Positions 1-64,000 of a stretch of 64,000 bases of DNA are shown in pieces; positions within the stretch are counted from its first letter, which is position 1, and the number at the start of each line of letters is the position of its first letter. This DNA comes from Thioalkalivibrio sp. ALJ24 (GTDB taxonomy: Bacteria; Pseudomonadota; Gammaproteobacteria; Ectothiorhodospirales; Ectothiorhodospiraceae), in NCBI RefSeq assembly GCF_000377785.1, contig NZ_KB898724.1, positions 310,001 to 374,000 on the forward strand. The letters run 5' to 3'. A model generated the notes under the pieces. That model was not told the origin of the DNA, made no database searches, and saw nothing but the letters and a program-made list of their open reading frames with translations. The translations under genes were made by a program, and so were the position numbers.

Positions 1-98
1 AGGCGTTCGGGCACGCCCATGGTCAGCACCGGCTCGGCGGTGCTCGCTTCCGTGTTGTCGGCCAGTTTCAGGCCGCCATGAAAACGGTGCAGCTGCAT
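1..98 (-). CDS. rnfC: RnfC, electron transport complex subunit (N-terminal fragment)
   Basis: This is the first 32 codons of a gene that runs off the left edge of the window. The visible N-terminus (MQLHRFHGGLKL) is the usual opening of RnfC/RsxC, the peripheral subunit of the Rnf complex that carries the NADH/FMN site and two 4Fe-4S clusters. It follows rnfB by about 10 bases on the same strand, in the usual rnfA-rnfB-rnfC order, which supports the call strongly. Nothing can be said about the C-terminal part, which in RnfC/RsxC proteins varies greatly in length. Confidence 0.85.
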   Translation of the reverse strand, partial: MQLHRFHGGLKLADNTEASTAEPVLTMGVPER

Positions 99-108
99 GG
101 TTGCGGTA

Positions 109-681
109 TCAGGCGGAGGCCCGCGGTTCGTCGCGCGGCCGTTCGATGGGCGAGGGTTCGGGTTCCGACCAGCCCCATTCGCTGATGTCGGTCTCCACCG
201 GCACCATGTAGATGCAGTCCACGGGGCAGGGTTCGATGCACAGCTCGCAGCCGGTGCATTCTTCCTCGATGACGGTGTGCATCTGCTTGGCCGCGCCGAC
301 GATCGCATCCACCGGGCAGGCCTGGATGCACAGGGTACAGCCGATGCACAGGTTCTCGTCGATCACCGCGACGGTCTTTTCCTGTTCCTCTTCCTCCAGC
401 GGCTTGGGCTCGCGGTCGAGCAGATCGGCCAGGGCCTGAACCGTGGCCTGCCCGCCGGGCGGGCAGCGGTTGATGTCGGCCTCGCCGGCGGCGATGGCCT
501 CGGCGTAGGGGCGGCAGCCGGGGTAGGAACACTGCCCGCACTGGGTCTGTGGCAGCAGCGCGTCGATCTGGTCCACCACCGGGTTGCTCTCCACGCGAAA
601 GCGCTGCGCGGCGTAGCCCAGCACCAGGCCGAACAGGCCGGCCAGCGCGGTGATGGCGAGTATGGCGATCAGGATATCCAT
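109..681 (-). CDS. rnfB: RnfB, iron-sulfur subunit of the Rnf complex
   Basis: 190 residues. An N-terminal membrane anchor (about residues 4-22) is followed by the RnfB-type four-cysteine domain (C48, C51, C56, C73) and two ferredoxin CxxCxxCxxxCP motifs (C112-C122 and C142-C152). RnfB passes electrons within the membrane-bound Rnf/Rsx complex, which couples ferredoxin and NAD oxidoreduction to an ion gradient, or reduces SoxR in enterics. The gene sits between rnfA and rnfC, with only one base between the rnfA stop and its ATG. The acidic linker and acidic C-terminal tail fit a halophilic proteome. All expected cluster ligands are present. Confidence 0.95.
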
Positions 682-682
682 G

Positions 683-1261
683 TCAGGTGGTCACCAGCCC
701 GGAGAAGCCCATGAAGCCCAGCGACATCAGGCCCGCGGTGACCATCGCGATCGCGCTGCCACGAAACGCCACTGGAACGTCGGCGACCGCGATGCGTTCG
801 CGGATCGCCGAGAACAGGATCAGCACCAGCGAGAAGCCGACCGCCGCGCCAAAGCCGTACAGCGCCGACTCGACGAAGTTGTGCGCCTCCTGCACGTTCA
901 GCAGGGCCACGCCCAGCACCGCGCAGTTGGTAGTGATCAGCGGCAGGAAGATCCCCAGCACGTTGTACAAAAGCGGCGAGGTCTTGCGCACCACCAGCTC
1001 GGTGAACTGGACCACGGCCGCGATCACCAGGATGAACGCGATGGTCCGCAGGTATTCGAGGTCCAGCGGGGCGAGGACGAATTCGTTGATGACATAGGAG
1101 GTCACCGCCGACAGCGTCAGCACGAAGGTCGTGGCCAGGCCCATGCCGGTGGCCGTCTCGACCTTGCGCGAGACCCCCATGAACGGACAGAGACCCAGGA
1201 ACTTCACCAGGACGAAGTTGTTCACCAGGATCGTGCTGATGAGGATCAGTACGTATTCCAA
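683..1261 (-). CDS. rnfA: RnfA, membrane subunit of the Rnf complex
   Basis: 192 residues, the normal length for RnfA/RsxA, with six hydrophobic segments and the conserved N-terminal stretch containing [10 protein letters not shown] and LCPFMG. RnfA is an integral membrane subunit that with RnfE forms the core of the ion-translocating electron transport complex. The start is a TTG at 1261-1259, preceded by a GGGAG ribosome-binding site; no ATG fits the conserved N-terminus. It is the first gene of the rnfABC order, and a weak promoter candidate lies just upstream at 1301-1332. TTG use may limit translation of the first subunit. Confidence 0.95.
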
Positions 1262-1300
1262 GTCGGCTCCCGCCCGTGATTTCCGAGTAAAAGAGTCAAC

Positions 1301-1332
1301 ATAGTATCGACCCCGGTGGATGGCACCTCAAC
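1301..1332 (-). promoter_or_regulatory. Weak sigma-70-like promoter candidate for rnfA
   Basis: On the minus strand a TTGAGG hexamer and a TACTAT hexamer lie upstream of rnfA, but the spacing is about 19 bases, longer than ideal. It is the only plausible hexamer pair in the short gap between the mtnC-like gene and rnfA. Position alone argues for it. Confidence 0.3.
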
Positions 1333-1368
1333 CCTGCCCCGGCCACGGTCTTGCGCCGGGCTGCCGGT

Positions 1369-2109
1369 TCAGGTGGTGCTGCCCCAGTTGGCGGCCAGTT
1401 CGGCCAGGGTGGCGATCGGATGATCGCTGGCTGTGTCCGTCCCGGTCGCCGACCCGCCGGACGCCGGCAGGCATGCGGTTCGCAGCCAGCCCTGGCGCGC
1501 GGCATCCAGCTGACGGCTGTCCGGTGACAGGACCAGCACCTGTTCGGGCTCGAGGCCGCTCTCGGTTACCAGACGACCGAAGCTGCCGGCATCCCGCCGA
1601 CCGCCCATGCGGGTGTCGAAAAAGCCGGCCAGGCGGGCCTCGAAATTGCGGTCCGGGCCGCGCCGCAGCCATTCGCGCTGGGTCGTCACCGGTGTGGCGC
1701 CGAAGCTGTAGATCGCGATGCCGGCCCGCGCCAGCCGTGTCAGGGCGGCTACCGTGTCCGCGTCCAGCTCGGGGCGCAGGGCCCCCTGTTCCAGGATCTC
1801 GGTCCAGATCAGGCCTTCGAGCTGGCGCAGCGGGCTGATGTCCTGACCCGCGCGGATCCAGGCGTCGATGCGCACGCGCAGTTCGGCCTCGTCCATCTCG
1901 CGCCCGGCATAGGCCCGCAGGTCGGCCAGGGTGCGCCGCACCAGCGGGTCGTCCGCGCGCTGTTCCAGGAACGGGCCCAGCTCCTCGCGGGCGCGTGGTT
2001 CCAGCGTGGCCGGCAGCACGTCGACCGGGGCCAGCACGCCCTCGAAGGCGAGCACCACCGCGCGCGGCGCGGGATGCGCGGGTTCGGTGCGGATCGCCTG
2101 CGTGTTCAT
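1369..2109 (-). CDS. MtnC-like HAD protein (acireductone synthase homologue) without the catalytic Asp
   Basis: 246 residues from the ATG whose ATGA overlaps the mtnB stop. It aligns along its length with enolase-phosphatase E1 (MtnC), the methionine-salvage HAD enzyme: the LRQLEGLIW and FFDTRMG blocks and the overall length match. The nucleophile motif, normally DxEGT, reads A21-F-E-G-V (codon gcc at 2047-2049), the SSG of motif II reads SFG, and the usual lysine after FDT is Arg. Without the Asp nucleophile the known chemistry should not work. It may be a pseudo-enzyme, a structural or regulatory partner of MtnB, or a decaying gene. No mtnD lies in the window. Confidence 0.75.
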   Translation of the reverse strand: MNTQAIRTEPAHPAPRAVVLAFEGVLAPVDVLPATLEPRAREELGPFLEQRADDPLVRRTLADLRAYAGREMDEAELRVRIDAWIRAGQDISPLRQLEGLIWTEILEQGALRPELDADTVAALTRLARAGIAIYSFGATPVTTQREWLRRGPDRNFEARLAGFFDTRMGGRRDAGSFGRLVTESGLEPEQVLVLSPDSRQLDAARQGWLRTACLPASGGSATGTDTASDHPIATLAELAANWGSTT

Positions 2110-2729
2110 GGGTGCAGCTGACGCGCGAGGATCTCGCATTCGAACATGAATTCGAAGGCCTCGACCCGCTGGATCGCGGTCTCCACCGTGTGGCTCCAGG
2201 TGTACAGGCCGTGGCCGGCGATCAGGTAGCCCGCCAGGTCCGGCTGCTGGCTCATGCGCGCGTCCACCTGCGCGGCCAGTTGCTGCACGTTGGGGTCGTT
2301 GGCGAATACCGGGATGTCGATGCCGTCGGCGGGGTTCTCCACCACCGGCAGCTCGCGCAGGACCTCGTAGTCACTCAGATGGAATCCGCCCGGGAGCTGG
2401 CGCGAGAGCACCGTCGCGTTGGCCGAGTGGGTGTGCAGGACCGCACCCAGATCCTGGTCGCGGCGGTACATGATGATGTGCAGGAAGGTCTCCGGCGAGG
2501 GCGTGCGCTCGGCCGGCGACAGCAGGTTGCCGTCGAGGTCGACGATGATGAAGTCGTTCTCGTCGAGCATGTCCTTCTGGCGTCCGGGGGCCGAGACCAC
2601 GATGTGGCGGTCGTCCAGGCGCGCGGAAAAGTGCCCGGCGCGGGCGGGCAGCCAGCCGCGGGCCGCGAGACGCGCGCCGGCGTCGGCGAGCAGGCTCACC
2701 TGGGCCTTGAATTCGAGACTGTTTTCCAT
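2106..2729 (-). CDS. mtnB: Methylthioribulose-1-phosphate dehydratase
   Basis: 207 residues, class II aldolase/adducin fold. MtnB dehydrates 5-methylthioribulose 1-phosphate in the methionine salvage pathway. Visible landmarks are the GHFSAR loop near residue 32 (usually GNFS), Glu80 in the PSPET segment, the zinc ligands H99 and H101 in LHTHSANAT, and H173 in AGHGLYTW. The stop overlaps the start of the MtnC-like gene by the ATGA arrangement, so the two are translationally coupled. metG lies directly upstream. The other salvage genes (mtnA, mtnP, mtnD) are not in view. Confidence 0.92.
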   Translation of the reverse strand: MENSLEFKAQVSLLADAGARLAARGWLPARAGHFSARLDDRHIVVSAPGRQKDMLDENDFIIVDLDGNLLSPAERTPSPETFLHIIMYRRDQDLGAVLHTHSANATVLSRQLPGGFHLSDYEVLRELPVVENPADGIDIPVFANDPNVQQLAAQVDARMSQQPDLAGYLIAGHGLYTWSHTVETAIQRVEAFEFMFECEILARQLHP

Positions 2730-2809
2730 GCGTCCCTTGTTGGCAAAAGGCGGTCAGCTTACGCGAGCACCGGATGCAAATCCATGATCGGCGTCAGCGG
2801 CAGGCGCGA

Positions 2810-4858
2810 CTACTTGATGCGCATGCCCGGCCGGGCCCCGTCGTCGGGGCTCAGGATCCACAGCTCCTCGCCCCCGGGACCGGCGGCCAGCACCATCCCT
2901 TCGGAGACGCCGAAACGCATCTTGCGCGGGGCGAGGTTGGCGACCATCACGGTGTGGCGGCCGACCAGGTCCTCGGGGGCATAGGCCGACTTGATCCCGG
3001 CGAAGACCTGGCGGCGTTCGCTGCCGATGTTGAGTTCCAGGCGCAGCAGCTTGTCCGCGCCCTCCACGTGTTCCGCGACCTCGATGCGGGCGACCCGCAG
3101 GTCGACCCGGGCGAAGGTGTCGAAGTCGATGGTGTCGGCGATCGGGTCCACCGCCGGGTCGGGTTCCGCATCCCCGGTTGCCCCGCTCGCCTCGGCCTCG
3201 CCGCCGCCAAGCGACGCCTTCGAGGCCTCCAGAAGGCCTTCCACGGTGCTCCCTTCGATGCGCGTCATCAGCGGCTTGAAGCGTTCGATCCGGCCGCCGG
3301 TCAGGGGGCGCGCGCGTGCCGTCCAGGAGAGGTCGTCCTCGCGCAGGAAGGCTGCCGCTTCGTTCGCCAGCTTCGGCAGCACCGGTGCGAGATAGATGAT
3401 CAGTATGCGGAACAGGTCCAGCCCCTGGGTGTTGATGGCCTGCACCTCGGCCTCGCGCCCGGGCTCCTTCGCCAGCACCCAGGGCCGGGCCTCGTCGATG
3501 TACTGGTTGGCCTGGTCGGCCAGCGCCATGATGCGGCGCATGGCCTGGGCGAATTCGCGGTTCTCGTAGGCCGCGGCGATCGCCTCGCCCTCGTCGACGA
3601 ACGCCTGGTGCAGGTCGGGGCGCGGCAGTTCGGCGGCCAGCTGGCCGTCGAAGCGCTTGGTGATGAAGCCGGCACAGCGGCTGGCGATGTTGACCACCTT
3701 GCCGACCAGATCGGAGTTCACCCGCTGGATGAAGTCGTCGAAATTGAGGTCGAGGTCGTCGACCCCGGCACCCAGCTTGGCGGCGAGGTAGTAGCGCAGG
3801 GCCTCGGGATTCAGGTGGTCGAGGTAGTCGCGGGCGCGGATGAAGGTCCCGCGCGACTTCGACATCTTGGCGCCGTTGACGGTCAGAAAGCCGTGGCAGA
3901 ACACCGCCGAGGGCGTGCGATAGCCCGCGCCGTGCAGCATGGCCGGCCAGAACAGGGTATGGAAGTAGGCGATGTCCTTGCCGATGAAATGGTAAAGCTC
4001 GGCATCGGAATCCGGCCGCCACCAGGCGTCGAAGTCCTCGCCGTGTTCGCGCGCCCAGGCGCGAAAGCTCGCCATGTAGCCGATGGGCGCATCCAGCCAC
4101 ACGTAGAAGTACTTGCCCGGCGCCTCGGGGATCTCGAAGCCGAAGTAGGGCTCGTCGCGGGAGATGTCCCAGTCGCTCAGCCCGGCCTCGAACCATTCCT
4201 CCAGCTTGTTGCGGATCGCGTCCTGCAGGCGTCCGGAGCCCGTCCATTCGCGCAGGAAGGCCTCGAAGTCGGCCAGGCGGAAGAAGAAATGTTCCGACTC
4301 GCGCGACTCGGGGGTGACCCCGCTGATGGCCGACACCGGCTCCTGCAGCTCCATCGGGCTGTAGGTCGCGCCGCAGGCCTCGCAGGAGTCGCCGTACTGC
4401 TCCTCGGCCCCGCATTTCGGGCAGCGGCCCTTCACGAAGCGGTCGGGCAGGAACATCCCGGCCTCGGGGTCATAGGCCTGATCGATGGTGCGGGTGGCGA
4501 TATGCCCGGCGTCGCGCAGGGCGCGGTAGATCTCGCCCGCCAGTTCGCGGTTCTCCGCCGAATGCGTGGAATGGTAGTGGTCGAAGCCGATGTGGAACTC
4601 GGCGAAATCCGCCTCGTGCTCCTCGCGCACGCGCTCGATCAGGGTCTCGGGTTCGATGCCCTCGGCGCGCGCCTTGAGCATGATGGGCGTGCCATGGGCA
4701 TCGTCCGCGCAGACGTACACCACCTCGTGGCCACGGGCGCGCTGGAAACGGACCCAGATGTCGGTCTGGATGTACTCCACCAGATGGCCGAGGTGGATCG
4801 GTCCGTTGGCGTAGGGCAGGGCGCTGGTGACGAGGATCTTGCGCGACGTGTCGGTCAT
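2810..4858 (-). CDS. metG: Methionyl-tRNA synthetase
   Basis: 682 residues. Class I synthetase charging tRNA-Met: HIGH-type HLGH at 22-25, KMSKS at 331-335, one zinc knuckle (C146, C149, C159, C162), and a C-terminal OB-fold tRNA-binding/dimerisation domain from about residue 580 ([15 protein letters not shown]). The chosen ATG at 4858 begins [19 protein letters not shown], the normal start; the reading frame stays open further upstream but that extension does not resemble the family. It is divergent from apbC across a 556-base gap, the same metG/mrp neighbourhood seen in many gammaproteobacteria. Confidence 0.97.
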
Positions 4859-4886
4859 GGGCTCGGATTCGGGGGGTTCGGCGGAA

Positions 4887-4903
4887 ACCGGACATTGTCC
4901 GGT
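4887..4903. repeat. 17-base palindrome upstream of metG
   Basis: Two 8-base arms (ACCGGACA and TGTCCGGT) flank a single central base, starting 29 bases before the metG ATG. It could be an operator or a small leader hairpin in the metG mRNA. The loop is too small for a normal terminator. Function unknown. Confidence 0.4.
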
Positions 4904-5044
4904 GTGGCCGACGGTATGTCGAGCGTTGGTGTGTCCGGGGCGCCGGCCGCCGGGCCTGGCCGCTCTTCCGTTCCGTGCCGATCTGGCTGCCGTGGCTGCG
5001 CCCGGCCCCAACCGGGGGGAACCGGGGGCTGTCAAGTCCCGTTC

Positions 5045-5079
5045 TTGTCCACAGAACCTGTGGATAACTTTGTGGGTAA
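5045..5079. other. Cluster of three DnaA-box matches (origin-like)
   Basis: Three 9-mers lie within 35 bases: TTGTCCACA at 5045-5053 (one mismatch to TTATCCACA), TGTGGATAA at 5059-5067 (exact consensus on the minus strand) and TGTGGGTAA at 5071-5079 (one mismatch, minus strand). The first two form an inverted pair. The pattern closely resembles the DnaA-box arrays of gammaproteobacterial origins. About 70 bases further on lies an AT-rich patch that could act as an unwinding element. It could be oriC, a DnaA-titration site, or a DnaA-controlled regulatory region; no dnaA, dnaN, gidA or rpmH gene is nearby. Confidence 0.6.
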
Positions 5080-5148
5080 CGCCGTGGCATGTCTCCGCAG
5101 CCCTTGTCCGGGCGCGCTTTTTTCCGGATTGGTCAAAAATCGTCCACC

Positions 5149-5192
5149 AATACAAAAATCTTTAATAAACAAGTATTTAAAAAATACATGTT
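5149..5192. repeat. AT-rich patch with 25-base near-palindrome
   Basis: 38 of 44 bases are A or T, in strong contrast to the GC-rich surroundings. At 5168-5192 two 11-base arms (AACAAGTATTT and AAATACATGTT) are inverted repeats with one mismatch around AAA. It may be a DNA-unwinding element next to the DnaA boxes, or the core promoter and operator region of metG. Both remain open. Confidence 0.55.
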
Positions 5193-5217
5193 CAGTGTCA
5201 TGAAGGGTTTTTTCGGT

Positions 5218-5252
5218 ATCCCGGGCGATCGCGCGGGCCGAGCGCCCGGGAT
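5218..5252. repeat. Perfect 10-base inverted repeat
   Basis: ATCCCGGGCG at 5218-5227 and CGCCCGGGAT at 5243-5252 are exact inverted repeats with a 15-base spacer. It could form a stable GC hairpin in an apbC leader transcript or be a dimeric operator. It has no T-run on the plus strand. Confidence 0.5.
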
Positions 5253-5347
5253 GTGCACAAAATCGACAATGTGTCCCTCTCGGGGCTTGACAGAACACGT
5301 CCGGGACCCGGGCCAGCGACCCCGATGGGATGTTCGTCGTGCGGCAA

Positions 5348-5376
5348 TTGGCGTCCCCCGTCCGGGGCAGTAGAAT
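5348..5376 (+). promoter_or_regulatory. Candidate sigma-70 promoter for apbC
   Basis: TTGGCG at 5348-5353 and TAGAAT at 5371-5376 are separated by exactly 17 bases. Transcription would begin near 5383, giving a leader of about 30 bases to the apbC ATG at 5415. A perfect TTGACA at 5287-5292 also exists but has no -10 hexamer at the right distance. Confidence 0.5.
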
Positions 5377-5414
5377 CGCGCGATCACACCCCACTCAACG
5401 GAAACCGGGCAACC

Positions 5415-6506
5415 ATGGCTGAACTGACGCGCGAGCAGATCGAATCCGCCCTGAAACAGGTTCAGGACAAGTACCTCGAGACCGACCTGGTGAGTGCCGG
5501 GCAGGTGAGGGACATCCGCATCGACGGCTCGCGGGTCGCGGTGGAGCTCGAGCTGGGCTATGCCGCTTCCGGCTACCACGACGAGCTGCGTACCGCAGTG
5601 GAGCAGGCGGTGCGCGGAGTGAACGGCGTTGGCGCGGTCGAGGTGAACGTGGGCTGCAACGTCACCAGCCACGCGGTCCAGAAGAGCCTCAAGCCGATGT
5701 CCGGGATCAAGAACATCATCGCCGTGGCCTCGGGCAAGGGCGGTGTCGGCAAGTCCACCACTGCGGTCAATCTGGCGCTGGGCATGGCCGCCGAGGGCGC
5801 GCGCGTCGGGATCCTCGACGCCGACATCTATGGCCCTTCCCAGCCACGCATGCTGGGCATCAAGGACAAGCCGGAGTCGAAGGACGGCAAGCACATGGAA
5901 CCGCTGGAGCGCCACGGCGTGCAGGCGATGTCCATCGGCTTCCTGATCGACGAGGATACGCCGATGATCTGGCGCGGGCCGATGGTGACCCAGGCGCTGG
6001 AGCAGCTGCTCAACGAGACCAACTGGCAGGACATCGACTACCTGATCATCGACCTGCCGCCGGGCACCGGGGACATCCAGCTGACCCTGTCGCAGAAGAT
6101 CCCCGTCTCCGGCTCGGTGATCGTGACCACCCCGCAGGACATCGCCCTGCTGGACGCGCGCAAGGGCCTGCGCATGTTCGAGAAGGTCGAGGTCCCGGTG
6201 CTGGGCGTGATCGAGAACATGAGTATCCACATCTGCTCGAAATGCGGTCACGAGGAGCACATCTTCGGCCAGGGGGGCGCGGAGAACATGTCCGAGGAAT
6301 ATGGCGTGGACCTGCTGGGGGCGCTGCCGCTGGACATCCGCATCCGCGAGCAGGCCGACGGCGGCGAGCCCACCGTGATCGCCGATCCCGACGGCCGCAT
6401 CGCCGAGATCTACCGCGAGATCGCGCGGCGCACCGGGGCGAAGCTGGCGGAACAGGCGAAGGACTACAGCAGCAAGTTCCCCAACATCGTGATCCAGAAC
6501 AATTGA
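5415..6506 (+). CDS. apbC: Mrp/ApbC family Fe-S cluster carrier ATPase
   Basis: 363 residues. An N-terminal MIP18/DUF59-like domain (about 1-90) precedes a ParA/MinD-type ATPase with the deviant Walker [10 protein letters not shown] (107-115) and the C-terminal CxxC (C274, C277) that holds a bridging 4Fe-4S cluster. Mrp/ApbC proteins load or traffic Fe-S clusters in the cytoplasm. The ATG at 5415 is chosen over upstream in-frame starts because [13 protein letters not shown] is a normal N-terminus. It is followed after 19 bases by dcd and is probably co-transcribed with it. Confidence 0.95.
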
Positions 6507-6525
6507 TGATGGCGGGCGTTCAGGG

Positions 6526-7092
6526 ATGACCATCAAGTCCGATCGCTGGATCCGCCGCATGGCCGAGTCCGAGGGGATGATCGATCCCTTCGAACCCGGC
6601 CAGATCCGCTATCGCGAGGACCAGCGCATCGTCTCCTACGGCACGTCCAGCTATGGCTACGACGTGCGCTGCTCGGATCACTTCAAGATCTTCACCAACA
6701 TCAATTCGAGCATCGTCGACCCCAAGGGCTTCGACGAGGGCAGCTTCGTCGACGTGCATGCCGACGTCTGCATCATCCCGCCCAATTCCTTCGCGCTCGC
6801 GCACACGGTGGAGTACTTCCGCATCCCGCGCGACGTGCTGACCATCTGCCTCGGCAAGTCGACCTACGCCCGCTGCGGCATCATCGTCAACGTGACCCCG
6901 CTGGAACCCGAGTGGGAGGGCCACGTGACGCTGGAGTTCTCCAACACCACGCCGCTGCCGGCCAAGGTGTATGCCAATGAAGGCGTGGCGCAGATGCTGT
7001 TCCTGCAGTCTGACGAGGAGTGCGAGACCTCGTACAAGGACCGCGGGGGCAAGTACCAGGGCCAGCGCGGGGTCACGCTGCCGCGCACCTGA
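6526..7092 (+). CDS. dcd: dCTP deaminase
   Basis: 188 residues, the full length for the bacterial MTIKSDRWI-type Dcd. It deaminates dCTP to dUTP, the first step to dTMP in proteobacteria. The SSYGYDVRC block, the STYARCGI segment and the [14 protein letters not shown] active-site region with its catalytic glutamate are intact. It lies 19 bases after apbC on the same strand and converges with the patatin gene, with only 17 bases between the stops and no obvious hairpin. Confidence 0.96.
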
Positions 7093-7109
7093 GACTGGCC
7101 GGGGTTTTC

Positions 7110-8069
7110 TTACCGCTCCAGCGCGAAACGCCGCTCGGCCAGCTCGTAACCCAGATCGATCATCTCCCGCGCACGGTGGAAATCGAACACCCCGCAGGCG
7201 TTCACGGGTACCTCGATCAGGTGCTCGGGGTTGTAGGCGGCCACGCGGAAACGCGCGATGCTGCCCTGCATGGCCTCGATGGAATGCGAGACCATGTCGA
7301 TCAGGCCCAGCGCCCGCGCCTCCTGCTCCTCGGTCAGACGCGAGTCGGTCTCGCCCAGCCCCAGTCGCCCCTGCCAGTCCTGCAGCCAGGAACCGATGCG
7401 GTCGGGCAGCACGTCGCGCGCGCTGCGCAGGCCGTCGCGCAGGCGAGTGGTGGCGGAATCCCCCTGATGAGACCCGGGGGAGCCACGTTTCGGGCCCAGA
7501 CGCTCGTCCACCCGTCCGTTGAGGCTGACCGCGATCGTGACGTCGCTGTCGTCATACAGGGTCGGCGCGATGGGGACCGGGTTGAGCAGGCCGCCGTCCA
7601 CCAGCAACCGCCCGTTCAGGCGCACCGGCGTGAAGACCGTGGGGATGGCGATGGACGCGCGAATCGCGTCGAACAGCGCCCCTTCGTTGAGCCACACCTC
7701 CCGCTCGCGTTCGATGTCCGTGGCCACCGCGGTAAAGCGGATGGGCAGATTGCGGATGTCGGTATCGCCCAGCATCTCGCGGAGCTTTTCGATCAGGCGT
7801 TCACCGCGGAACAGACCGGCACCGGAAAACGAGAAATCCAGCAGCCGCCAGACGTCCTGGCGCCGCAGGGTGCACACCCATTCCTCGTAGGTGTCCAGCT
7901 GCCCGGCGGCATAGATGCCGCCGACCACCGCCCCCATGGAGGAGCCGGCAATCGTCCGGATCTCGTAGTTCGCGTGGTCTTCCAGCCAGCGGATGACCCC
8001 GATCTCGGCGAGACCGCGGGCCCCGCCGCTGCCGAGCACCAGCGAGACGGTCCTGGGTGGTTTCGGCAC
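7110..8069 (-). CDS. Patatin-like phospholipase (RssA/NTE type)
   Basis: 319 residues. The patatin Ser-Asp dyad is complete: oxyanion-hole glycine loop GSGGARG (13-19), nucleophile elbow GSSMG with S44, and DGG with D158. Members of this bacterial family hydrolyse acyl chains from phospholipids or lysophospholipids; the substrate here is not known. No signal peptide or membrane segment is obvious, so a cytoplasmic or membrane-associated enzyme is likely. The next gene on this strand (8081-8512) is 11 bases upstream of its start, suggesting a two-gene unit. Confidence 0.9.
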   Translation of the reverse strand: MPKPPRTVSLVLGSGGARGLAEIGVIRWLEDHANYEIRTIAGSSMGAVVGGIYAAGQLDTYEEWVCTLRRQDVWRLLDFSFSGAGLFRGERLIEKLREMLGDTDIRNLPIRFTAVATDIEREREVWLNEGALFDAIRASIAIPTVFTPVRLNGRLLVDGGLLNPVPIAPTLYDDSDVTIAVSLNGRVDERLGPKRGSPGSHQGDSATTRLRDGLRSARDVLPDRIGSWLQDWQGRLGLGETDSRLTEEQEARALGLIDMVSHSIEAMQGSIARFRVAAYNPEHLIEVPVNACGVFDFHRAREMIDLGYELAERRFALER

Positions 8070-8080
8070 GGCGCGGTTCC

Positions 8081-8512
8081 TCAGTTCCGTTCGGGGTCAA
8101 GCAGATGGTCGTGCAGGGCGGTGGCCTGTTCGCCGGCCGGCTCCTCGATGCGGATCTGCCAGACGGCGGCGGGGTGGTCCGGCGACCAGTCGCTGAACAC
8201 GATCAGCCCGGCGTACGGGCCGGATCCGGTGATTCGGCCGTGGACCAGACGGCCTTCGTCGTTCGCCTCCAGCCGGATGCTGAACTCCGCGGCCGGGGCC
8301 GGGAGGATCCAGTGGCCGTCGCGGCCATGCTGGAGAAATTCCTCGTCGGAAGGCAGGACCGAGTCACCGAAATGGCGGACCAGCAGGGGCTGCGCGAGCC
8401 GGTGCGGGAGGCCCAGTACGGTCTCCACGCGGGCACGGCCGCGATCCACGGCGCGCGCGGCGTCGTCCAGCGGGTCCCTTCGACGGAATAAATTGCGCAG
8501 CCGGCTAAGCAT
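8081..8512 (-). CDS. Hypothetical protein
   Basis: 143 residues from the ATG at 8512. I do not recognise a family. The N-terminus is very basic (MLSRLRNLFRRR), the rest is acidic and has a beta-rich look (WILPAPAAEFSIRLEAN, LIVFSDWSPDHPAAVWQIRIEEP). No signal peptide, membrane segment or metal motif is visible. It is 11 bases upstream of the patatin gene and probably in the same transcript. The frame is open further upstream, but that extension lacks a ribosome-binding site and runs antisense to the next gene. Confidence 0.7.
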   Translation of the reverse strand: MLSRLRNLFRRRDPLDDAARAVDRGRARVETVLGLPHRLAQPLLVRHFGDSVLPSDEEFLQHGRDGHWILPAPAAEFSIRLEANDEGRLVHGRITGSGPYAGLIVFSDWSPDHPAAVWQIRIEEPAGEQATALHDHLLDPERN

Positions 8513-8656
8513 CACGGCCCGATGATCCCCGAGTCCCCGCAGGGCTGCAAACACGCATCCCGGGGGCGGGGAATGCCACAGGGTGCGGGTTGGGGCTGGC
8601 GTGTGAGCGGGCGGGCGTCTACGGTGGGAGGGGACATTTTCCGGCAGGAGGTCTTC

Positions 8657-9133
8657 ATGGGTTTTGCCCTTTCCGAGATGCAGCTGAGCAGTCCCGAATT
8701 CGGGCCGCGCGGGCCCATCCCGGCCCGGTACACCGGCGAGGGCGAGGATGTCTCCCCGCCGCTGGCGTGGCGCGGCGCACCCGAGGGGACCCGTGGATTC
8801 GCGATCCTCTGTCACGATCCCGATGCCCCGCTGGTCAAGCCCGGGTCTTATGGCTTCGTGCACTGGGTACTGTACAACCTCCCGCCCGATGTCACCGAGC
8901 TGGAGGCCGGTACCTCGCTGGGGACCACCGGGCACACGGACTTTGACCGCAACGGTTACGGCGGGCCGATGCCCCCGGGCGGTCATGGGGTGCATCACTA
9001 TTTTTTCTGGGTCATGGCCCTGGATGCCGATCTGCAGGCCCCGCCCGGACTGACCATGGAGCAGTTCCTGGAGCGTGCCGAACCGCACGTGATCGCCATG
9101 AACCGGCTGGTGGGTACCTACACCCGCGACTGA
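8657..9133 (+). CDS. YbhB/YbcL family Raf-kinase-inhibitor-like protein
   Basis: 158 residues with a good AGGAGG-like site before the ATG at 8657. It has the PEBP fold signatures: the PPLAWRGAPEGT entry strand, the CHDPDAP motif, FVHWVLYNLPP and GGHGVHHYFFWVMAL. Bacterial YbhB/YbcL proteins have a small anion-binding pocket and mostly unknown roles. The expected residues D of DPDAP and H of HWVLYN are present. It converges with the RNA ligase gene; the two stop codons sit inside one 15-base palindrome. Confidence 0.9.
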   Translation: MGFALSEMQLSSPEFGPRGPIPARYTGEGEDVSPPLAWRGAPEGTRGFAILCHDPDAPLVKPGSYGFVHWVLYNLPPDVTELEAGTSLGTTGHTDFDRNGYGGPMPPGGHGVHHYFFWVMALDADLQAPPGLTMEQFLERAEPHVIAMNRLVGTYTRD

Positions 9134-9141
9134 TTCAGTCG
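9127..9141. repeat. Palindrome spanning two convergent stop codons
   Basis: CGACTGA and TCAGTCG flank a single T. The plus-strand TGA at 9131-9133 ends the YbhB-like gene and the minus-strand TGA at 9137-9135 ends the RNA ligase gene. The one-base loop is too tight for a good terminator. It is probably a by-product of both genes ending in similar codons. Confidence 0.4.
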
Positions 9142-10244
9142 AACTGGGAGTCGCCGCGCAGGGCCGAGGCCAGGGTGCCGGTCATGCGGTCGAAGCGGCG
9201 CTCCAGATCCACCCGCCAGTAGCCCTCCCGCGCGCCCGATTCGGGCTGCGGGCTGGCGGGGTCGACGCGCACGTGGCGCCCGCCGGTGGCGCGCATGTGC
9301 TCGATGAAGCGCAGGGCGTTGGCATGCTCGCGGAAACGGCAGCGGTAGTGCTGACCGACGTGGCCGATCCGCTCGCTGGAGGCCACCGCGTCGGCCATGC
9401 CCTCGAGGAAGGCGCGCCCCAGGGCGCGCTCGATCTCCGGATCCCCGGTACGTCCGTGCTCGGTGAGGAAGATCGCCAGGCGCATCAGCCGATGGGTGAA
9501 ATACTCCGGTGGCAGGTCCAGCAGCTGTCCGCCGCAGACCCGGATGTCGTTGATGCAGGACCGGCCGGTCACGTATTTGGCGCGCACGCCGTTGTCCTCG
9601 GCCTTCAGCACCAGTCCTTCCACGCCGCGCGAATCCAGCTCCAGGATCTGCTCGCGCAGGGGCTCGGGATCGTCCGGGTGGAACCGCCCGTGCTGCGGCG
9701 GCAGGGGCAGAGCAAAACGTTCGGCCATGCCCCGGGTCTTGGCATGCGGCAGGAAGCCCGCGTGGTCGCGGCGCATCATGTCGAACACGAACACTCCGAT
9801 GTCGTCCTCCACCTGGGCGCTGGTGCCCTCCATGTACGGGGTGTCGGGCCCGGCGATCTCGGCGCACAGGATCAGCTCCGGGTCTTCCTCGAATACCCGC
9901 GGATCGATGAAATCCGGCACCCGGTCGGTGGCGAACGGGCACACGAAGCCGCCGCGCGAGAAGGCGTAGATCGCGTCGCCCTCGCGCAGGATGCGCACGT
10001 TGAAGCCGTCGATCTTCTCCTCGGCGTGGAACGGTCCGTCGAACTGGCGCGGCAGGCCGGCGGCCAGCGACTGGATGCGGGCGATGGACGGGTAGGCGGG
10101 CAGCACGCGCCCGCCCGGCAGCACCACGCTGCCGCGTGCGAAGCCGCCGACGCTCTCCAGCAGGCGGTAGGAGGTCAGGTCCGCGAACTGCTGCTCGCGG
10201 GCGCGGCCCTGTTCCAGGGCCTGTTCCAGGGTTGCGGCGTCCAT
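9135..10244 (-). CDS. ATP-dependent RNA ligase, archaeal Rnl3 (Pab1020/MthRnl) type
   Basis: 369 residues from the ATG at 10244. It is a nucleotidyltransferase-superfamily ligase: motif I with the lysine nucleophile K77 in EEKIDGFNVRI, a CAEIAGPDTPY block near 128, motif IV EGLVLKAE (209-216) and motif V AKYV (222-225). The KIDGFN form and the long alpha-helical C-terminal dimerisation region match the homodimeric RNA ligases first described in Pyrococcus and Methanothermobacter, which seal or circularise single-stranded RNA. The bacterial role is unknown. There is no RtcA/RtcB or toxin gene beside it. It ends a gene pair with the Na/Pi transporter. Confidence 0.85.
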   Translation of the reverse strand: MDAATLEQALEQGRAREQQFADLTSYRLLESVGGFARGSVVLPGGRVLPAYPSIARIQSLAAGLPRQFDGPFHAEEKIDGFNVRILREGDAIYAFSRGGFVCPFATDRVPDFIDPRVFEEDPELILCAEIAGPDTPYMEGTSAQVEDDIGVFVFDMMRRDHAGFLPHAKTRGMAERFALPLPPQHGRFHPDDPEPLREQILELDSRGVEGLVLKAEDNGVRAKYVTGRSCINDIRVCGGQLLDLPPEYFTHRLMRLAIFLTEHGRTGDPEIERALGRAFLEGMADAVASSERIGHVGQHYRCRFREHANALRFIEHMRATGGRHVRVDPASPQPESGAREGYWRVDLERRFDRMTGTLASALRGDSQFD

Positions 10245-10294
10245 GCCCCAGTGTATCGCCCCGGCTGCGGGCGCGTACATCGCGCCGGCACGCC

Positions 10295-11956
10295 TCAGCC
10301 CGGCCCGTTGCCGGCGAGGGCGTGCAGGGCGGTCCCGCGCTCGTGCGCCCGGGCTGCCTGACCGGCCAGGCGCCGGGCGAGGCTGATGATACGCAGCTGG
10401 CGGTCCATCTCCGCCATCGACAGCGCGCCGAAGGTGCCCTCGCGCAGCAGCGCCGCCTTGAGTTCCTGATAGGCGGCTTCAACGTCCTCCACCGCGCGGG
10501 ACACCTCCTCCGCGGGCGTCCCGGCCGTCTCCTCGTCGGCCTCCAGGCGGGCCCAGTCCAGGGCGCGGATCACGCGGCCCTGCCAGGCACGGCGCCGCGC
10601 GGTCATCTCCGCAGTGGTGTCGTCGCTGGCGTTACGGCGCAGTTCGGCGATCTCGGCGGCGCGCGCGGCGATGTCCTGATGGTAGCGGGCGACCCGCACC
10701 GCCTCGGCGATCCCTTCGGCCGTGGCGTCCGCCATCGATACCCGACCGGCGCGGTTCGCGAACTCGCCGATGGCCTCCACCAGTCGTTCGACGACGTCGA
10801 GCCGCTGACGCAGGCCCGATTCGGCCGGCGGGGTCTCGGCGAGGGCGTCGCGCGCCATGCGGTAGGCCAGTTCGCCGGCGCGGTCGACCTCCATGGTGAG
10901 TGACTGCAGGGCCAGTTCCGGGACCCGGGCGCTGCTGTCGTCGAGGTGGCGGGGCCGGGCCTCGTCCAGATCCGCGCCGCCGAAGTGGCGCTGCAGCCGC
11001 CGGATCATCGGTCGGGCCAGCGGGATCATCAGGATCACGCCGAGCACGTTGAACGCGGTGTGGAACAGCGCCAGCAGCATGGCCGGGGCGGGGGCGGCCT
11101 CCGGTCCGCCCCAGGTCCATTCAATGGCGGCAAGGAACCATGGCAGCATCAGCAGGGCCACGATCGCGGTCAGGCCGTTGAACAGTACGTGTGCGGCGGC
11201 CACGCGCTTGGCGTTGGCGGTGGCGCCGATCACCACCAGCACCGCCTTGACCGTGGTCCCGAGGTTGGAGCCGATGACCGCGGCGGCGGCCGCCTCCAGG
11301 GGGATCGCGCCGCTCATCGCGGCGGTCAGGGCCATGGCCATGGCCGCCGACGAGCTCTGCATGGCCAGCGTCAGCAGCATGCCGATGGCGACCATGATCA
11401 CCAGGCCGAGGAAGCCGGGGCGTGCCAGCGCCCCCAGGTCCACGGTGTCGCCGAGATCCACGAAAGTGACCCGCAGCACGTCGATGCCGAGGAACAGCAG
11501 GCCGAACCCCGCGAGCGCGAGCCCCAGGTAGGGCAGGCGCGTGCCGCGGGTGATGATGTACATCAGCGCGCCCGCGCCAATCGCCGGCAGGGCAAAGGCC
11601 TCGATGCGGATCTCAAGCCCGAGGATGGACACCAGCCAGCCGGTCACGGTGGTGCCCACATTGGAACCGAAGATGACCCAGACCGACTGGCCGAGGGTCA
11701 GCAGGCCCGCGTTGGCGAAGCCGATGATCGCCAGGGTGACGGCGCTGGAGGACTGCACCAGCGCGGTCACGCCCACGCCGGTGGCCAGCGCCCGGCTGCG
11801 GCTGCGGGTCCAGCTGCCGAGGATCCGGCGCAGGGCCTTGCCCCCGGCGGTGCGCAGACCGTCGGTGAGCAGGTGCATGCCCAGCAGGAACAGGCCCAGT
11901 CCGCCGAGGAAGCCGGCGATCAGCGCGAGGGCGCCGGTTTCGGGGGCACCGGTCAT
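10295..11956 (-). CDS. Na+/phosphate cotransporter with C-terminal PhoU-like domain
   Basis: 553 residues. Two inverted NaPi-II repeats each carry the hallmark QSSS motif (68-71 and 200-203) followed by GSNVGTT or GSNLGTT. About eight membrane segments occupy residues 8-320. The remainder is a soluble helical PhoU-like domain, often found on bacterial NptA/YjbB-type proteins. It imports, or under some conditions exports, phosphate with sodium, which fits a saline habitat. It lies between the beta-CASP RNase and the RNA ligase on the same strand but with gaps of 33-50 bases, so operon membership is only possible. Confidence 0.93.
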   Translation of the reverse strand: MTGAPETGALALIAGFLGGLGLFLLGMHLLTDGLRTAGGKALRRILGSWTRSRSRALATGVGVTALVQSSSAVTLAIIGFANAGLLTLGQSVWVIFGSNVGTTVTGWLVSILGLEIRIEAFALPAIGAGALMYIITRGTRLPYLGLALAGFGLLFLGIDVLRVTFVDLGDTVDLGALARPGFLGLVIMVAIGMLLTLAMQSSSAAMAMALTAAMSGAIPLEAAAAAVIGSNLGTTVKAVLVVIGATANAKRVAAAHVLFNGLTAIVALLMLPWFLAAIEWTWGGPEAAPAPAMLLALFHTAFNVLGVILMIPLARPMIRRLQRHFGGADLDEARPRHLDDSSARVPELALQSLTMEVDRAGELAYRMARDALAETPPAESGLRQRLDVVERLVEAIGEFANRAGRVSMADATAEGIAEAVRVARYHQDIAARAAEIAELRRNASDDTTAEMTARRRAWQGRVIRALDWARLEADEETAGTPAEEVSRAVEDVEAAYQELKAALLREGTFGALSMAEMDRQLRIISLARRLAGQAARAHERGTALHALAGNGPG

Positions 11957-11989
11957 GGGTGTGCCCCTGCGCCCGGGATCGGGCGGCGG

Positions 11990-13387
11990 CTACAGCTCGA
12001 TGGTGTCACCATAGTCCGGGATGCGGGCATCCAGTTCGCGGTCGCGCAGGGCCTTTGCCAGCGCCTCGCGCGCCTCCGGTTCGCCGTGTACCAGATGGAA
12101 GACCGGCCGTTCCCGAAAGGCCGCCGCCCAGTCGATCAGCTGTGACTGGCCGGCATGCGCGGAGAGCCCGCCCAGGGTGTGCACATGGCCCTTCACCGCG
12201 ATGTCCTCGCCATGAATCTTCACCGAACGGGCCCCATCCACCAGTCGCCGACCCAGGGTCCCGGCGGCCTGAAAGCCCACGATGACCAGATGCGTGCTGC
12301 GGCGCTCGAGGTTGTATTTCAGATGGTGGCGGATGCGCCCGCCGTTGCACATCCCGGCCCCGGCGATGATGATCGCGCCGCCGGAGATGCGGTTGATGGC
12401 CATGGATTCTTCCACCGTGCGGGTGAACTGCAGCGGCGGGAGGTATTCCCGGGTGTTGCCGTTGGCCGCCTCATGCAGGCGGTCCAGGTCCTCGGAATTG
12501 AGGGCGTCGCGGCAGCGTGCGTACAGCTCGGTGACGCGGATGCCCATCGGGCTGTCGAGGAAGATCTTCTGCTGCGGCACGCGCCCGGCGTGGTGCAGCA
12601 GGCCGAGGTGATAGAGGATCTCCTGGGTACGGCCCACGGCGAAGGCCGGGATCAGCACGTTGCCGCCGTCGTCCCAGGCCTCCTGCAGGATCTGCGCGAA
12701 CTCGTCGATGGTTTCTTCCAGCGGGCGATGGTCGCGGTCGCCGTAGGTACTCTCCAGCAGGACGTGGTCGGCGCGTTCCAGACGCTCCGGGTCGTGCATC
12801 AGGGCCGAATCGGGGTTGCCGAGGTCGCCGGAGAAGACCAGCCGCCGCTCGCGGCCGCCGGAGGATACCACCAGCTCGACGATCGCGGCCCCGAGGATGT
12901 GGCCGGCGTCGTGGAAGGTCAGGCGCGCGCCGCCCTCCAGATGCCGGGTTTTCCCGTAGTTCAGGGTCTCGCACAGCTCGAGCGCGGTCTCCACGTCCTG
13001 TTCGTCGTACAGCGGTTCCAGCAGCTCGCGGTCGTTGCGTGCGCGCCACTTGTTCTCCCACTCGATGTCCTTCGCCATCACGAAGGCCGAGTCGCGCAGC
13101 ATGATGTCCAGCAGTTCGAGGGTGCCGGGGGTGCAGTAGACCGGCCCGCGAAAGCCGTCGCGTACCAGTTTCGGCAGCAGGCCCGAGTGGTCCAGATGGC
13201 CGTGCGACAGGATCACGGCGTCGGTGTTCGCGGCCACCTCGGCCAGCGAGGCGCGATTATGCTCGTCGGCGTCGCTGCCGCCCTGCTGCATGCCGCATTC
13301 GAGCAGGTAACGGGCGTGGTCGGTATCGATGCGATAGCGCGAACCGGTGACCTCGCCGGTGGCGCCCTGAAAGGTAAGCTGTGCCAT
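11990..13387 (-). CDS. Beta-CASP metallo-beta-lactamase RNase (CPSF/YSH1-like)
   Basis: 465 residues. The di-zinc motif HGHLDH is at 62-67. It is followed by the AGHILGAA histidine region, FSGDLG, the ESTYGDRDH block and the beta-CASP motifs including GAGMCNGGRIRHHL and the late GGLSAHAGQ. This family cleaves RNA endo- or exonucleolytically in the cytoplasm. The ATG at 13387 begins MAQLTFQGATGEVTGS, the typical N-terminus. The PII-like gene ends 40 bases upstream on the same strand. Confidence 0.93.
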   Translation of the reverse strand: MAQLTFQGATGEVTGSRYRIDTDHARYLLECGMQQGGSDADEHNRASLAEVAANTDAVILSHGHLDHSGLLPKLVRDGFRGPVYCTPGTLELLDIMLRDSAFVMAKDIEWENKWRARNDRELLEPLYDEQDVETALELCETLNYGKTRHLEGGARLTFHDAGHILGAAIVELVVSSGGRERRLVFSGDLGNPDSALMHDPERLERADHVLLESTYGDRDHRPLEETIDEFAQILQEAWDDGGNVLIPAFAVGRTQEILYHLGLLHHAGRVPQQKIFLDSPMGIRVTELYARCRDALNSEDLDRLHEAANGNTREYLPPLQFTRTVEESMAINRISGGAIIIAGAGMCNGGRIRHHLKYNLERRSTHLVIVGFQAAGTLGRRLVDGARSVKIHGEDIAVKGHVHTLGGLSAHAGQSQLIDWAAAFRERPVFHLVHGEPEAREALAKALRDRELDARIPDYGDTIEL

Positions 13388-13427
13388 GCCGCGCAGTGTA
13401 CCGGCTTTGCCCGGGCGGGCGCAGGGG

Positions 13428-14150
13428 TCAGTCGTCGCCGTCTTCCAGCAGCCGATCGATCTGCTCCGGCTTGAGTCCGGCCACCCCGCGCAGCGGCAGC
13501 ACCAGCCCCAGGCCGCGCCCGTGCGCGGTGAGCCCCAGCTCGGTGTCCAGCGTGGTGCGCAGGCGTTCGGCGTGGCCGGTCTCCAGTACCGCCAGCAGCA
13601 GGGTGCGGGCACCCTCGTAGTGCAGGCTGAGGATGCGCGGATGGTGGTCGGTGGTGGCGTTGCGCGCGTCCATGAGCGTCAGCCCGGCGCCGCCGCCCCG
13701 GCGCACGATCTCCACCGCCGCATCGCGATCGGCGTCCGGGAACATCACCGCCAGCAGTGCCAGCGGCAGCTCGGTGGCCGTCGGGGGCGGTTCGTGTCCG
13801 GGCGAGGCCGGGACCTGCGCCCGGGCACTGGCCATGTCCAGCAACGCCTCGGTGTCGTCGGAGGCTTCCAGGGTGAAGGCCAGCCCGTTGTAGGGCTGCA
13901 GCAGGTCGAGTTCGAGGTTCAGTCGCCGCGCGATGCGCTCGGCGCGCGCCGGATCGGTCTTCCAGAAGCACACCGATTCCAGTCCCTGGTAGGTCACGCC
14001 GAAAAAGCGCATGTGCTCGGGAAAGCCGATGCCGAAGCCTTCGTGCAGCGAGGGTTTCGGTGCGCCCTCCTCGGCGGCGATATGCACGGCACGTTCCTCC
14101 AGGTCGCCGGCGATCACGGCGACGAGCAGGGCAGGCAAAGGCTCGGTCAT
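13428..14150 (-). CDS. Tandem PII-like (GlnB-fold) protein
   Basis: 240 residues with two related halves, about 7-95 and 128-236. The second half matches the 115-residue PII-like protein at 59582 along its length: LAVMFPDADRDAAVEIVR against VAVLPDELEQKAVDAAR, LTLMDARN against VTIMDARG, YEGARTLLL against YEGSQSVLL, and VAGLKPEQIDRL against LAGIDRRQIDRF. The first half keeps the GVTYQGLESVCFW strand. It is therefore likely to fold as an internal dimer of GlnB-like domains. Ligand and partner are unknown. Classical T-loop uridylylation motifs are absent. The ATG at 14150 is preceded by GGAG. Confidence 0.72.
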   Translation of the reverse strand: MTEPLPALLVAVIAGDLEERAVHIAAEEGAPKPSLHEGFGIGFPEHMRFFGVTYQGLESVCFWKTDPARAERIARRLNLELDLLQPYNGLAFTLEASDDTEALLDMASARAQVPASPGHEPPPTATELPLALLAVMFPDADRDAAVEIVRRGGGAGLTLMDARNATTDHHPRILSLHYEGARTLLLAVLETGHAERLRTTLDTELGLTAHGRGLGLVLPLRGVAGLKPEQIDRLLEDGDD

Positions 14151-14220
14151 GGCTCCCTCCGGGTGGCCGCATACGGGCGGTTCGCCGCATGATAACGCAG
14201 GGAATCGAAAGGAGAGCGCC

Positions 14221-15486
14221 GTGCTGGATCCGTTTGTACCCGAGTCGAACATTGTCGAGATCCCGGATGCCGGGGCACTGTCGGCAGGAGGGGCGGCCGA
14301 TGTCGGCTGGACGCTGGACTGGAGCAGCGGCGAGGCCCGCCATCGCGAATGCCTTTACCTCCCGCGCCTGGATCCCGAACGGGATCTCTCGCCTGCCGGC
14401 ATGGGTTCCGGCCTGATCGGCAGCTCGCCGGGCGAGGTCTGCGAGTGGCCGGTGGCGTCCCTGATCCCGGCCGCCGATCCCGCTCGGGTCGTGGAGTTGC
14501 CGCCGACGGCCTTCAACCGGCGGCTGCGGCGCCACCGGGTGGTCGAGCCGCGGGCCGGAAGGTTCTATCCGCGGGCGTTCATCGCCGGGCATGCCGGGAT
14601 CGAGAAAGGGGACCGGGCCCTGTTTCGCGTGGGGGCCCTCGAAGAGGACCACCTGCTGGCGGACCTGAACCACCCCCTCGCGGGGCGCGAGCTGCGTCTG
14701 ACCGGTCGGGTGCTGTGCGTACATCCCGAAGGCCGCGAGGGGTCCCCGGTCGACGTGACCGGGCGGCTGACCGAACGCGGGCCCGGGATGCAGGCCCGCT
14801 GGCGCGGCGTGCCGACGGATTTCTGGAGCGGTGGCGCCTGCGAGCGGGAGGATCCGGCGGACGATGCGGCGTTCTACGCCCGGCCGCGCATGGTCCACCA
14901 TCTGGATGCCACCGCGCGTGCCGGGGTCGCGGCACTGTACGCCGCGCTGGTGCCGCCGGGGGCGCGGGTCCTGGATCTCATGGCGAGCTGGGCATCGCAT
15001 CTGGACGGGGTTGCCGAACCGGAGGCGGTCGTCGGTCTGGGCATGAACCGGGAAGAGCTGGCCGCGAACCCGCTGCTGAACCAGGCCTTGGTGCAGGACC
15101 TGAATACCCATCCCCGCCTGCCGTTCCCGGCGGACAGCCTGGACGCCGTGGTCTGTACCGCTTCGGTCGAGTATCTGACCCGGCCCGGCGCGGTCTTTGC
15201 TTCGGTGCGGGAGGTGCTGCGTCCCGGTGGCGTGTTCGTGGTGACGTTTTCGGATCGCTGTTTTCCCACCAAAGCGATTGCGGTCTGGGAACGGCTGTTC
15301 GACTTCGAGCGCATGGGGCTGGTGCTGGACCGGTTCCTGGAGGCGGGGTTCGTGGACCCGGCCACGTTCAGCCTGCGCGGTCTGCCGCGGCCCGCGGACG
15401 ACCCCTACGCCGGACGCCTGGATCACGCGGATCCGGTGTTTGCGGTCTGGGGCACAAGTCCCCACGGGGACGCTCTGAACCGGTAA
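14221..15486 (+). CDS. FKBP-like domain fused to SAM-dependent methyltransferase
   Basis: 421 residues, GTG start with AGGAG seven bases upstream. The region around residues 75-200 resembles a SlyD-type FKBP: the [14 protein letters not shown] entry, an [12 protein letters not shown] loop and [18 protein letters not shown], which is close to the SlyD [11 protein letters not shown] signature. Residues from about 235 form a class I methyltransferase: [12 protein letters not shown] as motif [13 protein letters not shown] as motif IV and [13 protein letters not shown] as motif V. The methyl acceptor is unknown. It may couple prolyl isomerisation or substrate holding to methylation. It is followed by ftsK on the same strand. 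Confidence 0.8.
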
Positions 15487-15541
15487 ACTGCACCCTGATT
15501 CGAGATGCCCGCGCTGGCGGGCCGGCACCGACGGGGAGCGC

Positions 15542-17950
15542 ATGGCCGCAAGCAAGGCCAAATCCACAGGCAAGGGGCAGAAATCCGGCCCGAAGTCGAG
15601 TCCGAAGGCCGATCAGGGCGCGGGCGCGAACAAGGGGCGCGGCCGCGCCGCCCGGACGGCGGAATCTCCGGGCCCCCCCACGCTCAGCGGGCAGCTGCTG
15701 CGCGGGCTGCGCGAGGGCGCGCTGCTGATCTTCGGCATGCTGGCGTTGTACCTGCTGGTGGCGCTGATCACCTACCACCCCGGGGACGCGGCCTGGTCGA
15801 CCACCGGCGACGGCGGCGGGACGCGCAACCTGGGCGGGACCGCCGGGGCGTGGTTCGCGGATATCGCCTTCCATCTGCTGGGCTACCTGGGCTATCTGAT
15901 CCCGCTGGCGGTGGCCGGCATCGGCTGGTGGCTGTTCCGTCACCGTCGGGATGCGCGCATGGCCAGCCCGCTGGAGGTGGCCCTGCGCGGTACTGCACTG
16001 GTGGTGGCGCTGATCGCCGGCTCGGCGCTGGCGGCCCTGCATCTGCTGCCGGGGGCGATGCCGGTGCACGCCGGCGGGATCCTCGGCGACCTGTTCGGGG
16101 GCTGGGCGGTCGCCGGGCTGGGGCTGGTCGGCGGCACGCTGGTGCTGCTGGCCCTGTTCCTCGCCGGGGTCACGCTGTTCACCGGGCTGTCGTGGTTTGC
16201 GCTGATGGACGGTCTGGGGCGTGCGCTGGTGCGCGGCTGGGAGGCCGCGAGAGCGCGGCTGGAGCTGGCGCGCGATCGCCGCATCGGCCGGCAGCAGCGG
16301 GCCGGGCGCGAAGAACGCGTGGAGAAGGAGCGCAAGCGCACCGCCGACCGTCCGCCGAAACGGGTGGAGCCCAAGGTCGAGGCCCCGCCGCCCAGCCCGC
16401 GGGTGGAGAAGGAAAAGCAGGTCCCGCTGTTCACCGCCGGCGAGGGCGCCGATCCGATCCCGCCGCTGGGCCTGCTGGACGAACCCCCGGCGGCCTCCGA
16501 GGGTCATTCGGAAGAGGCGCTGCAGGCACTGTCGCGACAGGTCGAGCTCAAGCTGAAGGACTTCGGCGTGGAGGTCGAGGTGGTCGCGGTGCAGCCGGGG
16601 CCGGTGATCACCCGCTTCGAACTGCAACCGGCCCCGGGGGTCAAGGCCTCGCGCATCTCCGGCCTGTCCACCGACCTGGCGCGTTCGCTGTCGGTGATCG
16701 CGGTGCGCATCGTCGAAGTGATCCCCGGGCGGTCCACCGTGGGGCTGGAGATCCCCAACGACAACCGCGAGATCGTCGCGCTCAGCGAGATCCTGCGTTC
16801 GGAGAAGTTCGACGCCGGCAAGTCGCCGCTGACCATGGCCCTGGGCAAGGACATCGGCGGCGCGCCGGTGATGGCCGATCTGGCGAAGATGCCGCATCTG
16901 CTGGTGGCCGGCACCACCGGTTCCGGCAAGTCGGTGGGCGTCAACGCGATGCTGCTGTCGCTGCTGTACAAGGCCACGCCGGAAGAGGTGCGGCTGATCC
17001 TGATCGACCCCAAGATGCTGGAGCTGTCGGTCTACGAGGGCATCCCGCATCTGCTGTGCCCGGTGGTTACCGACATGAAGGACGCCTCCAACGCCCTGCG
17101 CTGGGCGGTGGGGGAGATGGAACGGCGCTACAAGCTGATGTCCGCGATGGGGGTACGCAACATCGGCGGCTTCAACAAGAAGGTGCGCGACGCGCGCGCC
17201 GCCGGCGAGCCGCTGAAGGACCCGCTGTTCGACCCGGCGCAGTCGGTCACCGAGACCGAGGCGCCGGACCTGGAGCCGCTGCCGTTCATCGTGATCGTGG
17301 TCGACGAGTTCGCCGACATGATGATGGTGGTGGGCAAGAAGGTGGAGGAGCTGATTGCGCGCCTGGCGCAGAAAGCGCGCGCGGCCGGGCTGCACCTGAT
17401 CCTGGCGACCCAGCGGCCGTCGGTGGACGTGATCACCGGCCTGATCAAGGCCAACATCCCCAGCCGCATCGCCTTCCAGGTGTCCTCGCGGGTGGACTCG
17501 CGCACCATCCTCGACCAGATGGGGGCGGAGCACCTGCTGGGGCATGGCGACATGCTCTACCTGCCGCCGGGCAAGGCCATGCCGGAGCGCGTGCACGGGG
17601 CGTTCGTGGGCGATAACGAGGTGCACCAGGTGGTGGAGTACCTCAAGTCCACCGGCGAACCCGACTACAACGAGGCGATCCTCGACGAGCCGGAGGCCGG
17701 CGCGGCGGCGATCCCGGGTCTGGAATCGGGTGAAGGGAACGATTCGGAAGCCGATCCGCTCTATGACCAGGCGGTGCAGATCGTCACCGAGTCGCGCAAG
17801 GCCTCGATCTCGTATGTGCAGCGACGGCTGAAGATCGGGTACAACCGCGCCGCGCGCATGGTCGAGGACATGGAGGCCGCCGGGCTGGTCAGCCCGGTGC
17901 AGTCCAACGGCAACCGTGAGGTGCTGGTGCCCGACCGCTCGCAGGAGTGA
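15542..17950 (+). CDS. ftsK: DNA translocase FtsK
   Basis: 802 residues. A Lys/Gly-rich N-terminus is followed by four membrane segments (about 60-225), a charged Pro/Lys-rich linker, and the RecA-type motor with Walker A GTTGSGKS (457-464) and an [12 protein letters not shown] Walker B. The C-terminal gamma winged-helix domain ([18 protein letters not shown] onwards) reads the polar KOPS sequences. It anchors at the septum, pumps chromosome termini and activates XerCD at dif. The linker is shorter than in E. coli FtsK. It heads an ftsK-lolA-rarA series, the usual gammaproteobacterial order. Confidence 0.97.
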
Positions 17951-18029
17951 CGACCCCGCCGCCGCAGTCATCCGGGGTTAAGCCGGGCACACGCAATCTG
18001 TCGATCCAGAAAGACTCAACGGAGACCGC

Positions 18030-18707
18030 ATGAAACCGCGATCCCTCATGACCCGCGGTGGCCCGCAGTGCGGGTCGCTGTCCCTCTACCGCCTCCTCGC
18101 CGCCGCGCTGGTGGCCCTGCTGGCGACGCCGGCGGCGGCGGGCGACGATGCGCGCCTGGCACTGGAGCGTTTCATGTCCGGACTGGAGGGGTTCTCCGCG
18201 GAGTTCACCCAGACGGTCAGCGACGAGACCGGCTTCACCCTGCAGGAATCCGATGGCGTGATGCACCTGGGGCTGCCCGATCGGCTGTACTGGGAGGTGC
18301 GCGAGCCGTTCCCGCAGGTGGTGGTCAGTGACGGCGAGGAGCTGTGGACCTATGACCCGGATCTGTCTCAGGCCACCGTGCGCCCGCTGGGCGACGCCCT
18401 GGACGCCACGCCGATTGCCGCCATCAGCCGGCCGGAAGAGCTGGATACGCATTTTCACAGCCAGGTGCTGCCGGTGGAGGACGCCTCGGCCCTGCGCCTG
18501 CGCCTGATTCCGCGCAATGAACATGCCGATTTCACCCGCCTGGAGCTGGACCTGACCCCGGACGGCGATCTCGCGCGGATGCGCTTCGAGGACCTGTTCG
18601 GGCAGGTGACCGACGTGCGCTTCGAGTCCAGCGAGCGCAATCCGGATCTGGACGCCGACACCTTCCGTCTCGACGTGCCGGAGGGGACCGACGTCTATCG
18701 CCCCTGA
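18030..18707 (+). CDS. lolA: Outer-membrane lipoprotein carrier LolA
   Basis: 225 residues. A long signal peptide (about 1-38, ending near TPAAAGDD) precedes a LolA domain that starts with RFMSGLEGFSAEFTQTV-type sequence and includes the DRLYWEV and GEELWTYDPDLSQ segments. LolA ferries mature lipoproteins across the periplasm from LolCDE to LolB. The ribosome-binding site is AACGGAGACC before the ATG. It sits between ftsK and rarA, the conserved order, which strengthens the call. The window has several lipoproteins that would be its cargo (20935, 25514). Confidence 0.95.
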   Translation: MKPRSLMTRGGPQCGSLSLYRLLAAALVALLATPAAAGDDARLALERFMSGLEGFSAEFTQTVSDETGFTLQESDGVMHLGLPDRLYWEVREPFPQVVVSDGEELWTYDPDLSQATVRPLGDALDATPIAAISRPEELDTHFHSQVLPVEDASALRLRLIPRNEHADFTRLELDLTPDGDLARMRFEDLFGQVTDVRFESSERNPDLDADTFRLDVPEGTDVYRP

Positions 18708-18770
18708 ACGTTCCCGAGCGCCCCGGAGCATGGATCCCGGCGGCCGAGCCAGTGGCGTTACAATCCCGCC

Positions 18771-20171
18771 ATGAGCGATCTGTTCGACAATGACCTGTTC
18801 GGCGGCGAGTCCGCCGCGGACCCCGGCCAGCCCGCCGATCCGGGGCCGGCGCCCGCCGCCCCGGCGGCGCCGGATCCCGCCGCGCCGCTGGCCGAACGCA
18901 TGCGGCCGCGGCGACTGGAGGCTGTGGTGGGGCAGGACCATCTGGTCGGACCCGACGCCGCCCTGCGCCGCGCGATCGAGGGAGGCCAGACCCCGTCGAT
19001 GATCCTGTGGGGGCCGCCCGGCTGCGGCAAGACCACGCTGGCGCGGCTGGTGGCCGAGGCCGGGGCCCAGCGCCTGGTGACCCTGTCGGCGGTGCTGGCC
19101 GGAGTGAAGGACGTGCGCGCGGTGGTGGACGCGGCGAAGACCCGCCGGCGCAACGGGGTGGGCACGCTGCTGTTCATCGACGAGATCCACCGCTTCAACA
19201 AGGGGCAGCAGGACGCTCTGCTGCCGCACATCGAGGATGGCACCCTCACGTTCGTGGGGGCGACTACCGAGAACCCGTCGTTCGCGCTCAACAGCGCGCT
19301 GCTGTCGCGGGCCCGGGTCTATCGCATGGAAGCGGTGGACGAGGCGGCGATCGAGGCCCTGATCACCCGCGCGCTGGAGGATCCGGAACACGGACTGGGC
19401 GGGCGCGGCCTGCGGCTGGGGGACGACGAGCGCCGGCGCCTGGCGCGAGCGGCCGATGGCGACGCCCGGCGGGCGCTGAACTGGCTGGAGACCGCCTCCG
19501 ATCTGGCCAGCGACGGGATGATTACCGACGAGGCCCTGCGCGCGGTGATGGGCGTGCAGAGCCTCGCGTTCGATCGCCAGGGCGACGCCTTCTACGACCA
19601 GATCTCGGCCCTGCACAAGTCGGTGCGGGGCTCCGACCCCGATGGTGCGCTGTACTGGCTGGTGCGCATGCTGGATGCCGGCTGCGACCCCGACTATCTC
19701 GGCCGGCGCCTGTTGCGGATGGCCTACGAGGACATCGGCCTGGGGGCCACCGGCCTCGCCCAGCGGGTGCTGGTGGCCTGGCAGACCATGGAACGTCTGG
19801 GCCGCCCGGAGGGCGATCTGGCGCTGGTGCAGGCGGCCGTGGAACTGGCCGCGGCACCCAAGAGCAACAGTACCTATGCGGCCCTGGGCGCGGTGCGCAA
19901 GACGATCGCGGAGACCGGCAGCCCGGAGGTGCCGCTGCATCTGCGCAATGCGCCCACCGAGCTGATGCGCGCCGAGGGGTTCGGTGCCGGCTACCGCTAC
20001 GATCATGACGAGCCCGACGGCATCGCCCGTGGCCAGACCTATCTGCCCGAAACGCTGCTGGAACGACGCTTCTATGCCCCCCGGCACGAGGGCACCGAGG
20101 CCACCCTGGCGCAGCGTCTGGAACGGCTGCGCGGGGCATCGGTCCCGCAGGAGGGGGGTGGCGATGGCTGA
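18771..20171 (+). CDS. rarA: Replication-associated recombination protein A (RarA/MgsA)
   Basis: 466 residues. AAA+ clamp-loader-like ATPase with Walker A GPPGCGKT (81-88) and Walker B LLFIDEIH (133-140), the FVGATTENPSF sensor region, and the C-terminal tetramerisation domain with ALGAVRKTI and the YRYDHDEPDG segment. RarA acts at stalled replication forks. The first 40 residues form a Pro/Ala/Asp-rich tail of low complexity. The stop is about 40 bases before the TVP38 gene, so co-transcription is likely. Confidence 0.95.
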   Translation: MSDLFDNDLFGGESAADPGQPADPGPAPAAPAAPDPAAPLAERMRPRRLEAVVGQDHLVGPDAALRRAIEGGQTPSMILWGPPGCGKTTLARLVAEAGAQRLVTLSAVLAGVKDVRAVVDAAKTRRRNGVGTLLFIDEIHRFNKGQQDALLPHIEDGTLTFVGATTENPSFALNSALLSRARVYRMEAVDEAAIEALITRALEDPEHGLGGRGLRLGDDERRRLARAADGDARRALNWLETASDLASDGMITDEALRAVMGVQSLAFDRQGDAFYDQISALHKSVRGSDPDGALYWLVRMLDAGCDPDYLGRRLLRMAYEDIGLGATGLAQRVLVAWQTMERLGRPEGDLALVQAAVELAAAPKSNSTYAALGAVRKTIAETGSPEVPLHLRNAPTELMRAEGFGAGYRYDHDEPDGIARGQTYLPETLLERRFYAPRHEGTEATLAQRLERLRGASVPQEGGGDG

Positions 20172-20210
20172 ACCGCGGCTCGGAGACGGGGCTCGTCGGG
20201 AGGGAGACCG

Positions 20211-20900
20211 GTGAACGCCCGCGACCCGCGTCAGTGGCTGGTGGTGGCCGCGATCCTGTTCGCGCTGACCCTTGGCTGGCTGCTGCTGACCGGCACCATC
20301 CGCCCGCAGGATCTGCGGCTGCAGGACCTGGAGCAGTGGCTGGCGGGGTTCGGGGTCTACGCGCCGCTGGTGTTCGCGCTGGCGTTCGTGGTGCTGGCCA
20401 TGCTGCCGCTGCCCAGTACCACCTGGATCCTGCTGGCGGGTGCGCTGTACGGCCCGGTGGCCGGCGGGTTCCTGAGTCTGGCGGCGGCCACCCTGGCCGG
20501 CGTCACCGCGTTCTCGCTGTCGCGGCATTTCCTCCATCCCTGGGTGGTCCCGCGTCTGGGCGACCGCGGGCAGCGGATGTGTGCCGACGTGCGCGCGGAG
20601 GGCTGGCGGGTGGTTGCCCTGACCCGGCTGGTGCCGGTGTTCCCCTATGCGCCCACCAACCTGGTCCTGGGCGTGACCGGGATCCCGGTAGGGGTCTTTG
20701 CGCTTACCACCTTCGTGACCCTGATCCCGAGTCTGTTCGCCTATGCCTGGCTGGGACACAGCGCGCGGGAGCTGGCCAATGGTCCGGAGGGGGTGGTGCA
20801 GGCGGGGCTGGCACTGGTCGCGGTGGTGGCCATGAGCATGCTGCTGCCGCGGTTCCTCGGTCGGCTGCTGCGCGGGCAGCACCGGGTGTCGCAGGGCTGA
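20211..20900 (+). CDS. TVP38/TMEM64 (VTT domain) membrane protein
   Basis: 229 residues from a GTG start with GGGAGGGA upstream. Six or so hydrophobic segments and the VTT/SNARE-associated signatures are present: LPLPSTTWILLAGALYGP, the GVTAFSLSRHF helix and TRLVPVFPYAPTNLVLG. Bacterial members belong to the DedA superfamily and are thought to move lipids or other small molecules across the inner membrane; no substrate can be assigned here. It follows rarA with a short gap and converges with the hydrolase lipoprotein gene. Confidence 0.88.
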   Translation: MNARDPRQWLVVAAILFALTLGWLLLTGTIRPQDLRLQDLEQWLAGFGVYAPLVFALAFVVLAMLPLPSTTWILLAGALYGPVAGGFLSLAAATLAGVTAFSLSRHFLHPWVVPRLGDRGQRMCADVRAEGWRVVALTRLVPVFPYAPTNLVLGVTGIPVGVFALTTFVTLIPSLFAYAWLGHSARELANGPEGVVQAGLALVAVVAMSMLLPRFLGRLLRGQHRVSQG

Positions 20901-20934
20901 GGCACGACGGGTCTCTCCTCGGGGTCGAGGCGGC

Positions 20935-21987
20935 TCAGTCCTGGTCCTCGCGCACACGTTCGGCCAGGCTCGCGGCGCGGCCGTGTTCCCCGTGCGGCAG
21001 GGGGGCGGCAGGGTTGAGGATCCACGCGGCAATATCCTCGTGCGTCTGCCGGGCCTGCGTGTAGCGGGTCAGCAGATGGAAACCGTCCGGGTAATACACC
21101 GCCCGGTGCGCGGCGTCGGGAGCGGCCTCGGCGAGGGTCCGCAGCAGGTCGATCACGGGTTCGTGGGGGATCAGGTCGTCGCGGCCTCCGTACAGCACGA
21201 GGCTCGGCGGTGGCAGGTCGGGGGCGGCCGCGCGTGCACGGTCCATCAGAGTGGTCAGGCCGTCCAGGCTGTCGATCCGCGCGTCGGCGCGTACCCACGG
21301 GTCGCGGCGCAGCCCGGCGGCCACCATCGGATCGTCGGTGGGACGGATGTTCAGGTGCGCCGCATCCTCGCCGGAGAGGCGCAGCCCCGGAAACAGGCGC
21401 GATGAGGTCCACAGTGCGAACCGCTGATACCACGGCATCGCGTCCCGGGCCCAGATCGCCGGGGCGATGAGGACCGTTCCCGCGACGGCCGGCGCGTCCT
21501 CGCCGGTGACCGCCAGGGTCGCGACCGCCGCGCCCATGCTCTTCCCGGCCACGAACGGCGATTCGGGGTAGCGTTCTTCCAGGGCCCGCAGCAGGGCGCG
21601 CGCGTCCGCCGCCATCGTCGCGTGGCCGGCCCACTGTCCCGCGGATTCGCCGGCGCCGAAGCCACGCTGGTCCGGCGCATAGACCGCGATGCCGCGTGCC
21701 GCCAGGGGGCGGGCAAGGGCGTGCATGCTCCCGCCGTAATCGTTGAAGCCATGCAGGGCCAGGACCACGGCCTCGGGTTCCGTCGGGCCCCAGCGGCGCA
21801 GGGGCAGTTCGTAGCCGTCCGGCAGCCTTGCGTGATTGCCGTGCAGCACCGCGGGCTCATCGGAGACCGCTGCGGACGCCGCCGGAGATTCGGGTTCGGC
21901 GGGCGTCGCGCCGCAGCCGCCGAGCGCCAGCAGGGCAGACAGCAGGAGTGCGGGGGCGGGGATCAGTCCACGGGCGGGGCGGGGCAT
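20935..21987 (-). CDS. Lipoprotein alpha/beta hydrolase (monoacylglycerol-lipase-like)
   Basis: 350 residues. A lipoprotein signal with lipobox LGGC puts the acylated cysteine at 25. An alpha/beta-hydrolase domain of the lysophospholipase/MGL type follows, with the HGFNDYGGSMHALA oxyanion region near 79 and the nucleophile elbow GKSMG (S150). The Asp and His of the triad lie in the LYGGRDDLIPHEPV and DGFHLLTRY segments. A Ser/Ala/Pro/Glu-rich linker follows the lipid anchor. It probably acts on lipids or esters at the cell envelope. The start of the RibD-type reductase stop lies 19 bases upstream on the same strand. Confidence 0.87.
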   Translation of the reverse strand: MPRPARGLIPAPALLLSALLALGGCGATPAEPESPAASAAVSDEPAVLHGNHARLPDGYELPLRRWGPTEPEAVVLALHGFNDYGGSMHALARPLAARGIAVYAPDQRGFGAGESAGQWAGHATMAADARALLRALEERYPESPFVAGKSMGAAVATLAVTGEDAPAVAGTVLIAPAIWARDAMPWYQRFALWTSSRLFPGLRLSGEDAAHLNIRPTDDPMVAAGLRRDPWVRADARIDSLDGLTTLMDRARAAAPDLPPPSLVLYGGRDDLIPHEPVIDLLRTLAEAAPDAAHRAVYYPDGFHLLTRYTQARQTHEDIAAWILNPAAPLPHGEHGRAASLAERVREDQD

Positions 21988-22006
21988 GGGCGCGTCGGGG
22001 GCGGGC

Positions 22007-22813
22007 TCAGGGCTTGCTTCGCAGGTCGAGGTCGTAGAGGTTGTCCCCGCCGAGGCGGAATTCGCGGTAGGGCGGGCGCAGCGCTCCTTCCAGCGAGTCG
22101 ATGGGCGGCAGGGAGATCCCGGGGCGGCCGGAGCCGATGATCATCGGGGCGATGGTCAGGTGCAGGCGGTCCAGGGTGTCGGCGGCGAGAAAGCGCGAGA
22201 CCGTGCGGCCGCCGCCTTCGATCAGGATGCGCTTCAGGCCGCGGGACTCGAGGTGGTCGCGTACCCGGCGCGGCGGAAAGCGCTCGACCTGCTCGCCCTC
22301 CATGATCACGGGTTCGGCAGGCAGCTCGGCTCGTCCCACGTGCGCGGGCAGGTGTTCCGGCCGGAATCCCGGCTTGTGCAGCACCAGGGTCGGCGGGCCA
22401 CCCTCGGCGAATATCTGGTGATCGGCGGACAGGCGCCCCTCGGGGTCGAGCACCACCCGCACCGGATCGCGGCCCTCGACCTCGCGCACGGTCAGGCGTG
22501 GATCGTCCGTGGCGACGGTGCCGGCCCCGACCACCACTGCGTCCACCAGGGCCCGCAACCGGTGCAGGTGGCGGATGTCCTCCGGTCCGGTGACATACTG
22601 CGAGTGTCCGATGTGCGTCGCGATGCGCCCGTCGAGGCTCTGGCCCAGCTGCCCGAGGGCGATGCTCTCCGGTTCCAGGATCGGTCCGTACAGGTCGAGG
22701 ACCTCGTGTGCAGCCGGGGCCAGGGGGCCCGGGAGCGGCTGGCAGGCGGCATTGCCACAGCGTGCCAGCAGCCAGCGCCAGGCCCGTGCTTCGGTGATGA
22801 TTTCTTCGCTCAT
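22007..22813 (-). CDS. RibD C-terminal-type (DHFR-like) reductase
   Basis: 268 residues from the ATG at 22813. The fold is the NADPH-dependent pyrimidine reductase half of RibD: GQSLDGRIAT, AVVVGAGTVATDDPRLTVR, RILIEGGGRTVSRFL and APMIIGSGRPG. The deaminase half of RibD is absent; instead there are about 45 unrecognised N-terminal residues. It is divergent from a RibA homologue 105 bases away, so a role in riboflavin synthesis or a related deazaflavin/pterin-type route is likely. Confidence 0.82.
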   Translation of the reverse strand: MSEEIITEARAWRWLLARCGNAACQPLPGPLAPAAHEVLDLYGPILEPESIALGQLGQSLDGRIATHIGHSQYVTGPEDIRHLHRLRALVDAVVVGAGTVATDDPRLTVREVEGRDPVRVVLDPEGRLSADHQIFAEGGPPTLVLHKPGFRPEHLPAHVGRAELPAEPVIMEGEQVERFPPRRVRDHLESRGLKRILIEGGGRTVSRFLAADTLDRLHLTIAPMIIGSGRPGISLPPIDSLEGALRPPYREFRLGGDNLYDLDLRSKP

Positions 22814-22918
22814 GGCTTCTCCCCGAGCAGGGTTTGGGGACGGCGGCAGGGCAGTTGCGGTAGTCTCATGACCAGAACGAACGAACCCATCCAACCGAAC
22901 TCCGTATGGAAGTACCCG

Positions 22919-24064
22919 ATGCACAATGCCGATCGCGGGATCTTTGACCTTCGCCGGGGCCACCCGATCCGGGTCAGTGGCTCCGGGGCGGACGTCCTTG
23001 CGGCGGCCGTGGAGGGCCTGACCCCGGGACAGCTCGATCGCCTGACCGTGATGACCGGTGAACCCCCGCGTCTGATTCTAACCCCGCACCGGGCATCGGC
23101 AATGGGCTGGCCGCAGCCGCTGGCGGAGGGCTGGGACGGCGTGGCGCTGGAGCCGGCCGCCGGGGCGGACCCGGAATCGCTGTTCATCCTCGCCAGTGCG
23201 CCCGAGGGCTCCGATGATGCCAGTTCCGCGGCGCGTCTGCTCGAAGGGGTGACGCCGCGGCGGGCGAGCGAGGCCGAGGCGGCCGCGCTGGAACTGGTGC
23301 GCGCCGGGCGGCTGCTGCCGGCGGTGGTCACCACGCCGGTGCCCGAACCCGAGCCCGAGGCGATTGCCTCGGCGGTGGCCGACGGCATGCTGCTGGATGT
23401 GGACGCCGCGCAGGCGCGCGAGGTGGCCGAGCATCCGCGCCTGGAGCTGGCGCATGTCAGCGAGGCCCCGGTGCCGCTGGCGGACGCGCCGGTGACCCGG
23501 TTCATGTTGTTTCGCGAAGGCAACGGGATCCAGGAGCACGTGGCGGTGGTGATCGGCGAGCCGAGTCGCTGGCCGGATCCGGTGCCGGTGCGCCTGCATT
23601 CGGCCTGCCTGACCGGCGACCTGTTCGGCAGCCTGCGCTGCGACTGCGGGGATCAGCTGCGTCGCGGGGTCAAGATGATCAACGACAGCGGTGGCGGGGT
23701 GCTGCTGTATCTCGCCCAGGAAGGCCGCGGCATCGGTCTGGCCAACAAGCTGCGGGCCTACACCATGCAGCATGCCGGCATGGACACCATCGATTCCGAC
23801 TGCCAGCTCGGTTTCGGTGCCGACGGGCGCCGCTACGAGGCGGCGGTGGAGATGCTGGAGTTCCTCGGGATCGAGCGTGTGCGCGTGCTGACCAACAATC
23901 CCGCCAAGATCGAGGCCCTGCGCGCCGGCGGGATCGAGGTCGCTTCGCGCGAGCCGGTGCACGGCACCGTCAATCCGCACAACCTGCGTTATCTCAACAC
24001 CAAGGCGGATCGCGGCGGCCACTGGCTGGAGGAACTGCTCGCCGCGGAGGCCGGGCGCGGCTAG
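22919..24064 (+). CDS. ribA: GTP cyclohydrolase II, two-domain (alphaproteobacterial) type
   Basis: 381 residues from the ATG at 22919, which has GGAAG seven bases upstream; an in-frame ATG at 22868 would add 17 residues. The C-terminal half is GTP cyclohydrolase II: zinc ligands C230, C241 and C243 in CLTGDLFGSLRCDCG, QEGRGIGLANKLRAY, and LTNNPAKIEAL. The first 180 residues form an extra domain (DRGIFDLRRGHPI onwards) like that of longer alphaproteobacterial RibA proteins, and it is not the RibB domain. The enzyme opens the riboflavin pathway from GTP. The divergent RibD-type reductase supports the assignment. Confidence 0.88.
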   Translation: MHNADRGIFDLRRGHPIRVSGSGADVLAAAVEGLTPGQLDRLTVMTGEPPRLILTPHRASAMGWPQPLAEGWDGVALEPAAGADPESLFILASAPEGSDDASSAARLLEGVTPRRASEAEAAALELVRAGRLLPAVVTTPVPEPEPEAIASAVADGMLLDVDAAQAREVAEHPRLELAHVSEAPVPLADAPVTRFMLFREGNGIQEHVAVVIGEPSRWPDPVPVRLHSACLTGDLFGSLRCDCGDQLRRGVKMINDSGGGVLLYLAQEGRGIGLANKLRAYTMQHAGMDTIDSDCQLGFGADGRRYEAAVEMLEFLGIERVRVLTNNPAKIEALRAGGIEVASREPVHGTVNPHNLRYLNTKADRGGHWLEELLAAEAGRG

Positions 24065-24088
24065 CCTCCACGCGGGACGTGCACGTGC

Positions 24089-25348
24089 TCAGGCGCCCTT
24101 GATCTGATCTTCGCGCCAGGCGTCGAGGAAGCGCTGCTGCGACTCGGTCAGGGTGTCGAGACCGATGCCCAGGGTCTCCAGCTTCAGCTCGGCCACCTCG
24201 CGGTCGACCTGATCGGGCACCGGGTGGACGCCGGGGCCGAGGGCGTCGGCGCGCTCGACCAGATGGCAGGCGGCGACGATCTGCATGGCGAAGGTCTGAT
24301 CCATCACCTCGGCCGGGTGGCCCATGGCGGTGGGCGTGGCCAGATTCACCAGCCGCCCCTCGCAGACCAGATGCAGGCGGCGGCCGTCGGCCAGTGTGTA
24401 TTCCATCACTCCCGGGCGCGCCTCGCGCGGCGGCTCGACGCTCAGCCCCTCCAGCGCCTCGGCGTCGATCTCGACATTGAAATGGCCGGCGTTGGCCAGC
24501 AGCGCGCCGTCGGCCATCGCCTCGAAGTGCTCGGCGCGGATCACCTCGCGGTTGCCGGTGGTGGTGATGAAGATCGCCCCCCAGGCGGCCGCCTCGGCCA
24601 TGGGCATTACCTCGAAGCCGGCCATGTGGGCGCGCAGCGCCTGACGCGGCTCGATCTCGGTGATCGCCACCCGCGCCCCCAGCGCCCGCGCCTTGGCGGC
24701 GATACCGAGGCCGCAGTCGCCGTAGCCGGCCACCACCACCCGCTTGCCGGCCAGCAGCAGATTGGTGGTCAGCAGCAGGTTGGTGAGTGACGACTCGCCG
24801 GTGCCGTGGATGTTGTCGAACTCGTGCTTCATCGGCGTGTTGTTCACCGCATAGGCGGGGAACGGCAGGGCGTCGGCGCGCGCCATCGCCTGCAGCCGCT
24901 GGACGCCGGTGGTGGTCTGCTCGCACATGCCGATGAAGCCGTCGAGCAGCGCCGGGCGCTGGTGGACCAGCCGCGCGGTCAGTTCGGCGGCGTCGTCGAG
25001 GATGAAGGTCGGGGCGTGGTCCAGCGCCTGCAGGTGCAGCGCCTCCAGCTCCGCCTCGGAGACCCCGCGCCGGGCATAGCCGGTGATGCCGTCCTGCTCG
25101 TTGAGGGCGGCGACCACGTCGTCCTGGCTGGAGCCCGGCTCGCTGCCGGTGAACACCACCTCGGCGCCGGCGGCCGCGAGCGTCTCGACGAACACCCCGG
25201 TCTTGGCTTCGACGTGGGAGCAGACCGCCAGGGTAATCCCGGCCAGCGGCCGGCTCTGGCCCAGCCGGTCGCGCAGGGCCGCGTGTACCGGCATGTGCGC
25301 CCGCGCCCAGTCCAGTTTCTGCTTGCCCTGTTCGATGTCCGCGGCCAT
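24089..25348 (-). CDS. ahcY: Adenosylhomocysteinase, short archaeal-like form
   Basis: 419 residues. SAH hydrolase fold with the NAD-binding AGYGDCGLG (207-215), substrate residues K174, D178 and N179 in MKHEFDNIHG, and the histidine in NAGHFNVEID. It uses the HVEAKT form (45-50) and lacks both the roughly 40-residue insertion of many bacterial enzymes and the C-terminal Lys/Tyr NAD clamp. The usual EETTTG reads EQTTTG (Q144) and DDGGD reads DDAAE. It probably hydrolyses SAH to adenosine and homocysteine, but the changes near the adenosine pocket leave some doubt. Nothing resembling an SAH riboswitch precedes it. Confidence 0.82.
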   Translation of the reverse strand: MAADIEQGKQKLDWARAHMPVHAALRDRLGQSRPLAGITLAVCSHVEAKTGVFVETLAAAGAEVVFTGSEPGSSQDDVVAALNEQDGITGYARRGVSEAELEALHLQALDHAPTFILDDAAELTARLVHQRPALLDGFIGMCEQTTTGVQRLQAMARADALPFPAYAVNNTPMKHEFDNIHGTGESSLTNLLLTTNLLLAGKRVVVAGYGDCGLGIAAKARALGARVAITEIEPRQALRAHMAGFEVMPMAEAAAWGAIFITTTGNREVIRAEHFEAMADGALLANAGHFNVEIDAEALEGLSVEPPREARPGVMEYTLADGRRLHLVCEGRLVNLATPTAMGHPAEVMDQTFAMQIVAACHLVERADALGPGVHPVPDQVDREVAELKLETLGIGLDTLTESQQRFLDAWREDQIKGA

Positions 25349-25513
25349 GTCGTCCTCCCGTCAATGCGAAAGGCGCGAGTGTGCCGCGCCCTGCGGGGGG
25401 CGTCCACCTTCCCGGCCCCGACCGCGGGGCGGGCCGGTTACAGCACGAAGAACATCATCCCTGAGGCGGGCAGGCCCGGCAGGATCGGCGGTGGCGCAAC
25501 GGATCGCGCTCCG

Positions 25514-25978
25514 TTACTGCATGACCCAGTTGCCGTACACGTCGCGGCAGGCCGTACCGGTGATCTTTTCCGCTTCGCCGTCGATGGTCGCCAGGACCTC
25601 GTATTCGCGACAGGGTTGGCCGTCGCGTTCGTAGGTCCGCTTGGGCGTGGCCTCGTAGCTGTGGCCGGTGTTGGGATTACGCCACTCCCGGCGTTCATTG
25701 TCCGGGGCGCTTTCCAGGGTCTGCTGCACGCGCATGCGGTCGACGTCGTCCATGGTGCGGCCGATGGCCCCGCCAATGGCTGCGCCGGCCAGGGTGCCGG
25801 CGATGGTGGCGGCCATCTGCCCGCGTCCGCCGCCGATCTGGCTGCCAATGACCCCGCCGGCCGCGCCGCCGAGCACGGTTCCGGTTGCCTCGCGGGTGGG
25901 CGTCTGGGTGCAGGCGGACAGTGCCAGTGCGGTACCGGCCACGATGGTGATGATGAGGGACTGGCGTACGATCTTCAT
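25514..25978 (-). CDS. Glycine-zipper lipoprotein (17 kDa surface antigen type)
   Basis: 154 residues. Signal peptide with lipobox LSAC (Cys near 24), then a glycine-zipper segment rich in GGAAGG, GSQIGGG and GAAIGGAIG repeats (about 35-75), and a C-terminal domain with REWRNPNTGHSYEATP and CREYEVLATIDG, as in Rickettsia 17 kDa antigen/RT0821-like proteins. It probably sits in the outer membrane. Its ATG overlaps the recJ stop as ATGA, an unusual coupling of an envelope lipoprotein to a cytoplasmic nuclease. GGAGAGA provides a ribosome-binding site. Confidence 0.86.
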   Translation of the reverse strand: MKIVRQSLIITIVAGTALALSACTQTPTREATGTVLGGAAGGVIGSQIGGGRGQMAATIAGTLAGAAIGGAIGRTMDDVDRMRVQQTLESAPDNERREWRNPNTGHSYEATPKRTYERDGQPCREYEVLATIDGEAEKITGTACRDVYGNWVMQ

Positions 25979-27825
25979 GGTTCTCTCCCCGTGCTCGCCG
26001 GCCGCGCCGCGTGGATGCGGACCTGCAGACTCGACTTGCCCTGATAATGGTTCCACTCAGGAGACCCCGCAAGTTGTATTCGGGTTCCCTCCGGCCACGG
26101 ATTCCGTGAATCGGGTTCCAGCGCATTGAACCAGACGCCGGGCAGCTCGCCGTCTGCCGTCTCCAGGCGCAGCCGCAGATGGCGTCCGTCACCCATGCGG
26201 CGCAGGCCGCGCAGAACCCCCTCCCAGACGAACACCGGGCGCGGGAAACCGCGGCCCCAGGGGGCGAGGGCGTCGATCTGCTCCAGGGTCCCGGTCGCCA
26301 GGGCACGCGGGGACGGACCCCCGCCGTCGATCTCCAGAATCGGGCCCGGGGTCCAGCCGTGCTCGCGCTGACTGTCGGCGCAGACCCGTTCCCAGGCCCG
26401 GGCCAGACGTTCGCGGTCGGCGCGGGCCAGCGTCAGGCCGCCTGCCTGCGCGTGGCCGCCGTATTTCTCCAGCAGATCGGGTTCGGCGGCGGCCATCGCG
26501 GCGAACGCATCGGCGACATGGAAGCCGGGCACCCCGCGCGCGGAGCCGGTCACCCGCCGGTCGCACTCCCACACCGGCGATACGCACAGCACCGGGAGGC
26601 CGCGGGCCTCGACCATGCGCGAGGCGATGATGCCGTGTACCCCCGGGTGGCCGTCGGGCAGCCAAAGGCACAGACCCGAGACCCCGCGGCCGGCGGCCCG
26701 GGCGGCCTCCTCGCGCGCACGCTCGGTAAGCTCGCGCTCGATGCGGCGCCGGTTCTCGTTTTCCTCGTCCAGAGCGGTCCACCAGTGCTCGGCCTGCGCT
26801 TCGTCCTCCGCCAGCAGGAAGCGGACCCCGGCCATCGCCTCGTCCAGCCGACCGCGGGCGTTGATGCGCGGGCCCAGGCCGAAGGCCAGGTCGGATTCGT
26901 CCAGCGGGCGCTCCCCGCCGGTGAGCCGCCGCGCCGCAACCCGCCAGCAGGGACGCGCGTCATCGGCGTTCATCCGCCGCAGGCCCTGATGCACCACCAC
27001 CCGGTTGTTGAGGCTGTCGCCCAGCGTCACGCAGTCCGCCACGGTGCCCATGGCTACCTCGGCCAGCAGGTCGATCAGCAGCGCCCGCCCGGCGGCATCC
27101 TCGCGTCCGGTGTCCTGCTGGCGCAGGCGGTGGACGCGCATCAGCAGCAGCCAGGCCACCATGCAGCCGGCGATCGCGGGGTCGCCATAGCGGCTGTCGC
27201 TGCGCGCCGGGCTGACGCAGGCCAGGGCCGAGGCGGGCAGGCCGTCCGCCGGGATCACGTGATGATCGGTGACGATGGTGTCGATGCCGGCGGCGCGCAG
27301 GCGGGCGATGCGCGCCTCGTCGCCGGACCCGTTGTCGGCGGTGATCACCAGCTCCGGCCGCGGCCGGGCGGCGAGGATACGGTCGGCCAGGGCATCGGAC
27401 AGGCCGTAGCCCTCGCGCAGGCGGTGGCCGATCCAGGACTGCAGACGGTCTTCCGGGTGGCCCAGTACGCGGGTCAGTCCGCGATGCAAAAGCGCGTGAC
27501 TGGTGACCCCGTCGACGTCGTGGTCGGTTTCCAGGGCCACGGTTTCGCCGGCCTCCAGCGCCCGCAGGATGCGCCGCGCCGCCGTATCCAGATCGGGCAG
27601 GGCGTCGGGGGGCGTCAGGGCGCGCAGCGGGCGTTCGACAAAGCCGGCCCGCAGGACATCCGGGTCGGTCTCGCTCACCCGGGCGGCGATCAGGCGGGCC
27701 TGCAGCGGGGGCAGTCCGGCCGCGCGTGCCGCGGTCTCCACGTCCGGGTCGGGCCGGCGCCGGATCCAGTTCGGTTCCGGCGGTGGCACAACGTGCGGAT
27801 CGGACAGGGGGTTCGTGCTGGACAT
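25975..27825 (-). CDS. recJ: Single-strand DNA exonuclease RecJ, divergent
   Basis: 616 residues from the ATG at 27825. DHH phosphoesterase motifs are present: motif I DHDVDGVTS (101-109, usually DYDADG), ADNGSGDE near 163, DHH at 187-189, the NARGR segment and the DHHA1 GGHAQAGGL region. RecJ degrades single-stranded DNA 5' to 3' in recombination and mismatch repair. An OB-like C-terminal part follows (GRGFPRPVFVWEG onwards). The tyrosine-to-histidine change in motif I and the overall divergence make it an outlying member. It is translationally coupled to the lipoprotein gene downstream. Confidence 0.87.
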   Translation of the reverse strand: MSSTNPLSDPHVVPPPEPNWIRRRPDPDVETAARAAGLPPLQARLIAARVSETDPDVLRAGFVERPLRALTPPDALPDLDTAARRILRALEAGETVALETDHDVDGVTSHALLHRGLTRVLGHPEDRLQSWIGHRLREGYGLSDALADRILAARPRPELVITADNGSGDEARIARLRAAGIDTIVTDHHVIPADGLPASALACVSPARSDSRYGDPAIAGCMVAWLLLMRVHRLRQQDTGREDAAGRALLIDLLAEVAMGTVADCVTLGDSLNNRVVVHQGLRRMNADDARPCWRVAARRLTGGERPLDESDLAFGLGPRINARGRLDEAMAGVRFLLAEDEAQAEHWWTALDEENENRRRIERELTERAREEAARAAGRGVSGLCLWLPDGHPGVHGIIASRMVEARGLPVLCVSPVWECDRRVTGSARGVPGFHVADAFAAMAAAEPDLLEKYGGHAQAGGLTLARADRERLARAWERVCADSQREHGWTPGPILEIDGGGPSPRALATGTLEQIDALAPWGRGFPRPVFVWEGVLRGLRRMGDGRHLRLRLETADGELPGVWFNALEPDSRNPWPEGTRIQLAGSPEWNHYQGKSSLQVRIHAARPASTGREP

Positions 27826-27956
27826 CTCGGGATACCGCGACCGTGGGTCGTCGGGAAACGGGCGCACAGAATAGAGGGCGCGGCGTCTGCTGCGAAGTGT
27901 CCCGCCCGTTGGCGGGGCAACGCATGCGAGGTGACGGATGGCCCGGCACCCGCGCA

Positions 27957-27986
27957 TGAAAAAGGGCCCTCCAAATGGAGGACCCT
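27957..27986 (-). terminator. Rho-independent terminator of the DsrE-like gene
   Basis: On the minus strand a hairpin with arms AGGGTCCTCC and GGAGGGCCCT (loop ATTT) is followed directly by TTTTT. It lies about 35 bases after the stop of the DsrE-like gene at 28023 and before recJ, so it would end that single-gene transcript. Confidence 0.8.
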
Positions 27987-28022
27987 CTGGCGTCTGCCCG
28001 AATTGGCCGGGCAGCGTGCGGC

Positions 28023-28454
28023 TTAGTTGGAGAAGTAGCGCACGTTCGGGTCGGCCATGTAGGCGCCGACTTCTTCCGGATCGGCCGGGGTGATGCCGTC
28101 GATCAGGTCTTCCTCGGTGTAGTCGGTGTTGGGCAGGAAGATGGCGCAGGTCTCGACCTTCGCGCCGTTGTTGATCAGGTTCATCAGCAGCTGCTGGGCG
28201 TTCCGGTCGGCGGGCTGCATGGTCGGGCCGTCAAAGTCGTCGGTCGCCATCTTGGCGGCCGGGCCGCACAGCAGCACGCGGACTTCCTGGCCCTGGCCCA
28301 TGGCCTGGTTGGCCAGAACCATCGACATGAACTGGGTATGCTCGTCGCCGGAGGTGACGCTGGCGAACATCTTCGAGGGTTCGTCGGCCTGGGCGGCGCC
28401 GGCACCGGCAAAGGTCAGGACGGCGGCGGCAGCAAGGGTCTTCATGGTACGCAT
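28023..28454 (-). CDS. Secreted DsrE-like protein
   Basis: 143 residues with a clear signal peptide (about 1-23, ending AAQADEPS). The mature part resembles the DsrE/DsrF fold: FMSMVLANQAMGQGQEVRVLLCGPAA, then a second strand-helix unit with AKVETCAIFLPN. Two cysteines (C63 and C103) could carry sulfur; C63 sits where sulfur-relay DsrE proteins often have a residue near the active site. Cytoplasmic DsrE proteins pass sulfane sulfur, but this one is predicted to be exported, so its partner would be periplasmic. It is monocistronic with its own promoter region and terminator. Confidence 0.8.
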   Translation of the reverse strand: MRTMKTLAAAAVLTFAGAGAAQADEPSKMFASVTSGDEHTQFMSMVLANQAMGQGQEVRVLLCGPAAKMATDDFDGPTMQPADRNAQQLLMNLINNGAKVETCAIFLPNTDYTEEDLIDGITPADPEEVGAYMADPNVRYFSN

Positions 28455-28492
28455 GGTACGTCTCCCGGTTGGGTGGTATGTAAGCGTTTTCG

Positions 28493-28522
28493 AATGTAGT
28501 GCAATGCTGATATGCAATGCAA
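28493..28522 (-). promoter_or_regulatory. Possible promoter of the DsrE-like gene
   Basis: Minus-strand TTGCAT and TACATT are 18 bases apart, about 40 bases before the start codon. The hexamers are imperfect, but the spot is locally AT-rich and overlaps the 8-base direct repeats. Confidence 0.3.
28500..28520. repeat. 8-base direct repeat upstream of the DsrE-like gene
   Basis: TGCAATGC occurs at 28500-28507 and again at 28513-28520, a 13-base period. Positioned between the candidate -35 and -10, it may be a regulator-binding site. No known operator was recognised. Confidence 0.45.
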
Positions 28523-28736
28523 ATCAGACTGGGTCCAGATGACGATTGGATCGCATCTTGCGGGGCCGGGGGGTCGGATGATCACGGCGCCCGGGGCATG
28601 CATACCCCGCAGTAGCGGGTCTTTCGCCGGTTTCCCCCCGTAGGTGGGGGAAGCAGACAAAAGTTCCCGGTCGGCAGCGGAACCGCAAAGCGGCGCGGGA
28701 TGTCATCCTGTATTCAGAGCGACTGGGGAGGACGTG

Positions 28737-30851
28737 ATGCAGGAACCGCTGGACAGGACGAACCGGCGCGGCGCGCGCAACCGAACAAGTGGCGTGCCGG
28801 CGCGGACCGCGATCATGGGTGCGCTGCTGCTGACGCTGCCGGCTCTGGCGGGCGCGCAGATCGAGACCGCGCCGGCCGAGGAGGGCGCCGGCCCGTGGAC
28901 CGAGGATGCGCCGCCGCTGGTGAAGCTGGAACGCTTCTTCCGCGACCCGGAATACGCCTCCGCGCGGATCTCCCCGGGCGGCGATCGTGTCGCCTTCCTG
29001 CGACCCTACGAGGGGGCGATGAACATCCATGTGGTGGCGCGGGGCGAGCCGGTCGAGCAGGCTCAGCCGGTCACCACCGAAGAGCGTTCGGTCTCGGGCT
29101 TTTTCTGGTCGCGCGACGGCGCGTACCTGCTGTATGCGCGGGACGCCGACGGTGACGAGGACTTCGAGATCCGGGCCCTGCAGGCCCCGGAGACGCCCGA
29201 CCCGGAGGCCGACGGATATCCCGACTCACGCGCACTGGCCGGAGGTGACGGGGTGCAGGCGCGGATCATCCATGTACCGCGAGAGGCGCCGGAACACCTG
29301 TTCGTGGGGCTGAACGAGCGTGACCCGCGGCTGCACGACGTCTACCGGGTCGACATCGCCAGCGGTGAGCGCGAGCGGGTGGTGAAAAACACCGCGGAGA
29401 TCGAAGGCTGGCATTTCCACGAGGGCGAGCTGCGCAAGGCGACGCGCACCACCGGTGACGGCGGGAGCGAGATCCTGCGCGTCGACGGCGAGGATGATTT
29501 CCGGCAGATCTACGCCTGCGAGTTCGGCGAGAGCTGCTCCGTGGCCGGATTTCACAAGGATGGCGCCAGGCTCTATCTGAGCACCAACGCGGGCGAGGAT
29601 CGTGATCTGAGCGAGCTGGTCCTGTTCGACCCGGATTCCGGCGAGGAGACCCGGGTGCACCGTGATCCGGAAGGTGAGGTGGATCTCGGTCGCGCGCTGT
29701 TTTCCGACGATGACCACCGCTTGCTGGCCACGCTGTACACCGGCGACCGGCAGCGGATCTACGCGCACGACGAGGAATTCGAGCAGGCGCTGGACTGGCT
29801 GCGTTCGGAGCTGGGCGACGCGGAGCTGTCGTTCTCCTCGCGGACCCGTGAAGAGGACGTGTGGACCGTGGGCGTGCAGCGTGATGTCGATCCCGGGAGT
29901 GCCTGGGTGGCCGATCTGCGCGAACGCGAACTGGAGCGCCTGTATCGCACGCGGCCCGATCTGCCCGAGGACGTGCTGGCGTACATGGAGCCGATCCGCT
30001 ACGAGGCCCGTGACGGCACCGAGATCCCGGGCTACCTGACCCTGCCCCGCGGGGCCGAGGCCGAGGATCTGCCGCTGGTGGTGTTGCCGCATGGCGGCCC
30101 GTGGGTGCGCGACACCTGGGGCTACAGCGGACAGGTGCAGTTCCTCGCCAACCGTGGTTACGCGGTGCTGCAGCCGAATTTCCGCGGTTCCTCCGGGTTT
30201 GGCAAGGCGTTTCTCAATGCCGGCAACCAGGAGTGGGGCACCGGCGTGATGCAGCATGACGTGACCGACGGGGTCAAACATCTGATCGACGAGGGCATCG
30301 CCGACCCGGACCGGGTGGCGATCTACGGCGGCTCCTACGGCGGCTACGCAACCCTGGCCGGGCTGACCTGGACCCCGGAGCTGTACGCCGCCGGGGTGTC
30401 GATGGTCGGGCCGTCCAGCCTGATCACCCTGATGGAGTCCATCCCGCCGTACTGGGAGGCCGGGATCAAGCGCATGCACGGGCGTGTGGGGGATCCGGAT
30501 GATCCGGACGACCGCGAACGCCTGAAAGAACAGTCACCGCTGTTCCACGTCGACCGCATCGAGTCGCCGCTGCTGGTCGCCCAGGGCGCGAACGATCCGC
30601 GGGTCAAGCAGGCCGAGTCGGACCAGATCGTGGCGGCGCTGCGCGACGCCGGGCATCCGGTGGAATACCTGCTGGCGCTGGACGAGGGCCACGGTTTCGT
30701 TAACGAGACCAACCGCCTGGCGTTCTTCGCCGGGCTGGAGGGCTTCCTCGCCGAGCACATCGGCGGGCGTCGCCAGGCGGAATACCCCGAGCCGGTGCAG
30801 GAACGCCTGGAGCTGCTGCGTCAGGACATCGACGAGGTCGAGGCCCCGTGA
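28737..30851 (+). CDS. S9 family (prolyl oligopeptidase-like) secreted peptidase
   Basis: 704 residues with a signal peptide ([13 protein letters not shown] near 28-40), then an acidic beta-propeller region (about 60-430) and an alpha/beta-hydrolase catalytic domain. The nucleophile is S533 in GGSYGGYA; the Asp lies in [11 protein letters not shown] and the His in DEGHGF. Such enzymes clip short peptides after Pro or small residues, or act as acylaminoacyl peptidases, here in the periplasm. ATG 28737 has GGGGAGGAC upstream. The stop overlaps the nudF GTG by four bases (GTGA). Confidence 0.9.
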
Positions 30852-31477
30852 GCGCCGGCGATGGCCGCCGCCCGGGCCTGGGGCCCGAAGATGTCGAGGT
30901 CCTCGAACGCGAGACGCTGTTCGAGGGTTTCTTCCGCATGGCGCGCTACACCCTGCGCCACCGGCTGTTCGAGGGCGGCTGGAGCCGGCAGCTGACGCGC
31001 GAGCGCTTCGAGCGCGGCCACGCGGCCGTGCTGTTGCCCTATGACCCGGTGGCCGATCGGGTGGTGCTGATCGAGCAGTTCCGGGTCGGCGCGCTGGAAA
31101 AGCCGTCCGGCCCCTGGTTGCTGGAATTTGTCGCCGGCGTGATCGAGGCGGACGAGTCACCGGAGACGGTGGTGCGCCGCGAGGCGCTCGAGGAGGCCGG
31201 GGTGACCCCGGGGCGCATCGAGTTCGTGCAGGAGGTATACGTCAGCCCCGGCGGCAATTCCGAATCGCTGCGGATCTACTGTGGCGAGGTGGACAGCCTG
31301 GGCGTGGGCGGTGTGCACGGGCTGCACGAGGAGGACGAGGACATCCGGGTGTTCACCGTGCCCTTCGACGAGGCGCTGCAGTTGATGTACGACGGCCGCA
31401 TCGACTCGGCCGGCCCGGTGATCGCCCTGCAGTGGCTGGCCCTCAACCGCGAGCGGTTGCGGCGCGTCTGGACCTGA
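30848..31477 (+). CDS. nudF: ADP-ribose pyrophosphatase (NudF type)
   Basis: 209 residues from a GTG whose GTGA overlaps the peptidase stop. The Nudix box (97-119) reads G-x5-E-x7-REALEEAG and matches the consensus. The preceding FEGGWSRQLTRERFERGHAA and VLIEQFRVGALE segments are typical of ADP-ribose or GDP-mannose hydrolases of the NudF/NudK branch. It probably cleans up ADP-ribose in the cytoplasm. Coupling to a secreted peptidase gene has no obvious functional meaning. Confidence 0.9.
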   Translation: MSAGDGRRPGLGPEDVEVLERETLFEGFFRMARYTLRHRLFEGGWSRQLTRERFERGHAAVLLPYDPVADRVVLIEQFRVGALEKPSGPWLLEFVAGVIEADESPETVVRREALEEAGVTPGRIEFVQEVYVSPGGNSESLRIYCGEVDSLGVGGVHGLHEEDEDIRVFTVPFDEALQLMYDGRIDSAGPVIALQWLALNRERLRRVWT

Positions 31478-31532
31478 GCCTCCCGTCCTGTGCGCCGCGT
31501 CGTGGGAAGGCCCCGGTTCTCTTCGGGCCGGA

Positions 31533-31562
31533 TTGACGCCGCATTGAAGGCTTCCGGATAAT
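31533..31562 (+). promoter_or_regulatory. Strong sigma-70-like promoter for the kai operon
   Basis: TTGACG at 31533-31538 and GATAAT at 31557-31562 are separated by 18 bases; each hexamer has five of six consensus bases. Transcription would start near 31569, leaving about 40 bases to the kaiB GTG at 31609. No other gene lies between, so this should drive kaiB, kaiC and the cyclase together. Confidence 0.65.
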
Positions 31563-31608
31563 CCCCGGTCAGCAACAGGGGCGAGCAACCGCCGTCCGGG
31601 GAGGGTTT

Positions 31609-31908
31609 GTGGCGCAGGAATACCTGCTCCGCCTGTACGTGACGGGGCAGACGGCCCGGTCCGCGCGGGCACTGGCCAATCTGCAGGCCATCTGTGAAGA
31701 GGAGCTCCAGGGGCGCTACCGGATCGAGGTGATCGACGTACTCGAGAACCCGGAACGCGGCGAGGACGAGCGCATCGTGGCCACCCCCACGCTGATCCGC
31801 GAACTGCCACCCCCCATCCGCCGAATCATCGGCGATCTCTCCGACCGCGACGAGGTGCTGCACGGCCTGGAACTGGTCGGGCCCGGGCAGCGGGAGCCGC
31901 TGCAATGA
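31609..31908 (+). CDS. kaiB: KaiB family protein
   Basis: 99 residues from a GTG with GGGAGGG just upstream. It has the KaiB thioredoxin-like signature: YLLRLYVTGQTARSARAL, the NLQAICEEEL helix, YRIEVIDVLENPE, and ATPTLIRELPPPIRRIIGDLSD. In cyanobacteria KaiB switches fold and binds the KaiC CI ring; non-cyanobacterial KaiB proteins work with KaiC in timing or stress responses. Its stop overlaps the kaiC ATG (ATGA), so the two are made together. No KaiA homologue is present in the window. Confidence 0.95.
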   Translation: MAQEYLLRLYVTGQTARSARALANLQAICEEELQGRYRIEVIDVLENPERGEDERIVATPTLIRELPPPIRRIIGDLSDRDEVLHGLELVGPGQREPLQ

Positions 31909-33410
31909 CAGGCGGGGATCAACCCGCTCCGGCGGGCGGTATCGACAAGCTGGTCACCGGCATCCCGGGTTTTGATGCGATCGCTCGGGGCGGCCTGCCG
32001 GCGGGGCGCACCACGCTGGTGGCGGGTACCCCGGGCAGCGCCAAGACCGTGTTCGCCGGTCAGTTCCTGGCCGCCGGCATCCGGCGGGACGATGCCCCCG
32101 GGGTGTTCGTGACCTGCGAAGAGGGGCCGGCCGACCTGCGGCGCAACTTCGGGGCCTTCGGCTGGCCGGTCGACGACTGGGAGGCTGACGGGCGCTGGGT
32201 GTTCGTCGACGTCTCGCCGGATCCCGATGAAGAGACCGTGGAGGCCGGCAGCTACGACCTCGGGGCGCTGCTGGCGCGCATCGAGCATGCGGTGGAGCGC
32301 AGCGGTGCCCGACGCCTGGCAATCGATTCGCTGGGCGCGCTGTTCGCGCGTTTCCCCGACACTCGCCAGGTGCGCCGCGACCTGTTCCGCATCGCCGCAC
32401 GGCTGAAGGCGCTGGGCGTGACGGCGATCATGACCGCGGAGCGCGAGACCGAATACGGCCCGGTTGCACGCCACGGGGTCGAGGAATTCGTCGCCGACAA
32501 CGTGGTGATCCTGCGCAACATCCTCGAGCACGAGACCCGCCGGCGCACGCTGGAGATCCTCAAGTTCCGCGGCACGCAGCACCAGAAGGGCGAATACCCG
32601 TTCACCATCCTGCCGGATGCCGGGCTGATCGCGATCCCGTTGTCGGCGATGGAACTGACCCAGCATTCCACCGACGTGCGTACCACCTCGGGCAACGAGG
32701 AGCTGGACCGCATGTGTGGCGGTGGTTTCTACCGCGACTCGATCGTGCTGGTGTCCGGCGCCACCGGCACTGGCAAGACCCTGATGGCGACGGAATTCAC
32801 CGAGGGCGGACTGGCCGCCGGCGAACGCTGCATGCTGTTCGCCTTCGAGGAAAGCCGCGAACAGCTGATGCGCAATGCGCGCGGCTGGGACGTCGATTAT
32901 GCGCCGGCGGAGGAAGCCGGAAACCTGGCGATCCGCTGCGAGTATCCCGAGGTCGCCGGGCTGGAGGACCACCTGGTCCGCATCAAGGAGGCGATCGACC
33001 GGTTCCGCCCGGACCGGGTGGCGCTGGACAGCCTGACCGCGCTGGAACGCGTGGCCACCCCGCGCGGTTTCCGCGAGTTCGTGATCAGCCTGACCTCCTT
33101 CATCAAGGAGCGCCAGATCGCGGGGCTCTTCACCGCCTCCACGCCGTCATTGATGGGGGGTGCGTCGGTGACCGAGGCGCATATCTCGACCCTGACCGAT
33201 TCCATCATCGTCCTGCGTTATGTCGAGATGCGTGGCCGCGTGCATCGCGGCCTGGCCGTGCTGAAGATGCGCGGGGCGGGACACGACGCCGGGATCCGGC
33301 GTTTCAGCATTGATCATCGCGGGATGCACATCGGCGAGCCCTTCCGGGGCGTGGAGGGCATTCTCGAAGGTCATCCGGTGCACGTGCGACAAACGGACGA
33401 AGACGCATGA
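31905..33410 (+). CDS. kaiC: KaiC family double RecA-domain ATPase/kinase
   Basis: 501 residues, slightly shorter than cyanobacterial KaiC. CI has Walker A GTPGSAKT (41-48) and the catalytic pair E72-E73. CII has Walker A GATGTGKT (285-292) and E315-E316. The autophosphorylation pair is conserved as S428-T429 in TEAHISTLTD, with T423 at the position of cyanobacterial T426. The C-terminal tail beyond the CII domain is short, so the KaiA-binding A-loop tail is probably missing. It should hexamerise and cycle through phosphorylation with KaiB. It overlaps both neighbours by ATGA. Confidence 0.95.
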   Translation: MTGGDQPAPAGGIDKLVTGIPGFDAIARGGLPAGRTTLVAGTPGSAKTVFAGQFLAAGIRRDDAPGVFVTCEEGPADLRRNFGAFGWPVDDWEADGRWVFVDVSPDPDEETVEAGSYDLGALLARIEHAVERSGARRLAIDSLGALFARFPDTRQVRRDLFRIAARLKALGVTAIMTAERETEYGPVARHGVEEFVADNVVILRNILEHETRRRTLEILKFRGTQHQKGEYPFTILPDAGLIAIPLSAMELTQHSTDVRTTSGNEELDRMCGGGFYRDSIVLVSGATGTGKTLMATEFTEGGLAAGERCMLFAFEESREQLMRNARGWDVDYAPAEEAGNLAIRCEYPEVAGLEDHLVRIKEAIDRFRPDRVALDSLTALERVATPRGFREFVISLTSFIKERQIAGLFTASTPSLMGGASVTEAHISTLTDSIIVLRYVEMRGRVHRGLAVLKMRGAGHDAGIRRFSIDHRGMHIGEPFRGVEGILEGHPVHVRQTDEDA

Positions 33411-34756
33411 CTCCCAGCATGAATATGGCAGCAATGGAATCCCCGGCCATGAGGCCGCCCCCTGCGTACTGGCTGGGGGACGGCGGCGGCGACGGGTTCG
33501 GCGGGTCGGGGCACCCGTCGGAAAATGAACTGCGGGCGATCCTCGACTCGTCCGCCGACGCCATCATCGTGGTCGACTCCCGTGGCGTGCTGCGCTACGC
33601 CAACCCCGCCGCCGACCGGCTGTTCGGGCGCGACCTGCAGGCGCTGCGCGGCACCGGTTTCGGCTTTCCCACGGCACCGGGGCGCACCGAGATCGACGTG
33701 CTGCCACCGGGCGAGAAACCGCGGGTGGCGGAGATGCACGTCACCTCGCTGACCTGGGAGCACGAGGCGGCCAGTCTGGCGATCCTGCGCGACGTGACCG
33801 AGCGCAAGGCGATGGAAGACGAGCTGCGCCTGGCCGCGCAGGTGTTCGACAACGCCTCCGAGGGGCTGCTGATCACCGATGCCGGGCAACGTGTGCTGAA
33901 GGTAAACCCTGCCTTCCTGTCCATCACCGGCTACGAGCCCGGTGAGGTATACGGGCGCCCGATGGGCGACCTGCTGGACTCCGAACTGCAGGACCCGGCG
34001 CTGCCGGGGGACATCGAGGCCGGAGTCCGCGAGGACGGCCGCTGGGAAGGCGAACTGATCAAGCGTCGCCGCGACGGCACCGCCTGCTACACCTGGACCA
34101 CGGTGATCGCGGTGCGCGACGAGGCCGAACAGCCGACTCACTTCATCGTGACCTTCGAGGACATCACCCGCTGGAAAGAGGCGGAGCGGCGCCTGGATCA
34201 CCTGGCACATGCCGATCCGCTGACCGACCTGCCCAACCGCAACGCCTTCCACCAGCACCTCGATCTGGCCCTGGGGCAGGCGAGGCGCCACGGTGACGTG
34301 GTGGCGGTCCTGTTCCTCGATCTGGATCACTTCAAGCCGGTCAACGATGCCCTTGGCCATTCGATGGGCGACGAGATCCTGCAGGCGGTCGCCCGACGCC
34401 TGCGCGAGACGGTGCGCGGGAGCGATCTGGTGGCGCGTCTGGGCGGGGACGAGTTCATCGTGCTGGTACGGGACATCCAGCGCGCTGCGGATGCGGCGGT
34501 GGTGGCGCAGAAGGTGATCGACCAGCTGAGCACGCCGTTCGAGCTTTACGGACACGAGATCCACATCGGATGCAGCGTGGGCATCGCGATGTTCCCGGAT
34601 GACGGCCGCGACGGCGACGGGCTGATCCATCGCGCCGACCAGGCCATGTACCGCGCCAAGGATCACGGCCGCGGGCTGTTTGCCTTCGCCGGTGAAGCGG
34701 AAGACCGGCCGCTGAACCTCCCGCTGCGCACGGGGCACTCCGCCGACTGCAGCTGA
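33407..34756 (+). CDS. PAS-PAS-GGDEF diguanylate cyclase (kai operon output candidate)
   Basis: 449 residues; its ATG overlaps the kaiC stop (ATGA). A Gly/Pro-rich N-terminus (1-38) leads to two PAS domains (about 40-135 and 142-258) and a GGDEF domain (265-430) with intact LGGDEF (345-350) and an RxxD inhibitory site R337-D340 five residues before it. It should make cyclic di-GMP in the cytoplasm under product inhibition. No transmembrane or EAL segment is seen. Tight coupling to kaiBC suggests it reads or is controlled by KaiC state, which is inference. Confidence 0.92.
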   Translation: MTPSMNMAAMESPAMRPPPAYWLGDGGGDGFGGSGHPSENELRAILDSSADAIIVVDSRGVLRYANPAADRLFGRDLQALRGTGFGFPTAPGRTEIDVLPPGEKPRVAEMHVTSLTWEHEAASLAILRDVTERKAMEDELRLAAQVFDNASEGLLITDAGQRVLKVNPAFLSITGYEPGEVYGRPMGDLLDSELQDPALPGDIEAGVREDGRWEGELIKRRRDGTACYTWTTVIAVRDEAEQPTHFIVTFEDITRWKEAERRLDHLAHADPLTDLPNRNAFHQHLDLALGQARRHGDVVAVLFLDLDHFKPVNDALGHSMGDEILQAVARRLRETVRGSDLVARLGGDEFIVLVRDIQRAADAAVVAQKVIDQLSTPFELYGHEIHIGCSVGIAMFPDDGRDGDGLIHRADQAMYRAKDHGRGLFAFAGEAEDRPLNLPLRTGHSADCS

Positions 34757-34776
34757 GCCCCGGGCCGAACCCGGCG

Positions 34777-34992
34777 TCAGGCCGGGCAGGACTCGTCGGG
34801 TACCGGGGGCCGGCGGTCCCCGTCTTCGCCGCGTGCCAGCGGCACGGATGTCGTCGTGCCGGCCAGGGCCGCCGCGGCTACACCGCCGGCCGCATCCGTA
34901 TCGGTGTGGGCCAGCGCCGGAGTGGTGCCGGCGACCAGCAGGCCGAGCGCGGCCGCGCCGGCAAATATGAAAGTGGTCTGGCGGTGTTGCAT
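34777..34992 (-). CDS. Small secreted protein, unknown
   Basis: 71 residues from the ATG at 34992, which has GGGAGGAACG upstream. A signal peptide (about 1-30, cleavage near ALAHTD) leaves a mature part of only about 40 residues, Ala/Thr-rich and then Asp/Pro-rich, with a single cysteine near the C-terminus. I recognise no family. It faces the kai-operon cyclase gene tail to tail; a 6-base GC hairpin (34770-34786) sits between the two stops. Confidence 0.55.
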   Translation of the reverse strand: MQHRQTTFIFAGAAALGLLVAGTTPALAHTDTDAAGGVAAAALAGTTTSVPLARGEDGDRRPPVPDESCPA

Positions 34993-35138
34993 GACGTTCC
35001 TCCCGCGTGTCCGGTAGCAAGACGGACCCTGCGAGAAGAGACGGGGATGCCGTGCCCGGCATTCCGCACGAGCGGCAGGAATGAAACGGGCCGGGCAGCG
35101 TCCCATGGGTAGCGGAAGAACCTGAGGGAATGTAGCTG

Positions 35139-36140
35139 ATGAAGAGACTGCAATGGATGATGGCCGGATGCCTCTGGCTGGTCATGGCCGCTCCGCTCGG
35201 TGCGGACGTGAAGATCGACGTCGAGATTCCGGGGCCGGACGAGCGCCTGAGTGATGCCCGCACCAGTGATCTGGAACGGGTGGATCAGCTGCAGCCGGTG
35301 CGGGTGGCGGAGGACGTCTACGCCATCATCGGCTCCATCGAGGGGCGGACCTACGACAACCTCGGGCTGACCATGAATCTCGGCTTCGTGGTGACCGACG
35401 AGGGCGTCGTGTTGATCGATTCCGGCCCGTCGTACGCGTTTGGCGAGATGCTGGAGGAGGCGATCGGGGAAGTCACCGATCAGCCGGTGACCCATGTGAT
35501 CGGCATCGGGTCGCAGGATCACCGCTGGATGGCGGATGGCTATTTCCGCGAGCAGGGAGCCGAGCTGATCACCCTGGAACGCACGGCCGAGACCCGGAAG
35601 GACTTTGCCGACGACCACATCGAACGCATGTCGGGCATCCTCGAGGACCGTTTCGAGGGTACCGAGGCCGTGGTGACCGACGAGCCGCTGGAAGGTGACC
35701 GCCACGAGCTGAAGATCGGCGGCACCGAGTTCCATCTGGAGTTCTGGGCGGATGCCCATTTCCCCGGGGACGCGGTGGTGTATCTGCCGCAGACCGATGT
35801 CTTCTTCTCCGGAGACATGGTCTATCTCGACCGCATGCTGGGCATCCACCCGTGGAGTGACCCGGTGGCCTGGCTGACCGCGGTGGAAAAGCTGGAAGAG
35901 AAGGCACCGGCCGCCGTGGTGCCCGGCCACGGCGATGTGGCGGGCATGGATCTCGTGACCGCCGAAACCGGGGACTACCTGCGGTTCGTGGTAAGCGGCG
36001 TGGAACAGGCCCACGAGGACTGGGCCTCGCTGCAGGAGACCGTGGATGACCTGGCCGATGCACCCGAGTTCGAGCATCTCGAGCACTTCGGCGACTGGCA
36101 TCGGCCCAACATCAACCGGACCTATCTCTTCATGGAGTAG
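35139..36140 (+). CDS. Secreted metallo-beta-lactamase-fold protein with altered zinc site
   Basis: 333 residues with a signal peptide (about 1-22). The MBL fold is clear: LGFVVTDEGVVLIDSGPS, a HFPGDAVVYLP segment, FSGDMVYLDRML and VPGHGDV. The usual HxHxDH is replaced by GSQDHRW (124-130), so the two site-1 histidines are missing while the Asp and His of site 2 remain. This resembles SoxH-like or quinoprotein-associated MBL proteins found in sulfur oxidisers. A mononuclear metal site is possible. The substrate is unknown. A TlpA-like gene follows and may be co-transcribed. Confidence 0.82.
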   Translation: MKRLQWMMAGCLWLVMAAPLGADVKIDVEIPGPDERLSDARTSDLERVDQLQPVRVAEDVYAIIGSIEGRTYDNLGLTMNLGFVVTDEGVVLIDSGPSYAFGEMLEEAIGEVTDQPVTHVIGIGSQDHRWMADGYFREQGAELITLERTAETRKDFADDHIERMSGILEDRFEGTEAVVTDEPLEGDRHELKIGGTEFHLEFWADAHFPGDAVVYLPQTDVFFSGDMVYLDRMLGIHPWSDPVAWLTAVEKLEEKAPAAVVPGHGDVAGMDLVTAETGDYLRFVVSGVEQAHEDWASLQETVDDLADAPEFEHLEHFGDWHRPNINRTYLFME

Positions 36141-36275
36141 TTGTTCGGGAGCCGGCGTTGCGTGCGCTGCGGCCTTGCCGGATCATCGGCAGAACCCGGG
36201 AACAGGAAGCGCAGGAAGCCTGTCGGCTGGTGCGGCGTCTTCATTCCGGTTATTCCATCATTCGCGAGGTTCAAT

Positions 36276-37571
36276 GTGCGGTCGATTCCGTGGTCCCGGA
36301 CGGGGCGTGCGCTGCTGTGGCTGGTGGTTCTCCTGTTGCCGTCGGGCCTGCTGGCCGGCGATGCGGCGGGGGAATTCACCATCGAGCTGGAAGGCGGGGA
36401 CCACCTGGAGGTGGAGAGCCTCGGCAAGGCCGATGGCAAGGGCCCGCTGTTCATCTGGCTGATCCCGGCGGCCGAGGAGCTGGATGCCCCGCGCGACCTG
36501 CTGGGCGAACTGGCGGAGCAGGGCGCCACGGTGTGGGTGGTGGACCTGCTCGATTCGCTGTTGCTGGAACGCGCCAGTTCCACCGTGCGCGGGCTGGACG
36601 GCGGGCCCACCGCGGCGCTGCTGGAGGAGGCCGGGGCGCGGGGTTATGCCCCGGTGACGCTGGTGGCCTCCGACCGCATGAGCGTACCCGCGCTGCGCGG
36701 GCTGCGCGAATGGCAGGCGGCGACCGACGACCCGGAGGCCGTGGCCGGCGCGATCCTGCTGTTCCCCAATCTGTATCGCGGTACCCCAGCCGCCGGGGAT
36801 GACCCGGAGCTGTTCGGGATCGTGGATGCGACCAACATGCCGGTGGCGGTGTTCCAGCCCGCCGAGGGGGCCCATGCGGCCCGCCTGCCGGAGCTGATGC
36901 GGCAACTGCACGCGGCCGGCAGCCCGGCGCTGGCGCGGATCATCGCCGGCGAGCGTGACTACTACATGCGCCCCGACGAGGCCGGCAGTGACGCGGTCGA
37001 GCGAACCCCGCAGCAGCTGCTTTCGACGGCGCGCGTGCTGGCGGGCCTGCCGCGCCCGGCGCAGGTCGCCGAGCTGGACGAGGAGCGCGACCAGCCGCTG
37101 GGCAGCGAGCACGGGATGGTCGAGCGCGAGCCCGAGGAGCCGCCCGGCTACGAGCTGACCGCCGCGCGCGGCGGCACCCACCGGCTGGAGGATCGGGCCG
37201 GCCAGGTCACGCTGGTGAACTTCTGGGCCAGTTGGTGCCCGCCCTGCGTGTACGAGATCCCGTCGATGAACCGCCTCGAAGGCTCGTACGACGAGGACGA
37301 GTTCGCGATCGTGTCGATCAATTTCCGCGAGTCGCCGGAGCACATCCTGGAATTCATGGAAGAGGTCGAGGTCGATTTTCCTGTACTGATGGACGAGGAT
37401 GGGGCGGTCTCGCAGGAATGGGGCGTGTTCGCCTTCCCCAGCTCGTTCCTGCTGGACCGCGAGGGCCGGGTGCGCTATTCCGTGAACGAGGCCATCGAGT
37501 GGGACACCGACGAGGTGCGTGAAGTGATCGACGAACTGCGCGACGAACCCGCCCCCGACGACACGCCCTGA
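36276..37571 (+). CDS. TlpA-type thioredoxin protein with large N-terminal domain
   Basis: 431 residues from a GTG at 36276, preceded by GAGG; the frame is open upstream without a signal-like start. A signal peptide or anchor (ALLWLVVLLLPSGLLAGD, about 11-28) comes first. Residues 30-280 form an alpha/beta-hydrolase-like region with no recognised active site. The C-terminal TlpA/ResA domain has WASWCPPC with C321 and C324. It is probably a periplasmic thiol reductant. The transition between domains is rich in Glu/Pro. Neighbouring the MBL protein suggests an envelope redox or sulfur role. Confidence 0.8.
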   Translation: MRSIPWSRTGRALLWLVVLLLPSGLLAGDAAGEFTIELEGGDHLEVESLGKADGKGPLFIWLIPAAEELDAPRDLLGELAEQGATVWVVDLLDSLLLERASSTVRGLDGGPTAALLEEAGARGYAPVTLVASDRMSVPALRGLREWQAATDDPEAVAGAILLFPNLYRGTPAAGDDPELFGIVDATNMPVAVFQPAEGAHAARLPELMRQLHAAGSPALARIIAGERDYYMRPDEAGSDAVERTPQQLLSTARVLAGLPRPAQVAELDEERDQPLGSEHGMVEREPEEPPGYELTAARGGTHRLEDRAGQVTLVNFWASWCPPCVYEIPSMNRLEGSYDEDEFAIVSINFRESPEHILEFMEEVEVDFPVLMDEDGAVSQEWGVFAFPSSFLLDREGRVRYSVNEAIEWDTDEVREVIDELRDEPAPDDTP

Positions 37572-37593
37572 CCCGACAGCCCGAGGAGTCCCC

Positions 37594-40125
37594 TTGTTCG
37601 ATCTGCGCCGCCTGCTGCCCCCGCTGATTCTCGGCCTGTTCGTGCTGGCGGTTGCGGGCACCCTGTGGATGGGCGAGCGCAGCGACGACACCGCCGCCCC
37701 GCAGCCCGTGCCGGGCGACCCGGCGGAACGGAAGGGGGCGCTGGTCGACGAGGTGGTGTTCACGGTGGAATCCGACCCCGGGCGCATCACCGCGCTGATC
37801 GAGCGCGGTTCGCATCACCTGTTCGGTCAGGGGCTGGATTCGGCCTCGCTGTTCCGCCAGATCCAGGCCTCGCCGCGGGTGGGCCACCATTTCTCGCGCG
37901 GATCCGTGTCCGAACTGACCCTGAACCCCGCGGTCACCGATGACGGCGCGCTCAACCCCTTTTCCGACCGCCGGGTCCGCGAGGCGATGAACTGGCTGGT
38001 GGACCGCACGCACATCGCCGAGGAGCTCTACGGCGGGCTGGCGGCGCCGCGCTATCTGCCGCTGAACACCGCGTTCCCCGACTATGCCCGTCTGGCCGAT
38101 ACCGCGCGCGAACTGGAGATCCGCTATCGCCACGACACCGAACGTGCCGAGCGGGTGATCGGCGAACGCATGGAGGCCCTGGGCGCGGAGCGCCGTGACG
38201 GCCGCTGGTATTACGAGGGCGAGTCGGTGGTGATCAAGGTCCTGATCCGCACCGAGGACAACCGCGAGCGGGTGGGCGACTACGTGGCCAACCGGCTGGA
38301 GGATCTGGGGTTCGAGACCGAGCGGCTGTATCGCACGGCGGACGAGGCCACCCGGCTGTGGATCGCCAGCGATCCCGCCGAGGGCCGCTGGCACGTGTAC
38401 ACCGGGGGCTGGGTCTCCACCGTGATCAACCGCGACGTGGGCGGCGATTTCAACTATTACTACACCCCCCGGGGGCGCCCCGATCCGCTGTGGCAGGCCT
38501 ACGATCCCGATCCGGAGCTGGATGAACTGGCCGAGCGTCTGGAGCGCCGCGAGTACCGGTCCGTGGAGGAGCGCGAGGAGCTGATGGGGCGCGCGCTGGA
38601 GCTGGCCATGGAGGATTCTGTGCGGATCTGGCTGGTGGACCAGCAAAGTGTCTGGCCGCATGCCGAAAACGTCGAGGTGGCGGTGGATCTGGCCGGCGGG
38701 GTCACCGGGTCCGGCCTGTGGCCGTATACCCTGCGCTTTCGCGACGGCGTGGGCGGCCGGGTGGTCATCGGCACCCCCAGCATGCTCACCGAGCCCTGGA
38801 ACCCGGTGGCGGGGTCCAACTGGATCTTCGACCAGATGATCCTGCGCTCGCTGTCCGATCCGGCGGCGCTGGCGGATCCGTTCACCGGACTGTACCGGCC
38901 CCAGCGCATCGAGCGCGCGCGGGTCACGGTGGAGGAGGGCGCTCCGGTCGGGCGCACCCTGGACTGGGTGGAGCTGGAGCATGTGGAGCGCATCGAGGTG
39001 CCCGGGGATGCCTGGCTGGACTGGGATGCCGGCGAGGGCCGCATGGTCACCGTGGACGAGAAGGAGCCCGACGGGCTCACCGCGCGCTCGCGCACCGAGA
39101 TCGAGTTCGAGTCGGGCTATCTTGACCGCTACTGGCACGACGGCTCGCGGGTGTCGGTGGCCGACATGATCCTGCCCTGGATCCTGACCTTCGAGCGTGC
39201 GGACGAGGACAGCCCGCTGTTCGACCCCGGGCACGTACCCACGTTCTCGGTGTACCAGCGGCATTTCCGTGGCTGGCGCATCACCGACACCGATCCGCTG
39301 ACGGTCGAGGTCTACAGCGATCAGGTCTTCCCCGATGCCGAGAGCCTGGTGGCCAACCGCGTGCCTTCGGTGCAGCCATGGCATGTCCTCGGGCTGGGGA
39401 TCGAGGCCGAACGCCAGGGCGATCTGGCCTTCTCCACCGGACAGGCGGACCGCCGCGGCGTGGAGCAGACCCATCTGGTCTCCGGGCCGGCGCTGTCGAT
39501 CCTGCGCGACTACCTCGAGGGTGCGGCTGCCAGCGGCCGGGTACCTTATGCCCCGGTGCTGGGGGAATGGGTGGCGGACGAAGAGCCGGCGCAGCGCTAC
39601 GCCGCACTGCAGGAGTGGTACGCCGAGCGCGGGCATTTCTGGGTCGGCGACGGTCCGTTCTATCTGCATCGGGTGCGTCCGGTGGAAGGCAGCCTGGTGC
39701 TGCGGCGCTTCGAGGACTTCCCCGATCCGGCCGACAAGTGGCTGCGCTTCGCCGAGCCGCGCATCCCGGAACTGGTGCTGGAGGGGCCGCTGATCGCCGA
39801 ACTGGGCGAGTCCATGAATGTGGACCTGGACATCGGTTTCGCCGGCGAGGCCTATCCGCCGGAGGACATCGAGGAGGTGCGCTGGATGCTGTTCGACGGG
39901 GATGACGAGCTGGTGCGGCGCGGTGCGATCGAACCCGGGGACGACGGGCGCTGGCGCCTGGAGCTGGACGCGGAGACCCTGGAGGCCCTGGGGACCGGGG
40001 CCAACGGCCTGGAGATCGCGGTGACCGCGAGGCCGGTGGCGCTGCCGGCATTCGCCTCGCATGCCTTTGCCACGGTGCCGGGCGGGCGCGTGCCCGAGGT
40101 CCTGCCGGAGGACGCTGATGACTGA
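37594..40125 (+). CDS. Peptide-type ABC transporter substrate-binding protein, membrane-anchored
   Basis: 843 residues from a TTG with GAGGAG upstream. An N-terminal hydrophobic segment (about 8-27) lacks a lipobox or a clear cleavage site, so it looks like a membrane anchor. The body is a family 5 solute-binding protein (NPFSDRRVREAMNWLVDRTHIAEEL, GTPSMLTEPWNPVAGSNW, GDGPFYLHRV), longer than the usual 500-600 residues, with extra acidic C-terminal beta-rich sequence. It starts a five-gene importer cluster in which every junction overlaps. The ligand is unknown, peptides being the default. Confidence 0.85.
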   Translation: MFDLRRLLPPLILGLFVLAVAGTLWMGERSDDTAAPQPVPGDPAERKGALVDEVVFTVESDPGRITALIERGSHHLFGQGLDSASLFRQIQASPRVGHHFSRGSVSELTLNPAVTDDGALNPFSDRRVREAMNWLVDRTHIAEELYGGLAAPRYLPLNTAFPDYARLADTARELEIRYRHDTERAERVIGERMEALGAERRDGRWYYEGESVVIKVLIRTEDNRERVGDYVANRLEDLGFETERLYRTADEATRLWIASDPAEGRWHVYTGGWVSTVINRDVGGDFNYYYTPRGRPDPLWQAYDPDPELDELAERLERREYRSVEEREELMGRALELAMEDSVRIWLVDQQSVWPHAENVEVAVDLAGGVTGSGLWPYTLRFRDGVGGRVVIGTPSMLTEPWNPVAGSNWIFDQMILRSLSDPAALADPFTGLYRPQRIERARVTVEEGAPVGRTLDWVELEHVERIEVPGDAWLDWDAGEGRMVTVDEKEPDGLTARSRTEIEFESGYLDRYWHDGSRVSVADMILPWILTFERADEDSPLFDPGHVPTFSVYQRHFRGWRITDTDPLTVEVYSDQVFPDAESLVANRVPSVQPWHVLGLGIEAERQGDLAFSTGQADRRGVEQTHLVSGPALSILRDYLEGAAASGRVPYAPVLGEWVADEEPAQRYAALQEWYAERGHFWVGDGPFYLHRVRPVEGSLVLRRFEDFPDPADKWLRFAEPRIPELVLEGPLIAELGESMNVDLDIGFAGEAYPPEDIEEVRWMLFDGDDELVRRGAIEPGDDGRWRLELDAETLEALGTGANGLEIAVTARPVALPAFASHAFATVPGGRVPEVLPEDADD

Positions 40126-41227
40126 GTCGGCCACCGGCATGCGGCGCGGGCTGGGGCGGGATCTCCGGCGGCTGACCGTGTTCACCGGTAAGCGCCTGCT
40201 GGCCCTGCTGGTGACGGTGCTGATCGGGGTCTATCTGACCATCGTGATCGCCAACATGGGCGGGCAGGTGGATGACCTGCGCCTGGCCCAGATCGAGACC
40301 ACGGCGGCCGAGGCGGTGCGCGCCGATCCCGCCTTCCACGACCTGCCGTCGGAGGAGCGCAACGAGCTGATCGAGGAGCAGGTGGCGCTGGAGGTCGACC
40401 GCCTGCGCCTGGACGAGCCCTTCATCTGGCGCAGCTTCGACTATCTCTATCAGGCGATGATCCTCGATCTCGGACGGGCCGAGGAGATGCATTCCGATGC
40501 CGGCTCGCGCGAGGTCTACCAGATCATCGTGGAGCGGCTGCCGGCCACATTGCTGCTGTTCGGCACCGCCAACCTGCTGGTGTTCTTCGTCGCGGTGTTC
40601 GCTGCGCTGGGCCTGTCGCGGCGCTACGGCTCCGCGATGGACCAGAGCGTGATCGGGCTGGCGCCGAGTTCCGCCGCGCCGGGCTGGTTCTACGGCATCT
40701 TCCTGATCCTGCTGCTGGCGTTCATCTGGCCGCTGTTCCCCACCGGTGGCATGGTCGCGGTGCCGCCGCCGGAGGACGGCTGGGCCTATGCGGCCTCGGT
40801 GCTGCGGCACATGGCGCTGCCGGTGCTGGCGATGTTCATCTCGCAGATCTTCATCTCGATCTACTCCTGGCGCACCTTCTTCCTGATCCACTCCAGCGAG
40901 GACTACGTGGAGATGGCACGCGCCAAGGGGCTGCCGGATCGCCTGATCGAACAGCGCTACATCCTGCGGCCCACGCTGTCGCCCATCGTGACCAGCTTCC
41001 TTCTGATGCTGATCGGGCTGTGGAGCGGCGCGATCATCCTCGAGCAGGTGTTCAACTGGCCGGGTCTGGGTACGCTGCTGTTCGAGGCCATCGGCCATCG
41101 CGATACCCCCGTGATCATCGGATCGGTGGTGATCTTCGCCTATCTGCTCGCGATCACCGTGTTCGTGCTGGACTTCCTCTACGCCATCCTCGATCCGCGC
41201 GTGCGCATTGAAGGAGGCCGTTCATGA
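40118..41227 (+). CDS. ABC transporter permease (DppB type)
   Basis: 369 residues; ATG 40118 overlaps the end of the binding-protein gene by eight bases. The first membrane segment (about 25-45) is followed by a roughly 90-residue, highly charged helical segment before the five remaining membrane helices, longer than in E. coli DppB. The EAA coupling loop is present (EDYVEMARAKGLPDRL near 260) and contacts the ATPases. It pairs with the following DppC-type permease to form the channel. Confidence 0.92.
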   Translation: MTESATGMRRGLGRDLRRLTVFTGKRLLALLVTVLIGVYLTIVIANMGGQVDDLRLAQIETTAAEAVRADPAFHDLPSEERNELIEEQVALEVDRLRLDEPFIWRSFDYLYQAMILDLGRAEEMHSDAGSREVYQIIVERLPATLLLFGTANLLVFFVAVFAALGLSRRYGSAMDQSVIGLAPSSAAPGWFYGIFLILLLAFIWPLFPTGGMVAVPPPEDGWAYAASVLRHMALPVLAMFISQIFISIYSWRTFFLIHSSEDYVEMARAKGLPDRLIEQRYILRPTLSPIVTSFLLMLIGLWSGAIILEQVFNWPGLGTLLFEAIGHRDTPVIIGSVVIFAYLLAITVFVLDFLYAILDPRVRIEGGRS

Positions 41228-42552
41228 GTCCCTGGAGCGAGGGCCTGCGTCGGCTGCGGCGCTATCCGTCGGCGGTGGCGGGGATGCTGATCATCCTCGC
41301 CCTGCTGGGCACGGCGATCTACGCGGTCACGGCCATCCCCTACAGCGAGGCGCAGAAGCTGTGGCGCGGTGGCGAGGAATGGCAGGACCTGCCGGTGAAT
41401 GCATCACCGGCCTGGACCGACCGGCTGACCGGGGGCAACGCGCCGCCGACCCTCAGCGTGGGGGCGGATGCGGAACGGCGCAGCGTGGCCCCGTTCGACG
41501 GCGGCCGCATCGAGGAGCGGACCCTGCACTTCGAGTTTGACTACGACGACTTTCCCAGTGAGCTCAACCTGTTCCTGGATGCGGAGTTCGAGAGCCGCGC
41601 GCCGTTCGTGCGCATGACCTGGGAGCGCCCGGACGGCACGGAGGTGGCCCTGGGTTCGCGCCGTGTGGGGGCCCGCGAACGGGTGTCGATCTCGCAGGAC
41701 AGCGCGCTGGAGGCCCGTCTGGGGCAGGCGCCGCAGGTCGGGTTGTTCAGCGATGCCGACGCGGCGGAGCCCGAGGTGATGCCCGGGACCTACCGCCTGG
41801 TGCTGGAGACGGTGCATTTCGAGGAAGAAGGCCGGCTGGATCCGGAGCTGGTCGCCTACGGGCAGGTCCACGGGCTGTTCGGTACCGACCATCAGCGCCG
41901 CGATCTGTCCGTGGCCCTGCTGTGGGGGACGCCGGTGGCGCTGGCATTCGGCCTGATTGCCGCAGTGGGTACGACCATCACCACCCTGATCATCGCCGCG
42001 GCCGGGGTGTGGTACGGCGGCTGGGTGGATGCCGCGATCCAGCGGCTGACCGAGGTCAACATCATCCTCCCCCTGCTGCCGATCCTGGTGATGGTCGGAA
42101 CGCTCTATTCCACCAGTATCTGGCTGATGCTGGGCGTGGTCGTGGTCCTCGGGATCTTCTCCGCCGGGATCAAGATGTACCGCGCGATGCTGCTGCCGAT
42201 CCGCCAGGCCCCGTACATCGAGGCGGCGCGCGCCTACGGGGCCAGCAGCCCGCGGATCGTGCTGCGTTACATGGTGCCGCGCATCCTGCCGGTGCTGATC
42301 CCCACGTTCGTGACCCTGATCCCGACCTACGTGTTCCTCGAGGCTTCGCTGGCGGTGCTGGGCCTGGGCGATCCGGTGCTGCCGACCTGGGGCAAGGTGC
42401 TGCACGACGCCCAGGCGCAGTCGGCCCTGTACCACGGGTTCTACTACTGGGTGGTCAGCCCGGCGGCGCTGCTGATGCTGACCGGACTGGGCTTCGCCAT
42501 GCTCGGCTTCGCCCTGGATCGCGTGTTCAATCCCCGGCTGAGGAACCTGTGA
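41224..42552 (+). CDS. ABC transporter permease (DppC type) with large periplasmic insert
   Basis: 442 residues against about 300 for DppC; ATGA overlap with the previous gene. The N-terminal membrane helix (about 18-38) is followed by some 180 residues (40-220), acidic and beta-rich, before the standard GTDHQRRDLS entry to the transport domain. The EAA loop is normal (APYIEAARAYGASSPRI). The insert is on the periplasmic side by topology and may contact the anchored binding protein. Its stop overlaps the next ATG as TGATG. Confidence 0.9.
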   Translation: MSPWSEGLRRLRRYPSAVAGMLIILALLGTAIYAVTAIPYSEAQKLWRGGEEWQDLPVNASPAWTDRLTGGNAPPTLSVGADAERRSVAPFDGGRIEERTLHFEFDYDDFPSELNLFLDAEFESRAPFVRMTWERPDGTEVALGSRRVGARERVSISQDSALEARLGQAPQVGLFSDADAAEPEVMPGTYRLVLETVHFEEEGRLDPELVAYGQVHGLFGTDHQRRDLSVALLWGTPVALAFGLIAAVGTTITTLIIAAAGVWYGGWVDAAIQRLTEVNIILPLLPILVMVGTLYSTSIWLMLGVVVVLGIFSAGIKMYRAMLLPIRQAPYIEAARAYGASSPRIVLRYMVPRILPVLIPTFVTLIPTYVFLEASLAVLGLGDPVLPTWGKVLHDAQAQSALYHGFYYWVVSPAALLMLTGLGFAMLGFALDRVFNPRLRNL

Positions 42553-43541
42553 TGGCGGTGACGGCCAACCCCGACAGCCCGTTGCTGGAGATCGAGGACC
42601 TGCGCATGCAGTACCGCACCGAGCAGGGGCCGGTGAACGCGGTCGACGGGGTCAATCTGGAGATCCGCCGCAACGAGGCGCTGGTGGTGCTGGGCGAGTC
42701 CGGCTGCGGCAAGTCCTCGCTGGCGAAGGTGCTGCTGCGCACCCTGCCGCGCAATGCCGGGCGGCCGTCGGGGCAGGTGCGCCTGGACGGGCGCGACGTG
42801 CTGGCGCTGTCCGAGGACCGCTTCCGCCGCGAGGTGCGCTGGGTGCGCATCGCGCTGGTGATGCAGGCCGCGATGAACGCGCTGAATCCCGTGGTGCGGG
42901 TGGGTGAACAGGTGGCCGAGCCGCTGCGCATCCACCGCGGCTGGTCGCGGCGCGCGGCCATGGCCCGCGCCGCCGAGGCGTTCGAGGAGGTCGGCATCGC
43001 CGCCGATTTCCTGCAGCGCTACCCGCACGAGCTGTCCGGCGGCATGCGCCAGCGGGCGGTACTGGCGATGGCGCTGGTGACCGACCCCGACCTGGTGATC
43101 CTCGACGAGCCGACTTCGGCGCTGGACGTGCTGACCCAGGCTTCCATCATGAACGTACTCAAGGGCATCAAGCGCGATCGCGGCACCAGCTTCGTGCTGA
43201 TCACCCACGATGTCGCCACCTCCAGCGAGTTGGCCGACCGCGTGGCGCTGATGTATGCCGGGCAGGTGGTGGAGGAGGCCCCGGCGGAGGCATTCTTCAC
43301 CGCGCCGGCACACCCGTACTCGCAGATGCTGATGGCCTCGGTGCCGCGCCTGCGCCAGGAGGCAGCGCCGGTACCCATCCCCGGGCGCCCGCCCAGCCTG
43401 CAGGATCCGCCCGCCGGCTGCCGTTTCGCCGCGCGTTGCCCGCGCCGCTTCGAGCGCTGTGCCGACGACCCGGCGGTGTTCCACCCGGACGAGCGCCATC
43501 GCGTGCGCTGCTGGCTGCATGACGCGGGAGGGACCGGATGA
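42552..43541 (+). CDS. ABC transporter ATP-binding protein (DppD type)
   Basis: 329 residues. Walker A GESGCGKSS near residue 50, signature LSGGMRQRAV, Walker B LVILDEPTSALD, and the oligopeptide-family C-terminal region with its cysteine cluster (CRFAARCPRRFERC), which in relatives binds an Fe-S cluster. It energises the importer. It is joined to the permease by TGATG and to the second ATPase by ATGA, so subunit ratios are probably set by coupled translation. Confidence 0.95.
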   Translation: MAVTANPDSPLLEIEDLRMQYRTEQGPVNAVDGVNLEIRRNEALVVLGESGCGKSSLAKVLLRTLPRNAGRPSGQVRLDGRDVLALSEDRFRREVRWVRIALVMQAAMNALNPVVRVGEQVAEPLRIHRGWSRRAAMARAAEAFEEVGIAADFLQRYPHELSGGMRQRAVLAMALVTDPDLVILDEPTSALDVLTQASIMNVLKGIKRDRGTSFVLITHDVATSSELADRVALMYAGQVVEEAPAEAFFTAPAHPYSQMLMASVPRLRQEAAPVPIPGRPPSLQDPPAGCRFAARCPRRFERCADDPAVFHPDERHRVRCWLHDAGGTG

Positions 43542-44536
43542 ACACCCGTGCTCAACAGGAACCCCTGCTGGTCGCCGACGACCTGCAGACCCACTTCGAG
43601 CTGCGCCAGTGGGGCTTCATTCGTACCGGGACCGTGCGCGCAGTGGACGGGGTGCGCTTCACCCTGGATGCCGGCGAGGCGGTGGCCGTGGTGGGGGAAT
43701 CCGGCTGCGGCAAGTCCTCGCTGGCGCGTACCCTGCTGGGGCTGAACCGGCCGACCGGGGGCGACGTGCGCTTCGCCGGGCAGTCCCTGGCCGAGCTGCG
43801 GGGCGCGGCGATGAAGGACTACCGCGCCCGGGTGGGCTATGTGCAGCAGGATCCCTACGGGGCCCTGCCGCCGTTCATGGACATCCGCCGCGCGCTGGAG
43901 GAACCGCTGATCGTGCACGGGATCGGCCCGCGTGCGGAGCGCGAACGACGCATCGACGCCGCGCTGGAGGAGGTCGGGCTGACCCCGGCGGCCGAGATGC
44001 GCGGCAAGTTTCCGCACCAGCTCTCCGGGGGGCAGCAGCAGCGGGTGGTAATCGCCCGGGCCCTGCTGCTGCGGCCGAAGCTGATCATCGCCGACGAGCC
44101 GGTGTCGATGCTGGATGCCTCGGTGCGGGTGGAGATCCTCGACCTGCTGCACCGGGTCCAGCGCGAGCACGACATCGCACTGATCTACATCACCCACGAC
44201 CTGTCCACCGTGCGCCACTACGCCGGGCGGGTGATGGTGATGTACGCCGGCCGCATCGTGGAACAGGCCCCGGTGGACGACCTGCTGGCGGCCCCGCAGC
44301 ACCCGTACACCGAGGCGTTGCTGTCCGCGCTGGCCGACCCCGACCCCGCCAACGCGCGGCATATGCGCGAGATCCCGGCCGGCGAGGCCCCAAGCCTGGT
44401 CACCCCGCCGCCGGGCTGTCGCTTCCACCCCCGCTGCCCGCAGGCCATGGCCGGAGTCTGCGAGACCCGCGACCCGCCCGATTTCCACCCCGCGCCGGAA
44501 CACCGCGCCGCTTGCTGGCTGCGCGAGCCGGAGTAA
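43538..44536 (+). CDS. ABC transporter ATP-binding protein (DppF type)
   Basis: 332 residues. Walker A GESGCGKSS, signature LSGGQQQRVV, Walker B LIIADEPVSMLD, and the C-terminal CRFHPRCPQAMAGVC cysteine region. It forms the second half of the ATPase dimer with the DppD-type protein. It closes the cluster; a 7-base hairpin (AACGCCG/CGGCGTT at 44536-44556) follows the stop but has no T-run. Confidence 0.95.
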   Translation: MNTRAQQEPLLVADDLQTHFELRQWGFIRTGTVRAVDGVRFTLDAGEAVAVVGESGCGKSSLARTLLGLNRPTGGDVRFAGQSLAELRGAAMKDYRARVGYVQQDPYGALPPFMDIRRALEEPLIVHGIGPRAERERRIDAALEEVGLTPAAEMRGKFPHQLSGGQQQRVVIARALLLRPKLIIADEPVSMLDASVRVEILDLLHRVQREHDIALIYITHDLSTVRHYAGRVMVMYAGRIVEQAPVDDLLAAPQHPYTEALLSALADPDPANARHMREIPAGEAPSLVTPPPGCRFHPRCPQAMAGVCETRDPPDFHPAPEHRAACWLREPE

Positions 44537-44556
44537 ACGCCGGAGGAAACGGCGTT
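44536..44556 (+). terminator. Hairpin after the ABC transporter operon
   Basis: AACGCCG and CGGCGTT form a 7-base stem around a 7-base loop, beginning at the stop codon of the last ATPase gene. There is no T-run, so it may be an mRNA-stabilising hairpin rather than an intrinsic terminator. The rest of the gap to 44697 shows no real gene. Confidence 0.35.
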
Positions 44557-44697
44557 CTCCGCAAGGAGCTTCTGCCAGGCGGCCTGAACCGGATCCCTGA
44601 GCGGGGTACGGCCATGACGGGAGCCGACGGCGCCGCATCCTGAATTGGAGCAAGGGGGTCGAAGGGGGGCCGGCTTCCGCCCCCGGCAAGCAGCCCG

Positions 44698-47445
44698 TCA
44701 GGGCTTCTGGGCGGTCAAGACCGCCACTCGGTCGCGGCCCTGTTCCTTGGCGCGGTAGAGGGCCTGGTCAGCCGTGTGCAGCAGGACCGAGGGGTCGGAA
44801 ACTTCCGGGCTGGCCGGATGCAAGGCCGTGGCCCCGATGCTGACCGTGACCCGCCCGGCGTCGACGGTTTCGTGGGGTAGGGCGAGACCGCGTACCGCGG
44901 CCCGGATCCGCTCGGCGACCTTGCGGGCTCCGTCCAGGTCGGTTGCGGGCAGGATGCAGGCGAACTCCTCGCCGCCGTAGCGTGCGACCAGGTCGGTACT
45001 GCGCGGCACGGCATCGGCTATTGCCCCGGCCACGGCCTTCAGCGCGTCGTCACCGGCCAGATGGCCATGCTGGTCGTTGTAGCGTTTGAAAAGGTCGATG
45101 TCGAGCAGCAGCAGCCCGAGAGAATCGTCGCTGCGCGCCGCATGCTTCCACGCCTGCTCCAGCGTCTCGTCGAAGCAGCGGCGGTTGGCCACGCCGGTGA
45201 GGCCATCGATCGAGGAGAGGCGCTCGAGTTCTGCCTGGGCGCGCTTGCGTTCCGTGATATCGCGCACTACCGCCTGCAGTAATCGCCGACCCTCCACGTT
45301 CATGGTGGTGAGCAGCACTTCCGACGTAAAGACCTCGCCGTCCATCCGTTGGTGCTGCCACTCGAACAGATGGCTGCCCTGTTCGACGGCGGTACGGATT
45401 TGCTCGCCCGCCAGCGTGCGCGAGTCGGCTCCGCCGGGCTGCACGGGCGGAGACAGATCGGCGGGGTGCTTGTCGAGGAATTCTTCCCGACTGGCGCAGC
45501 CGAACATCTTCAGGGTGGCGTCGTTGCAGTCGAGAAAGTCGGATTCGTCCAGCAATATGACGGCATCGGAAGTGGCCTCGAAGAGGGTGCGATGCTTCGC
45601 TTCCGAGCGCCTCAACTCCACCTCCGCCTCCCGCCGGGCGAAGGCGCCGGCGACAATCTCGGCCACCAGGTTGAGCGAAGTGATCTGCTCGTCGGTCCAC
45701 ACCCGCCGGCGCACGACCATGTCGTACCCCAGGAAGCCGTAGACCTTTCGGTCGATGATCAGCGGCAGGCAAAGCAGTGACTGAATTCTCTGGCGCTGGA
45801 ATTCGGCCCGTTCCGGAAGGTTCTCGGGGAGAATGGCCAGGTCGGGCAGGTGCACGCTTTCACCGCGCAGTATCCGGTCGGTAATCCAGGCATGATGGTC
45901 CAGCGGGATCGATTGCAGGGTCTCCCGGTGGGGACTGACCCCTTCGTTGCACCACTCGTGGGTGTTGCTCATGGTGGTGCCGTCATCGCCGAAACGGAAT
46001 ATGTAGCTTCGATCGGCAGCAAAGAACGCGCCGGTGCGCTCCAGTGCTCGATCGATTGCGCTATCCAGTCCCGCGCCGGCAAGGTTGACCATCTCCGCGG
46101 AGATCTCGACCACCATCGCCTGCAGCCGGGCCTGGGCCTGGCGGGTCTCTTCCGCGCGGCGTCGCGCGAGAGTACTGGAGAAGATTTCCCCCACGACCTG
46201 CAGCAGGCGGATCTCGCTGTCACTCCAGTGGTGCGAGATGCGGACCAGATCGAGGCCGTAAAAGCCGAACGCCTGTCCATCGGTGGACAGGGGCAGCATC
46301 AAAAGGGAGCGGATGGACTGGGCGCGGAACTCGGCCCGCTCGTTGGCCGCCTCCGGCGGCAGGGCCTCCACATCGGGCACGTGCACGGGCTGTTGTCGAC
46401 GGATGTGGTCGGTGCACCAGGAGTAGGCGGCCATCGGCACCTCGGAGATGCGGTAAGCCTGGGGTGCCACGCCCTCGTCGCACCACTCATGGGTGTTGTC
46501 CATCAGGCACCCGTCGTCCCGAAACTGAAAGACGTAAGTGCGATCGGCCTCGAAGAATCGGCCGATGCGTTCCAGCGCCCTGTGGATGGCATCGTCCGCC
46601 CGTTCTACCGGGGTGTTGACCATGTCGGCCGAGATGGCCGCCACCATCGCCTGGAAGTCGGTCTGGCGGCGGCGCTCGGTGATGTCATGAACAAAACCGT
46701 CGAGATAGGCCACACCGCCGTCGCGGTCGAAAATCGCCCGGCCTTTTTCATGCACCCAGCGGACCCGACCATCCTTGCGGCAAATCCGGTACTCGATATC
46801 CCAGCCCTGTTTCCGGGCCACACCGGTTGTGACACTCTGATCCACGAAAGCGAGATCGTCCGGGTGCGTCACGCTCTTGATGGTTCGCACCGCATTGTTG
46901 ATGAAGTCCGCGGCCGGGTGGCCGGTCACCAGCTCCGCGCCCTCGCTGACATAGAGCGCGGTCCAGTCTTCATCGAGCTTGCAGCGGTAGGTGATCCCGG
47001 GGATGTTTTCCGTCATCGCCTGAAGCTGGTCGCGGGCGTAGCGGATCTCCTCGATGGCCTGCTCGTGCTCGGCGATGTCGCGCAGGACCACCACCGCGTA
47101 CCAATGACCGTCGAGAGCGACCGACGAGACCGACAACGCCGTCGTGATCTCGTGGCCGCCGCGGTGCAGCACCTTCATCTCGTTGAGCGTGCCGACCGCT
47201 TGCCCGTCCCGGTGCTCCCGGGCGTGGTGCAACCCCTCGCGGAACGCGGCCCGGTGGCGCTCCGGGACGATCCGCTCACAAACGGGGTGACCGTACATGG
47301 TGGCCCGGTCATGGCCGAGCAGGGCCTCGAAGGCCCGGTTGGCGAAGACGAGGCGGTTCTCGTCGTCGATGATCAGGATCGCATCCGGCGCCGCCGTGGC
47401 AATGGCCTCGGTGAGTGCGTCGGGAGCCAGTGGGCGGAATGTCAT
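44698..47445 (-). CDS. Multi-sensor diguanylate cyclase (PAS-PAS-GAF-GAF-PAS-GGDEF)
   Basis: 915 residues, no membrane segment. Two PAS domains (about 10-130 and 140-260) are followed by two similar GAF domains (about 265-435 and 440-610), each with an N-T-H-E-W-C motif and matching RSLLMLPL/QSLLCLPL strands, then a third PAS (about 615-735) and a GGDEF domain. The active site is GGEEF with an RxxD inhibitory site (RSTD) five residues before it, so c-di-GMP synthesis with feedback is expected. The GAF pair is an internal duplication. It faces the ABC operon tail to tail and stands alone. Confidence 0.93.
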   Translation of the reverse strand: MTFRPLAPDALTEAIATAAPDAILIIDDENRLVFANRAFEALLGHDRATMYGHPVCERIVPERHRAAFREGLHHAREHRDGQAVGTLNEMKVLHRGGHEITTALSVSSVALDGHWYAVVVLRDIAEHEQAIEEIRYARDQLQAMTENIPGITYRCKLDEDWTALYVSEGAELVTGHPAADFINNAVRTIKSVTHPDDLAFVDQSVTTGVARKQGWDIEYRICRKDGRVRWVHEKGRAIFDRDGGVAYLDGFVHDITERRRQTDFQAMVAAISADMVNTPVERADDAIHRALERIGRFFEADRTYVFQFRDDGCLMDNTHEWCDEGVAPQAYRISEVPMAAYSWCTDHIRRQQPVHVPDVEALPPEAANERAEFRAQSIRSLLMLPLSTDGQAFGFYGLDLVRISHHWSDSEIRLLQVVGEIFSSTLARRRAEETRQAQARLQAMVVEISAEMVNLAGAGLDSAIDRALERTGAFFAADRSYIFRFGDDGTTMSNTHEWCNEGVSPHRETLQSIPLDHHAWITDRILRGESVHLPDLAILPENLPERAEFQRQRIQSLLCLPLIIDRKVYGFLGYDMVVRRRVWTDEQITSLNLVAEIVAGAFARREAEVELRRSEAKHRTLFEATSDAVILLDESDFLDCNDATLKMFGCASREEFLDKHPADLSPPVQPGGADSRTLAGEQIRTAVEQGSHLFEWQHQRMDGEVFTSEVLLTTMNVEGRRLLQAVVRDITERKRAQAELERLSSIDGLTGVANRRCFDETLEQAWKHAARSDDSLGLLLLDIDLFKRYNDQHGHLAGDDALKAVAGAIADAVPRSTDLVARYGGEEFACILPATDLDGARKVAERIRAAVRGLALPHETVDAGRVTVSIGATALHPASPEVSDPSVLLHTADQALYRAKEQGRDRVAVLTAQKP

Positions 47446-47861
47446 CCGGGGGCGCTCCGGTGAACGGTCCCGGCAACGGGCGACGCGGCCGCACTCCGGC
47501 CTGTGCTCCGAAGAGTGCTGGTGCCCGGGTCGTGTCCGCTGCTGCCCTGGTTGATCATGACCTTGTTACCGCTCAACTTTCATCGACCGCTTCGCTCCGA
47601 GTCGTCCCTGTACGGATGACCGCGCGCCCGCCCGAACTGGACCGCCGCGGCTCCTCGCCATGGGCATGGCCGGGCTGTGACACGACCACGTCTTGTACAT
47701 GCTGATGCGACTGCCGTTGCCGGGATAGATTCCCGGAAGTCCTCGCGCCTTTGGCCCCGGAAACCCGTGCGCCTGAACGAAAAGGGCCCGGACGGAGACG
47801 TCCGGGCCCTTCGCATGCGCCCGCCGTTCGGGGCGGGCGCGGGGTGTCTGCCGGGCCGGCC
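47446..47861. other. Intergenic region upstream of the multi-sensor cyclase
   Basis: 416 bases. It should hold the promoter of the cyclase gene, but I cannot pick a convincing hexamer pair. It contains a 6-base hairpin (CCGGGA/TCCCGG at 47720-47736) and the terminator of the DUF2892 gene at 47778-47811. No credible reading frame was seen. Confidence 0.6.
47778..47811 (-). terminator. Rho-independent terminator of the DUF2892 gene
   Basis: A perfect 13-base stem (AAGGGCCCGGACG at 47782-47794 against 47799-47811, four-base loop) runs into TTTTCG on the minus strand. It lies about 50 bases after the stop of the gene at 47862 and would end that transcript. Confidence 0.85.
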
Positions 47862-48065
47862 TCAGCTGAAGGCTTCGCCCGGCTTCACGCCCATGGCCTT
47901 GAGGATCATGGCCAGCGGGCAGAAGCCGGTGAAGGCGGACTGCAGCAGGTTAAGGCCGACGAAGCCGGTCAGCAGGAGCCACAGCGGGCTGAACTGCCAG
48001 GCCAGGATGGCGCTGATGATGATGACGGCGCCGGCAAACGCCATGACGATGCGGTCGATGCTCAT
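47862..48065 (-). CDS. DUF2892 family small membrane protein
   Basis: 67 residues with two membrane helices (about 5-24 and 28-46), a single cysteine in [13 protein letters not shown], and the start [12 protein letters not shown] typical of the family. DUF2892 is also the membrane tail of YgaP-type rhodanese proteins; free-standing copies are common in sulfur oxidisers, with no defined function. GGAGGAGATCC precedes the ATG. It has its own terminator and is separated from gltA by about 115 bases. Confidence 0.9.
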
Positions 48066-48135
48066 GCGGATCTCCTCCTCGTATATCGATTTCTTCTAAT
48101 GTACAACCGTCCCCGCCCTTCCACAAGGGAGAACT

Positions 48136-48174
48136 CACAAGGGAGACGCCTCGGGAAGGCGCTCCCGTTGTGCG
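48136..48174 (-). terminator. Imperfect hairpin after gltA
   Basis: A long stem with single-base bulges (CACAA-GGGAG-CGCCT arms around CGGGA) lies directly after the gltA stop. It has no T-run, so termination is uncertain. Confidence 0.4.
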
Positions 48175-48181
48175 GCCGGCC

Positions 48182-49486
<1,305 letters not shown>

Positions 49487-49640
49487 GGAACGGCCTCGCG
49501 TGGAATCGATGATGGCGACCAGACCCGAATGGTAAACCAATCGTTCCGCGGCCACAGCCGCTGTCCGGCCGGATCATGGCCACCGGGATGCGACTGCGGG
49601 ACGGAACCCTGCGCCGCGGACGCGGCCCGACTGGATCGGG

Positions 49641-50588
49641 TCAGCGGGTGTGGCGCTGGCGCAGGATGTCGCGTTCGGCGAGGTGCAGGGTGCGCTGCAG
49701 GCCGTCGCCGGGGTCGCGCAGGGCGCGGCCGGTATCGATCGCGGGATGATGTTCGCGCAGGGCGGCCCGGATCTCGTCGTGGCGGCGTTCCAGGGCCTCG
49801 GGGCCGGTGTCCACCAGGAGGACGGCAAGCCGGTTGCCGGCCACGCGCGCGCCGCGGTCGCCGGGGTTCAGCAGGCCCTGCAGTATCTGCCCCAGGGCGG
49901 CGAGGACGCGGTCGCCGTTGTTGATCCCGTGGTTGCGGTTGAGGCTGTCGAGGTCGGTGATCTCCGCGAGGACCATGGCGCAGGGCTGGCCGTTGCGCCG
50001 GCAGCGGGTCTCCTCGCCGTCCACGGCGATGTCCCAGCCGCGCCGGTTGAGAAGGCCGGTCACCGGGTCGATGCTGGGCAGCAGGGCCTCGGTCTGGCGC
50101 TGGCGATCGAGGATGTCGTTCTCCCGCTGCATGGCCAGCAGGTGGCCGGCAGTGCGGGTCAGGGCCTCCAGGGCCGCCTGCTGCTCGCGGATCTGCGTGT
50201 CCATCGGCTCGGGGTGTACCCCGCACAGGGTGCCGAACAGGCTGCCGTCGGGTCCGTACAGGGGAAAGCCCACGTAGGCCCCCACCGGGAGCCGCCGGTT
50301 GACGGGGGCATCGCGGTAGACCGGGATCGCGCGCGCGTCCGGTGCGATGGACGGGGCTTCACCGCGGGTCATGTGGATGCAGCAGGACTCCTCCCACGGG
50401 AGGACGGTGCCGGGCCGGGTGCCGCTGCCGTGGTCGAGCACGCGCAGCATGATCCAGTCGTTGCCATTGACCCGCGTGAACAGCCAGGTATCCATCGGCA
50501 CCAGCGCATAAAGCGCCTCCAGCAGGGACTGCACCGCGCCGGAAAACGGATCGGCGGGGGCGGGGTGATCGTGGTGGGGAGCGTCCAT
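49641..50588 (-). CDS. GAF domain protein with degenerate GGDEF domain
   Basis: 315 residues from the ATG at 50588. A GAF domain (about 15-155: WLFTRVNGNDWIMLRVLD, GAYVGFPLYGPDGSLFGTLCG) is followed by a GGDEF-fold domain (170-310) that keeps the SIDPVTGLLNRRGW entry. The active-site loop reads AGNRL (250-254) instead of GGDEF, and the metal-binding Asp of the first strand is Glu-Ile. It cannot be an active cyclase. Such domains may bind GTP or c-di-GMP, or act as scaffolds. The following gene on this strand is gltA, about 150 bases away. Confidence 0.85.
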   Translation of the reverse strand: MDAPHHDHPAPADPFSGAVQSLLEALYALVPMDTWLFTRVNGNDWIMLRVLDHGSGTRPGTVLPWEESCCIHMTRGEAPSIAPDARAIPVYRDAPVNRRLPVGAYVGFPLYGPDGSLFGTLCGVHPEPMDTQIREQQAALEALTRTAGHLLAMQRENDILDRQRQTEALLPSIDPVTGLLNRRGWDIAVDGEETRCRRNGQPCAMVLAEITDLDSLNRNHGINNGDRVLAALGQILQGLLNPGDRGARVAGNRLAVLLVDTGPEALERRHDEIRAALREHHPAIDTGRALRDPGDGLQRTLHLAERDILRQRHTR

Positions 50589-50620
50589 GCCGGGGTGACC
50601 TCGCGGGCGGGGCAACGGGT

Positions 50621-52141
50621 TCAGAAACGCGGGATATCAGGGGCGGGCGGCTGCGCCGAGCGCACGTGCTGGCGGCCGAATTCGGCGCAGCGTGCCAGCG
50701 TGGGCACCGCCTTGCCGGGGTTCAGCAGGCCGCGGGGGTCGAACGCGCGGCGCAGGGCATGGAACTGCTCCAGCTCGTCGGAGGCGAACTGCACGCACAT
50801 GCCGTCCAACTTTTCCACCCCCACGCCATGCTCGCCGGTTACCGTGCCGCCCACTGCCACGCACAGCTCCAGGATCGCTTCGCCAAACTCCTCGGCGGTC
50901 TCGGTCTGCCCCGGCTGGCTGGCGTCGTAGAGGATCAGCGGGTGCAGATTGCCGTCCCCGGCGTGGAACACGTTGCACACGCCCAGGCCGTGTTCGGCGG
51001 ACAGCTGGTCGATGCGCTCGAGCACGTGCCCGAGCTGGTGGCGCGGGATGGTGCCGTCCATGCAGTAGTAGTCGGGCGAGATACGGCCGGCGGCGGGGAA
51101 GGCGGCCTTGCGCCCGGCCCAGAAGCGCGCGCGCTCAGCGTCGTCCTGCGCGGTGCGGACCTCGCGGGCGCCCAGCCCCAGCAGCTTCTCGCGCACGAAC
51201 ATCACGCTCTCGGAGACCTCGCTGTTACTGCCGTCCAGCTCGCACAGCAGGATGGCCGCGGCATCCACCGGATAGCCGGCATGGACGAAGTCCTCGGCGG
51301 CGCGGATCGCGGCGTTGTCCATCATCTCCAGGCCCGCGGGGATCAGCCCGGCGGCGATGATGCCGGCCACCGCGGCGCCGGCGGTCTCCACGTCGTCGAA
51401 GCTCGCCATCAGTACCTGGGTGCGCTCCGGGCGCGGCAGCAGGCGCACGGTGACCTCGGTGACGATCCCCAGCATGCCCTCGGAACCGATCAGGAAGGCC
51501 AGCAGGTCCAGGCCCTCGGTGTCGAGGGTCCTGCCGCCGACGCGGATGACTTCACCGTCCAGGGTCACGAACTCCAGCCCGGTCACGTTGTGGACCGTGA
51601 GGCCGTATTTCAGGCAGTGCACCCCGCCGGCGTTCTCGGCCACGTTGCCGCCGATGGAGCAGGCGATCTGCGACGAGGGGTCGGGGGCGTAGTACAGACC
51701 GGCCGGGGCGGCGGCCTCGGAGATCGCGAGGTTGCGCACGCCCGGCTGGACCACCGCGCAACGGTTGTCGGCGTCGATCTCGAGGATGCGGTTGAAGCGC
51801 GCCATCGACAGCAGCAGGCCCTCGGCGCTGGGCAGCGCGCCCCCGGACAGACCGGTGCCCGCGCCGCGCGGCACCACCGGCACGCCGTGTTCGCGACAGG
51901 CCTTCAGGCACAGCTGGAGCTGTTCCATGCTGGCCGGCAGGGCGACCGCGCCGGGGACCTCGCGAAAGGCCGAGAGACCGTCGCATTCATACGCGCGGCG
52001 CTCGCTTTCCTCGACGATCAGCGCCTCCGGCGGCAGCTGCTCGCGCAGGGTCTCGATCACGGCGGCCAGGCCGGCGTGACTTTCCGCGCCCGTGGGCGGA
52101 GAGGATATGTGCCCGGACTGCGGGTCGGGGATGGCGCTCAT
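50621..52141 (-). CDS. glcD: GlcD-like FAD-linked oxidase
   Basis: 506 residues. VAO/PCMH-type FAD domain with VVPRGAGTGLSGGALP (about 90-105) and CSIGGNVAENAGG (near 160), and a C-terminal FAD-oxidase domain ending in EHGVGVEKL and ALRRAFDPRGLLNPGK. The length and sequence fit the glycolate oxidase catalytic subunit GlcD, though D-lactate dehydrogenases share the fold. No glcE or glcF is nearby, so it may pair with distant subunits or work alone. It lies 32 bases upstream of the GAF protein start on the same strand. Confidence 0.85.
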   Translation of the reverse strand: MSAIPDPQSGHISSPPTGAESHAGLAAVIETLREQLPPEALIVEESERRAYECDGLSAFREVPGAVALPASMEQLQLCLKACREHGVPVVPRGAGTGLSGGALPSAEGLLLSMARFNRILEIDADNRCAVVQPGVRNLAISEAAAPAGLYYAPDPSSQIACSIGGNVAENAGGVHCLKYGLTVHNVTGLEFVTLDGEVIRVGGRTLDTEGLDLLAFLIGSEGMLGIVTEVTVRLLPRPERTQVLMASFDDVETAGAAVAGIIAAGLIPAGLEMMDNAAIRAAEDFVHAGYPVDAAAILLCELDGSNSEVSESVMFVREKLLGLGAREVRTAQDDAERARFWAGRKAAFPAAGRISPDYYCMDGTIPRHQLGHVLERIDQLSAEHGLGVCNVFHAGDGNLHPLILYDASQPGQTETAEEFGEAILELCVAVGGTVTGEHGVGVEKLDGMCVQFASDELEQFHALRRAFDPRGLLNPGKAVPTLARCAEFGRQHVRSAQPPAPDIPRF

Positions 52142-52186
52142 ACCCGGATGGTAGCCCGTCGACTTCGGCAGGTCGATTGCCCCGGT

Positions 52187-52999
52187 TCAGGCGAGGCGGT
52201 CCAGGGGAAACGCACGGGCATCACGCAATGTGGACGCGAGAAAGGCGGCGTAGTGTTCGACCAGCCGGCGTCCCTGATCGGCGGTGGCGGCCCGCGCATC
52301 CCCGGTGGAGCCCGCGGAGTTGAGATCCCCGGCCAGCCACGCAAAGCCCGCCGGGCCCTCCGGGCGCAGCACCTCCAGTGTGGCCTCCATTTCCTCGCCC
52401 AGCGAAGCCGCGTGGCGGGCCTCGGCGTCGCGCACCTGCTGCGGGGCCAGGTACTGCATCATCGCGGTCTCGATCTGGCCGCCATGCAGGCCGTGGCGTT
52501 GTTCGGCGGCCGGGATGCCGGCCTGCGCCGGCGGGTCCTGGAGAAAGTAATGATGGCGCACAACCAGCATGCGGTGGCGCTGGCGCAGTTCGAGTGCGGC
52601 AGTGTCGGCCACCGCGCGGTTACCCCCGTGGCTGTTGTGCAGCACCAGGCGGCGCACGCCCGCACCGGCCACGGCATGGCCGGTTTCCATCAGTACGCGG
52701 AGGGCGGTCTCCGGCGTCAGGCTCAGGGTGCCGGCGAAGCGGGCATGTTCGGGGCTCGCGAGGATCGTCAGCGGCGGCAGCACGAGCAGCGGGAAGTCCT
52801 CGGGCAGCCGGTCCGCGGCGGCCTGCAGCAGGCCCTCGCCGATGCGCAGATCGGTGTCCAGCGGCAAGTGCGGCCCGTGCTGCTCGATGGCCGCCAGCGG
52901 CAGTACCGCCACCGGGTCGCGGCCGGCCAGATCGGCGGCCTCGGTGTGGGTGAGGTCCTGCCAGCGGGGCAGGGCGCGGGCTGCGTCAGCGCCGGGCAT
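52187..52999 (-). CDS. Creatininase family amidohydrolase
   Basis: 270 residues from the ATG at 52999. Metal-site motifs of the family are intact: EQHGPHLPLDTD (39-50), the HNSHGGN segment (H124 to N127) and E177 in GGQIETAMM. Family members hydrolyse cyclic amides (creatinine), act on formamides in flavin/F420 biosynthesis, or trim mycofactocin precursors. The actual substrate is not determinable here; none of the mycofactocin partners is present. The start overlaps the FkbM gene by 14 bases, so the two are co-translated. Confidence 0.88.
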   Translation of the reverse strand: MPGADAARALPRWQDLTHTEAADLAGRDPVAVLPLAAIEQHGPHLPLDTDLRIGEGLLQAAADRLPEDFPLLVLPPLTILASPEHARFAGTLSLTPETALRVLMETGHAVAGAGVRRLVLHNSHGGNRAVADTAALELRQRHRMLVVRHHYFLQDPPAQAGIPAAEQRHGLHGGQIETAMMQYLAPQQVRDAEARHAASLGEEMEATLEVLRPEGPAGFAWLAGDLNSAGSTGDARAATADQGRRLVEHYAAFLASTLRDARAFPLDRLA

Positions 53000-53789
53000 C
53001 GGGCAGGCGGGCGTAGAGGTCGCCCGATCCGTAATCGGAGGCGTGGGCCTCCAGCCACATCCGTACCCGCCGGCGGTCCTGCCAGCGCGCAAAGCGGTAC
53101 TCGCGCTGTTCACCGGAGATCACGTTGAACTCGTAGTCGCCCAGCTCCGCCAGGCGATCCATCCCGGCGATCGCGATATCCAGCGCCCCGGCCACGAACT
53201 CCAGCGACACCGCCGGGATCGGCCGCGACAGCCCGGACAGCACCTCGAGTTCAAAGCCTTCGGCGTCGATCTTGCAGAAGGCCGGCAGGCCGTACTCGGC
53301 GATCAGGTCGTCCAGGGTGATCACCGGCACCTCGACCCGGTCCTCCCAGCGCACGTGGCGAAAGCCGTCGTTGCGCCGCGGCAGCTCGTCGGTCCAGCGC
53401 GGCGACAGCGTGGAGACCGTGGGCGTGCGGTGGCTGATGTGCAGGGTGGCGGTGCCGGGCTGAGCACCCACCGCCTCGCCGCGCACGGTGACGTTGCGCA
53501 GCCGGCCGGTACTGCGTTCCAGCCAGCGGCGCAGCACCGGCTGGGGTTCCACCGCGATCACCCGGCCGCCCAGCCGTGCGAATGCGCGCGTGCGATCGCC
53601 CATGTGGGCACCGATGTCGAACACCAGGTCGTCGCGGCCGATGAACGGGCGGTACAGCTGCCGCAGGGCCCGCTGGCGCCCGGGGCGCCGGTAGATCACC
53701 AGCGAGCGCAGCAGTCCCAGGGTGGCGCTCAGGCGCTCGCGCGCCCCGGCAGGTGATGCGTCGGAGGGGGGTGGCGTTGCTTGCGACAT
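52986..53789 (-). CDS. FkbM family methyltransferase
   Basis: 267 residues. SAM-binding motif LVFDIGAHMGDRT (55-67), the acidic VIAVEPQP loop, and the FkbM signature FCKIDAEGFELEVLSGL. FkbM enzymes O-methylate sugars, lipids or natural products. The N-terminal 50 residues are basic with no clear membrane helix. It overlaps the creatininase-family gene and may act in the same small pathway, but the substrate is unknown. It is divergent from the ChaN-PDZ gene. Confidence 0.88.
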   Translation of the reverse strand: MSQATPPPSDASPAGARERLSATLGLLRSLVIYRRPGRQRALRQLYRPFIGRDDLVFDIGAHMGDRTRAFARLGGRVIAVEPQPVLRRWLERSTGRLRNVTVRGEAVGAQPGTATLHISHRTPTVSTLSPRWTDELPRRNDGFRHVRWEDRVEVPVITLDDLIAEYGLPAFCKIDAEGFELEVLSGLSRPIPAVSLEFVAGALDIAIAGMDRLAELGDYEFNVISGEQREYRFARWQDRRRVRMWLEAHASDYGSGDLYARLPDARR

Positions 53790-53915
53790 GCCATAAGCTT
53801 AGGGAAACGCCGACCAGTGTGCACGTTCGAGAATGTGCGCGCCGCGATGCGGCCGGGAACACCCGTGCCGTGGCCCGGTCCGAATCTGCATCCCGCCTCC
53901 GAAAGGAGAAGACCG

Positions 53916-55148
53916 ATGTCCGTTGTCCCGCGTCACGCCCCGCGCGTGCCCTGCATTCGCCCGTCCGGTTCCCTGCGCCGGATCGCGCGTGCGATCCTGA
54001 CCGTTTCCCTGTTTGCGACCGCCGGCCCGGCCGCCGCTGATTGCGTGCAGCCCGGACAGTGGGCCACGCCGGAGGGCGGGGACGTGGATGCCGCGGCGCT
54101 GTTCGCCGAACTGGCCGGCGCCGATGCGGTGCTGCTGGGCGAGACCCACAACCGCATGGACCACCATCGCTGGCAGGTCGGCACCCTGGCCGCGCTGCAC
54201 GGCCAGCGCCCGGACATGGTGATCGGTCTGGAGATGCTGCCGCGCTCGGCACAGCCGGTGCTGGATGACTGGGTGGCGGGCGAACTGAACGAGGAACAGT
54301 TCCTGCAGGAAAGCGACTGGTACGAGCACTGGGGCTTCAACCCGCGGCTGTACTGGCCGATCCTGCACTTCGCGCGGGTGCACGACGTCCCGCTGGTGGC
54401 GCTGAACGCCGAGCGCGACCTGGTGCGCCGCCTGGGGCACGAGGGCTGGGAGAGCGTGCCCGCCGACGAGCGCGACGGGGTCTCCGCTCCGGCCGAACCC
54501 GCCGAGGCCTATCGCGAATACCTCGAGGAGGTACTGGAGCGTCATCCGGCCGCGCCGGGGGGCAGCGATGCGTTCATCGGCACCCAGCTGGCCTGGGACC
54601 GGATGATGGCCGCGGCGATCGCCGACGTGATCGAGGCGGGCGGTGACGAGCCGCCGCTGGTGGTCGGGATCATCGGTTCCGGCCATCTCGAATACGGCCA
54701 CGGCGTGCCACATCAGCTGGCGGACCTGGGCGTGGACGACACTCCGGTGCTGCTGCCGCGCGAGACCGACGGGGCGTGTACGGGCGACGACCCCGACCTG
54801 GCACGTGCGGTGTTCGGGGTGCGTGGCGGCGAGCGTTTTCAGCCGCTGACCCCGATGCTGGGCGTGCAGATGGAGCGCGCGGAGCGCGGCGACGGGGTGG
54901 AGATCCGCGGCGTGATGCCCGATTCGGTGGCCGGGGCGGCGGGGATCGAGACCGGAGACCGCCTGGTGGAGGCCGGCGGCCGCGCGGTCGAGGAGCCCGC
55001 CGATCTGCAACGCATCGTGCAGGGCGTGACCCCGGGCACCTGGCTGCCGGTGATGCTGGAACGCAACGGGGAGCGCGAGGAGGTGATCGCGCGCTTCCCG
55101 TGGCAGGAGAGCCCGGGCGACATGCCGGGCGCGCCGGAGGGACACTGA
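53916..55148 (+). CDS. ChaN-like (haem-binding/Tiki fold) protein with PDZ domain
   Basis: 410 residues. Signal peptide (about 20-41, cleavage near AAADC). The ChaN domain (60-300) has LLGETHNRMDHH (74-84) and the late IIGSGHLEYGHGVPHQL, histidine-rich segments that hold haem or metal in relatives. A PDZ domain follows (about 320-395: MLGVQMERAERGDGVEIRG, GAAGIETGDRLVEAGG). AAAGGAGAAG precedes ATG 53916; earlier in-frame starts are antisense to fkbM. The stop overlaps the peptidase ATG (TGATG), implying one functional unit in the periplasm. Confidence 0.85.
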   Translation: MSVVPRHAPRVPCIRPSGSLRRIARAILTVSLFATAGPAAADCVQPGQWATPEGGDVDAAALFAELAGADAVLLGETHNRMDHHRWQVGTLAALHGQRPDMVIGLEMLPRSAQPVLDDWVAGELNEEQFLQESDWYEHWGFNPRLYWPILHFARVHDVPLVALNAERDLVRRLGHEGWESVPADERDGVSAPAEPAEAYREYLEEVLERHPAAPGGSDAFIGTQLAWDRMMAAAIADVIEAGGDEPPLVVGIIGSGHLEYGHGVPHQLADLGVDDTPVLLPRETDGACTGDDPDLARAVFGVRGGERFQPLTPMLGVQMERAERGDGVEIRGVMPDSVAGAAGIETGDRLVEAGGRAVEEPADLQRIVQGVTPGTWLPVMLERNGEREEVIARFPWQESPGDMPGAPEGH

Positions 55149-57229
55149 TGCGGCGTCCGATTCAAAGGCGGCGCGTGCCCGCATCGCGCGGCGCGGCGGG
55201 CGGCTTCGCCACCCTGCTGATCGTGCCGCTGGCGGGCTGGGCCGCGCCGGCGTTTGCCGATGAACCGGCCGCGCCCGAGCTGGCGATCGACCTGTTCCCC
55301 GCCGACCAGCGCCTGGAGGGGCGCCTGAGCCTGCCGGCCACGATGCTCGACGAGGCCGACGGGGTGCTGCGCCTGCGCCTGGCCCCCGGCCTGCGGGTGG
55401 ACACGGTGGAGCGGGGCGGCCACGCGCTGAACCACGAACGCGACGACGCCGGATACCTGGATGTGGAACTGGGCGTGGATGGCGGGGCCGACGACCCGCC
55501 ACTGGTCATCGAGTACGGCGCGCGGCTGCCGGCGCCGGAGGATGCCCGTCAGGGGAACGGCTTTCTCGGCGAGGGCGGCGGGTTCCTCCCGGCCGGCGGG
55601 GACTGGTACCCGCGGCAGCCGGAAGCCGAGCCGGCACCGGTGCGCCTGGAAGTACGGGTGGCGGACGGGCACCGGGTCGTGGCTTCGGGCTCGTGGCGCT
55701 CCTCGGACGCAGACGATGACGGCATGCGCCGCACGGTGTTCGATCACCCGGGCGGGCGCGCGCTGGCGCTGGCCAGCGGTCCCTGGGAGAAGGGACGCAG
55801 CGAGACCGCCGATGGCGTGGCGGTGCGCACCCTGTTCCCGGCGGAGCTGGAGGGCGCGTTCGGCGCGACCTACCGCGAGAAGACGGTGGAATACCTCGAG
55901 CGCTTCAGCGACCTGCTCGGGCCGTATGCCTTCGACAGCTTCACCGTGGCGGCCAGCCCCGCGCCGGTGGGGCTGGCCTTCTCCGGGTTCACCCTGCTGG
56001 GTGAACGGGTCATCCCGCTGCCGTTCATCCCGCACACCTCGCTGGGCCACGAGGTCCTGCACAACTGGTGGGGCACCGGGGTGTACGCGGATCGCCGCCA
56101 GGGCAACTGGACCGAGGGCCTGACCACCTTCATGGCCGACTACCGGTTCGCCGAAGAACGCGGCGAGGCGCGCGAGGAGCGGGGCCAGTGGCTGCGTGAC
56201 TACGCCGCCCTGCCGGAAGACGAGGACTACCCGCATGGCGAGTTCGTCGGCGGCAATGCCGGGGCCGACCGCATCGCCGGGTATCACCGCGGGGCGATGC
56301 TGTGGCGGATGCTGGAGGACCGCATCGGCGAGGAGACGCTCCACGCCGGGCTGGCCGATTTCTACGCCGAATATCGTTATCGGGAAGCCGCCTGGCCGGA
56401 TCTGATCGCGGCGGTGGACGCGGCGACGGAAGACGATCTGGAACCGTTCTTCGAACAGTGGATCGGGCGGGTCGGTGCGCCGCGCCTGGCGCTGGAGAAC
56501 CCGGCCGCGCGCGAGGACGCCGACGCCTGGCATGTGACCGCGCGTCTGGCACAGGCCGATGCCGATCATCCCTGGCGGGTGCGCGTGCCGCTGGTGGTCG
56601 AGTTCGCGGAGGATGAGGGCCGGGAGACGCACTGGGTGGATCTGGAGGAGGCTGCGACCGATCTGGAGCTGGAATTGGCCACCGACGCGCGGCCGGCGCG
56701 TATCGCCGTGGACCCCGACTGGCGGGTATTCCGGCAGCTGGGCGCGGATGAATATCCGCGCATCCTGCGCGAGGCGCAGCTGGATCCCGCGACCCGCGTG
56801 ATCGCCCCGGACGGCGCCGCACCGGCGGAACTGGCCCCGTGGCTGGGTCGGGTGCCGGAGCCGGCCGAACCGGATCCCGATCCCGATTCTGATTCCGGGG
56901 CCGGGACCGATGCCCCGCGGGTGCTGCTGGGTTCGCGCGCGGCCGTCGCGGAATGGCTGGGCGAACGCGGACTGCCAACACGCCCGCAGGAGGCGCATGC
57001 GGACACGGACGACCTGCCCGATGCCGAATCCGATGTCGGGGCTCTGGCCTGGACCGTACCGGAGACCGGCATCACCGCGATCGCGGCCGACTCGGCCGGG
57101 GAGCGGCGTGCACTGGCGGGCGCGCTGCGACACCGCGCGCAGGAGAGCTACCTGCTGCAGGACGACGGCGAGCCGGTGGCGCGCGGGCTGTGGCCGGTGC
57201 CGGGGCCCTGGCGCTCGCTGGCAGACTGA
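55148..57229 (+). CDS. Secreted M1-family-like metallopeptidase
   Basis: 693 residues. Signal peptide (about 1-38, ending AFADEP). The gluzincin site is HEVLH (301-305) with the third ligand E323 in NWTEG, one residue closer than usual. The exopeptidase GxMEN motif is absent; the corresponding place reads GLAFSGF, so an aminopeptidase mechanism is doubtful. A long acidic C-terminal part includes a Pro/Asp low-complexity run (about 575-595) and a final alpha/beta domain similar to none I recognise. It is coupled to the ChaN-PDZ gene. Confidence 0.83.
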   Translation: MRRPIQRRRVPASRGAAGGFATLLIVPLAGWAAPAFADEPAAPELAIDLFPADQRLEGRLSLPATMLDEADGVLRLRLAPGLRVDTVERGGHALNHERDDAGYLDVELGVDGGADDPPLVIEYGARLPAPEDARQGNGFLGEGGGFLPAGGDWYPRQPEAEPAPVRLEVRVADGHRVVASGSWRSSDADDDGMRRTVFDHPGGRALALASGPWEKGRSETADGVAVRTLFPAELEGAFGATYREKTVEYLERFSDLLGPYAFDSFTVAASPAPVGLAFSGFTLLGERVIPLPFIPHTSLGHEVLHNWWGTGVYADRRQGNWTEGLTTFMADYRFAEERGEAREERGQWLRDYAALPEDEDYPHGEFVGGNAGADRIAGYHRGAMLWRMLEDRIGEETLHAGLADFYAEYRYREAAWPDLIAAVDAATEDDLEPFFEQWIGRVGAPRLALENPAAREDADAWHVTARLAQADADHPWRVRVPLVVEFAEDEGRETHWVDLEEAATDLELELATDARPARIAVDPDWRVFRQLGADEYPRILREAQLDPATRVIAPDGAAPAELAPWLGRVPEPAEPDPDPDSDSGAGTDAPRVLLGSRAAVAEWLGERGLPTRPQEAHADTDDLPDAESDVGALAWTVPETGITAIAADSAGERRALAGALRHRAQESYLLQDDGEPVARGLWPVPGPWRSLAD

Positions 57230-57256
57230 ACTCCCCGGCCGCGGGCCCGGGCCCGA

Positions 57257-57961
57257 TCAGTACGGCAGGCGCTGGTGCTCGAAGTCGAACAGCCCGCCCG
57301 AATCCTCGGGACCTAGGGTGTCCAGCACCTCCAGCAGCGCGCCGGTCGCGCGTTCCGGCGTCAGCACCTCGGGGGCGCGGGCGCGGTACGGCTCCGATAG
57401 CGGGGTTTCCACCGTGCCCGGCTGCAGCGCCGCCACCACCGCGCGGCGGTGGCTGAAGCGCATCTCCAGCGCGGTGGTGCGCACAATCTGGTTGAGCGCG
57501 GCCTTGGAGGCGCGATAGCTGAGCCAGCCGCCGGAGTAGTTGTCGGCGATGGAGCCCACGCGCGCCGACAGCGTCGCCAGTACCGCCTTGCGGTCCTTCG
57601 GCAGCAGCCCCGCGAAGTGCTTGAAGATCAGCGCCGGGCCGATGGCATTGACCGCGAAGGCCTGCATCATCACCGCCGGATCCAGCTCGCGCAGACGCTT
57701 CTCCGGCCGGTGGCCGTCGATGGTGAGCACCCCGGTGGCGTCGATGATCAGGTCCCACTCGGACGCCTGCTCCGCCAGCCACGCGGCCGCGTGGCGGATG
57801 CTGTGCTCGTCGGTGAGCTCCAGCGGCGGGTCGGTGGAGCGACCCAGCGCCACGACCTGCGCGCAGTTCGGGTCGTTCTCCAGGTGGGTGACGAAGGCGC
57901 GGCCGAGGCCGCCGGTGGCGCCGATCACCACGGCGCGGAAGGGGTGTGCGAGCGAGTCCAT
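57257..57961 (-). CDS. Short-chain dehydrogenase/reductase (C-factor-like)
   Basis: 234 residues from the ATG at 57961. NAD(P) motif GATGGLG (14-20), catalytic Ser in ATLSARVGS, and YRASK with Y149 and K153. The VNAIGPALIFKHF and WLSYRASKAALNQIVRT segments resemble the CsgA/C-factor branch of SDRs. The substrate is unknown. It converges with the M1-like peptidase gene (28 bases between stops) and is divergent from the DUF1538 gene, with 106 bases between starts. Confidence 0.88.
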   Translation of the reverse strand: MDSLAHPFRAVVIGATGGLGRAFVTHLENDPNCAQVVALGRSTDPPLELTDEHSIRHAAAWLAEQASEWDLIIDATGVLTIDGHRPEKRLRELDPAVMMQAFAVNAIGPALIFKHFAGLLPKDRKAVLATLSARVGSIADNYSGGWLSYRASKAALNQIVRTTALEMRFSHRRAVVAALQPGTVETPLSEPYRARAPEVLTPERATGALLEVLDTLGPEDSGGLFDFEHQRLPY

Positions 57962-58067
57962 GTAGCTGTGACCACAGGCATCGCGATTCGATCCGTTCGC
58001 CCTTGCATGGCCTGTACCGGGGGCGGGTCGTGTATGCTCTGCGGCGAGTGCAGACGGGAATGCGCGC

Positions 58068-59585
58068 ATGAACTTCCTCCACACCCTCGGCCACGCCGCC
58101 CGCAACCTGGCCCCCATCGTGATCGTGGTCGCGGTGTTCCAGATGTTCGTGCTGCAGTCCGTGCCCGAGGGCGTGCTGTCCATGGCCATCGGTCTGGTGA
58201 TCGTGGTCTTCGGCGTGGCGCTGTTCCTGCAGGGCCTGGAGATGGGGATCTTCCCCATCGGCAAGAACCTCTCCAACGCGCTGGCGCGGCGCGGCTCGCT
58301 GATCCTGCTGATGGCCTTCGGCTTTACCCTGGGCTTTGCCACGGTGATCGCGGAGCCGGCGCTGATCGCGGTGGCGGAACAGGCCGAGGTCATCTCCGAG
58401 GGGCACATCCAGGGCTTCATCCTGCGCCTGATCGTGGCGCTGTCGGTGGGTGCGGTGGTGGCGCTGGGCATCCTGCGCACGGTGCTGGGCCACCCGCTGC
58501 ACTGGTACATCCTCACCGGCTATGTGCTGGTGGTGCTGGTCACCTTCTTCGCGCCCGAGGAGATCGTGGGCCTGGCCTACGACTCCGGCGGCGTCACCAC
58601 CAACATCGTGACCGTGCCGCTGGTGGCCGCGCTGGGGCTGGGACTGGCCGCATCACTGGCCGGGCGCAACCCGCTGCGCGACGGCTTCGGCCTGGTGGCG
58701 CTGGCGGTGATGGTGCCGATGATCACCGTGCAGCTCTACGGGATCGTGGTGTTCGCCGGCGCCGACATCGACGGCCCCGCGCCGGGTGCCGGCGAGGATG
58801 CGGCCATGGACGCGGATACCGATCTCCCGGGCACCGACGAGGCCCACTGGCTGCGGGCCATGGGCATGGACCTGCTGCTGATGCTGCGCGACGTCGCGCC
58901 CATCATCGGCGTGATCGTGGTGTTCCAGTATTTCGTGCTGCGCAAGCACATCCCGTATCTGCCGCGGGTCATCTTCGGCTTCGCGCTGGTGGTGTTCGGC
59001 CTGTATGCCTTCGTGGTCGGGCTCAAGATGGGGCTGTTCCCGATCGGCGAGAGCATGGCGGAGCAGCTGATCGCCAACGACCAGTTCGTGTGGGTGTACC
59101 TGTTCGCGTTTGCGATCGGCTTTGCGACCACCATGGCGGAACCCGCGCTGATCGCGATCGGACAGAAGGCGGAGGAGGCGGCCAAGGGCTCGCTCAAGGG
59201 CAGCGCGATCCGCATCCTGGTGGCGCTGGGGGTGGCCGTGGGCATCACCATCGGGGTGCACCGCATCCTCAGCGGGGATTCCATCCACCTGTACATCATG
59301 GCCGGCTACGTGCTGGTGATCGTGCTGACCATCCTCGCGCCCAAGGACATCGTGGCGCTGGCGTTCGATCTGGGCGGGGTGACCACTTCGGAGGTCACGG
59401 TACCGCTGGTCACCGCGCTGGGGATCGGTCTGGCCACGCATCTGGAAGGGCGCAATGTGCTGATCGACGGTTTCGGCCTGATCGCCTTCGCGTCCATCTT
59501 CCCCATCGTGACCGTGATGCTCTATGCCATCGTGGTCGATCTTTATGAACGCTTGATCCGCAAGGACAGGAGGGACACGGCATGA
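58068..59585 (+). CDS. DUF1538 membrane protein, internally duplicated
   Basis: 505 residues, about 12 membrane helices in two homologous halves (about 1-225 and 260-495). Paired segments include GLEMGIFPIG and GLKMGLFPIG, GFATVIAEPALIAVAEQAE and GFATTMAEPALIAIGQKAE, and DSGGVTTNIVTVPLVAALG and DLGGVTTSEVTVPLVTALG. The acidic linker between halves (GPAPGAGEDAAMDADTDL) is cytoplasmic or periplasmic. The duplication and the AEPAL/GGVTT motifs suggest a transporter with pseudo-twofold symmetry, but no substrate is established. Its stop overlaps the PII-like ATG. Confidence 0.88.
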   Translation: MNFLHTLGHAARNLAPIVIVVAVFQMFVLQSVPEGVLSMAIGLVIVVFGVALFLQGLEMGIFPIGKNLSNALARRGSLILLMAFGFTLGFATVIAEPALIAVAEQAEVISEGHIQGFILRLIVALSVGAVVALGILRTVLGHPLHWYILTGYVLVVLVTFFAPEEIVGLAYDSGGVTTNIVTVPLVAALGLGLAASLAGRNPLRDGFGLVALAVMVPMITVQLYGIVVFAGADIDGPAPGAGEDAAMDADTDLPGTDEAHWLRAMGMDLLLMLRDVAPIIGVIVVFQYFVLRKHIPYLPRVIFGFALVVFGLYAFVVGLKMGLFPIGESMAEQLIANDQFVWVYLFAFAIGFATTMAEPALIAIGQKAEEAAKGSLKGSAIRILVALGVAVGITIGVHRILSGDSIHLYIMAGYVLVIVLTILAPKDIVALAFDLGGVTTSEVTVPLVTALGIGLATHLEGRNVLIDGFGLIAFASIFPIVTVMLYAIVVDLYERLIRKDRRDTA

Positions 59586-59929
59586 GATTCTCGGCCCTGG
59601 TGGCGGTGCTGCCCGACGAACTGGAACAGAAGGCCGTGGATGCGGCGCGCGAGGCCGGTGCCGCCGGCGTGACCATCATGGACGCGCGCGGCATCGGCGC
59701 GGAGGCGCGCAAGACCTTCCTCGGCATGACCTACGAGGGCAGCCAGTCGGTGCTCCTGTGGATCCTCGAAAAGCGCCTGGCGCTCCGGGTGCTCAAGTCG
59801 CTGTTCCGCGAGCTGGGGCTGGACCAGGATCCGCGCGGCGTGGCCTTCATCACCGACATCTCGCATCTGGCGGGCATCGACCGGCGGCAGATCGACCGCT
59901 TCGAGGAACAGGTCAAGGACGATATCTGA
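59582..59929 (+). CDS. PII-like protein linked to DUF1538
   Basis: 115 residues, the length of GlnB/GlnK. The start overlaps the DUF1538 stop (ATGA). It has the GlnB-fold order: FSALVAVLPDELEQKAVDAAREAGA, a GVTIMDARG turn, GMTYEGSQSVLLWIL and a C-terminal DISHLAGIDRRQIDRF. The classical T-loop tyrosine segment is not obvious, so it is a PII-like sensor and not GlnB itself. By analogy with GlnK-AmtB and SbtB-SbtA it probably binds the adjacent transporter. It is paralogous to both halves of the protein at 13428. Confidence 0.85.
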   Translation: MRFSALVAVLPDELEQKAVDAAREAGAAGVTIMDARGIGAEARKTFLGMTYEGSQSVLLWILEKRLALRVLKSLFRELGLDQDPRGVAFITDISHLAGIDRRQIDRFEEQVKDDI

Positions 59930-59956
59930 CCCCAACTCCGACCGGAGGGAGACTTC

Positions 59957-60349
59957 ATGCTGGTTCGCGACATCCTGACCGAGAAAGTCATCACCGTGGC
60001 CCCGCTGGCCCCGCTGCGCGAGGCCATGCAGCTGATGCGCGACAACGACGTGCGCTCGCTGGTGGTGGACAAGCAGCATCCGCACGATGCTTACGGCATC
60101 ATCACCTACACCACCATCCTCAAGACCATCGTGGCCGAGGAGGGCGACATCGACCTGGCCAACGTGTATGACGTGGCCGCCAAGCCGGTGATCACCGTGC
60201 CCGCGGAGATGGACGTCAAATACGTGGCGCGGCTGATGGTCAACCTCGACGTGCGCCGCCTGGTGGTGCTGGAGGGCAACCGGCTGGAGGGGATCGTCAC
60301 CACCAGCGACATCGTGGGCTCGATCCTCGGCATGCTGGACGAGGTCTGA
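59957..60349 (+). CDS. CBS-domain pair protein
   Basis: 130 residues forming two CBS motifs (about 8-60 and 75-128) and nothing else: DILTEKVITVAPLAPLREAM and VAAKPVITVPAEMDVKYVARL each open a repeat, and VTTSDIVGS closes the second. CBS pairs bind adenine nucleotides or SAM and control partner proteins. GGAGGGAG precedes the ATG. Lying directly after the DUF1538 and PII-like genes, it probably forms a second nucleotide sensor for the same transporter. Confidence 0.92.
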   Translation: MLVRDILTEKVITVAPLAPLREAMQLMRDNDVRSLVVDKQHPHDAYGIITYTTILKTIVAEEGDIDLANVYDVAAKPVITVPAEMDVKYVARLMVNLDVRRLVVLEGNRLEGIVTTSDIVGSILGMLDEV

Positions 60350-60354
60350 ACCCC

Positions 60355-61668
60355 GTGACGTCCTCCGATCTCCCGGATATCCCGCAGGGACTGGCGCGGA
60401 TGGAACTGCTCGAAGCCGCGATCGAGGACACCGCGCACAGCGTGCTGATCACCGATGCGGACCTCGACGCCGGACCGCGCATCGTCTATGTGAACCGGGG
60501 CTTCGAGCAGATGACCGGTTATCGTCGGGACGAGGTCCTGGGACTCACCCCGCGCATCCTGCAGGGGCCGAAGACCTCGCGCGCGGTGCTGGACGACCTG
60601 CGGGTGACCCTGGAGCGCGGCGAGGGTTTCGACGCCGAGACCATCAACTACCGCAAGGGCGGCGAGCCCTACAGCGTGCGCTGGCACATCTCGCCGGTGC
60701 GGGTGCCGGCAGACAGCCCGAGCATTACCCATTACGTGTCGGTGCAGCGCGACGTGACCGAGGAACGCCGTCGCGAGGCTCAGCTGCGGCTGCTGTCCGC
60801 CGCGCTGGAGGCGTCCGGGGACCCGGTGCTGATCACCGATCCCGAGGGCGTGATCGTGTTCGCCAACACCGCCTTCATCGAGCTCAGCGGGTTTGACGCC
60901 GAGCACGTGATCGGCGCGACCCCGGCACTGTTCAAGTCCGAGGAGCACGACGACGACTTCTTCGCGGCGATGTGGGAACGGCTGCGCCGGGGCGAAGGCT
61001 TCCGCGGCGAGTTCGTGAACCGGCGGCCGGACGGCGAGAAGGTTCACCTGGAACAGACCATCACCCCGGTGCGCGACGACTGTGGCGAGATCACGCATTT
61101 CGTGGCCTTCGGCAAGGACGTCACCGAGCGCGTGCAGATGGAGGGCGAGATCCGGCGTCTGGCCGAGACCGACTGGCTGACGGGGCTGGCCAACCGCCTG
61201 ACCCTGGGCAATCGCCTGGAGGCGGAGATGGACCGCTGCGAACGTTATCAGCGGCCGATGGCCGTGATCATGTTCGACGTCGACCACTTCAAGGCCGTGA
61301 ACGACCGCTACGGCCACGATACCGGCGACGAGGTGCTCAAGGCAGTGGCCCGCACGGTGAACGCACAGCTGCGCGAACAGGACCTGCTCGGACGCTGGGG
61401 CGGGGAGGAATTCCTGATCTTGCTGCCGGAGACCGACGGTGCGGGAGCCGCTGCGGCGGCGGAGAAGCTGCGCCTGGTCATCGCGGAGATGGAGGTGCCG
61501 AATGCGCCGAGAGTGACCGCCAGCTTCGGGGTGGCCGAGCGGCAGCCGGGCGACACGCCGCGCGACGTCACGCGGCGTGTCGATCAGGCGATGTATCAGG
61601 CCAAGGAGGGCGGGCGCGACCGGGTCGTCCTCCTGGAGGCCGGGCGCCAAAAGCCTGCGCCCCGGTGA
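60355..61668 (+). CDS. PAS-PAS-GGDEF diguanylate cyclase
   Basis: 437 residues from a GTG six bases after the CBS gene stop. The first PAS domain (about 15-140) has the LOV-like segment TPRILQGPKT (66-75), where photoactive LOV domains carry NCRFLQG, so the flavin-binding Cys is missing. A second PAS (145-262) and a GGDEF domain (270-430) follow, with GGEEF (349-353) and an RxxD inhibitory site R340-D343. It should be an active, feedback-inhibited cyclase, probably co-transcribed with the DUF1538-PII-CBS genes. Confidence 0.92.
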   Translation: MTSSDLPDIPQGLARMELLEAAIEDTAHSVLITDADLDAGPRIVYVNRGFEQMTGYRRDEVLGLTPRILQGPKTSRAVLDDLRVTLERGEGFDAETINYRKGGEPYSVRWHISPVRVPADSPSITHYVSVQRDVTEERRREAQLRLLSAALEASGDPVLITDPEGVIVFANTAFIELSGFDAEHVIGATPALFKSEEHDDDFFAAMWERLRRGEGFRGEFVNRRPDGEKVHLEQTITPVRDDCGEITHFVAFGKDVTERVQMEGEIRRLAETDWLTGLANRLTLGNRLEAEMDRCERYQRPMAVIMFDVDHFKAVNDRYGHDTGDEVLKAVARTVNAQLREQDLLGRWGGEEFLILLPETDGAGAAAAAEKLRLVIAEMEVPNAPRVTASFGVAERQPGDTPRDVTRRVDQAMYQAKEGGRDRVVLLEAGRQKPAPR

Positions 61669-61678
61669 GCCGGGGCGC
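61657..61678. terminator. GC hairpin between convergent cyclase and methyltransferase genes
   Basis: A perfect 9-base stem (GCGCCCCGG/CCGGGGCGC) with a TGAG loop spans the stop codon of the cyclase gene. It lacks a T-run but sits between convergent genes, so it may act as a weak two-way terminator or an mRNA 3'-end barrier. Confidence 0.4.
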
Positions 61679-61689
61679 GAGGCCGGGTA

Positions 61690-62451
61690 TCAGGCCTTGC
61701 GGCGCAGGACCCAGATCTCCAGCAGCGCCCACTCCTCGCCCGGATAGTTTTCCTGCTCCAGCTCGGACATGCGGCGGTGACGGCTGGCGGTGCTGCCGAC
61801 GAACTCGAAGCGGTCCAGCAGCATGCGCTTGGTCTCGTCGGCCTTCTCCAGCGCGAAGGGGTTGAGGAAGTTCACCAGCAGGTAGCCCTCGCCCTCGCCG
61901 CGGCGGAACGCATCCAGCAGCGACGCGATGGCCGGCGGATCCAGATACACCAGCGACGCGGTAGACAGCAGGATGTCCGCTTCTTCCAGCGACTTCTCGA
62001 TGGCGTCGCGGGTCTCAGGGGCGGGGTTGTTCAGGTCGGCCGCATGGGTCTCGTCGAACAGGCCGGCGCGCTGACCGTAGGCCAGGGCGTTTTCGGAGAT
62101 GTCGATGCCGGTGGTGTGCATCGGCAGGCGGCGCGGCTTGCTGATGGTGTTGCAGACCGTTTCCGAAGCCCAGTTCTCGCGGATCTCGTCCACGGTCATG
62201 TTGTGCACGGCGGCCATGGTGGTGTTGCCGAAGCAGCAGGCCAGGTCGACGTAGTTGAGGGTGCGGCCCTTGGCGGCCTGCTGCTCCGCCCACGGCAGGA
62301 TGAGCCGGTCGAAGGTCTGCCGGTTGAAGTCGTCGGAGATGTAATCCAGCGCATCGATGATGCGCTCCTTGAACGGCACCGGCGTCTCGGCGACGTAGAT
62401 GTCGTCAAAATGCTGTTTCTTCTCCTCGGTCTTCACTTCGGACTGGCTCAT
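61690..62451 (-). CDS. SAM-dependent methyltransferase, unknown substrate
   Basis: 253 residues. Class I Rossmann methyltransferase: motif I YVDLACCFGNTT near 67-78, an acidic second strand TTGIDISENALAYG, and ADILLSTASLVYLDP as motif IV. The N-terminal 40 residues are charged (KTEEKKQHFDDIY), as in small-molecule methyltransferases. The substrate cannot be guessed. It converges with the cyclase gene and is divergent from the phosphomannomutase gene (175 bases between starts). Confidence 0.8.
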   Translation of the reverse strand: MSQSEVKTEEKKQHFDDIYVAETPVPFKERIIDALDYISDDFNRQTFDRLILPWAEQQAAKGRTLNYVDLACCFGNTTMAAVHNMTVDEIRENWASETVCNTISKPRRLPMHTTGIDISENALAYGQRAGLFDETHAADLNNPAPETRDAIEKSLEEADILLSTASLVYLDPPAIASLLDAFRRGEGEGYLLVNFLNPFALEKADETKRMLLDRFEFVGSTASRHRRMSELEQENYPGEEWALLEIWVLRRKA

Positions 62452-62626
62452 CGGGGCAAACCCTCATCATTGGAAAGCCCGATAGTTTCCGGCCAAATCA
62501 CCCGCACCGTCAAGAAAACAACGCCGCCGCCCGCCCCGCACGGGCCTTCCACCTGACGGCCCCGGGCGGTAGCCTTCGTCAAGCGGCTCGTTGCGGGGGG
62601 CGGCGTCGAGTCTGAAAAGGAGAGAC

Positions 62627-63988
62627 ATGAACCTGGACTGTTTCAAGGCGTACGACATCCGCGGGCGGGTCCCGTACGAGCTGAACGAGCGGGTGGCGTA
62701 CACCATCGCGCGGGCCGTGGCCGAGGAACTGGGGCCGCAGATGGCCATTGTCGGTCGCGACGTGCGCCTGACCAGCCCGGCGCTGGCGGCAGCGGTGATC
62801 GACGGGCTCTCGGCCGGGGGCTGCGACGTGGCCGACATCGGCCTGTGCGGCACCGAGGAGGTGTACTTCGCCACCGCCTACTACCGCGCCGGGGCGGGGA
62901 TCATGGTCACCGCCAGCCACAACCCCATGGACTACAACGGGCTCAAGATCGTGCGCGAGGGCGCGCGGCCGGTGAGCGCGGACACCGGGCTGGAGGCGAT
63001 CCGCTGGCGAGCCGAGAACGGCGGCTTCAGCCCGCGGGTGCGCGGGCGTACCGGCCGCCTGTACCACCGCGAGGCCTACATCCGCCACCTGCTGAGCCTG
63101 GTGGACCCCGAGGTGATGCCGCCGCTCAACCTGCTGGTGAACCCCGGCAACGGCGGGGCCGGGCCGGTGCTGGACGAACTGGACGCCCACCTGCCGGTGG
63201 AGCTGATCCGCGAGAACGCGGAGCCGGACGGCAACTTCCCCAACGGCATCCCCAACCCCATGCTGGAGGAGAACCGTCGCTACACCGGCGACGCGGTGCT
63301 TTCCTTCGGCGGCGATCTCGGCCTGGCCTGGGACGGCGACTTCGACCGCTGCTTCTTCTTCGACTCGCATGGCGAATTCGTCGAAGGCTACTACATGGTC
63401 GGCCTGCTGGCCGAGGCCAGCCTGCGCGCCCAGCCGGGCGGCGGGCAGGGGACCCGCGTGGTGCACGATCCGCGCCTGACCTGGAACACCATCGAGATGG
63501 TCGAGGGCGCCGGCGGCGTGCCCGTGCAGAGCAAGGCCGGCCACGCGTTCATGAAGGAGACCATGCGCCGCGAGAACGCCGTGTACGGCGGCGAAATGAG
63601 CGCCCATCACTTCTTTCGCGACTTCTACTACTGCGACTCCGGCATGCTGCCCTGGCTGCGGGTGGTCGAGCTGATGGGGCGGCGCGAGCAGTCCCTGCGC
63701 GAGATGGTGCGTGAACGCATGGAGCGCTTCCCCTGCAGCGGCGAGATCAACTTCCGCGTGGACAACATGATGGACGTCATCCACCGCGTGATGGTCGCCA
63801 CCGACGCACAGTCCGGCCACATCGACCGCACTGACGGCATCAGCGTCGAATTCCCCGAATGGCGCTACAACCTGCGCGGTTCCAACACCGAACCCCTTCT
63901 GCGGCTCAATGTCGAGACCCGCGGCGACCGCCACCTGCTGCACCGTCAGGTCGAACACATCTCCGCCATCATCGAGGGCGGTGAATAA
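62627..63988 (+). CDS. Phosphomannomutase/phosphoglucomutase (ManB/CpsG type)
   Basis: 453 residues from ATG 62627 (AAAAGGAGAGAC upstream). Alpha-D-phosphohexomutase: KAYDIRGRVP near the start, phosphoserine loop TASHNP (95-100, S97), metal loop DGDFDR (236-241), the sugar-binding GGEMSAHHFF segment and the C-terminal RGSNTEPLLR phosphate loop. It interconverts mannose 6-P and 1-P for GDP-mannose and exopolysaccharide or LPS synthesis. Only 12 bases remain to the right edge, so its downstream neighbour is unseen. Confidence 0.94.
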   Translation: MNLDCFKAYDIRGRVPYELNERVAYTIARAVAEELGPQMAIVGRDVRLTSPALAAAVIDGLSAGGCDVADIGLCGTEEVYFATAYYRAGAGIMVTASHNPMDYNGLKIVREGARPVSADTGLEAIRWRAENGGFSPRVRGRTGRLYHREAYIRHLLSLVDPEVMPPLNLLVNPGNGGAGPVLDELDAHLPVELIRENAEPDGNFPNGIPNPMLEENRRYTGDAVLSFGGDLGLAWDGDFDRCFFFDSHGEFVEGYYMVGLLAEASLRAQPGGGQGTRVVHDPRLTWNTIEMVEGAGGVPVQSKAGHAFMKETMRRENAVYGGEMSAHHFFRDFYYCDSGMLPWLRVVELMGRREQSLREMVRERMERFPCSGEINFRVDNMMDVIHRVMVATDAQSGHIDRTDGISVEFPEWRYNLRGSNTEPLLRLNVETRGDRHLLHRQVEHISAIIEGGE

Positions 63989-64000
63989 TCCGTGGCACCG

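Follow-up and report, generated by a model that had tools for sequence, protein, structure and literature searches.

The window, a 64,000-nucleotide stretch of the Thioalkalivibrio sp. ALJ24 genome, carries three overlapping genes on its forward strand: kaiB, kaiC and a gene encoding a PAS-PAS-GGDEF protein with predicted diguanylate cyclase activity. These genes and their relevant sites are located as follows.

31533–31562, + strand: promoter-like TTGACG-N18-GATAAT, 10/12 consensus matches, upstream of kaiB
31609–31908, + strand: kaiB, 99 amino acids, GTG start; PF07689 E 1.2e-28, 99 bits (cut-off 27)
31905–33410, + strand: kaiC, 501 amino acids; two PF06745 domains, 366 bits
32025–32048, + strand: P-loop of the KaiC CI domain, GTPGSAKT, with Ala46 in place of the usual Gly before Lys
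33186–33191, + strand: KaiC S428-T429, aligned with the cyanobacterial phosphosites
33407–34756, + strand: gene for the putative PAS-PAS-GGDEF diguanylate cyclase, 449 amino acids; GGDEF E 7.7e-54, EAL absent
33527–33820, + strand: first PAS domain (PAS1), of a subtype also carried by kinases and cyclases encoded at other kai loci
33821–34180, + strand: second PAS domain (PAS2), residues 139–258, bounds set in this analysis
34205–34672, + strand: GGDEF domain, residues 267–422
34415–34426, + strand: RGSD, RxxD inhibitory-site motif of the cyclase
34442–34456, + strand: GGDEF active-site motif of the cyclase

Domain profile matches agree with the gene assignments of the preliminary description, and the three genes are joined, as it had noted, by two ATGA overlaps, at 31905–31908 (kaiB/kaiC) and 33407–33410 (kaiC/cyclase). 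The promoter that it had placed ahead of kaiB is the single such site in a scan of positions 31400–35200, compared with 0.3 ± 0.6 in shuffled sequences, and identical hexamers with identical spacing are found upstream of kaiB in T. halophilus (locus L057). An SD-like GGAGGG at 31600 lies upstream of the kaiB GTG. The three genes are probably co-transcribed. No histidine kinase was found directly beside the operon when its adjoining genes were searched with signalling-domain seeds. Between the window species and T. halophilus, purifying selection acts on all three genes, with dN/dS values of 0.055, 0.086 and 0.224 for kaiB, kaiC and the cyclase gene, respectively, the cyclase diverging faster than KaiBC. 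A flanking NUDIX gene is present in 2/30 genomes (genus members; E ≤ 1e-40), namely the window genome and T. halophilus only.

KaiC scores above the cut-offs of both circadian equivalog models (TIGR02655, 593.4 versus 546.25; NF006799, 683.5 versus 408), and KaiB scores below those of both its own (TIGR02654, 105.8 versus 145.3; NF006798, 109.2 versus 110). Alignment bears out the earlier statement that KaiC has intact catalytic glutamate pairs, E72-E73 in CI and E315-E316 in CII, and retains both phosphosites; a KaiC phosphorylation cycle is probable in this strain. The alanine at position 46 of the CI P-loop recurs in 16/55 aligned KaiC rows. The chain terminates 6 residues past the region matching cyanobacterial KaiC, where the cyanobacterial chain (519 residues) continues for 21; 18 residues separate position 484 from the end, with no C-terminal extension of approximately 50 residues. 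The nearest solved KaiC structures include PDB 8zn5–8zn7.

KaiA had been reported as missing from the window, and a search of the whole genome extended this result, returning no PF07688 match at E ≤ 1, so that the KaiA expected of a KaiABC circadian oscillator was not found in this genome at that threshold. The same search gave matches in 5/14 control genomes, including S. elongatus, one of them above the cut-off. The genome contains approximately 38 GGDEF genes and, on another contig, a second kaiC-kaiB cluster accompanied by a PAS-GGDEF-EAL gene.

The cyclase retains, as described earlier, the GGDEF motif (residues 346–350) and an inhibitory RxxD site (RGSD, residues 337–340) located five residues ahead of it, both conserved in 4/4 aligned cyclases. 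The N-terminal tail of the protein has a DGG-containing motif, also in 4/4 cyclases, which is a lead only. In the predicted structure of the cyclase, PAS1 has a pLDDT of about 90, and a pTM of 0.43 makes the arrangement of domains unreliable. A fold search returned generic PAS and GGDEF structures (DosP, PA0861) and nothing specific.

A signalling gene immediately downstream, encoding a histidine kinase or a GGDEF/EAL protein, was described in 2011 for nearly all non-cyanobacterial kaiBC clusters (PMC3164672), and the window operon fits the definition of those clusters, in which kaiB or kaiC is directly followed by a gene for a GGDEF or EAL protein. The pairing of kaiBC with GGDEF genes is widespread, and the general idea is not new; in the literature searched, no experimental test of KaiBC control of a GGDEF enzyme was found. 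In a class-wide sample, a survey of the kind that the preliminary description had proposed found an adjacent same-strand GGDEF gene at 11/24 kai loci, in 8/21 genomes. With about 38 GGDEF genes among an estimated 2,600 or so, chance adjacency would amount to a few percent at most. Signalling domains of any type, the only domains covered by the neighbour seeds, adjoin 18/24, 16/20 and 9/17 kai loci in three locus sets. The third gene is conserved beside kaiBC in relatives: the kaiC-ATGA-cyclase junction is found in three genus members, the window strain and T. halophilus among them, and in genome G018 a cyclase lies directly 3′ of kaiC.

The association is nevertheless incomplete, and several loci weigh against placing the cyclase under KaiBC control. 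Among genus and family loci, 8/17 show no signalling gene beside the kai genes with these seeds, one of these (L078) being at a contig end. A kinase takes the place of the GGDEF neighbour in G015, the KaiC of which belongs to the same clade, and parsimony on one quick KaiC tree requires at least six changes between GGDEF and kinase neighbours. Halorhodospira KaiC, the closest after that of T. halophilus (77% identity), has neither a kaiB nor a GGDEF neighbour within 13.5 kb. In G247, kaiB (65% identical) is directly followed by the cyclase gene (47% identical), and no KaiC of the same clade as the window KaiC was found, the remaining KaiCs being 31% and 29% identical. In G402, a cyclase with a PAS1-type domain adjoins a frameshifted kaiB in a genome that yielded no match to KaiC at E ≤ 1e-20. 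The faster evolution of the cyclase, and the occurrence of its PAS subtype away from kai loci, count on the same side.

Judged by sequence similarity, PAS1 is a subtype common to kinase and cyclase genes beside kaiBC, an identification that is new in this analysis. With the window PAS1 as the query, 369 genomes yielded at least 17 non-self matches, at least 8 of them at kai loci (5 genomes); a 23-row PAS1 profile gave at least 19 matches at E ≤ 1e-12 in the same number of genomes, at least 9 of them at kai loci, nine that include the window and G402 and of which six are rows of the profile. These counts are lower bounds, because at most 13 candidates were scored per genome in both searches. 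Exclusivity of the subtype to kai systems was rejected, since 9/17 non-self matches lie away from kai loci: it is enriched there, not exclusive. In 7/9 of these cases a tblastn search of the retrieved flanking sequence gave neither KaiB nor KaiC, and the remaining two genomes (G068 and G250) are absent from the kaiB list. A correlation between PAS1 and KaiC distances (Mantel r 0.51, 18 loci, 0/5,000 permutations) was dropped as evidence because species relatedness was uncontrolled and close pairs were included.

The operon is interpreted here as a KaiA-less KaiBC module co-transcribed with its own output enzyme, such that c-di-GMP synthesis follows KaiBC state, an interpretation that we judge to be evenly poised between right and wrong. 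KaiBC would probably not be a self-sustained clock but would serve as an energy sensor or as a phosphorylation timer driven by ATP/ADP. Its state would be received by the N-terminal PAS of the cyclase, most simply through contact with KaiB or KaiC, and the signal would pass from PAS1 through PAS2 and the signalling helices to the GGDEF domain; c-di-GMP output would then track KaiBC state, with the RxxD site capping synthesis. Little is known of KaiBC targets outside cyanobacteria. The preliminary description had proposed the same control: the conservation of the third gene and the GGDEF neighbours uphold the association, and the control itself, like the contact between KaiBC and the cyclase and its direction, is inferred from operon structure. 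Support comes from the gene order, the overlaps, the conserved promoter and junction, the purifying selection on all three genes, the motifs, the GGDEF neighbours, the shared PAS subtype, the short C-terminal tail of KaiC and the failure to find KaiA.

There is a modest chance that the genes are only co-regulated: they would share a promoter and a condition of expression (stress or stationary phase, for example), and KaiBC would neither contact the cyclase nor signal to it. The repeated exchange of GGDEF and kinase neighbours would suit such an interchangeable neighbour, as would the Legionella kai operon, which is reported in the 2014 work of Loza-Correa to be under stress-regulator control with no contact between KaiB and KaiC; the frequency with which signalling domains adjoin kai loci, and the PAS subtype that these signalling genes share and that is concentrated there, argue otherwise. 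KaiB alone might be the partner of the cyclase, bound to it as fold-switched KaiB is bound to other clock proteins, with KaiC merely titrating KaiB, a scheme to which we assign little probability. It would account for the kaiB–cyclase pair of G247 and for several kai loci at which the GGDEF gene adjoins kaiB rather than kaiC, but kaiC sits between kaiB and the cyclase in the window and in T. halophilus, G018 has the cyclase next to kaiC, and G247 could employ another KaiC.

It is similarly improbable that the cyclase provides input. In that scheme the PAS-PAS-GGDEF protein would sense a metabolite, oxygen or redox state and would adjust KaiBC through either its PAS domain or the c-di-GMP that it makes. 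PAS domains are usual sensors, and the initial part of PAS1 weakly matches FixL PAS structures (E 4.5e-4). According to PMC13001216, altered c-di-GMP shifts the period and phase of the S. elongatus clock, but the KaiB–KaiC binding rhythm is unaffected by c-di-GMP, and in vitro KaiC phosphorylation does not respond to it consistently; moreover, at other kai loci the position of the cyclase is occupied by a kinase, a usual output.

If c-di-GMP synthesis does follow KaiBC state, c-di-GMP, and with it lifestyle decisions such as motility and biofilm formation, would be driven in a bacterium outside the cyanobacteria by a timer that has no KaiA, on a cycle of the day or of energy. The compact three-gene unit with its GGDEF-only enzyme is a simple case for reconstitution. 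The shift of the S. elongatus clock by c-di-GMP, recently shown in PMC13001216, makes the reverse link, from KaiBC to c-di-GMP, timely. More speculatively, and with rather low confidence, the PAS subtype may be a plug-in receiver of KaiBC state outside cyanobacteria, the effector being swapped among histidine kinase, cyclase and cyclase-phosphodiesterase, with this operon timing c-di-GMP; KaiBC would then be a general timer-to-any-output device, and KaiB may be the point of contact, because a kaiB–cyclase pair persists without its kaiC.

Among known systems, the operon resembles context group 1 of PMC3164672 in its non-cyanobacterial kaiB-kaiC pair, its signalling gene immediately downstream and its ST phosphosites, and differs in having GGDEF without EAL and in its host, a Thioalkalivibrio relative. 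It shares a PAS-bearing output gene with the kaiC-kaiB-PAS/HK operon of Rhodobacter sphaeroides and Rhodopseudomonas palustris, and the absence of KaiA with R. sphaeroides, but its output is a cyclase and its gene order is different; in addition, R. sphaeroides KaiC is, according to PMC10076222, extended at its C-terminus by a coiled coil of roughly 50 residues, which the window KaiC lacks. As in the cyanobacterial KaiABC-SasA system, KaiB and KaiC are combined with a dedicated output protein, whereas no KaiA was found and the output gene of the operon encodes a second-messenger enzyme instead of a kinase. The Legionella pneumophila kai operon (kaiB, kaiC and lpp1114) likewise has three genes. 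SiaC of the SiaC–SiaD pair is not known to be related to KaiB or KaiC. That pair (PDB 7e6g) offers a precedent for the activation of a GGDEF cyclase by a stand-alone partner protein.

The three genes form a real, conserved operon. Their coordinates confirm both the positions given in the preliminary description and an ATGA overlap at each of the two junctions, kaiB/kaiC and kaiC/cyclase:

31609–31908, plus strand: kaiB (Pfam and NCBIfam)
31905–33410, plus strand: kaiC, with two KaiC domains (Pfam and NCBIfam)
33407–34756, plus strand: PAS-PAS-GGDEF gene; its product has two PAS domains and lacks EAL (Pfam and NCBIfam)

The promoter proposed ahead of kaiB corresponds to a promoter-like site, TTGACG-18-GATAAT at 31533–31562, the sole one in a scan of 31400–35200 (0.3 expected by chance). 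The window KaiC scores above the NCBIfam circadian KaiC equivalog cut-off, and the window KaiB falls short of the threshold in both models for circadian KaiB. Alignment to cyanobacterial KaiC bears out the retention of both glutamate pairs (E72–E73 and E315–E316) and of the S428–T429 phosphosites, and the cyclase keeps GGDEF together with its inhibitory site, RGSD, five residues N-terminal of it. The KaiC CI P-loop, GTPGSAKT (32025–32048), carries Ala at the usual Gly, as in 16 of 55 KaiC rows. The N-terminal tail of the cyclase (33407–33520) diverges fast, yet a short DGG-containing motif is present in 4/4 GGDEF-only relatives.

KaiC was found in 5 of 30 genus genomes (E ≤ 1e-40), so the kai module is patchy across the genus. 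The window genome's nearest relative in the sample, Thioalkalivibrio halophilus HL17 (KaiC identity 93%), carries the whole three-gene set with the two overlaps, and its promoter hexamers are the same and equally spaced; identities are 97% (kaiB), 92% (kaiC) and 80% (cyclase), with dN/dS of 0.055, 0.086 and 0.224, respectively. Conservation of the third gene, a point raised in the preliminary description, extends to the kaiC-ATGA-cyclase junction of T. halophilus and of genome G018 (66% complete), in which a contig starting within the 3′ end of kaiC continues through the junction into a cyclase of 56% identity. Genome G015 has a same-clade KaiC (65%) but a histidine kinase bearing the same PAS subtype. 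The next nearest KaiC (77%) is that of Halorhodospira abdelmalekii, with neither kaiB nor GGDEF genes found within 13.5 kb; it is flanked by a PAS-MCP gene on one side and a HAMP-MCP gene on the other (L058:5077–9610), chemoreceptor-type neighbours hinting at a link to chemotaxis.

The suggested survey of kaiBC neighbours showed GGDEF genes to be recurrent. Adjacency meant the same strand and at most 250 bases; it was scored on extended loci by means of domain seeds, which pick up signalling proteins alone. In the class-wide sample, kaiB occurs in 22 of 369 genomes (E ≤ 1e-10), and, leaving the window genome aside, the 28 kaiB matches group into 24 loci of 21 genomes; L103 and L106, each with a split or interrupted gene, were left out of the counts. 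A GGDEF gene adjoins 11 of these 24 loci (8 genomes), 6 of the 20 loci nearest in KaiC (in one of the six, the gene encodes a histidine kinase whose GGDEF domain is weak) and 7 of 17 genus and family loci, counting the window and T. halophilus, the latter of which also belongs to the KaiC-nearest set. Eight of the 17 have no signalling neighbour by the domain-seed test. At a Desulfobacterales locus (L062:7703–10036), the gene after kaiBC encodes a single protein that combines a receiver, two PAS domains and a kinase with a weak GGDEF domain at the C-terminus.

A quick KaiC tree was built from 54 of the 55 rows, leaving out one long row; 33 rows were labelled by hand (18 GGDEF, 15 kinase) and 21 left unlabelled. 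The tree requires at least 6 changes of neighbour type. In 200 label shuffles the mean was 11.0, and no shuffle came down to 6; neighbour type is therefore partly inherited with KaiC, yet repeatedly swapped. In the 55-row tree, support is weak at 18 of 52 inner forks.

The first PAS domain of the cyclase (PAS1) is of a compact subtype (NPAA..LFGR..FGFP..TEID..AEM..W..LRDVTER) that, at kai loci of several phyla, precedes domains of three types: kinase, cyclase and cyclase-phosphodiesterase. With window PAS1 as the sole query, to lessen seed bias, the 369 genomes gave 17 non-self matches (E ≤ 1e-7) among the at most 13 candidates scored per genome. Of these, 8 belong to kai loci, spread over 5 genomes and with the three best among them, and 9 lie elsewhere; flanks were checked for 7 of the 9, G068 and G250 being judged through the kaiB survey. 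The six full-length non-kai matches lie in open frames of 723–1747 residues, and the small GGDEF-only carriers among the matches (G247, two in G373, a split one in G131, and G402) all adjoin kaiB or kaiC. Solved structures (FixL) match PAS1 weakly and over no more than its first ~40 residues; in the predicted cyclase structure PAS1 has a pLDDT near 90, with a whole-chain pTM of 0.43.

Control of the cyclase by KaiBC state is the most likely reading of the operon, judging from sequence. Two loci run against a tight KaiC–cyclase bond. In G247 (L095:5612–7306), kaiB (65%) is followed directly by a GGDEF-only cyclase (47%), and no KaiC of the window clade was found in that genome; in G402 (L136:8222–9455), rated 100% complete and with zero KaiC matches at E ≤ 1e-20, a frameshifted kaiB precedes an intact PAS-GGDEF gene, apparently a kai-cyclase module in decay. 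The pair fits either module decay or KaiB as the partner.

A KaiA search of the whole window genome (2.8 Mb, 20 contigs) gave zero matches, in line with the lack described. A second kai cluster on a separate contig (L009:4382–9147) comprises a PAS-GGDEF-EAL gene, kaiC and a kaiB-like gene; its KaiC, of 573 residues, carries a long extension at its C-terminus, with 98 residues counted from the position that aligns with 484. The window cyclase has 39 matches in its own genome at E ≤ 1e-10, itself included, at least one covering the PAS part only. Two more GGDEF-matching stretches lie inside the window, at 44722–45645 (minus strand) and 60739–61638 (plus strand).

In the literature searched, with most subscription journals outside its coverage, we found neither a publication on this locus nor an experimental test of a KaiBC–cyclase link, for which this operon would be a good case, given its GGDEF-only enzyme and shared PAS subtype. 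Loci of this kind were already in print in 2011, when a histidine kinase or GGDEF/EAL gene was stated to lie immediately downstream of almost all kaiC-kaiB clusters outside cyanobacteria (PMC3164672). Purple bacteria have a kaiC-B-PAS/HK or PAS arrangement (PMC4794148, PMC6627678), the KaiA-less KaiBC timer of R. sphaeroides is driven by ATP/ADP (PMC10076222), and c-di-GMP, without action on KaiB–KaiC binding in vitro, shifts the S. elongatus clock (PMC13001216).
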